Origin: a virus
IMG/VR virus record: IMGVR_UViG_3300031774_002334
Location: 1-25,065 of that record
Strand: one strand, 5' to 3'
DNA: 25,065 nucleotides
A program made the translations under genes and the position numbers. Below are positions 1 through 25,065 of this stretch, piece after piece (position 1 is the stretch's first letter; every line of letters begins with the position of its first letter). Below the pieces are notes generated by a model. The model was not told the DNA's origin, made no database searches, and worked only from the letters and a program-made list of their open reading frames with translations.

Positions 1-1
1 C

Positions 2-157
2 TACCACTTTAACAATGGAGTTAGAACTATCGAGTTCAATAACGGGTACAAAACAATACTCGACACTAATACCGACAAGGTTATAGTAAAGAAGTATGAA
101 GGTAGCAAGTCATTACTCGATAGGTTTCTAAGCTCTTTTGGAGACTCATGGAACTAG
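2..157 (+). CDS. 3' end of an unknown protein
   Basis: An open frame enters from the left edge and ends at a TAG at 155-157, giving the last 51 residues (ending FGDSWN). The tail is hydrophilic, mixed in charge, and shows no motif I recognise. It overlaps the next small gene by 10 bases, so the two are probably in one transcript. Because only the C-terminus is visible, no function can be given. Confidence 0.6.
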   Translation, partial: YHFNNGVRTIEFNNGYKTILDTNTDKVIVKKYEGSKSLLDRFLSSFGDSWN

Positions 158-222
158 CAGTAGCATTATTAGTAATACTAATAATTTTAATAATCATAAA
201 CAATACAAATGGGAGACACTAA
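148..222 (+). CDS. 24-residue single-span membrane peptide
   Basis: ATG at 148 overlaps the end of the upstream frame, and TAA at 220-222 stops just before the PPK2 start. Residues 2-17 are almost purely Leu, Ile, Val and Ala (one transmembrane helix), followed by a short polar tail (NNTNGRH). A GGAGAC lies a few bases upstream as a possible ribosome site. It is one of several tiny hydrophobic genes wedged between larger ones in this window. The size makes it uncertain; it could also simply be the upstream region of the kinase. Confidence 0.4.
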   Translation: MELAVALLVILIILIIINNTNGRH

Positions 223-223
223 C

Positions 224-847
224 ATGACAAAACTAGAAATGCAACAAGTATTGCTCAATGAAATAGTTGAGGAACAGTTTGGTCGTGTCGCTATTATTTT
301 GGAAGGTAGAGATACAGCAGGCAAGTCAGGGACTATCCGTGAGTTGACTCACTATCTACCGACTACAAAGTATTCAGTTTCTCTAAGTAATAAACCTAAT
401 GATTATGATATGGCTCATTGGCTTGAGTCATGGGAAAAGAAGATGCCCAGTAAAAATCAAATCGTTTTCTTCGACAGGAGTTGGTACTCCAGAGCGATGG
501 TTCAAAAGTTAAATAACTGGTGTACTGATAAACAGTATGCAGACTTTATGGAACAAGTAAACGAGTGGGAAAACAAAGTGCTAAGCAACGTAACACTAAT
601 CAAAGTTTGGTTATCAATATCCGAACAAGAGCAAAGTTATAGAATTGCTAACAGAAAAGTATGTCCATTGAAGAAGTGGAAGTTCTCCCCTAACGATGCA
701 AAAGCGTTATCACAGTATGACCAAATGACTATCTTAAAAGAGAGAGTATTGACTAACTGTGGAGAGTGGCACACCATAGACTACAACAATAAAGTAGCTG
801 GGCGTCTATCTTTGATCACTAAAGTAGTAAACTTATTAAGGAGATAA
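224..847 (+). CDS. ppk2: PPK2-family polyphosphate kinase
   Basis: This is a 207-residue P-loop kinase of the polyphosphate kinase 2 family, which moves phosphate between polyphosphate and nucleoside mono- or diphosphates. The Walker A segment EGRDTAGKSG lies at residues 27-36, the Walker B-like VFFDRSWYSRA at 81-91, and the family lid motif CPLKKWKFSPND at 147-158. The start is placed at ATG 224 because GGGAGAC sits 6-7 bases upstream; an in-frame ATG at 209 lies upstream of that ribosome site. At 207 residues it is shorter than the common single-domain PPK2 of roughly 230-300, mostly through short ends. Inference: it may recharge nucleotides from host polyphosphate during infection. The next gene follows after 2 bases. 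Confidence 0.85.
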   Translation: MTKLEMQQVLLNEIVEEQFGRVAIILEGRDTAGKSGTIRELTHYLPTTKYSVSLSNKPNDYDMAHWLESWEKKMPSKNQIVFFDRSWYSRAMVQKLNNWCTDKQYADFMEQVNEWENKVLSNVTLIKVWLSISEQEQSYRIANRKVCPLKKWKFSPNDAKALSQYDQMTILKERVLTNCGEWHTIDYNNKVAGRLSLITKVVNLLRR

Positions 848-849
848 CA

Positions 850-1056
850 ATGAAAATTTATGATGTAGAGATAGAACAAGATTTTACAAGAACAAAAACA
901 GTAAGAATTATAGCGTCAGATGAAAATGACCTAGTATTAAAACTAGAGGAGAAGACTCAAGGCGATGCAAGACGTATAGGTGCAGCAGAGGAATGGAACA
1001 TGACAATAGTAGCTATACACGATGAAGCAGAGTTACCTGACGCTAAAAAATTCTAA
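850..1056 (+). CDS. Small protein of unknown function, 68 residues
   Basis: ATG at 850 follows the PPK2 stop by two bases, with AAGGAG about 6 bases upstream. The product is hydrophilic, with an N-terminal part predicted to be beta-rich (KIYDVEIEQDFTRTKTVRII) followed by a likely helix. I recognise no family. A strong terminator lies 23 bases downstream, so this is the last gene of the PPK2 transcript. Confidence 0.7.
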   Translation: MKIYDVEIEQDFTRTKTVRIIASDENDLVLKLEEKTQGDARRIGAAEEWNMTIVAIHDEAELPDAKKF

Positions 1057-1078
1057 GATCGATGCACCCTCGAAGGAA

Positions 1079-1107
1079 AGGTGGGACAATAGTTCCACCT
1101 TTTTTTA
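1079..1107 (+). terminator. Rho-independent terminator
   Basis: An 8-base-pair stem (1079-1086 with 1093-1100, one G-T pair) closes a 6-base loop and is followed directly by a run of T. It ends the transcript carrying PPK2 and the 68-residue gene and insulates it from the promoter 22 bases further on. Confidence 0.88.
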
Positions 1108-1128
1108 TACCCGAGAGAAAAATACTTC

Positions 1129-1157
1129 TTGACTTTGAAGTTATATTTTGATATAAT
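1129..1157 (+). promoter_or_regulatory. Sigma-70 promoter
   Basis: TTGACT at 1129-1134, a 17-base spacer and TATAAT at 1152-1157 give a near-perfect consensus. RNA should start near 1164. The leader contains AGGAG at 1188-1192, so unlike several other promoters here it makes a message with an ordinary ribosome site, although no ATG follows it at a proper distance. Confidence 0.9.
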
Positions 1158-1198
1158 ATACCTACTGAAAAATCAGTTAAGAATTTTAGGAGAAAATT

Positions 1199-1473
1199 AT
1201 AGACATACAAGATGAAGGTGAGGATTTATACTCAACCTTAATAGAAGAACAACAGTACAACCCCTCGCAAGCAGTTGAGATTCTAAAAATTTATTATAAT
1301 ATGAGCGAGGATCAAGCATGGACAGTTGCAAAACGATACCATGCAGTTAATAGGAAAGAAAATGACAAAACTAAAATCAATTCCGAAGAGCAATGTGATC
1401 CAATTCCCTACGCCTATGCGGCGGGAGGAAGTAGAATTACTAGAGTGCGAAAAGGAAATATCAATAATCAATG
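1199..1473 (+). CDS. Possible small protein with non-AUG start
   Basis: After the promoter and a good AGGAG, the only long open frame begins at ATT/ATA (1196 or 1199) and runs to TGA at 1471-1473. Its first half, such as SQAVEILKIYYNMSEDQAW, reads like a normal helical protein. The last third overlaps the next gene by about 110 bases and looks low in coding quality. An in-frame ATG at 1301 exists but has no ribosome site. Either a rare ATA/ATT start is used, an ATG has mutated, or the real gene ends differently through a frameshift. I am unsure that it is expressed. Confidence 0.35.
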
Positions 1474-1613
1474 AGAAAGTAAAATCTCTGGCGATTGATT
1501 TAGATCACGCATCTAAGTACTTACAAGAGTTATTAGACGAACATGAAGTGCTAAAAGATGCAGTTGACAACAACAAGGACATCCTCTTCTTTGAGGATGA
1601 TTGGGACGATTAG
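1362..1613 (+). CDS. Unknown acidic, probably coiled-coil protein, 83 residues
   Basis: The start is placed at ATG 1362, 6 bases after AGGAAAG; an ATG 36 bases upstream lacks a ribosome site. Residues 30-75 form an extended charged helix with heptad-like spacing (ECEKEISIINEKVKSLAIDL), and the C-terminus is very acidic (FFEDDWDD). No family recognised. The N-terminal motif NVIQFPTP resembles short leader segments of many small phage proteins. Confidence 0.6.
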   Translation: MTKLKSIPKSNVIQFPTPMRREEVELLECEKEISIINEKVKSLAIDLDHASKYLQELLDEHEVLKDAVDNNKDILFFEDDWDD

Positions 1614-1614
1614 T

Positions 1615-1695
1615 ATGGAAGACGTATTAGTAGTATTAATACTTACTGCACTTGCAGGGTGTATTGTATGGTATTTAAGTAAATATAAAAAATAA
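1615..1695 (+). CDS. 26-residue single-span membrane peptide
   Basis: ATG at 1615 starts one base after the previous stop and the frame ends at TAA 1693-1695. Residues 4-20 are hydrophobic (VLVVLILTALAGCIVWYL) and a basic tail SKYKK follows, the arrangement of a single transmembrane helix with a cytoplasmic basic end. No ribosome site is obvious, so translation would rely on coupling to the upstream gene. Function unknown. Confidence 0.45.
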   Translation: MEDVLVVLILTALAGCIVWYLSKYKK

Positions 1696-1704
1696 GGAGG
1701 ATAA

Positions 1705-1911
1705 ATGTCAGGAACTAAGAGAATGTTCGAGATGACAGAGCGTATCAAAGAATTAGACTTTTTAGGGTATGCAGAGCCGCTAATCGCAGAAACGATTGGC
1801 GATGAGTTTAACATAGTAAACTATCTAGCAGTTTCCATTGTGGATGGTTACTTTAAGAATGAAATAGCTAAAAATTTCAGTTGGGATGGAGATAAATCAT
1901 ATGGCAGCTAA
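1705..1911 (+). CDS. Unknown protein, 68 residues
   Basis: ATG at 1705 is preceded by a full AAGGAGG at 1694-1700, one of the best ribosome sites in the window. The product is mostly helical with an acidic N-terminal half (EMTERIKELDFLGYAEPLIA). It overlaps the following Myb-like gene by 11 bases. I recognise no family. Confidence 0.65.
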   Translation: MSGTKRMFEMTERIKELDFLGYAEPLIAETIGDEFNIVNYLAVSIVDGYFKNEIAKNFSWDGDKSYGS

Positions 1912-2230
1912 CTATACAGACGAACAAGTCGAAGTTATGGTTGCGTGGTATACTGCAGAGCCTACAAGAGAGACAGTAGAGATTATAGCTAAAGAAATGG
2001 ATAAGAGTACAAAGTCCGTGATTGGTAAACTTTCGAGAGAAGGTGTGTACCAAAAAACAGAGTATCTCTCAAAAACAGGACAGCGACCTGTTACAAAAAA
2101 GCAAATGGTAAGTTTGATAGCACAAAATCTAGTTGGTGATAGTACTAAACTGATGGGACTAGAGAAAGCCCCAAAGGCAGATTTAAAGTACCTTTTAGAC
2201 TTAGTAAGTGAGGAGTTCTTTGATGAGTAA
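1901..2230 (+). CDS. Myb/SANT-like HTH protein, 109 residues
   Basis: The N-terminal 50 residues (starting MAANYTDEQVEVMVAWYTAE) form a three-helix Myb/SANT- or GcrA-like DNA-binding unit: an aromatic-rich first helix, an IAKEMDKS turn, and a recognition helix TKSVIGKLSREGVYQK. The same plan recurs at 4063-4257 (minus), 11976-12413 and 15283-16008. The start at 1901 is preferred over 1886 because GGAG precedes it and because the start then aligns with the paralogues. The C-terminal half is helical and of unknown role. Inference: DNA binding, perhaps as a regulator or DNA-organising protein. It shares an 8-base overlap with the next gene. Confidence 0.7.
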   Translation: MAANYTDEQVEVMVAWYTAEPTRETVEIIAKEMDKSTKSVIGKLSREGVYQKTEYLSKTGQRPVTKKQMVSLIAQNLVGDSTKLMGLEKAPKADLKYLLDLVSEEFFDE

Positions 2231-2552
2231 CGATCCATTTCTAAATGATATACTAAAAGGTTCAATGGAGAATACGGGAAATGTGTTTGCCATTGCAAAA
2301 GATGAAGTAGGTAAGTTACATTACCTAGCAGCAGAAACCGAAGAGCTGATAGAAAAATATTGTGAGGGTTCTTTACTAAGAGAAGAACTTGCGATAGAAT
2401 CTTGGGCAGTTTGGGTTACACCAGCCGTTGTGGCTAAAGATTTCAAATGGGTAGGCGAAAGTAGGAATCCCTACAGCATTTCACGCCCCATTTATAAGTA
2501 CGATGATGAAGGAAACTTTATAGGCTATAGGGAGTTCAAAGAAAAGTTCTAG
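2223..2552 (+). CDS. Unknown protein, 109 residues
   Basis: ATG at 2223 sits inside the end of the Myb-like gene (ATGAGTAA overlap) with GAGGAG just upstream, so translation is coupled. The first 60 residues look helical and acidic (ETEELIEKYCEGSLLREEL), followed by a Trp-rich middle and a beta-rich tail. The segment AKDFKW echoes AKNFSW of the 1705-1911 product, but too briefly to claim homology. It is the last + gene before the gene-free convergent region. Confidence 0.65.
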   Translation: MSNDPFLNDILKGSMENTGNVFAIAKDEVGKLHYLAAETEELIEKYCEGSLLREELAIESWAVWVTPAVVAKDFKWVGESRNPYSISRPIYKYDDEGNFIGYREFKEKF

Positions 2553-2718
2553 GACTCCTTCACGCCAAACCGTTTATACAAATATTAACTAGGGGAAATT
2601 CCTCCTTAACCCATATAATTGTCACCAGTCGTATAGGTAATTTTACATATACAGTCTTAAAAATATCGGCGATTTGGTGAAGTTGTGTAAGTTGGAATTG
2701 TTTGAGGGAATCATTTAA

Positions 2719-2750
2719 GACCGAATAAGGTGTTACGGTCGTCGTTTTTT
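2719..2750 (+). terminator. Weak terminator candidate
   Basis: GACCG at 2719-2723 pairs with CGGTC at 2736-2740 and is followed after 4 bases by six T (2745-2750). The 5-base-pair stem is short and the T run is offset, so this is only a possible end of the + transcript from the genes ending at 2552. Confidence 0.35.
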
Positions 2751-2769
2751 AGATGGTCGTAATAGTTGC

Positions 2770-2876
2770 AACAAAAATTCTCAATAACAATCTCTCGACT
2801 ACTTCCGAGATGTCTCTCCTGAGGGAGAGCCACTCCTCGTGTCTCGAGAGTATTGAGTTAGAGAGAATTCGTTGTT
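2770..2876. ncRNA. Long imperfect hairpin, candidate structured RNA
   Basis: Nested complementary arms: AACAA 2770-2774 with TTGTT 2872-2876; AATTCTC 2776-2782 with GAGAATT 2863-2869; AATA 2783-2786 with TATT 2851-2854; CTCTCGA 2792-2798 with TCGAGAG 2844-2850; CGAG 2806-2809 with CTCG 2836-2839; and CTCTCC 2814-2819 with GGAGAG 2824-2829 around a TGAG loop. CTCAATA 2780-2786 can alternatively pair entirely with TATTGAG 2851-2857. No promoter is visible directly upstream, so it could be a processed 3' end, a small RNA, or a DNA element such as an origin or packaging site. The strand is undecided. Confidence 0.5.
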
Positions 2877-3045
2877 TGCGTTGTCAACTACTAGATTTAT
2901 ATATATTTTATCACACTTTTTAACATATTACAAGTATCATTTTTGCCTAGGTGGAAAGTACAACTGTCTGTATGCGCTTCATCTAACAAAAATAAAGTGC
3001 ATTTATGACTCGTTTAAAATAAAATTGTTTGCTCCAGAAGTGCAT

Positions 3046-3075
3046 GACCAACGCAGGTATGGTATCTGCTTGGTC
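3046..3075. other. Hairpin in the convergent region
   Basis: GACCAA at 3046-3051 pairs with TTGGTC at 3070-3075, and after one bulged C GCAG pairs with CTGC, leaving a loop of about 9 bases. It is directly followed by the second copy of the CTCGAGAG motif. There is no T run, so it is not an ordinary terminator on either strand. Confidence 0.45.
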
Positions 3076-3250
3076 TCGAGAGTGTTATTGTAGGTATTTT
3101 ACCAGTGATGAATTACGTTTGCAATAATAAAAACGCAAGTAAGTGCATTGAGAAGAAGGAAAATTGTACGAAGCACGGCTACCTTATCAGCATCTCTTTG
3201 AGTGCCTACCTTCGCCCCTAGGCTTTTCGCCCATAATGCCCAAAATGTCA

Positions 3251-3451
3251 TTATAATTGTTCCGACTCCGTAATTTTTCCAAGTTGAATTAATTCTTTGC
3301 GTACAGTATCCTTCAATGCCTTTGTACTTGGCATTGAGTCACCATAGAGTTCTCGACATTGCATCTCGAACTCTTCTTTCGCAAAGATACGTTCCCAGCT
3401 GTCTGAGAACTTCTTATGGTTTGTAGGTCGTTGCTTACTTCCCTTGCTCAT
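3251..3451 (-). CDS. Unknown basic protein, 66 residues
   Basis: The start lies at 3451 on the minus strand with GGGAGGAG about 9 bases upstream. The product begins MSKGSKQRPTNHKKFSDSW, a short basic N-terminus of a type I recall from other phage small proteins, and has Trp and Phe pairs in an otherwise charged helix. It is the last gene of the minus-strand island and overlaps the preceding small gene by 17 bases. Function unknown. Confidence 0.6.
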   Translation of the reverse strand: MSKGSKQRPTNHKKFSDSWERIFAKEEFEMQCRELYGDSMPSTKALKDTVRKELIQLGKITESEQL

Positions 3452-3575
3452 AGTTTTTAAACTCCTCCCATGAGAAGAAGTCCTTTCTTATGTGACACCA
3501 GAACTTGCCTTGGTATGCGTTGTGTTTTTCTTTTTTCAATTTATTTTCCTCGTCTATATAATAATGTACGTTCAT
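3435..3575 (-). CDS. Small protein, 46 residues, between bS21 and the last gene
   Basis: ATG at 3575-3573 overlaps the TGA of the bS21-like gene by 4 bases (ATGA), a classic coupled junction, and the frame ends at TAA 3437-3435 inside the next gene. The product is charged with a Trp/Phe-rich middle (AYQGKFWCHIRKDFFSWEEF). The overlaps at both ends complete a tightly tiled five-gene operon, which is the main argument that it is real. No family recognised. Confidence 0.6.
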   Translation of the reverse strand: MNVHYYIDEENKLKKEKHNAYQGKFWCHIRKDFFSWEEFKNYEQGK

Positions 3576-3790
3576 TTTAACCATCTTGGTTCAGGCTGAA
3601 GCCCTGCTTTTCTTTGTTTTTGTTTACAGCGAATCGTACCTGCTGCTTTCTTCTTGCGAAGTTTATCAGATCTTTTTGTAAAGTGTTGACGCTCTCGTAC
3701 CTCTTGTAGCTTGCCAGTCGCATCTACCTTACGTTTCCAGTTTCGAAGTGCTTGATCGAAACGACCTTTGTCTACTCGTACTGATGTCAA
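3572..3790 (-). CDS. rpsU: Phage-encoded ribosomal protein bS21 homologue
   Basis: The 72 residues show the bS21 pattern: a short beta-strand VRVDKG, then FDQALRNWKRKVDATGKL, then EVRERQHFTKRSDKLRKKKA, with a basic tail. Bacterial bS21 has the same F-x2-AL-x2-[WF]-KR, G-x-L-x-EVR-x-R and basic helix order at about the same length. bS21 binds the 30S platform beside the 3' end of 16S rRNA and affects start-site selection. The start is a TTG at 3790-3788 overlapping the stop of the upstream gene, with GAGG about 10 bases before it. Known family context: viral bS21 genes have been reported in marine phages and large phages. Inference: it is swapped into host ribosomes during infection. Confidence 0.8.
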   Translation of the reverse strand: MTSVRVDKGRFDQALRNWKRKVDATGKLQEVRERQHFTKRSDKLRKKKAAGTIRCKQKQRKAGLQPEPRWLK

Positions 3791-4059
3791 TTTAGATGTG
3801 CCTCGTCTGTCTTTGTAATGTTTTGCATTAGCCTGCCCAAGTCATTTGCGATACCAAGTTGGTTATCGAGCGTAACTTGGAGAAACTTTACAACCCATGC
3901 CATATCAAACAAAAATTGGTTGTTTTGTGTATCAATCCCTCTTTTTTCTAGTTCTTCAATGAGAAGCATAGAAAGCTCTTCATTGTGTTCCTTACTTCTT
4001 TTCATTGTTGTATAGTACTCTCCTGTAAACTCAACAACATTATCTTTCATTGGTTTCAT
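3787..4059 (-). CDS. Unknown helical protein, 90 residues
   Basis: ATG at 4059-4057 follows GGAGGTAAAAT, an excellent ribosome site that lies inside the end of the Myb-like gene. The product begins MKPMKDNVVEFTGEYY and then forms charged helices (EELSMLLIEELEKRGIDTQN). An in-frame second Met three codons in is an alternative start. No family recognised. It sits between the HTH gene and the bS21-like gene and overlaps the latter by 4 bases. Confidence 0.65.
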   Translation of the reverse strand: MKPMKDNVVEFTGEYYTTMKRSKEHNEELSMLLIEELEKRGIDTQNNQFLFDMAWVVKFLQVTLDNQLGIANDLGRLMQNITKTDEAHLN

Positions 4060-4062
4060 ATT

Positions 4063-4257
4063 TTACCTCCGAGTAGAGTCGAAACTCCACCCCTTTTTGC
4101 GTAATCGCTGAACTCTCCCTCGTATAGCGTCTTCACTTCGATTTAGTAGTATGGATATTTCTCTTACTGGGTGGCATCCGTAATATTCTTTTAGATGCAA
4201 GTCTTCTTTCTCTGTCCAACGAGGGTTTTTAATCTCATACTTCTTTTTTATTTTCAC
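4063..4257 (-). CDS. Myb/SANT or GcrA-like HTH protein, leaderless GTG start
   Basis: A 64-residue protein with one three-helix DNA-binding unit: PRWTEKEDLHLKEYYGCHPV (aromatic first helix), ISILLNRSEDAIRGRVQRLR (turn plus recognition helix) and a basic tail. The Trp-x-x-x-Glu-Asp opening is typical of Myb/SANT-like and GcrA-like HTH domains. The start is GTG at 4257-4255, only 6 bases after the -10 box of its promoter, so the message should have no leader. As the first gene of the minus-strand operon, it may regulate this island and the divergent + promoter. It is a relative of the proteins at 1901, 11976 and 15283. Confidence 0.7.
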   Translation of the reverse strand: MKIKKKYEIKNPRWTEKEDLHLKEYYGCHPVREISILLNRSEDAIRGRVQRLRKKGWSFDSTRR

Positions 4258-4263
4258 AGTTAT

Positions 4264-4292
4264 ATTTTATCAAATTCAGGAAAACAAGTCAA
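4264..4292 (-). promoter_or_regulatory. Sigma-70 promoter of the minus-strand bS21 operon
   Basis: On the minus strand TTGACT (4292-4287), a 17-base spacer and TAAAAT (4269-4264) precede the GTG at 4257 by 6 bases. This is the only promoter I see for the five-gene minus island. Its -35 box is 31 bases from the -35 box of the divergent + promoter, so one protein bound between could affect both. Confidence 0.85.
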
Positions 4293-4323
4293 GAACTTTT
4301 TTCGATTATGTGGTAAATATTTC

Positions 4324-4352
4324 TTGACTTTTATACTATATTTTGCTACAAT
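4324..4352 (+). promoter_or_regulatory. Sigma-70 promoter, divergent
   Basis: TTGACT 4324-4329, 17-base spacer, TACAAT 4347-4352. RNA should start near 4359 and give a leader of roughly 14 bases that is almost entirely an AGGAG ribosome site before ATG 4373. Confidence 0.85.
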
Positions 4353-4372
4353 ATATGCTCAGGAGAAAAATT

Positions 4373-4519
4373 ATGAATGAATATGAACTTATAGCGTATA
4401 TCCTAGTCCTCTCAGGAGTAGCATACACTTCTTTTAAGATTGGAGTGACAGAAGGAATACAAGATGCAATTTTTTACTTCGAAGAAAAAGGAGTGATAAA
4501 ACTCGACAAAGAGGACTAA
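4373..4519 (+). CDS. Small membrane-anchored protein, 48 residues
   Basis: ATG 4373 lies 7 bases after CAGGAG and behind its own promoter. Residues 5-20 are hydrophobic (LIAYILVLSGVAYTSF), followed by a charged helix (FYFEEKGVIKLDKED), so it is probably a one-span membrane protein with a cytoplasmic tail. A dedicated promoter on each side argues that it is expressed. No family recognised. Confidence 0.65.
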   Translation: MNEYELIAYILVLSGVAYTSFKIGVTEGIQDAIFYFEEKGVIKLDKED

Positions 4520-4530
4520 AAAAATTGTTC

Positions 4531-4559
4531 TTGACTTTCGGTGAAGTTTTTAGTATAAT
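4531..4559 (+). promoter_or_regulatory. Sigma-70 promoter of hsp20
   Basis: TTGACT 4531-4536, 17-base spacer, TATAAT 4554-4559. RNA should start near 4566, giving a leader of about 180 bases before hsp20. An ATG at 4566 falls at the predicted first base and opens a 7-codon frame that stops at 4589; this may be a leader peptide or chance. Confidence 0.88.
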
Positions 4560-4565
4560 ATAAGA

Positions 4566-4748
4566 ATGAAAAGTTCAGTTTTTAACTGAGCTGTTTCCAG
4601 AGCTACGTTCAGTAGAGGGCGGGATAGAAAGTATACTCACTTCTTTGCAATGAAGATGAAAATTAGTCAGTATACGGGATTTTCATTAATAGAGATGCCG
4701 AAAGGGTCTCATAGAGTCGTCCGAAAGGAGACTAACAGGAGAAATAAT
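4566..4748 (+). promoter_or_regulatory. Structured 5' leader of hsp20, possible RNA thermometer
   Basis: The leader folds into several hairpins: TCAGTT-TTT-AACTGA near 4574-4588; GTATAC 4631-4636 with GTATAC 4670-4675 around an inner CTTC/GAAG pair; and AGTC-G-TCC 4715-4722 with GGA-GACT 4727-4733 around a GAAA loop, ending 3 bases before the AGGAG at 4737-4741. GTCTC at 4706-4710 can instead pair with GAGAC at 4728-4732, so two exclusive folds exist next to the ribosome site. The ibpA-type small heat-shock genes of bacteria are known to use RNA thermometers; that this leader is one is inference. Confidence 0.45.
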
Positions 4749-5168
4749 ATGGTAGTACAATTACCAACAATACACGACCTTAACAGGTCATGGATTGGAG
4801 CAGATCGTTTTTTCGAAAGGTTCGCTTCAATGCCTACATACGAAGATAATTCGTATCCACGTTTTAATGTAACAAAGGACGGGGTGAAATATCAAATAGA
4901 GATTGCACTTGCGGGTTACAAAAAAGAGAATATAACCATCGAAAGGGTCGATGGAAGGCTTGAAATTCGTGGAGAAAAGAATCTGAAAGATGTGGCAGAC
5001 GAGTCATATTTACATAGAGGAATAACAAGAAAAGCTTTCAAACGAGCTTTCACTATTACAGATGATGTGCTAGTGGATGGAGCAGAGTTTATAGATGGCA
5101 TACTTACTGTTGACCTTCATGTGGAGATACCAGAAGAAAAAAGACCTAAAATTATAGATATCACATAA
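4749..5168 (+). CDS. hsp20: Small heat-shock protein, IbpA-type Hsp20
   Basis: A 139-residue alpha-crystallin-domain chaperone that would hold unfolding proteins until refolded. Visible family features: PRFNVTKDGVKYQIEIALAG, YKKENITIERVDGRLEIRGE, SYLHRGITRKAFKRAFTI, GAEFIDGILTVDL, and a C-terminal IPEEKRPKIIDI with the I-x-I anchor. The order and spacing match bacterial IbpA. The start at 4749 is chosen from AGGAG 7 bases upstream; the frame stays open for 33 codons upstream but without a ribosome site. Hsp20 genes are known from marine myoviruses. Expression is probably controlled by its own promoter and the long folded leader. Confidence 0.9.
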   Translation: MVVQLPTIHDLNRSWIGADRFFERFASMPTYEDNSYPRFNVTKDGVKYQIEIALAGYKKENITIERVDGRLEIRGEKNLKDVADESYLHRGITRKAFKRAFTITDDVLVDGAEFIDGILTVDLHVEIPEEKRPKIIDIT

Positions 5169-5171
5169 CGG

Positions 5172-5188
5172 AGGCGTATTGGACGCCT
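5172..5188 (+). other. Small hairpin after hsp20
   Basis: AGGCGT 5172-5177 and ACGCCT 5183-5188 make a perfect 6-base-pair stem with a 5-base loop, starting four bases after the hsp20 stop. There is no T run, so it is more likely an RNA-stabilising 3' hairpin than a terminator. Confidence 0.4.
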
Positions 5189-5208
5189 AGATTACACAGG
5201 AGAAGAAA

Positions 5209-5346
5209 GTGTTGCATAGAATCGCAAGTGGTGATTCTTTGGAAACGTTGAGGTTTCTTAGACAGAAAGCAGTATCGGTCTTATATCTATTACCAGCAGT
5301 AATAGGTGTATATGGCTTTTTCGCTTTTATGTTCTGGGCAAGCTAA
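5209..5346 (+). CDS. Small membrane protein, 45 residues
   Basis: GTG at 5209 lies 6 bases after AGGAG (a TTG directly after it is also possible), and the frame ends at TAA 5344-5346. The first 20 residues are basic and amphipathic (LETLRFLRQKAVSV) and residues 23-43 form one hydrophobic span (LYLLPAVIGVYGFFAFMFW). Function unknown. Confidence 0.6.
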   Translation: MLHRIASGDSLETLRFLRQKAVSVLYLLPAVIGVYGFFAFMFWAS

Positions 5347-5375
5347 GATAACTAAGGTCTTTTATAGTTATATTT

Positions 5376-5675
5376 ATGATAACAATAACAGAATTAGCAA
5401 AGAATAAAATCACAGAGAGGCTAGGGAACGATTTCCTACGCCTCTCTCTTTCTGGTGGAGGTTGCAATGGCTTCCAATATTTGTGGGATATAGCAGATAT
5501 AGCAAATCCAGATGACCATGTAATAGACCAAGTTATAGTAGTAGACACACACAGTATGGGGTTTCTTCACGGATCTATCATAGATTGGAAAGAAACATTA
5601 GTAGAAACAGGGTTTGAAGTACACAACCCTAATGTTATAAGTGCCTGTGGGTGTGGCATTTCAATGGGATTTTAA
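5376..5675 (+). CDS. A-type iron-sulfur carrier protein (IscA/ErpA/HesB-like)
   Basis: The 99-residue protein has the three conserved cysteines of A-type carriers: C30 in GGGCNGFQY, and C91 and C93 in the C-terminal SACGCGISMGF. These normally hold a [2Fe-2S] or [4Fe-4S] cluster, or iron, for delivery to target enzymes. The segment GSIIDWKETLVETGFEVHNP also fits the family. ATG 5376 has no close Shine-Dalgarno; a TATAGT lies 7 bases upstream but without a -35 partner, so how it is translated is unclear. It directly abuts the lysozyme gene. In phages such proteins may help mature host or phage Fe-S enzymes (inference). Confidence 0.85.
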   Translation: MITITELAKNKITERLGNDFLRLSLSGGGCNGFQYLWDIADIANPDDHVIDQVIVVDTHSMGFLHGSIIDWKETLVETGFEVHNPNVISACGCGISMGF

Positions 5676-6104
5676 ATGAAACCAAGTAATAAATGTATAG
5701 AATTAGTAAAGCACTTCGAAGGGTTTGAAGAGCAGGCATACTTATGTCCAGCAAATGTATGGACAATAGGATATGGACGTACTAGAAACGTAAAAGAGGG
5801 AGATTTAGTATCAGAACCTCAAGCAGAAAGAGATTTGAAAGAAGAATTAGATGAGTTCTCAGAGCAAGTACTAAGAGTAGTTGACGTAGAACTTACACAA
5901 AATGAGTTTGATGCATTGACATCATGGACTTATAATTTAGGAGTAGGCAACTTACAGAGCAGCACACTTTTGAAAAAATTAAATACAGGTGATAAGAATT
6001 CTGTTCCATCAGAAATGTTGAGGTGGAACAAAGCGGCTGGTAAAGTTCTAGAAGGACTTACGAGACGAAGACAAGCAGAGGCAGACTTGTGGGAAGTACA
6101 ATAG
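5676..6104 (+). CDS. Phage lysozyme (GH24 endolysin)
   Basis: A 142-residue muramidase of the T4/P22 lysozyme family that cuts peptidoglycan. The catalytic triad pattern is E15 (HFEGFEEQAY), C24 in the position often held by Asp, and T30 (ANVWTIGYGRT), with spacing Glu-8-Cys-5-Thr as in the family. Downstream family segments include NEFDALTSWTYNLGVG and LEGLTRRRQAEADLW. It has no N-terminal signal or anchor helix, so it should need a holin to leave the cytoplasm. ATG follows the previous stop with no gap; GGGA is 8 bases upstream. First gene of the lysis cassette. Confidence 0.92.
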   Translation: MKPSNKCIELVKHFEGFEEQAYLCPANVWTIGYGRTRNVKEGDLVSEPQAERDLKEELDEFSEQVLRVVDVELTQNEFDALTSWTYNLGVGNLQSSTLLKKLNTGDKNSVPSEMLRWNKAAGKVLEGLTRRRQAEADLWEVQ

Positions 6105-6328
6105 TTAAATTAAAAACATTTTGGCTTTGGCTTATATCAAAGCTATTCCCAAGATACACTCTCAGGGTTAGTTATAATAACACTTGGGGAGATCAAGACG
6201 ATCAAGAGTTTATAGTAAAAAAGTTCCACAAAACACAAGATAAGTATTTGAAGTTTATAACACACGAAGGAGACTTAGTTGAAATACGAGGAGCAGACGG
6301 ACTAAATTATAGGATAGAACAATTATGA
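6089..6328 (+). CDS. Unknown lysis-cassette protein, 79 residues
   Basis: The GTG at 6089 overlaps the lysozyme end by 16 bases, with GAGG about 8 bases upstream. Residues 8-22 are hydrophobic and aromatic (KTFWLWLISKLFPRY), followed by a beta-rich domain with alternating residues (TLRVSYNNTW, YLKFITHEGDLVEIRGADG). It could be a membrane-associated accessory of lysis. I do not recognise the family. It overlaps the i-spanin gene by 4 bases. Confidence 0.6.
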   Translation: MGSTIVKLKTFWLWLISKLFPRYTLRVSYNNTWGDQDDQEFIVKKFHKTQDKYLKFITHEGDLVEIRGADGLNYRIEQL

Positions 6329-6720
6329 ACCAATTTTTAATAGGGCTTATCGTACTACTAGGACTTGCATGTTGGTTTTTATATGGTGAGAATAAAACAC
6401 TTGCCTCAAATAACTTAGCACTTGAAGGAGCAGTAGCTACACAGCAAGAAGCTATAGAAGGTTTGCAACAGGACTTCTCATTACAGACAGAAGCACTCAA
6501 AGCACAGACTTTAGTTAGCCAAGCAGCTCAAAGAGAATTAAATAGATACTCACAGTTTATAGCAAACTATGAGTTATCAGCAAAGATACTGGAAGACCCA
6601 GTAAAAATGGAAAGGAAAATAAATAATGGAACAAAGCACATATTCGAGGAAATCGAAAAACTTAGTGATACTGTTGACAATCTCGATGATGGTCTCCAGT
6701 TGCAGCATGCTGGGAACTAA
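6325..6720 (+). CDS. Inner-membrane spanin subunit (Rz-like)
   Basis: The 131-residue protein has an N-terminal membrane helix (residues 3-20, QFLIGLIVLLGLACWFLYG) followed by a long Gln/Glu/Ala-rich coiled coil and a variable tail. That is the layout of i-spanins, which join an outer-membrane lipoprotein to fuse the two membranes in the last step of lysis. The call depends on the context: lysozyme upstream, and a lipoprotein gene starting out of frame inside its 3' end. Sequence similarity in the family is low, so this rests on architecture. Confidence 0.75.
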   Translation: MNQFLIGLIVLLGLACWFLYGENKTLASNNLALEGAVATQQEAIEGLQQDFSLQTEALKAQTLVSQAAQRELNRYSQFIANYELSAKILEDPVKMERKINNGTKHIFEEIEKLSDTVDNLDDGLQLQHAGN

Positions 6721-7015
6721 ACAGATTGAAATTCAAGCCAAACCGCTAGACCGCACAATCGTACAACCAGTTATGCCTAGAGAGTTAGATCTCAAGGAGC
6801 CTAAATGGTTTGCCGTAACAGACAAAAACATAGAAACATTTCTTATAGATATAAAAGAACAAGAAGGTGAAGTAATATTTCTTGCAATGTCTGTGCCTGA
6901 CTATGAAGTCATGTCTTACAATATGCAAGAACTAAAGCGTTACATTACTGAAATGAAAGATGTGGTAGTCTACTATCGAAAAGTAACTATGCCACCAAAG
7001 AAGGAAAAGTCGTGA
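6626..7015 (+). CDS. Outer-membrane spanin lipoprotein (Rz1-like)
   Basis: ATG 6626 lies in another frame within the i-spanin gene, overlapping it by 95 bases, with AAGGA upstream. The 129-residue product has a basic start, a hydrophobic signal (NLVILLTISMMVSSC) and a lipobox-like VSS|C26, predicting a type II signal peptide. The mature part is proline-containing and ends in a basic PPKKEKS. The partly embedded lipoprotein gene beside an i-spanin is the classic Rz/Rz1 arrangement, here overlapping rather than fully nested. It implies a Gram-negative host. Confidence 0.75.
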   Translation: MEQSTYSRKSKNLVILLTISMMVSSCSMLGTKQIEIQAKPLDRTIVQPVMPRELDLKEPKWFAVTDKNIETFLIDIKEQEGEVIFLAMSVPDYEVMSYNMQELKRYITEMKDVVVYYRKVTMPPKKEKS

Positions 7016-7203
7016 AACAAACATACGAAATAAAAATAACTTGTGAAATAGACGTTGACGAAGACGGTCACCCACGTGACTGGATAGACGAAGCTATGGA
7101 AGAAGGGCATTGGAAATATAAAATAAATAAAGTCTACGGAAAAGATATAACACCGATAGATAAAGAAGACCCTGCACATAAATGGATAAAAGATTTTAAA
7201 TGA
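7012..7203 (+). CDS. Unknown acidic protein, 63 residues
   Basis: GTG at 7012 overlaps the o-spanin stop by 4 bases (GTGA), with AAGGAA upstream. The protein starts with a beta strand (QTYEIKITCEIDVDEDGHPR) and has an acidic helix (WIDEAMEEGHWKYKINKVYG). Predicted cytoplasmic. Family not recognised; the context is the lysis cassette. Confidence 0.6.
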   Translation: MKQTYEIKITCEIDVDEDGHPRDWIDEAMEEGHWKYKINKVYGKDITPIDKEDPAHKWIKDFK

Positions 7204-7361
7204 CACCTACAAGAAATAATTTACAGTCAGCTCTTGAGGGGCTGAAAAAACAGCTTGAGGTTACAAAAAACCCAAGTGAGATTTCTCGCATAGACGCAGA
7301 AATCACGGAGTTGCAGAAGTTACTTACTTTTGGGACTAAAAAGGAGAAAAAATGGAGCTAA
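7200..7361 (+). CDS. Small coiled-coil protein, 53 residues
   Basis: ATG 7200 overlaps the previous stop as ATGA, and TAA lies at 7359-7361. The sequence is a heptad-rich helix (LQSALEGLKKQLEVTKNP, then DAEITELQKLLTF). The AAGGAG used by the next gene lies in its last codons, so the two are coupled. Possibly a lysis-cassette accessory. Family not recognised. Confidence 0.6.
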   Translation: MTPTRNNLQSALEGLKKQLEVTKNPSEISRIDAEITELQKLLTFGTKKEKKWS

Positions 7362-7534
7362 TAAAAGGATGGATGAGTTGGGTGAAAGCCCGCGTATCCG
7401 AACGAACTTCATGGGACGGAGCAATATTAGTAGTACTGGGAGTACTGGTAATATTTATGAATCCACTAGCCAAACTTTTGGCATGGGTCGCGCTACTTTG
7501 GGGTGCATGGACAATCTATAAAGAGGAGTTATAA
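7352..7534 (+). CDS. Small membrane protein, holin-like, 60 residues
   Basis: ATG 7352 follows AAGGAG by 5 bases. The N-terminus is amphipathic and tryptophan-rich (MELIKGWMSWVKARVSERTS), then two closely spaced hydrophobic stretches follow (ILVVLGVLVIFMNPLAKLLA and WVALLWGAWTIY). A small protein with two membrane segments and a charged tail, in a lysis cassette next to a soluble lysozyme, fits a holin or antiholin. No sequence family confirms it. Confidence 0.6.
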   Translation: MELIKGWMSWVKARVSERTSWDGAILVVLGVLVIFMNPLAKLLAWVALLWGAWTIYKEEL

Positions 7535-7917
7535 TGTCAATGCCACCTGGACAATTTGCGGGAGACATGGATAGGAATGAGGTCGAAATTGATCTAAATA
7601 AGTTCATGGCACTCCTTCAAGAAAAGAGTGAGCTCAAAGACAGGATTAGAGAGCTAGAAGATATAAATAATGTAAACCCTTATCAGAAAGTGGTATTCTT
7701 GGCGCAAACAGTTGATAGCTGGAGAATATTTCCGAGAGCGTTTCTAAGTATTTATATGTTTCTTCTCTATTATGCAACCTTTTGGTTCATGGATCTGCCC
7801 GAGCCTTCGCTCGAGCAATCAGGCTTAATATCAGTATTAGTCGGCGCAGGCGCAGCTTGGTTCGGACTATACGCTGGAACACATAAAGCCCCCACGGCAG
7901 GACAAGATAAAAAGTAA
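7534..7917 (+). CDS. Membrane protein with coiled coil, holin candidate, 127 residues
   Basis: ATG overlaps the upstream TAA by one base (TAATG), with GAGGAG close by. Residues 15-50 form a charged helix (FMALLQEKSELKDRIRELED), and two hydrophobic segments follow around residues 73-90 (LSIYMFLLYYATFWFM) and 97-117 (GLISVLVGAGAAWFGLYAGT). I recall similar two-span proteins in marine myoviruses. Together with the preceding gene it is the best holin candidate for the cytoplasmic lysozyme. It is the last gene before the structured region at 7925. Confidence 0.6.
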   Translation: MSMPPGQFAGDMDRNEVEIDLNKFMALLQEKSELKDRIRELEDINNVNPYQKVVFLAQTVDSWRIFPRAFLSIYMFLLYYATFWFMDLPEPSLEQSGLISVLVGAGAAWFGLYAGTHKAPTAGQDKK

Positions 7918-7924
7918 TTAAATC

Positions 7925-8032
7925 CTTCAGCTACGCATTTGCGCAGAGCATGGAGGAGGTGATCGTATCTTACAGAGTACGCTCTGTTCTGCTGAAGCAC
8001 AACTAACAACACTCATGTATTTGGGTGTTGTT
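7925..8032 (+). ncRNA. Structured segment, candidate 3' RNA element or small RNA
   Basis: CTTCAGC 7925-7931 pairs with GCTGAAG 7991-7997 and encloses two arms: CGC-ATTT-GCG 7934-7943, and CAGAGC 7944-7949 with GCTCTG 7981-7986, inside which CGTA 7964-7967 can pair with TACG. This is a three-way-junction layout. A second perfect hairpin follows: AACAACAC 8005-8012 with GTGTTGTT 8025-8032. No T run follows either, so these are not plain terminators. They separate the lysis cassette from the promoter at 8056. Could be an RNA-stabilising 3' end, a small RNA or a processing site. Confidence 0.5.
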
Positions 8033-8055
8033 CCCACCTTCCCTCAAAATATTTC

Positions 8056-8084
8056 TTGACTTACAAACTTAAATTTAGTATAAT
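8056..8084 (+). promoter_or_regulatory. Sigma-70 promoter
   Basis: TTGACT 8056-8061, 17-base spacer, TATAAT 8079-8084. The ATG at 8092 follows after 7 bases, so the transcript should begin at or one base before the start codon. Confidence 0.9.
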
Positions 8085-8091
8085 ACTACTA

Positions 8092-8664
8092 ATGAATATT
8101 TTTATCTTAGACACCGACATTGACAAGTGTGCCGAGTACCATGTAGACAAACATATTGTAAAAATGCCTCTTGAGGCAGCACAAATGCTATGTACTACAC
8201 ATTGGATAGACCAGTATCTAGGATATAAACCAAGGAAATTAGAAAAGAATGAATTACAATTATTACGAGAGGTCAAAACTAAAGACCCCCGCTATGTACC
8301 TTATCTCCCTACTATGCATAACCACCCTTGTACCATCTGGGCAAGAGAGTCGCTCGATAACTACGAGTGGCTATACTGCTATGCACTCGCTCTCAATGAC
8401 GAGTATGGGTATAGATATGGAAAGACCCACAAGTCTGTGCAAGAGGTGGTACTTCGGTTACCCGACCTTAGACATATACCACGAATCGGGCTTACACCCT
8501 TTGCTATGGCAATGCCAGATGATCTTAAGTCCGATGACCCGATACAATCGTATCGCGACTTCTACCACTTTGACAAGGCAACATTTGCTAGCTGGAAAGG
8601 AAGAGACAAGCCAGTTTGGTGGGATGAGGAGTTAGCAGATTATGAGAATCGTATTACAAGATAA
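8092..8664 (+). CDS. Conserved viral protein of unknown function, leaderless
   Basis: A 190-residue protein opening MNIFILDTDIDKCAEYHVDK and continuing with the pattern H-x-VKM-x-LEAAQML. I recall a family of phage proteins with this N-terminus (D-x-CA-x-YH-x-DKH-x-VKM) and later NHPCTIWARES and YGYRYGKTHKS. Its invariant His, Asp, Lys and Cys suggest an enzyme or metal site, but I know no established function. The conserved N-terminal Met-Asn-Ile-Phe fixes the start at 8092, leaving no room for a Shine-Dalgarno between it and the -10 box. This is the best single case for leaderless translation in the window. Confidence 0.8.
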   Translation: MNIFILDTDIDKCAEYHVDKHIVKMPLEAAQMLCTTHWIDQYLGYKPRKLEKNELQLLREVKTKDPRYVPYLPTMHNHPCTIWARESLDNYEWLYCYALALNDEYGYRYGKTHKSVQEVVLRLPDLRHIPRIGLTPFAMAMPDDLKSDDPIQSYRDFYHFDKATFASWKGRDKPVWWDEELADYENRITR

Positions 8665-8764
8665 ACCAATGAGAATAACAGTATGCTTTCCACCTACACA
8701 TACTAAAGAACAAATAGATGCGTGGTTGGATAAGTATTGGAAAGGAAGGAGAAAATTACATTAA
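8642..8764 (+). CDS. Small protein, 40 residues
   Basis: ATG 8642 overlaps the previous gene by 23 bases, with GAGGAG 10 bases upstream; an in-frame ATG at 8669 is the alternative. The product reads MRIVLQDKPMRITVCF and ends in a basic helix (DAWLDKYWKGRRKLH). Its stop overlaps the ATG of the MazG-like gene (TAATG). Family unknown. Confidence 0.5.
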   Translation: MRIVLQDKPMRITVCFPPTHTKEQIDAWLDKYWKGRRKLH

Positions 8765-9183
8765 TGGAAAAAGCAACATTTGACGAGTATGGTAAGTTTG
8801 TACTTAGTACTACATCTACACAAAGTTTAGATACTAGAGAACTTACAGATCGTTTATTAGAATTAAGAGAACACACTCAGGCACACAAGCCCGTAGAATT
8901 TTCGCAGTTACTAACTGCATCTATAGGTATGCAAGCTGAATCAGGAGAGTTCTCGGAGATAATCAAAAAGATTATCTTTCAGGGGAAAGAATACACACCC
9001 GATGAAAGGTTTCATCTCAATCGTGAGTTAGGAGATGTCCTTTGGTATTGGGTACAGGGTTGTACAGCACTAGGCTATACACCACAAGAAGTGATGGAAG
9101 AGAACATCACAAAACTAGAAGCCAGATACCCCAACGGCTTCGAAGTAGCAAAATCAGAATTTAGACAAGAAGGGGATATATAA
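8764..9183 (+). CDS. MazG-like nucleotide pyrophosphohydrolase
   Basis: The 139-residue all-helical protein contains the MazG-type motif: a first helix with E-x2-E spacing (GMQAESGEFSEIIKKI), then NRELGDVLWYWVQGC carrying the E-x2-D pair, and the typical tail EENITKLEARYPNGF. MazG-like enzymes hydrolyse (d)NTPs to NMPs and pyrophosphate. In phages they are proposed to clean the nucleotide pool or alter alarmone signalling. The start at 8764 is set by the TAATG overlap; a TTG 27 bases upstream is possible. It is followed by a one-base overlap with the next gene. Confidence 0.85.
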   Translation: MEKATFDEYGKFVLSTTSTQSLDTRELTDRLLELREHTQAHKPVEFSQLLTASIGMQAESGEFSEIIKKIIFQGKEYTPDERFHLNRELGDVLWYWVQGCTALGYTPQEVMEENITKLEARYPNGFEVAKSEFRQEGDI

Positions 9184-9317
9184 TGGAGAAAAGAAAAATA
9201 CCTGCGCACCATAGACAAGCCTTTGCAGAAGTAGAAGCTTGGAGAGAAGATAAACAATTATTTGGTGTAGAGATCGCAGAACAGATAGCTATAGATAAAG
9301 AAAGAGGAGATATATAA
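9183..9317 (+). CDS. Small helical protein, 44 residues
   Basis: ATG overlaps the TAA of the MazG-like gene and its own TAA overlaps the next ATG, so it is tiled exactly between two good genes. The product is MEKRKIPAHHRQAFAEVEAW followed by a charged helix. Both junctions carry the same GATATATAATGG string, the end of one gene and the start of the next. Function unknown. Confidence 0.55.
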   Translation: MEKRKIPAHHRQAFAEVEAWREDKQLFGVEIAEQIAIDKERGDI

Positions 9318-9916
9318 TGGCAAATCATGTATATTTTGGAGCGTCTATAACAGGAAATCAAGAATGTATAGACGCATTTAAAGACGCTATGAAAACAGAG
9401 AAGTCTTTATTCTATACAGATTCGGAGGGAGTAAACCATTATCATGATGTAGTTATAGATCTAGATAAACTTGGGTTTATGCCTGTCGGAACTTATGATG
9501 AAGATGACTATTTAGAAAACTCATGGGAGTACTACGTAAACAACGTTGGTGCAAAGTGGTGTAACATAGATGATATCGGAGAAGAATACTTCTCAGGTTA
9601 TTCTGCATGGTCACCACCAATTAAATTTGTAGAGTACTTATCCGAGCACTTAGTACAGTTTGATAGCGAAGTAAAAATTAAACTTTCCTATGAGGATGAG
9701 TTTAGAAACTTTATTGGAACTGCACATGTTGAAGATGGTTTAGCTGATGTAGAAGAGTTAGAAGGCGATGAAATATCCGAGTGGTTACATACCGCTTTAG
9801 ATATCGAGGAACTTCCAGATGACTTTGATTGGTCAGAAGAACGAGACGAGTTAGATGGGTGTCCAGCGGATGAGTGGATAGAATCTAAAGTCTGTGATTG
9901 GCTGGAGGAAAACTAA
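9317..9916 (+). CDS. Acidic protein with YubB/DUF1281-like ferredoxin-fold domain
   Basis: A 199-residue protein opening MANHVYFGASITGNQECIDA, with a centre NNVGAKWCNID and YSAWSPPIKFVEYLSEH. The G-x-KW and AWSPP-x-x-x-x-E-x-LS pattern is that of the DUF1281/YubB ferredoxin-like proteins of phages and plasmids, whose role is not settled. The C-terminal 60 residues are extremely acidic (DIEELPDDFDWSEERDELDG), which resembles DNA mimics or inhibitors of host proteins, but this is speculation. GAGG precedes the ATG. Confidence 0.7.
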   Translation: MANHVYFGASITGNQECIDAFKDAMKTEKSLFYTDSEGVNHYHDVVIDLDKLGFMPVGTYDEDDYLENSWEYYVNNVGAKWCNIDDIGEEYFSGYSAWSPPIKFVEYLSEHLVQFDSEVKIKLSYEDEFRNFIGTAHVEDGLADVEELEGDEISEWLHTALDIEELPDDFDWSEERDELDGCPADEWIESKVCDWLEEN

Positions 9917-10090
9917 ATGGAAATATTTTTATTACCTGTAACTATAGGTAAATATGTATTTAGTGCAATAGTTTGGGTACTTTTATTTACTATCATTACA
10001 CAAACTGACAAGTATTATGACACTCGAGACTGGTGTCTTGAAAAGTATGAAGAATACAAGGAGAGAAAAAGTGCAAGAAGAGAAAATTAA
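9917..10090 (+). CDS. Small membrane protein, 57 residues
   Basis: ATG 9917 directly follows the previous stop, with GGAGG 10 bases upstream. Residues 2-27 are hydrophobic (IFLLPVTIGKYVFSAIVWVL) and then a charged cytoplasmic helix (LEKYEEYKERKSARREN) extends into the next gene by 20 bases. One-span membrane protein of unknown function. Confidence 0.6.
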   Translation: MEIFLLPVTIGKYVFSAIVWVLLFTIITQTDKYYDTRDWCLEKYEEYKERKSARREN

Positions 10091-10397
10091 GTATAAGTTT
10101 AATGAGGATCATATACTAGAAGTAGTAAAAGGGTATATAGATATTACATACGAACAGCATTACAGTAAAGGTAACATTCAAACTACAGAAATAATTTTTG
10201 ACGCAGATCATGGCGAAGGGTTCTGTATAGGTAACATAATTAAGTATGCACAGAGATACGGCAAAAAAGATGGCAGAAATGACGCAGACCTATACAAAAT
10301 CATTCACTATGCAGTAATATTGCTCGGTATGTTAGATAAGAAAGAAGAAGCTGACTTTGTCGAGTATGAGAATCAACTACAATTAGATATGGATTAG
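10071..10397 (+). CDS. DUF3310-like protein
   Basis: The GTG at 10071 lies 7 bases after AAGGAG; upstream in-frame ATGs lack a ribosome site and lie deep within the preceding gene. The C-terminal half of the 108 residues has the DUF3310 signature FCIGNIIKYAQRYGKKDGRN followed by DADLYKIIHYAVILLGML (GN-x2-KY-x2-R, then DL-x-K-x3-Y). The family is common in phage genomes near nucleotide metabolism genes, but its activity is not established. It lies one base before the HTH gene. Confidence 0.7.
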   Translation: MQEEKIKYKFNEDHILEVVKGYIDITYEQHYSKGNIQTTEIIFDADHGEGFCIGNIIKYAQRYGKKDGRNDADLYKIIHYAVILLGMLDKKEEADFVEYENQLQLDMD

Positions 10398-10398
10398 T

Positions 10399-11109
10399 AT
10401 GGCAAAAAGAGGAATTAGAGCAAGAAGTCATGAGGATTTAAGTCCTGCGAACATTAAAAGAGTTATCGCAGCGTTAGAGGAAGGAGCTACAAAGAAAGTA
10501 GCTTGCGAAATGTTAAGAATTAGTTACAATACGACTAGACTTAACAATATATTAGAAGAGTTTCATGCAGAGCAAACCAGAATAGCTAGTAGGAAAGCTA
10601 GAAATAAAGGCAAACCAGCCGCAGAGCATGAGATCAAACAAGCAATTACAGATTATATCGAAGGAGATAGTATCACAGATATTGCAAAAACATTATACAG
10701 GTCAGCAGCTTTTGTCAAGGGAATTATTGATAGAGTTGGAGTACCTAGACGACCTGTAGGAGAAGAGAAAGCATCGGAAGTTTTACTTCCTGATGTTTGT
10801 ATAAAGGAGGAGTTTCAAGAAGGAGAAATAGCTTGGAACTCTCAATATCATATGCCATGTGTTATAGGAAGAGAGTGGACTTTAGAGTACCAAGATTCCA
10901 TGCCTGGAATTAAAACTTTGAATTACGAAAAGAAATATGGAGCAAAAATGTATGCTGTATATAACTATAACTTACATAGCTATGATGAATCAATCAAGAC
11001 TTTAGGTTGGTGGACTGGTAGAAAGAAACTAGGTTTCAATAGCCATACACTTGCATATCGTCTAGGAAGTCTCGAGCACTTAAAAGAATATGGAGTAACG
11101 TTCGAGTGA
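10399..11109 (+). CDS. Two-HTH DNA-binding protein, 236 residues
   Basis: Two helix-turn-helix units are visible: residues about 14-55 (LSPANIKRVIAALEEGATKK through ACEMLRISYNTTRLNNILEE) and about 75-120 (EIKQAITDYIEGDSITDIAK, then TLYRSAAFVKGIIDRVGV). The remainder is aromatic and beta-rich (EYQDSMPGIKTLNYEKKYGA) with a C-terminal HTLAYRLGSLEHLKEYG. I recall similar proteins in marine myoviruses, without a proven role. Inference: a phage regulator or DNA-organising protein. No strong ribosome site; it starts 2 bases after the previous stop, probably coupled. Confidence 0.7.
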   Translation: MAKRGIRARSHEDLSPANIKRVIAALEEGATKKVACEMLRISYNTTRLNNILEEFHAEQTRIASRKARNKGKPAAEHEIKQAITDYIEGDSITDIAKTLYRSAAFVKGIIDRVGVPRRPVGEEKASEVLLPDVCIKEEFQEGEIAWNSQYHMPCVIGREWTLEYQDSMPGIKTLNYEKKYGAKMYAVYNYNLHSYDESIKTLGWWTGRKKLGFNSHTLAYRLGSLEHLKEYGVTFE

Positions 11110-11124
11110 TGAAAAGGAGAATAG

Positions 11125-11376
11125 ATGGATTTTTTATATTTCTATTTATTATTTGCTTTTTCAGGAGCTTTTACAACAATGATCACAGTATGGTATCCTG
11201 CCTTTGAGGCAGCTAAAATGCTTGATCCGAATAACATTGTTTGTCAGAAACGAGGACTTTACTTGTTTTTGTGCTTTGGTTTTTCAGTTGTATTCGCACC
11301 TGCATTACTTATAATAATATTAAACACGGAAGAGTTTACAAAAGCATTTGTACGCTCTATACTAGGAAAAGACTAA
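11125..11376 (+). CDS. Two-span membrane protein, 83 residues
   Basis: ATG 11125 follows AAGGAGA by 5-6 bases. Hydrophobic segments lie near residues 2-24 (FLYFYLLFAFSGAFTTMITV) and 47-67 (LYLFLCFGFSVVFAPALLII), with polar residues between them. Its TAA overlaps the next ATG. Function unknown. Confidence 0.65.
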   Translation: MDFLYFYLLFAFSGAFTTMITVWYPAFEAAKMLDPNNIVCQKRGLYLFLCFGFSVVFAPALLIIILNTEEFTKAFVRSILGKD

Positions 11377-11573
11377 TGAAAGATAGAATAAAAAACGCAC
11401 TCATTAAGAAGTACGAAGGTGATATAGCAGCCGCAAATGCTAATATAGAAATATATCTACAGCACCCTGTAGGTATAGGTGAACACTCAGATGTAATAGC
11501 CGCCCTGGATGAACAAATCGGGATAGCAGCTACAGCAGAGGAGAAACTAAATTATACAATGGGAATCAAGTAG
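11376..11573 (+). CDS. Conserved small helical protein, 65 residues
   Basis: ATG overlaps the upstream stop (TAATG). The product is helical, with MKDRIKNALIKKYEGDIAAA, then YLQHPVGIGEHSDVIAALDE. I recall a closely similar small protein in T4-like marine phages; its role is unknown to me. A longer frame beginning upstream at 11241 is a weaker choice because it lies inside the membrane protein gene. Confidence 0.65.
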   Translation: MKDRIKNALIKKYEGDIAAANANIEIYLQHPVGIGEHSDVIAALDEQIGIAATAEEKLNYTMGIK

Positions 11574-11599
11574 GAAGCTAACCATAAGAAAAATACTTC

Positions 11600-11628
11600 T
11601 TGACTTTTGGTTCGTAATTTAGTATAAT
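11600..11628 (+). promoter_or_regulatory. Sigma-70 promoter
   Basis: TTGACT 11600-11605, 17-base spacer, TATAAT 11623-11628. The ATG at 11636 follows after 7 bases, so the message should be leaderless or nearly so. The upstream AAATACTTCT is shared with other promoters of the window. Confidence 0.9.
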
Positions 11629-11635
11629 AGAAAAT

Positions 11636-11806
11636 ATGAATGAAAATACTGACAATAAACACGGCACACCCAGAAATGAGTACGAGAGAGAAATTAGAGA
11701 ACTCAATCGCAAAGTTTATAGTCTGTATCAGAAAGTAGAACAACTAATGAAGGAGAATCATGAACTGTCCAAATTGCAACAGTCTCAATATAAATCAGAG
11801 AGCTGA
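11636..11806 (+). CDS. Small charged coiled-coil protein, leaderless, 56 residues
   Basis: ATG 11636 falls where RNA should start and is followed by MNENTDNKHGTPRNEYEREI and a heptad-rich helix (RELNRKVYSLYQKVEQLMKE). It overlaps the zinc-ribbon gene by 47 bases and contains that gene's AAGGAG. Apart from its leaderless position, little supports a function. Confidence 0.55.
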   Translation: MNENTDNKHGTPRNEYEREIRELNRKVYSLYQKVEQLMKENHELSKLQQSQYKSES

Positions 11807-11933
11807 TATCGTTCAATACGATGTCGACACTAGACCTATAGCTATAGTCGTACCCGTTATGACTTGCAAAGACTGTGGAGAAAAATGGACAGACGATAGG
11901 GCAGAAGATGCACTTTGGAGAGCATCACACTAA
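11760..11933 (+). CDS. Zinc-ribbon protein, 57 residues
   Basis: ATG 11760 lies 5 bases after AAGGAG. Two CxxC knuckles, CPNC at residues 3-6 and CKDC at 36-39, frame a beta-rich stretch (YDVDTRPIAIVVPVM) and a C-terminal GEKWTDDRAEDALWR, the layout of a small zinc ribbon. Such proteins often contact nucleic acids or RNA polymerase; which partner applies is unknown. It ends 7 bases before the next promoter. Confidence 0.7.
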   Translation: MNCPNCNSLNINQRADIVQYDVDTRPIAIVVPVMTCKDCGEKWTDDRAEDALWRASH

Positions 11934-11940
11934 ATATCTC

Positions 11941-11969
11941 TTGACTTTATTAGAAATGTCTTCTATAAT
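11941..11969 (+). promoter_or_regulatory. Sigma-70 promoter
   Basis: TTGACT 11941-11946, 17-base spacer, TATAAT 11964-11969. The ATG at 11976 follows after 6 bases, making a leaderless message. Confidence 0.9.
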
Positions 11970-11975
11970 ATAAAT

Positions 11976-12413
11976 ATGGGAGACAGATTTTATCAACAAC
12001 AACTCGAAGCAACAGGGTCTTACCCTGGCTTTAGAGGTACAAAACGGAGACGAAGAATGGCTTGGACAGACGAATCAAAAGAACAAGCGGTTAAATTATA
12101 TACAGAAGCAGAACCTACTCCAGAAACAAGTATGGAAGTAGTGAAAGACATAGCTGAGGAATTAGGCGAGAGCCCAAATGGAGTCAGAATGATCTTAACA
12201 AGGGCTGGCGTATATGTTAAAAAGAATCCTTCAGCAGGTAGTTCATCAGGCGGCAGTACTGGTGGTGGTAGAGTAAGTAAAGATGCTATGCATCAAGAGC
12301 TTTCCGCTGCTATTACAGACGCAGGTCAAGAACCCGACATGGATATTATAACAAAGCTTTCAGGTAAAGCAGCACAATATCTAGCTGGAGTTATTAACGC
12401 AGTAAACGGTTAA
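11976..12413 (+). CDS. Myb/SANT-like HTH protein, leaderless, 145 residues
   Basis: An N-terminal segment (MGDRFYQQQLEATGSYPGFR, then a basic KRRRR) precedes a Myb-like unit starting MAWTDESKEQAVKLYTEAEP, continuing VVKDIAEELGESPNGVRMIL and TRAGVYVKK. A Gly/Ser linker (SAGSSSGGSTGGG) leads to a helical C-terminal domain. The core aligns by eye with the proteins at 1901 and 15283. I recall marine phage relatives with the same N-terminal extension, which supports the leaderless start at 11976; an internal ATG at 12060 after GGAGACGAAG is the alternative. A single-gene transcript: own promoter and own strong terminator, as expected for an abundant protein. Confidence 0.75.
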   Translation: MGDRFYQQQLEATGSYPGFRGTKRRRRMAWTDESKEQAVKLYTEAEPTPETSMEVVKDIAEELGESPNGVRMILTRAGVYVKKNPSAGSSSGGSTGGGRVSKDAMHQELSAAITDAGQEPDMDIITKLSGKAAQYLAGVINAVNG

Positions 12414-12424
12414 CCCACCTGAGG

Positions 12425-12460
12425 ATGCTAGGAGTATGACAAGGTGCTCCTAGCATTTTT
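12425..12460 (+). terminator. Strong Rho-independent terminator
   Basis: A perfect 10-base-pair stem (12425-12434 with 12447-12456) closes a 12-base loop and runs into TTTTT. It ends the single-gene transcript of the HTH protein. Confidence 0.92.
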
Positions 12461-12542
12461 ACATTCAAAATTTTTAGCATATTTCTTGAATTAAACATAC
12501 TCGGTAGCGTGGTTTCTTATAAACAAAACAAAGGAATCACTC

Positions 12543-12812
12543 GTGAAAAGAGACGAATTTATAAACAAGGTGACCGACTGTGGTGATGCAATCATTACCT
12601 ATAGAAGCACCAATTCTCGCAAGTTAAAGTACAATGTCTGTACTTTAGATTTTACAACCCCCTACATACAGCAAAAGCGTAACAGAGCCCGACCGACAAA
12701 AGACACAGTTCTTTTATGGTGCTGGGACACTGATTCTTATCGCTTGCTGAGACCTGCCAATGTGACAAATATTACCCCTTTATCAAGTATATTGAGGAAC
12801 ACACGATGGTAG
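12543..12812 (+). CDS. Conserved small phage protein, 89 residues
   Basis: The GTG at 12543 follows AAGGAA by 7-8 bases. The product contains TYRSTNSRKLKYNVCTLDFT, then TPYIQQKRNRARPTKDTVLL and WCWDTDSYRLL, a pattern I recall from small marine phage proteins of unknown function. The mix of strands and basic residues suggests a compact, possibly nucleic-acid-binding fold. A TTGAAT at 12486 resembles a -35 box, but no -10 follows at 17 bases. It overlaps the PC4-like gene by 7 bases. Confidence 0.7.
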   Translation: MKRDEFINKVTDCGDAIITYRSTNSRKLKYNVCTLDFTTPYIQQKRNRARPTKDTVLLWCWDTDSYRLLRPANVTNITPLSSILRNTRW

Positions 12813-13108
12813 ATTTATTTCAGGAACCAGAATTTTATTCTCGTATCATTCACGAAAGTGAGGACGGCTACGAGCAAATACGCTTAGTAGTCAATACATT
12901 CTACGGAAAGGAATATTTACACTTTCGAAAATACTATTTAGATTTTGGAGGTGAATGGCAAGCTACGAAACAGGGAGTTTCAATGCCATTAGACATGACA
13001 AACTCAAGGGAAATGTTCGCTGGATTAGTAGAACTACTCTCACTAACAGAGAACAAAACCGAAGTATATAAATACTTTAAAGACGTTATAGAAGATTCTT
13101 ATTCTTGA
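12806..13108 (+). CDS. PC4-like ssDNA-binding protein
   Basis: The 100-residue protein has a central block RLVVNTFYGKEYLHFRKYYL followed by DFGGEWQATKQGVSMPLD and a C-terminal helix. It matches the PC4/p15 coactivator pattern: F-x-GK-x-Y-[LVI]-x-[IF]-RKYY-x-D-x-x-GE, then T-x-x-G[IV]S[LM]. PC4-fold proteins bind single-stranded DNA as dimers and occur in phages. ATG overlaps the end of the previous gene. Inference: a role in replication, repair or transcription alongside the ligase genes that follow. Confidence 0.7.
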   Translation: MVDLFQEPEFYSRIIHESEDGYEQIRLVVNTFYGKEYLHFRKYYLDFGGEWQATKQGVSMPLDMTNSREMFAGLVELLSLTENKTEVYKYFKDVIEDSYS

Positions 13109-13128
13109 CGCCAAACCGCAAATACTTC

Positions 13129-13157
13129 TTGATTTATCAAGCTATTGCCTTCATAAT
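13129..13157 (+). promoter_or_regulatory. Sigma-70 promoter
   Basis: TTGATT 13129-13134, 17-base spacer, CATAAT 13152-13157, each one mismatch from the local consensus. ATG at 13164 follows after 6 bases (leaderless). The AAATACTTCTTGA lead-in is the one found at the other promoters. Confidence 0.78.
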
Positions 13158-13163
13158 ATACAA

Positions 13164-13481
13164 ATGGCAATAATATATGGAAACATGAGATACAGTTTTA
13201 AAGGAAAGAAACGTAAGCCACTTCCACGCAAGTCGAAGAAAGCTATACGCAGACCGCAAACTAAAGCAAAGATATCCTTACATGCACGAATTCGCATGGA
13301 GGCAATGAACGCACATACCGAGAAGTACCCTTCTTGGGAAGGCGACAAACTATCACCTTGTGTACTCGAGGACGATTCTTACAAAGAAGAAGCCAAACGC
13401 AAGTACACAGTAGCGATACCTTACAACAAAGGTAGCTATCAGGTAGTTCCTATCGAAGATTTAGAACATATCGGAAAATAA
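13164..13481 (+). CDS. Basic small protein, leaderless, 105 residues
   Basis: ATG 13164 lies at the predicted RNA start. The first 45 residues are very basic (KGKKRKPLPRKSKKAIRRPQ), then a mixed helix and a beta-rich end (YTVAIPYNKGSYQVVPIEDL). Such a basic N-terminus suggests DNA or RNA binding. An internal ATG at 13185 is possible but has no ribosome site either. Family not recognised. It ends 3 bases before the ligase promoter. Confidence 0.6.
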   Translation: MAIIYGNMRYSFKGKKRKPLPRKSKKAIRRPQTKAKISLHARIRMEAMNAHTEKYPSWEGDKLSPCVLEDDSYKEEAKRKYTVAIPYNKGSYQVVPIEDLEHIGK

Positions 13482-13484
13482 TTC

Positions 13485-13513
13485 TTGACTTGGAAGTTGT
13501 ATTTTGATATAAT
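13485..13513 (+). promoter_or_regulatory. Sigma-70 promoter of the ligase N-terminal gene
   Basis: TTGACT 13485-13490, 17-base spacer, TATAAT 13508-13513. ATG 13520 follows after 6 bases, so the ligase message is leaderless. Confidence 0.92.
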
Positions 13514-13519
13514 ATATAA

Positions 13520-14461
13520 ATGGAAAATTTAACGAAGTTACTAGATAAAGCGAGCGAAGGTTACTACGCAGGCATACCAACACTATCAGACGAAGAGTTC
13601 GATAGACTAGCACAAATTGCTCAGTATGCCAAAGTTGGTTCACCTAGCGGTAGAACACCACACGCTTTTCCTATGTATTCACTTCAGAAAGTTTTTAAAG
13701 GGGACGATAAAAATCCCCTTCCATACGGGGACGTAGTAGTCACACCTAAATTAGACGGATCAGCAGTATCATTACTGTATGTAGAGGGAGAGCTTTCACA
13801 AGTTCTTACTCGAGGAGATGGGAAGACAGGGTTGGATATTACAGATAAGTTCCTTGCATGGAATAATATACCTAAAAAGATAGACATTACGTCTAAGCTT
13901 TTTCAAGTCACGGGGGAGGTAGTTGCTCCCAAATCCGTACCCAATTCGAGAAATTATGCTGCAGGTGCTTTAAACCTGAAAGATATTCCCGAGTTTCTCT
14001 CCCGAGACTTGTTTTTTGTAGCGTATGGTATAGAGCCTAGCCCTATGCAGAAGTGGACAGGAGACATGGACTTATTAGATCGTCATGGATTCAGTACTGT
14101 AATGAAGGAGGGATTATCGCAATTTCCTCACGATGGTACAGTATGGAGAGTCAATGACAACCAACAATTTAAAAGTCTGGGTTATACAGCTCACCACCCA
14201 AGAGGGGCATTTGCATTAAAAGAACAGAAAGAAGGTGTTATCACAACTTTGCTAGATGTCGTATGGCAAGTAGGAAAGTCAGGAGTGGTCTCGCCAGTAG
14301 CTATTCTAGAACCTTGTGTAATAGGAGAGGCTACAGTTAGTAGAGCAACGCTACACAATAAGTCTTACATTGAAGCACTCGGACTTTACATAGGTTGTAA
14401 GGTAGAGGTTATCAGGTCAGGAGAAATAATTCCTAGAATTGTAGGACTTGCAGAAAAATAA
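13520..14461 (+). CDS. NAD+-dependent DNA ligase, N-terminal subunit (adenylation and OB)
   Basis: A 313-residue protein matching the first half of bacterial LigA. It shows a shortened NAD-binding Ia region (YYAGIPTLSDEEFDRLAQ), the adenylation motif VVTPKLDGSAVSLLY with the nucleophile K77, TRGDGKTGLDIT, SRNYAAGALNLKD, and the OB-fold block VGKSGVVSPVAILEPC, TVSRATLHN and VIRSGEIIPRI. It stops exactly at the end of the OB fold. The zinc finger, HhH and BRCT domains are encoded by the next gene. A two-gene NAD+ ligase is also annotated in phage T5. Role: sealing nicks at replication and repair. Starts leaderless. Confidence 0.88.
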   Translation: MENLTKLLDKASEGYYAGIPTLSDEEFDRLAQIAQYAKVGSPSGRTPHAFPMYSLQKVFKGDDKNPLPYGDVVVTPKLDGSAVSLLYVEGELSQVLTRGDGKTGLDITDKFLAWNNIPKKIDITSKLFQVTGEVVAPKSVPNSRNYAAGALNLKDIPEFLSRDLFFVAYGIEPSPMQKWTGDMDLLDRHGFSTVMKEGLSQFPHDGTVWRVNDNQQFKSLGYTAHHPRGAFALKEQKEGVITTLLDVVWQVGKSGVVSPVAILEPCVIGEATVSRATLHNKSYIEALGLYIGCKVEVIRSGEIIPRIVGLAEK

Positions 14462-14464
14462 ATC

Positions 14465-14493
14465 TTGACATTTGATGTCAGATTTAGTATAAT
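14465..14493 (+). promoter_or_regulatory. Sigma-70 promoter between the ligase halves
   Basis: TTGACA 14465-14470, 17-base spacer, TATAAT 14488-14493, starting 4 bases after the stop of the first ligase gene. The next ATG is 23 bases downstream, so this message has a short leader with only a weak AGAG. Confidence 0.92.
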
Positions 14494-14516
14494 ATAATAA
14501 TTGATAAAAAGAGTAG

Positions 14517-15296
14517 ATGAAACAACAAGCAATAGAAATTCCTGATGTATGCCCTTCGTGTGGCACATCATTAAAGTTGATAAATGATCAGCTTTATTGC
14601 AACAACCCAAGTTGCCCAGCAAAGAATTCAAAGATTGTAGAAGGTTTTGCTAAAACTCTTAGAATCAAAGGTCTTGGAACAAAGACCATAGAAAAACTTG
14701 ATTTACAGTATATAGAAGATATATACCTGTTGACACCCGAGTTTATAGAGGAAAGGCTAGGTTCAGAGAAACTAGCAACGAAGTTAGTAAATGAAATCGA
14801 ATTAAGTAAAAATGCTAATCTTCAAGAGTTACTACCAGCCTTTGCCATACCACTTTTTGGATCTACAGCTTCTCAAAAATTATGCAATACGATTAGTCAC
14901 ATTGATGAATTAACCGAGAAGAGATGTAGTGAAGCGGGGTTAGGTCCAAAAGTTACAACTAATATCTGTAGTTGGTATGAAACAGCATACAAAAACGGAT
15001 ACAAAGACTTACCTTTCACATGGAAAGCAGATATTTTCGAAGGAGTACCAGTCGTAGATATAAACGAAGTAGTTTGTATCTCGGGACGCTTGACTTCATA
15101 TAAAACGAAAGCAGACGCAAAGAAAGAATTAGAGAGATATGGATATCGAGTAAAAGATACTTTAACAAAAGATGTAACCATCCTAATTAATGAAAGTGGC
15201 ACAGCCTCAAGTAAGACAAAGTCAGCAGAATCAAAAGGAATAAAAATAGTAACAAATATAAAACAGCTAATTGGAGAAAATAATGGCAGTACCTAA
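14517..15296 (+). CDS. NAD+-dependent DNA ligase, C-terminal subunit (zinc finger, HhH, BRCT)
   Basis: A 259-residue protein matching the second half of LigA: a C4 zinc finger (C12, C15, C28, C33; CPSCGTSLKL and YCNNPSCPAKN), helix-hairpin-helix repeats (LRIKGLGTKTIEKLDL and later segments up to about residue 150), and a BRCT domain from about 175 to 250 (VVCISGRLTSYKTKADAKKE through GIKIVTNIKQL). An in-frame stop just upstream fixes the start at 14517. The two products together rebuild a full ligase apart from the short Ia region. It overlaps the HTH gene by 14 bases and shares a transcript with it. Confidence 0.87.
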   Translation: MKQQAIEIPDVCPSCGTSLKLINDQLYCNNPSCPAKNSKIVEGFAKTLRIKGLGTKTIEKLDLQYIEDIYLLTPEFIEERLGSEKLATKLVNEIELSKNANLQELLPAFAIPLFGSTASQKLCNTISHIDELTEKRCSEAGLGPKVTTNICSWYETAYKNGYKDLPFTWKADIFEGVPVVDINEVVCISGRLTSYKTKADAKKELERYGYRVKDTLTKDVTILINESGTASSKTKSAESKGIKIVTNIKQLIGENNGST

Positions 15297-16008
15297 GTGG
15301 ACAGAAGAACGAACTCAAGAATTAACAGAGTTCGTAGGCGGGGAATCACCCGTATCTCAAGCAACAGTTGCAGAAGCAGCTGACCAGCTTGAAACATCTC
15401 CTAGATCAGTTAGTTCTAAGTTAAGGAAAATGGGATTCGAGGTTGAACTCGCATCTTCAGTTTCTACTAGAACATTTACTGAACAGGAGGAAGCAACTTT
15501 ATCAGCATTTGTATCAGATAACTCTGGTAACTACACATATGCAGACATTGCAAACGCCTTTGAAGGCGGAAAATATGGCGCTAAGTCAATTCAAGGAAAG
15601 ATCCTTTCTATGGAATTGACTGATCATGTTAAACCTACTGAGAAGCCTGCTTCAGTCAGAACTTATTCTGAATCTGAAGAAGCTACCTTCTTAACAATGG
15701 TAGGTGACGGTGCGTTTGTTGAAGACATCGCTGATGCTCTTGGCAAGCCCGTCAATTCAATCAGAGGTAAAGCTCTTTCTTTCCTGAGAACAGGTGAGAT
15801 AGATGCTATTCCTTCGCAGAGAGAAAGTACAGCTGCTTCTAAAGTAGATGCACTTACTGCGCTAGGGGATATCTCGGATCACACAGTTGATCAGATTGCT
15901 GAGGAAATCGGCAAAACTGTCAGAGGTGTGAAAACAATGCTAACCAGAAGAGGTCTTGCGTGCGCAGACTATGATGGTGCGGCAAGAAAAGAAAAAGCAT
16001 CCAGCTAA
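15283..16008 (+). CDS. Four-repeat Myb/HTH DNA-binding protein, 241 residues
   Basis: Four HTH-like units follow each other: about 1-55 (WTEERTQELTEFVGGESPVS, SPRSVSSKLRKMGFEVEL), 58-115 (RTFTEQEEATLSAFV, AKSIQGKILSMEL), 120-175 (RTYSESEEATFLTMVGDGAF, VNSIRGKALSFLR) and 185-230 (VDQIAEEIGKTVRGVKTMLT, RRGL). The repeats share an acidic first helix with W or Y-T/S-E, and a recognition helix S-[IV]-x-[GS]-K-x-L. This is the longest of the Myb-like proteins here and I recall relatives in marine myoviruses. Several DNA-contact units in one chain suggest a DNA-coating protein or a regulator. The start at 15283 follows GGAG by 7 bases. A strong terminator follows. Confidence 0.78.
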   Translation: MAVPKWTEERTQELTEFVGGESPVSQATVAEAADQLETSPRSVSSKLRKMGFEVELASSVSTRTFTEQEEATLSAFVSDNSGNYTYADIANAFEGGKYGAKSIQGKILSMELTDHVKPTEKPASVRTYSESEEATFLTMVGDGAFVEDIADALGKPVNSIRGKALSFLRTGEIDAIPSQRESTAASKVDALTALGDISDHTVDQIAEEIGKTVRGVKTMLTRRGLACADYDGAARKEKASS

Positions 16009-16024
16009 TCTTTTCATCCTAGAG

Positions 16025-16058
16025 GCGTGGTTAAGGCAACTTGACCACGCTTTCTTTT
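16025..16058 (+). terminator. Strong Rho-independent terminator
   Basis: An 11-base-pair stem (16025-16035 with 16040-16050, one G-T pair) closes a GCAA tetraloop and is followed by TTTCTTTT. It ends the ligase/HTH transcript just before the replication module. Confidence 0.92.
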
Positions 16059-16079
16059 GCACATAAATTTGGGAGAATA

Positions 16080-17435
16080 ATGAATATAAGTTCAGCACTT
16101 ATTAATAAGATAATTGTCGAACAGGACATGGAAACCTGGGGCGCTCTTGAACCTCATTATTTACCAACAGAATACCAACCAATCTTTCGAGCCGTTGAAA
16201 CACACTTCTCGACTTTCAAATCTCTACCCACGTTTGATGACTTAAAACTAAGTCTCAGAGACCAGTCTATCAAAGAGAAGATCTTTGCAATAGAAACTCT
16301 TGACGTGGACTCAGAAGCACCACATCTTCTTGAATACCTAAAAAACGAATATACACATGGCGAAATCTTAAATAAATTAGATAAGTATGTGGATACTTCT
16401 GTGGCTATGTCTAGCGCAGAAGAGCATATTCTTGCTTTAGAAGATATATCAGTAGATATGCGAAATAAAGTTGAGATAGAAGACTCGGAAGAAATCAATA
16501 TGCAGAAAATCAATCCTTTAGAGACAGAAGAGCAGTTGAAAAACTACATACCACTTGGGCTAAATACAGAATATGATGCGAAGAATCACTTTGCAAAAAC
16601 TGACTTAGTACTAATTGGCGGACGTAGAGGTAGTGGTAAGTCTCTCGTATGTGCAAACATAGCAGTGAACCAGTATGATGCTGGTAAGAGTAGTCTTTTC
16701 TTTACAATAGAAATGACAAAAGATCAAACATTCAGAAGAATGGCGTCTATAGCTACAGGTATTCCTCTCGAGAGACTTAGGAATCGTATGCTAACTGCAA
16801 AAGAGTTTAATAAACTCGCAGAGTGGAACGCAAGTAGATACGAAGGTAGTACCAATATTCTGAATGACTTTTATACTCATGGAGACTATGATAAGTTTCA
16901 AGAAACTTTGATCAAACTCCCTCTGCGACTAGATAGACAACTAGATATAGTATATGACCCAGCCCTTACTTTAGCTAAAATTAAAGCGGAAGTAGAAGTT
17001 CGAATGAACTATTTAGACATTGGAGTTGTAATTGTAGACTATATCAACCAAGTGAAACGATCCTCGCTTCCAAGTAAAGGCGGACAATATGATTGGACAG
17101 AGCAGATAGAAGTTAGTAAAACTTTGAAACAGTATGCTCAAGAACATAAGTGTCTATATGTAAGTCCTTATCAGGTTGACGCTACTGGAGAAGCAAGATT
17201 TGCAAAAGGTATCTTAGATGCCGCAGATGCTGCTTACTCTTTAGAGACTTGGGAGCCAGGTGATAACTGCATGACGTTTGAGTGTAAGAAGATGAGAAAC
17301 GGTCCGATCGAGGACTTCTCGTCTCAAATCGAGTGGGACACATTAAAGATTGGACCTCAATCTGCAATGACACCTAAACAAAAAGATGCACTAAAGAAAG
17401 AAATGTCTTCAGGAGAAGATGTACAGGAGTTATAA
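16080..17435 (+). CDS. DnaB-like replicative helicase
   Basis: A 451-residue RecA-fold hexameric helicase. Walker A GGRRGSGKS is at residues 180-188, Walker B IGVVIVDYINQVKR near 314-327, and FFTIEMTKDQTFRRMASIAT carries the DnaB motif with the catalytic Glu. The N-terminal about 165 residues are a short, divergent helical domain. ATG 16080 follows GGGAG by 6 bases. No primase domain is fused; a separate primase lies at 18039. The strong terminator ahead leaves no obvious promoter, so transcription may depend on readthrough or a promoter type I cannot see. Confidence 0.85.
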   Translation: MNISSALINKIIVEQDMETWGALEPHYLPTEYQPIFRAVETHFSTFKSLPTFDDLKLSLRDQSIKEKIFAIETLDVDSEAPHLLEYLKNEYTHGEILNKLDKYVDTSVAMSSAEEHILALEDISVDMRNKVEIEDSEEINMQKINPLETEEQLKNYIPLGLNTEYDAKNHFAKTDLVLIGGRRGSGKSLVCANIAVNQYDAGKSSLFFTIEMTKDQTFRRMASIATGIPLERLRNRMLTAKEFNKLAEWNASRYEGSTNILNDFYTHGDYDKFQETLIKLPLRLDRQLDIVYDPALTLAKIKAEVEVRMNYLDIGVVIVDYINQVKRSSLPSKGGQYDWTEQIEVSKTLKQYAQEHKCLYVSPYQVDATGEARFAKGILDAADAAYSLETWEPGDNCMTFECKKMRNGPIEDFSSQIEWDTLKIGPQSAMTPKQKDALKKEMSSGEDVQEL

Positions 17436-17956
17436 TGGCAAGTGATAGAATAGGAAAACAGTCAGCAAATCTAATAGCATTACCACTACATGAGTGGGTT
17501 ACTATGAAAGCTTCAGAACTACTTAGTAAAGATGTGATTGCTGGCAATATAGAAAATATACCTGTAAACGAACCTCTTATGGAAAGTTTGATTACAGAAG
17601 GTATGCATAATCCAGTACTATGCCTTAGCACTTACTGGCCTATTGCAGGTGGACAGCGCATAAGAGCTATCCACGAAATTAGAAAAACAGATAAGGACTT
17701 TGACATTGATATTAACATAATGATGTTCTCTAAGCCTTATCACAACTTGTACTATCTATGGGGCGATGTCGAAGAAAGAGATCGTATCATAGCTATTACA
17801 TTTCAATTATGGGAGCTTGTATTTAAAAGTTTGTATTATGATGCCGACAAAACGGTAACGGGGGTCGACATGACATACTACGAAGATTTAGGAGAAAAGC
17901 TAAAATGGAAACTGAACGAAGAGATGAAGTCGAAACAGAAGTTGACAGAGGACTGA
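17435..17956 (+). CDS. ParB/Srx-like nuclease-fold protein
   Basis: ATG overlaps the helicase stop by one base (TAATG), with AGGAG close upstream. The 173 residues contain IPVNEPLMESLITEGMHNPV followed by YWPIAGGQRIRAIHEIRK, the ParB N-terminal pattern (a helix, then PV-x, then a G-x-R-x-R-A loop). Proteins with this fold include partition proteins, nucleases and some NTP-hydrolysing DNA clamps. No HTH follows, so it is not a full ParB. Within the replication module it may act on DNA or as a regulator; the role is unknown. Confidence 0.65.
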   Translation: MASDRIGKQSANLIALPLHEWVTMKASELLSKDVIAGNIENIPVNEPLMESLITEGMHNPVLCLSTYWPIAGGQRIRAIHEIRKTDKDFDIDINIMMFSKPYHNLYYLWGDVEERDRIIAITFQLWELVFKSLYYDADKTVTGVDMTYYEDLGEKLKWKLNEEMKSKQKLTED

Positions 17957-18042
17957 TATCGTTTTTGGAAACACTTACTGCATTTATATTAGTTGCAGTA
18001 TTATTTTTTCCGATATTTAGAATAATTTATAATAGTATATGA
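17905..18042 (+). CDS. Small membrane protein, 45 residues
   Basis: ATG 17905 lies within the 3' end of the previous gene, 10 bases after TAGGAG, and its TGA overlaps the primase ATG. The first 16 residues are acidic (ETERRDEVETEVDRG), then one hydrophobic span (SFLETLTAFILVAVLFFPIF) and RIIYNSI. The spacing fits the tiled arrangement of the operon. Function unknown. Confidence 0.55.
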   Translation: METERRDEVETEVDRGLISFLETLTAFILVAVLFFPIFRIIYNSI

Positions 18043-18875
18043 ACGTAGACGAAATATTACATAAACATAAAATAGTATACCGCAATCAAGGTGCGGACTA
18101 TGTTGTGGCATGCCTGAACCCAGAGCATGATGATAGTAATCCGTCTATGCGTATTGATAAAATTACAGGAATCTTCAACTGTTTTGCCTGCGGTTTCAAA
18201 GGAAATATCTTTAAGTACTTTGATGCCCCAGTTAGTCACCTTGAGATTAAAAGAAATAACATAAAGAAAAAGATAGAAGAGGTAAGGGCGCAGAACATAG
18301 GGCTGCTAACACCAAGCGACGCGTTGCCTTATACCAGTAACTTTAGAGATATAAAACCTAAAACCTATGCTGAGTTTGGCGCTTTTACGCACCATGACTC
18401 ACATTTTATAGGTAGAATTGTATTTCCAGTTACAGATATTACAGGCGCAACACGAGCCTTCATAGGCAGACATCAGGATAGAACAGTAATACCTAAGTAT
18501 TTAATCTACCCCCCAAAGTCTAAGCTGCCCTTATTTCCTTTTAATGCAAAGCCTATCATGGGCAGAGTAATATTGGTGGAAGGAATTTTTGATGCGTTAA
18601 ATCTTCACGATAAAGGTTTAACAAATGCAATGTGTTGCTTTGGCACACAAAATATCGATACATACAAATTAAGTATGTTAAAGTTTATAGGTGTACGTCA
18701 AGTAGATATTCTATTTGATGGAGACACCGCAGGGAGAGAGGCTGCAGAAAAAGTTGCAGACTTATGTGAACAAGTAGAGCTTTTGGCTAATATAGAAAGC
18801 ATGCCTGATGGATTAGACCCAGGTGCATTGCCAGAAGACAGAGTAAGAAAATTAAAAGAGTATTTATATGACTAA
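18039..18875 (+). CDS. DNA primase, zinc-finger and TOPRIM type
   Basis: A 278-residue DnaG-like primase. The N-terminal zinc site uses C25, H30, C48 and C51 (CLNPEHDDSNPS, then FNCFACGFKGN). The TOPRIM core has E181 in RVILVEGIFDALNLH and D227/D229 in DILFDGDTAGREAA. It lacks the helicase-binding C-terminal domain and is much shorter than bacterial DnaG, as in other phages with a separate helicase. It would lay RNA primers for the DnaB-like helicase at 16080. ATG overlaps the previous stop (ATGA); there is no Shine-Dalgarno, but a TATAAT lies 5 bases upstream without a -35 box. It overlaps the polymerase gene by 8 bases. Confidence 0.88.
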   Translation: MNVDEILHKHKIVYRNQGADYVVACLNPEHDDSNPSMRIDKITGIFNCFACGFKGNIFKYFDAPVSHLEIKRNNIKKKIEEVRAQNIGLLTPSDALPYTSNFRDIKPKTYAEFGAFTHHDSHFIGRIVFPVTDITGATRAFIGRHQDRTVIPKYLIYPPKSKLPLFPFNAKPIMGRVILVEGIFDALNLHDKGLTNAMCCFGTQNIDTYKLSMLKFIGVRQVDILFDGDTAGREAAEKVADLCEQVELLANIESMPDGLDPGALPEDRVRKLKEYLYD

Positions 18876-21144
18876 AGAAATAAAAGTAGCCTTAATAGAT
18901 AAGGCACCAAACCGCACAGACTATGTGAGACATTTCAACAATGAGTTTGAATTCGATCATTTTCACCTGTGTAGTAATCCAGAAATTAAAAAAGTTTTAA
19001 AACGTGACGTAGACATCGAGATTGATCTTGATGCGTACGACTGGGTCATTCTCGTAGGAAGTGAAGCATTACAACAATTCACACCTGAGAGATCAATTAC
19101 AGAGCATAGTGGGAGACTTATAGACGATAAATTCCTCCCAGTTATCAATCCTGCTATGCTCGCCTTTAGACCAGAGGCAAGAAGAACTTGGGAGGACTCA
19201 CTAAAGAATATTTTAGGATATGTTAGTGGGGAATTAATACCAGTAGATATATCTACAGAGTCATTCTATGGAATTGACAACAAGGAAGAGGCAATTGAAT
19301 GGATAAACAAAGCGCTAAACGCTCCAACAAGTTATATATCATGCGATACAGAGACCACAGGTCTCTATCCAAGAGACGGTCACATTTTAGGACTAAGTCT
19401 CGCTTATTGCAGAGATCATGCAGTATACATTTTAACAGACGTGGTAGACGAGGAAGTGGAGGTTTTACTCCAGAAGCTCTTTACCAAAAAGATAACGGTA
19501 TTTCACAACGCAAAGTTTGACTTGGCAATGCTAGAATATCATTTTAACTTTGAGTTTCCTCGTATAGAGGATACAATGCTAATGCATTATATGTTGAATG
19601 AGAATCCAGGCACACATGGATTAAAACAGTTAGCGTTAAAACATACAAAGTATGGAAACTATGAACAAGATTTACATAATTACATAGCTGATTATTGTAA
19701 ACGTAACGGAGTTCTAAAGTCACAATTCACTTGGGAATCTATCCCATTTGATGTGATGCAAGTATATGCTGCAATGGATGCGGCAGTTACCTTTGAACTC
19801 TATGAGCTTATGCTAGAAGCTCTTAATAAAAATCCCAAACTAGTAAAAGTATACAAGGATATTCTTGTACCTGGTATGCTATTTTTAAAAGACTGTCAAG
19901 ATAATGGTGTACCTTTTGATCGTAGACGATTAGAAGAAGCACAGAACTTGATGGAGAAAGAAATACAAGAAGCTATTGATAAGCTCTACAGCTTTAAAGA
20001 AGTAAAGATGTTTGAGCAGGCTCAAGGTAAAGAGTTCAATCCAAATAGTACAGTACAATTACGTAGTCTATTGTTTGATGCAATTGGACTACAACCTACA
20101 GGTAAACTAACAGGTACAGGCGCTAACTCTACTGATGCAGAAGTCTTAGGACAGCTTGCCGAGCAGCACCCAGTACCTAATCTAATATTAGATATTCGTC
20201 AGAAGTCTAAGATTAAGAATACTTATTTAGATAAAATTATACCACAACTTGATAGAGACAGTAGATTAAGAACAAACTTTAATATACATTCTACAACATC
20301 AGGTAGGCTATCTTCAAGTGGTAAATTGAATATGCAACAGATACCTCGTGACAATCCGATTGTCAAAGGTTGCATCAAAGCAAAAGAAGGTAATCAGATA
20401 GTTGCAATGGATTTAACAACTGCAGAGGTATATGTAGCAGCTGCCCTATCTGGTGATAAAAATCTAAGTGAAGTATTCAAGTCTGGTGGTAACTTTCATA
20501 GTTCAATTGCAAAGTTAGTATTTAGACTACCCTGTGAGGTCGATGAAGTTGCTGAGCTATATACATTCGAGAGACAAGCTGCTAAAGCTGTTACTTTCGG
20601 TATTATGTATGGAGCAGGGCCGAATAAGATATCACAACAAGTAACAAAAGACTCAGGGTCTAACTTTTCGGTGCAAGATGCGCAGAGAGTTATTAGCCAA
20701 TACTTTGATCAGTTCAGCAGATTAAAACATTGGTTAGAAGAACAGAAAGAGTTTATTGAAGCTAACGCATACTTATACTCTACTTTTGGTAGAAAGCGTA
20801 GACTTGAAAATGTGAGAAGTGCTGATAAAGGTATTGCAAGTCATGAAGTAAGAAGTGGTATAAACTTCTTAGTTCAATCCGTATCATCAGATATGAACTT
20901 GCTTGCCGCAATAGATATGAATAACTATATAAAAGAAAACGGACTAAAAAGTAGAATCTTCGCTTTAGTACATGACTCTATTCTTGCCGAGTGCCCACAT
21001 CATGAGATTGACGCATATAGTAAGAAACTGACAGAGTTTGTGCAGATGGATAGAGGCGTTTATATAAATGGCGCTCCTGTTGGCTGTGACTATGATGTAG
21101 GTGAAGACTATAGTTTTGGTAAGTATACTAAACTATATGGTTAG
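18868..21144 (+). CDS. polA: Family A DNA polymerase with 3'-5' exonuclease
   Basis: A 758-residue replicative polymerase. Residues 1-115 look like a uracil-DNA-glycosylase-type fold (YDWVILVGSEALQQF, then FLPVINPAMLAFRPEARR), without clear catalytic residues. The exonuclease has D160-x-E162 (SCDTETTGLYPRDG), VFHNAKFDLAML and YAAMDAAVTFELYEL. The polymerase has motif A D515 to E520 (AMDLTTAEVYVAAALSGD), motif B RQAAKAVTFGIMYG with F577 at the E. coli F762 position, and motif C LVHDSILAE (D703). Motif C has Ser704 where Pol I has Glu. There is no 5'-3' exonuclease domain. Phe at the 762 position is usual in lytic marine phages. Confidence 0.92.
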   Translation: MTKEIKVALIDKAPNRTDYVRHFNNEFEFDHFHLCSNPEIKKVLKRDVDIEIDLDAYDWVILVGSEALQQFTPERSITEHSGRLIDDKFLPVINPAMLAFRPEARRTWEDSLKNILGYVSGELIPVDISTESFYGIDNKEEAIEWINKALNAPTSYISCDTETTGLYPRDGHILGLSLAYCRDHAVYILTDVVDEEVEVLLQKLFTKKITVFHNAKFDLAMLEYHFNFEFPRIEDTMLMHYMLNENPGTHGLKQLALKHTKYGNYEQDLHNYIADYCKRNGVLKSQFTWESIPFDVMQVYAAMDAAVTFELYELMLEALNKNPKLVKVYKDILVPGMLFLKDCQDNGVPFDRRRLEEAQNLMEKEIQEAIDKLYSFKEVKMFEQAQGKEFNPNSTVQLRSLLFDAIGLQPTGKLTGTGANSTDAEVLGQLAEQHPVPNLILDIRQKSKIKNTYLDKIIPQLDRDSRLRTNFNIHSTTSGRLSSSGKLNMQQIPRDNPIVKGCIKAKEGNQIVAMDLTTAEVYVAAALSGDKNLSEVFKSGGNFHSSIAKLVFRLPCEVDEVAELYTFERQAAKAVTFGIMYGAGPNKISQQVTKDSGSNFSVQDAQRVISQYFDQFSRLKHWLEEQKEFIEANAYLYSTFGRKRRLENVRSADKGIASHEVRSGINFLVQSVSSDMNLLAAIDMNNYIKENGLKSRIFALVHDSILAECPHHEIDAYSKKLTEFVQMDRGVYINGAPVGCDYDVGEDYSFGKYTKLYG

Positions 21145-21616
21145 GCTTGATTTAGTGTACCCAGTTTATGTATTAAACTCAGACAATGTCTGGGAACAGG
21201 ATGGCATAGTCTTCATTGAAGACCAAGTGCTTGATGATTTAAACCAAACTGGGGATACTATCGGGCAGAGAAGGTTGAGGACACCTTTAAAAAATTTATT
21301 CCCACTTAAGTTTCAAATTGATAATATAGTGGGTCTAATAAAACATAGAGGAAAAAACTATGTTGATACTTCGGGAAGATACTTTCATTATGAAAAATCA
21401 ACATTTACACAGTTAATATGTCACAAGATTCGAAGTGTAGAAGATAATAAACAATCATCTACGATTTGGCTAAAAGACATTAACTTTTCTTTTCTAGAAA
21501 AACGTCCTCCAAAGAGTACCGAGTCGTGGGCACAAGTGCTATACCTAAACGGTTTACCATGGGTTATCTACGACTTTCTTGAACAAAAGAAAAATCCGAC
21601 AAGGAGAAAGATATGA
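21137..21616 (+). CDS. Conserved phage protein of unknown function, 159 residues
   Basis: ATG 21137 lies within the last codons of the polymerase gene. The product is beta-rich, with VYPVYVLNSDNVWEQDG, VLDDLNQTGDTIGQRRLRTP, and GLPWVIYDFLEQKKN near its end. I recall similar proteins next to replication genes of other phages, with no assigned role. No strong ribosome site, so likely coupled to the polymerase. It overlaps the helicase gene by 4 bases. Confidence 0.65.
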   Translation: MVRLDLVYPVYVLNSDNVWEQDGIVFIEDQVLDDLNQTGDTIGQRRLRTPLKNLFPLKFQIDNIVGLIKHRGKNYVDTSGRYFHYEKSTFTQLICHKIRSVEDNKQSSTIWLKDINFSFLEKRPPKSTESWAQVLYLNGLPWVIYDFLEQKKNPTRRKI

Positions 21617-22893
21617 AAGCAGTACTAAGTAATAGAATCTATATGAACGCGACTCCAAGTCAGCAGTCAGCTATTGATAGTACACTTACATACACAATAC
21701 CTAACTATGACCCGCGTGATCCCCCTACAACAATTAAGAACATGGGGATTGTTCGAAAAGATTTAATAACGTTACCAAGTGGTAGAGAAGATTTAATTCC
21801 AAAAGACTATGAGATAGTTGATAAGAGAGTAACTAAACGGATAGAATTTCCTAAATTTAAGTTCGAGTTACGACAAAGCCAGCAAGAAGTTTTTGATAGA
21901 GTAGACGAAAGCTGTATAATAAACGCGTGGGTAAGCTGGGGTAAGACATTTACTGCCTTAGCAATCGCGTCAAACTTAAGTCAAAAAACTTTAGTTGTTG
22001 TACATACTTTAGCTCTACTAAAGCAATGGCAAACAGAAACACAAAAAGTTTTTGGAATTGAAGCAGGCATCATAGGTGGTGGTAAGTTCAATATAGATAG
22101 TCCTATCGTAATCGGTAGTGTTCAGTCTCTATACCGTAGAGTCTCTGACATTTCCGATAAATTTGGAACTGTGATACTAGATGAAATGCATCATGTAAGC
22201 AGTCCGACTTTTGCTAAAATTGTAGATAAAAATAAAGCAAGATATAAGATTGGACTCTCAGGTACGATTGAAAGAAAAGATGGTAAACATGTAGTGTTCA
22301 GAGATTACTTTGGACAGACAGTACATAAGCCACCAAAGGAAAACTATATGACCCCTAAAGTGGATATCATAGCCTCAGACGTAAGATTTATGGATGGGCA
22401 GAATATCCCATGGGCAACAAAAGTAACACACCTCTCTTATCAAGAGGAGTATGTTCATTCAGTTGCTATGATAGCAAGTGCCTATGCAGCTAAGGGTCAT
22501 AAAGTTTTGGTTGTCTCAGACCGAGTAGAGTTTCTAAAAACTTGTGCTAAACTGAGCGGAGATGAGGCTCTATCAATTACAGGAGATGTACCTCATGAAG
22601 AACGCCCCGAGATGATGAAACAACTTTGGCATGATAAAAATATTTTATATGGTACACAATCTATATTTTCAGAAGGTGTATCACTTGATTGCTTAAGTTG
22701 TCTTGTTTTGGCAACTCCTGTAAATAATGAACCTCTACTCACTCAGCTAATAGGACGTATTATTAGAATACAAGAGGACAAGTCCCAGCCTGTTGTAGTG
22801 GATATAAATTTAGTAGGTAAAACGGCACGGAAACAGGCGAACAATAGACGAGGCTACTACATGAAGCAAGGGTACGAGGTAAATGACCTATGA
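21613..22893 (+). CDS. SF2 DNA helicase, UvsW-like
   Basis: A 426-residue helicase with an N-terminal recognition part (FKFELRQSQQEVFDRV), a Walker A variant AWVSWGKTFTALAIA, motif II DEMH in TVILDEMHHVSSPTF, motif III GLSGTIERKDG, and the second RecA domain with LVVSDRVEFLKT, TQSIFSEGVSLD and motif VI LIGRIIRIQ. The Walker A uses SWGKT instead of the usual GSGKT. UvsW-type enzymes unwind R-loops and branched DNA and switch replication modes. ATG follows AAGGAGA by 6 bases. Last gene before the promoter at 22905. Confidence 0.87.
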   Translation: MKAVLSNRIYMNATPSQQSAIDSTLTYTIPNYDPRDPPTTIKNMGIVRKDLITLPSGREDLIPKDYEIVDKRVTKRIEFPKFKFELRQSQQEVFDRVDESCIINAWVSWGKTFTALAIASNLSQKTLVVVHTLALLKQWQTETQKVFGIEAGIIGGGKFNIDSPIVIGSVQSLYRRVSDISDKFGTVILDEMHHVSSPTFAKIVDKNKARYKIGLSGTIERKDGKHVVFRDYFGQTVHKPPKENYMTPKVDIIASDVRFMDGQNIPWATKVTHLSYQEEYVHSVAMIASAYAAKGHKVLVVSDRVEFLKTCAKLSGDEALSITGDVPHEERPEMMKQLWHDKNILYGTQSIFSEGVSLDCLSCLVLATPVNNEPLLTQLIGRIIRIQEDKSQPVVVDINLVGKTARKQANNRRGYYMKQGYEVNDL

Positions 22894-22904
22894 AAAAATA
22901 CTTC

Positions 22905-22933
22905 TTGACAGGAGTTGAATTTTTTAGTATAAT
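22905..22933 (+). promoter_or_regulatory. Sigma-70 promoter
   Basis: TTGACA 22905-22910, 17-base spacer, TATAAT 22928-22933, with the AAATACTTCTTGAC lead-in common to this window. RNA should start near 22940, slightly downstream of the ATG at 22936 of the next gene. Confidence 0.9.
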
Positions 22934-22935
22934 AT

Positions 22936-23334
22936 ATGATACGATATAATTGGAAAAAGATCGCTAAAGACAGTAATAATAAGGTTTCAGACATCTTACT
23001 TATAGTGTGGTACATTACTTATGAGTACCCACCTACAAGCAAGCGTGACAGACTCTTTAAATTTTACGGAAAAGATTATTCAGGTGACAGTTTTTTACTT
23101 AATCCTGAGTTTATCTACAAGCATCGTAAGTCTGCTTCTGACTCAGAATGGGCTGAATACATTGCCGTAGCATCTTATAGAAGTTATAACGAATATTTAA
23201 CAACAAATAAATTAACTATAGAACTAGCACAGCTTCCCAAAGCCGTGCAGAACATAATTAAAATGAATAGGCTACTCAAAGTTGAAGATGATAAAGTTTA
23301 TTTTCAGTATGAGAAGTCACAAAAGGAGAAATAA
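22936..23334 (+). CDS. Unknown protein, 132 residues
   Basis: ATG 22936 is the only AUG-type start in a frame that is closed by TAA at 22930, yet it lies only 2 bases after the -10 box and has no Shine-Dalgarno. The product is soluble and helical, with aromatic patches (ILLIVWYITYEYPPTSKRDR, SDSEWAEYIAVASYRSYNEY). It may be read from transcripts coming through from the helicase gene, or begin at the next codon (ATA) on the local transcript. No family recognised. The ssDNA-binding-like gene follows 2 bases after it. Confidence 0.65.
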   Translation: MIRYNWKKIAKDSNNKVSDILLIVWYITYEYPPTSKRDRLFKFYGKDYSGDSFLLNPEFIYKHRKSASDSEWAEYIAVASYRSYNEYLTTNKLTIELAQLPKAVQNIIKMNRLLKVEDDKVYFQYEKSQKEK

Positions 23335-23336
23335 AA

Positions 23337-23981
23337 ATGGCATTAAAATTTGCACAATTAGAAGGTAAGGCTAAAAAGTCTTCCATAAATCAGTTTCAAT
23401 ATCAAGACGGTGATAACGTCGTAAGAATGGTAGGAGATATCCTTCCTAGATACGTATATTGGATAAAAGGTGAGAACGCAAAGAACATTCCTATGGAGTG
23501 TCTTTCCTTCAATCGTTCTACAGAATCTTTTGACAACAAAGAAAAAGATTGGGTAAAAGACTACCACCCAGAAATGAAATGTGGTTGGTCATATGCAATA
23601 CAATGTATTGACCCAAAAGATAGTCAAGTCAAAGTCCTCAACTTAAAGAAAAAACTACTGGAGCAAGTAATGCTTGCTGCTGAAGACCTCGGCGACCCTA
23701 CAGATCCTGAAACAGGATGGGACGTTCACTTTAAAAGAGTTAAGACTGGACCAATGGCTTTCAACGTCGAGTACCAACTACAAGTACTTAGATGTAAAAC
23801 TAGAGCATTAGATGAGTCGGAAAAAGAGTTGATAGAAGGCTTGAAGTCTATGGATGAAGTACTTCCTAGACCAAGCGCAGATGCTCAAAAAGAACTTCTT
23901 GATAGAGTTAGATCAGGTAGCAATGAGTCTCCTGATGCAGAAGTTGCCTCTGAATTTTCAGATGGAGAACAAAAATGGTAG
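23337..23981 (+). CDS. ssDNA-binding protein-like (gp32/gp2.5 analogue)
   Basis: A 214-residue protein with ATG 7 bases after AAAGGAGA. The core is beta-rich (NVVRMVGDILPRYVYWIKGE, MECLSFNR, MKCGWSYAIQCIDPKDSQVK), then GPMAFNVEYQLQVLRCK, and the C-terminus is acidic and flexible (ESPDAEVASEFSDGEQKW). This shape, with an OB-like core, an acidic tail, and a place between a helicase and a recombination nuclease, fits a phage ssDNA-binding protein. There is no decisive motif visible, so the call is from layout and recalled relatives. It overlaps the peroxiredoxin gene by 7 bases. Confidence 0.65.
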   Translation: MALKFAQLEGKAKKSSINQFQYQDGDNVVRMVGDILPRYVYWIKGENAKNIPMECLSFNRSTESFDNKEKDWVKDYHPEMKCGWSYAIQCIDPKDSQVKVLNLKKKLLEQVMLAAEDLGDPTDPETGWDVHFKRVKTGPMAFNVEYQLQVLRCKTRALDESEKELIEGLKSMDEVLPRPSADAQKELLDRVRSGSNESPDAEVASEFSDGEQKW

Positions 23982-24484
23982 TTGTAGGACAAGAGTTTCC
24001 TGAGTTTAAAATGAACACTTGCGAAAGCGATAATTCATTAGGCTCAATAACTCAAAACGATATTGATTCTGAGTGGACTATAGTATACTTTTATCCAAAA
24101 GACTTTACATTTATATGTCCTACAGAGATTGCAGCTTTTGATGAACTATCAAGTGCTGCTCAAATAATCGGAGTGAGTGGAGACAATGAGTTTTGCAAAC
24201 TTGCTTGGAAACAAGATAGTGACCTTATCAGAGATATAGATCACACACTTGCAGCAGATTCAGGCATGGCCTTAGGCTATGAACTAGGAATAGTAAGTGA
24301 AGAAGAAGGTGTTCATTATAGAGCAACCTATATTATAGACCCGAATAATATAGTGCAGCATGTATCAATAAATGCATTAGATACAGGCAGAAGTGCAAAA
24401 GAGATAAAAAGAACTCTTGCGGCACTTCAAGCGGGCGGTTTAACAGGTTGCAGTTGGCAACTAGGAGATGATTTCGTAGCATGA
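23975..24484 (+). CDS. 2-Cys peroxiredoxin (AhpC/Prx-type)
   Basis: A 169-residue thiol peroxidase that reduces H2O2 and organic peroxides. The active site is YFYPKDFTFICPTEIAAFDE with P41, T45 and the peroxidatic C48. Family motifs continue with IIGVSGDNEFCKLAWK and YRATYIIDPNNIVQHVSI. A C-terminal C159 in LTGCSWQLGDDF is the likely resolving Cys (family pattern C-x2-W-x-x-G). ATG 23975 overlaps the previous gene, with GGAG upstream. It is odd to see it tiled between DNA-processing genes. Inference: protects phage DNA synthesis or the infected host from oxidative stress. Confidence 0.9.
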   Translation: MVVVGQEFPEFKMNTCESDNSLGSITQNDIDSEWTIVYFYPKDFTFICPTEIAAFDELSSAAQIIGVSGDNEFCKLAWKQDSDLIRDIDHTLAADSGMALGYELGIVSEEEGVHYRATYIIDPNNIVQHVSINALDTGRSAKEIKRTLAALQAGGLTGCSWQLGDDFVA

Positions 24485-25065
24485 TTTTATTTACAGCAGA
24501 TTGGCATATAAAACTAGGACAAAAGAATGTACCCGTAGAATGGGCTACAAACAGATATCGTGAGTTTTTTGATCAGATTAAAGAGCTTGAGAAAGATGTT
24601 GATCTGCATATCATTGGGGGAGACTTATTTGATAGACTCCCTTCAATGCCTGAGTTAGAGTTATATTTCGACTTTATTAGTGGAGTTACAATTCCAACAA
24701 TTATTTTTGATGGAAACCACGAAGCTACTAAAAAGAATAAAACATTTTTTACTCAATTAAAATCTGCGACTCAAAGATTAAACCCTTTAGTTACTGTCAT
24801 TGATGAAATAACAGTAACAGAACAATACACTATATTACCGTATTGTTATTTACATAGAAAATGGAATCCAGTATTGGACTTAGATATAAGAAAACCTCTA
24901 TTCACTCATGTGAGAGGTTCTATACCACCTCATGTATCTCCTGAAATAGACTTGAATAAGTTAGCACAGTTTCCGATTGTGTTTGCAGGAGATTTACATA
25001 GTCACTCTAATACTCAATTAAATATTGTATATCCAGGTAGTCCGATGTCTACCCAGTTTCACAGA
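24481..25065 (+). CDS. SbcD/Mre11-like nuclease subunit (gp47-like), partial
   Basis: The gene runs off the right edge; 195 residues are visible. It begins ILFTADWHIKLGQ with D-x-H, then IIGGDLFDRLP (GD-x2-D), IFDGNHEATKKNK (GNHE), and FAGDLHSHSNTQLN with GD-x-H, the metal-binding motifs of calcineurin-like phosphoesterases in the Mre11/SbcD order. Phage T4 gp47 and bacterial SbcD pair with an SMC-like ATPase (gp46/SbcC) to process DNA ends for recombination; that partner would be expected just beyond the window. ATG overlaps the peroxiredoxin stop (ATGA). Confidence 0.85.
   Translation, partial: MILFTADWHIKLGQKNVPVEWATNRYREFFDQIKELEKDVDLHIIGGDLFDRLPSMPELELYFDFISGVTIPTIIFDGNHEATKKNKTFFTQLKSATQRLNPLVTVIDEITVTEQYTILPYCYLHRKWNPVLDLDIRKPLFTHVRGSIPPHVSPEIDLNKLAQFPIVFAGDLHSHSNTQLNIVYPGSPMSTQFHR

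Follow-up and report, generated by a model that had tools for sequence, protein, structure and literature searches.

The 25,065-base stretch of DNA analysed here, referred to as the window, most probably (at a probability of about 0.6) carries an ordinary virus-encoded bS21 gene, conserved in the early region, together with a separate and independent trait, the loss of leaders from messages of a repeated promoter class. The two reside in one genome, and a functional link between them is not supported. The preliminary description had joined them, proposing that phage bS21 could shift initiation toward phage messages, either of the leaderless or of the Shine-Dalgarno (SD) class: its identification of the protein and its leaderless class, the latter as a prediction, were both borne out, while the connection drawn between the two was not.

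Among ribosomal proteins encoded by viruses, bS21 is the most frequent. The 72-aa product of the gene at 3572-3790 (minus strand) was recognized as bS21 by a profile search, in which Pfam family PF01165 (Ribosomal_S21) matched residues 3-50 with 45.4 bits, over a curated cut-off of 27; matches to PHROG 21469 'ribosomal protein S21' and to solved bS21 chains (best 7.9e-7) agree with this assignment. The basic core F-ALR-K-R ... R-R-K is present, and in the alignment of bS21 sequences (A1) residues L15, R16, K39 and R54 are invariant, F11, K21 and R32 almost invariant. Conservation is concentrated in the half containing the RNA-binding core; the C-terminal third is strongly divergent between phage clades. 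The gene is under strong purifying selection, synonymous changes being far more frequent than non-synonymous ones, with omega values between 0.03 and 0.11 for the pairs with unsaturated dS. No relative was found in bacterial genomes by using the protein as query. A Sphingobacteriales MAG (L349) carries a second, phage-like bS21 beside one of the Bacteroidetes type (L350); it is probably a mis-binned phage contig.

The window comes from a group of uncultivated marine phages whose replication genes resemble those of T5. Identity between the window polymerase and those of T5-family phages is about 42%, and the genes follow the order of the T5 early region: D3-like, ligA, ligB, D5-like, DnaB helicase, primase, polymerase, D10-like helicase. 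Both features used as a criterion for Demerecviridae, the T5-like order of early and replication genes and a split NAD ligase, are present in this 25-kb fragment. Four auxiliary genes were annotated, coding for PPK2 (209-847), Hsp20 (4749-5168), an IscA-like protein, assigned from its sequence (5376-5675), and a peroxiredoxin (23975-24484). The closest bacterial matches of the latter, at 58-59% identity, fall in a SAR86 MAG and in a Sphingobacteriales MAG contig, and were judged too weak to indicate the host. Rfam and tRNA scans of the whole window found nothing.

Eleven copies of a single stereotyped sigma-70-like motif, aAAATAnTTC-TTGACw-N17-TATAATA, are present in the window, and further ones throughout related contigs; the 44-bp matrix describing it finds these 11 strong sites in the window versus about none in shuffled sequence. 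At 6 of the 11 promoters a start codon (ATG or GTG) is located at a distance d of 6-7 nt past the -10 element. The six predicted leaderless starts are the GTG at 4257, on the minus strand, and five ATGs on the plus strand, given here with the range covering promoter and start codon: 8092 (8056-8094), opening the gene of a PHROG 624 DNA-binding protein (8092-8664) whose N-terminus, MNIFILD, is retained in relatives; 11636 (11600-11638); 11976 (11941-11978), opening the T5 D3-like gene; 13164 (13129-13166); and 13520 (13485-13522), opening ligA. A SD sequence at suitable spacing precedes 32 of the 49 window genes (65%), versus 15% of background ATGs, and none of these six starts.

Four further members of the class, all on the plus strand, are followed by leaders: 4324-4375, with SD AGGAG and ATG at 4373; 14465-14519, with a 23-nt leader before the ligB ATG at 14517; 4531-4751, with a structured leader of about 180 nt before the hsp20 ATG at 4749; and 1129-1200, where a hairpin is followed by AGGAG. 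The remaining one (22905-22938, plus strand) is ambiguous: its ATG is placed just 2 nt past the -10 element and precedes the predicted transcription start, and it was therefore left out of the leaderless count. This promoter is found group-wide, with a gene starting 0-2 nt past the -10 element and a start codon kept in relatives.

Two of the leadered sites have features of their own. The hsp20 leader (4566-4748) contains a highly conserved core and several hairpins whose loops read CCGAAAGG; across five relatives, both partners have changed in 14 predicted pairs, the folding z-score is -3.06 and no Rfam match was obtained. It is possibly an undescribed cis-regulatory RNA. At about 1195-1474 a conserved frame follows the AGGAG, with no ATG, GTG or TTG nearby; the only candidate starts, ATT or ATA, are the same in several relatives, and this frame possibly uses a non-canonical start.

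The position of the start codons was evaluated over 253 promoters of the group, collapsed at 85% identity, by counting the ATGs which open ORFs of at least 40 aa. The counts were 42 for d=6 and 13 for d=7, whereas positions from d=3 to d=5 had 0-1 each and those from d=8 to d=18 about 2 each. This peak lies beyond the reach of the matrix, which extends only over d=0-2, and is thus independent of the way in which sites were found. At promoters without a start codon there, A is still favoured at d=6 (64%), often as TATA, which provides an independent mark of the transcription start. Taken together, the ATG peak and the preference for A make the class best read as producing leaderless messages, with 5' ends that are predicted from the sequence. 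The proposal that such a class exists in the same phage as bS21 is thus sustained.

The promoter of the bS21 operon (4255-4304, minus strand) belongs to this class. Its -35 element, TTGACT (4292-4287), is separated by N17 from the -10 element, TAAAAT (4269-4264), and the GTG at 4257-4255 follows after 6 nt, placing the start of the first gene (4063-4257) at the predicted +1. This gene codes for a small HTH DNA-binding protein, D5-like by its match to PHROG 323 (6.6e-10), and is predicted to be leaderless, as the preliminary description had it. GTG is poorly tolerated as the start of leaderless mRNAs in E. coli. The same reading applies to seven close relatives, either with GTG at d=6 (L002, L010, L012) or with ATG at d=7 (L003, L007-L009). 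In three others (L006, L011, L013) the head of the operon has a leader of about 20 nt with a SD-like AAGGA, and bS21 is about 90% identical; the head is also leadered in G007, where a SD is present, and in G012-G014.

The second gene of the operon (3787-4059), which has no assigned function, is preceded by the SD GGAGGT and ends at the start of bS21. The latter is a TTG at 3790, overlapping the upstream stop codon (TTGA), an arrangement kept in 12 close relatives, and GAGG is found 10 nt 5' of it. In distant relatives bS21 is likewise preceded by SD sequences, AAGGAG in G014 and GGAGGTGA in G048. bS21, third in the operon and started at a coupled TTG with an upstream GAGG, is therefore not itself leaderless. 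Three small genes follow on the same strand, at 3435-3584, overlapping the end of bS21, at 3251-3451, and at 3099-3251, the last matching PHROG 1679, without assigned function (5.9e-15). Beyond the operon, about 550 bases (2553-3098) contain no clear gene, and many related contigs stop nearby, suggesting that the region is variable or that a repeat has its boundary here.

If phage bS21 were linked to leaderless initiation, its presence would be expected to track the number of leaderless promoters. It does not. All 11 contigs spanning the locus from the HTH gene to hsp20, namely the window and ten polymerase relatives (G004, G007, G010, G012, G013, G014, G021, G028, G040, G048), contain bS21. 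Contigs found independently, through homologues of gene 6626, included no bS21-negative member of the group: those reaching the locus have bS21, and the inspected ones without it either stop short or have no group neighbourhood. While bS21 is constant, leaderless starts run from 0 to 7 per contig. The window clade has 6-7 per contig; individual values are 6 of 11 promoters in the window, 7 in G004, 7 in G010, 5 in G007, 6 in G028, 3 each in G012, G021 and G048, and 2 in G040. None is found, despite the presence of bS21, among 9 promoters in G013, 8 in G014 and 3 in L152. In G013 and G014 the position d=6 is usually occupied by ATA, and the gene starts farther 3', often behind a SD. In bS21 phages outside the group the promoter motif is rare, and in most of them absent. 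Neither T5 nor Vibrio phage PG07 has bS21, and both have almost no leaderless starts. With bS21 invariant among group members, a contrast that favours a link is left only in this last case: the two traits coincide once, at the deepest split, between T5/PG07 and the marine group, which is a single event. The comparison is one of contig fragments, predicted promoters and starts, and few independent clades.

Loss of leaders gene by gene explains the distribution without a need for bS21. As in T5, the NAD-dependent DNA ligase of the window is encoded by two genes (13520-15296) with separate promoters; the window ligA is leaderless, and its ligB has a leader. The orthologous ligA is leadered in G013, G014, G016, G017 and T5. 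In T5, the promoters of D2, ligA and ligB show an equally spaced initiator, ATAAAT; leaders come next, containing a SD at D2 and ligB. The initiator A of the group promoter would lie about 6 nt past the -10 element, and in some lineages a leader of 20-30 nt with its SD would have collapsed, so that the ATG lands on the initiator. Sequence comparison with the T5 and sister-clade orthologues shows this collapse, the positions of the transcript starts being predicted.

As to the function of the protein, it is an established proposal that phage bS21 takes the place of the host protein (PMC6375957, PMC9723584), and the present case is in keeping with it. Most likely the phage protein would exchange with its host counterpart on 30S subunits, and would keep or raise SD-dependent initiation, used by most genes of the phage. 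bS21 has been described as required for canonical SD-led mRNAs (PMC4929434). The bS21 of Pelagibacter phage HTVC008M enters E. coli ribosomes, whose activity with a GFP template is then about 5% (PMC6375957); this does not show enhanced initiation, and counts against the reading preferred here.

Among the alternatives, the protein may be a limiting, loosely bound subunit, supplied during infection to adjust dosage with no change in the choice of messages. bS21 is among the most exchangeable ribosomal proteins (PMC6375957), and both its location in the early region and the conservation of the RNA-binding half are consistent with such a role, but the strong divergence of the C-terminal third between phage clades may mean a specialised function, and we regard this alternative as rather unlikely. 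It is doubtful that ribosomes carrying phage bS21 have an altered preference for leaderless versus SD-led mRNAs and thereby sort phage messages. Under such sorting, leaderless early messages would be translated whatever the state of bS21, and SD-led ones after build-up of the phage protein. Early genes would in that case be shielded from the remodelling of ribosomes by their leaderless messages, in the window clade at least.

A retuning of ribosomes in favour of leaderless phage messages, with the two traits evolved together, is improbable. It draws on the presence of both traits in the marine group and their near absence from T5 and PG07, and on the predicted leaderless head of the bS21 operon in the window clade. 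Also in its favour, E. coli ribosomes with phage bS21 were impaired by about 95% on the template assayed, one for GFP and not a leaderless one (PMC6375957). Against it, leaderless starts fall from 7 to 0 with bS21 constant, the head of the operon goes to a leader with SD while bS21 is kept, and the class is missing from bS21 phages of other groups. The same observations leave the functional link envisaged in the preliminary description unsupported. Published evidence also points away from it: E. coli 61S ribosomes, which lack bS21, bS1, uS2 and other proteins, translate leaderless mRNA selectively (PMC4929434, PMC7069363), so that absence of bS21, not its presence, goes with leaderless selectivity. 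No paper tying phage bS21 to leaderless mRNA was found in the literature.

Similarly improbable is a sequestration of the anti-SD, by which phage bS21 would turn initiation away from SD-led host messages as in Bacteroidia. In Flavobacterium johnsoniae bS21 contributes to masking the anti-SD, its Tyr54 being stacked on the 16S tail, and the bS21s of Bacteroidetes phages have the aromatic residue (PMC9976891, PMC9723584). In the present group, the column aligned to Tyr54 contains I, A, L, K or R, never an aromatic residue, which makes this mode unlikely; moreover, phage genes are mostly SD-led, and the F. johnsoniae chain (7jil) ranks last among the solved bS21s and aligns only to residue 46. 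An extraribosomal role, such as binding of RNA or control of phage transcription, would agree with the HTH protein encoded in the same operon and with the reported presence of bS21 in a non-ribosomal RNP, the OLE complex (PMC12054373), but the bS21 of another phage has been shown to incorporate into ribosomes (PMC6375957), and such a role is very improbable.

Preference thus remains with an ordinary viral bS21 and a separate loss of leaders. The negative result matters, as a link between bS21 and leaderless starts should not rest on their co-occurrence in a single genome. The group offers a natural contrast, in which one promoter drives both leaderless and SD-led messages while all close relatives keep bS21; as the same gene may be leaderless in one close relative and SD-led in another, the question of what phage bS21 does to message choice is testable with one set of templates.

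In comparison with known systems, T5 (Demerecviridae) shares with the window the order D3, ligA, ligB, D5, D6 helicase, primase, pol, D10, and has promoters 5' of the same genes with the initiator A at equal spacing; unlike the window, it has no bS21, and leaders of about 20-30 nt, in most cases with a SD, follow its promoters. Lambda cI is an example of a phage leaderless mRNA. PY54 cro is another (PMC4488713). In both, the start codon is at or near the 5' end of the transcript, as predicted here; in the window, however, leaderless starts form a repeated class with near-identical promoters, several per genome, and are predicted from sequence only. The marine phage bS21s previously described (Pelagibacter phage HTVC008M, pelagiphage Kolga and metagenomic phages; PMC6375957, PMC8163748) are aquatic members of the same Pfam family, similarly under purifying selection and proposed to replace host bS21; that of the window differs in being a conserved early-region gene of a T5-like replication group, within an operon encoding an HTH protein. 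The Bacteroidetes phage bS21 (PMC9723584) is likewise encoded on the reverse strand and proposed to substitute in ribosomes, but its neighbours are terminase and capsid genes, its expression is late and the Tyr54-like aromatic residue is retained, whereas the bS21 of the window is found among early genes and has no such residue.
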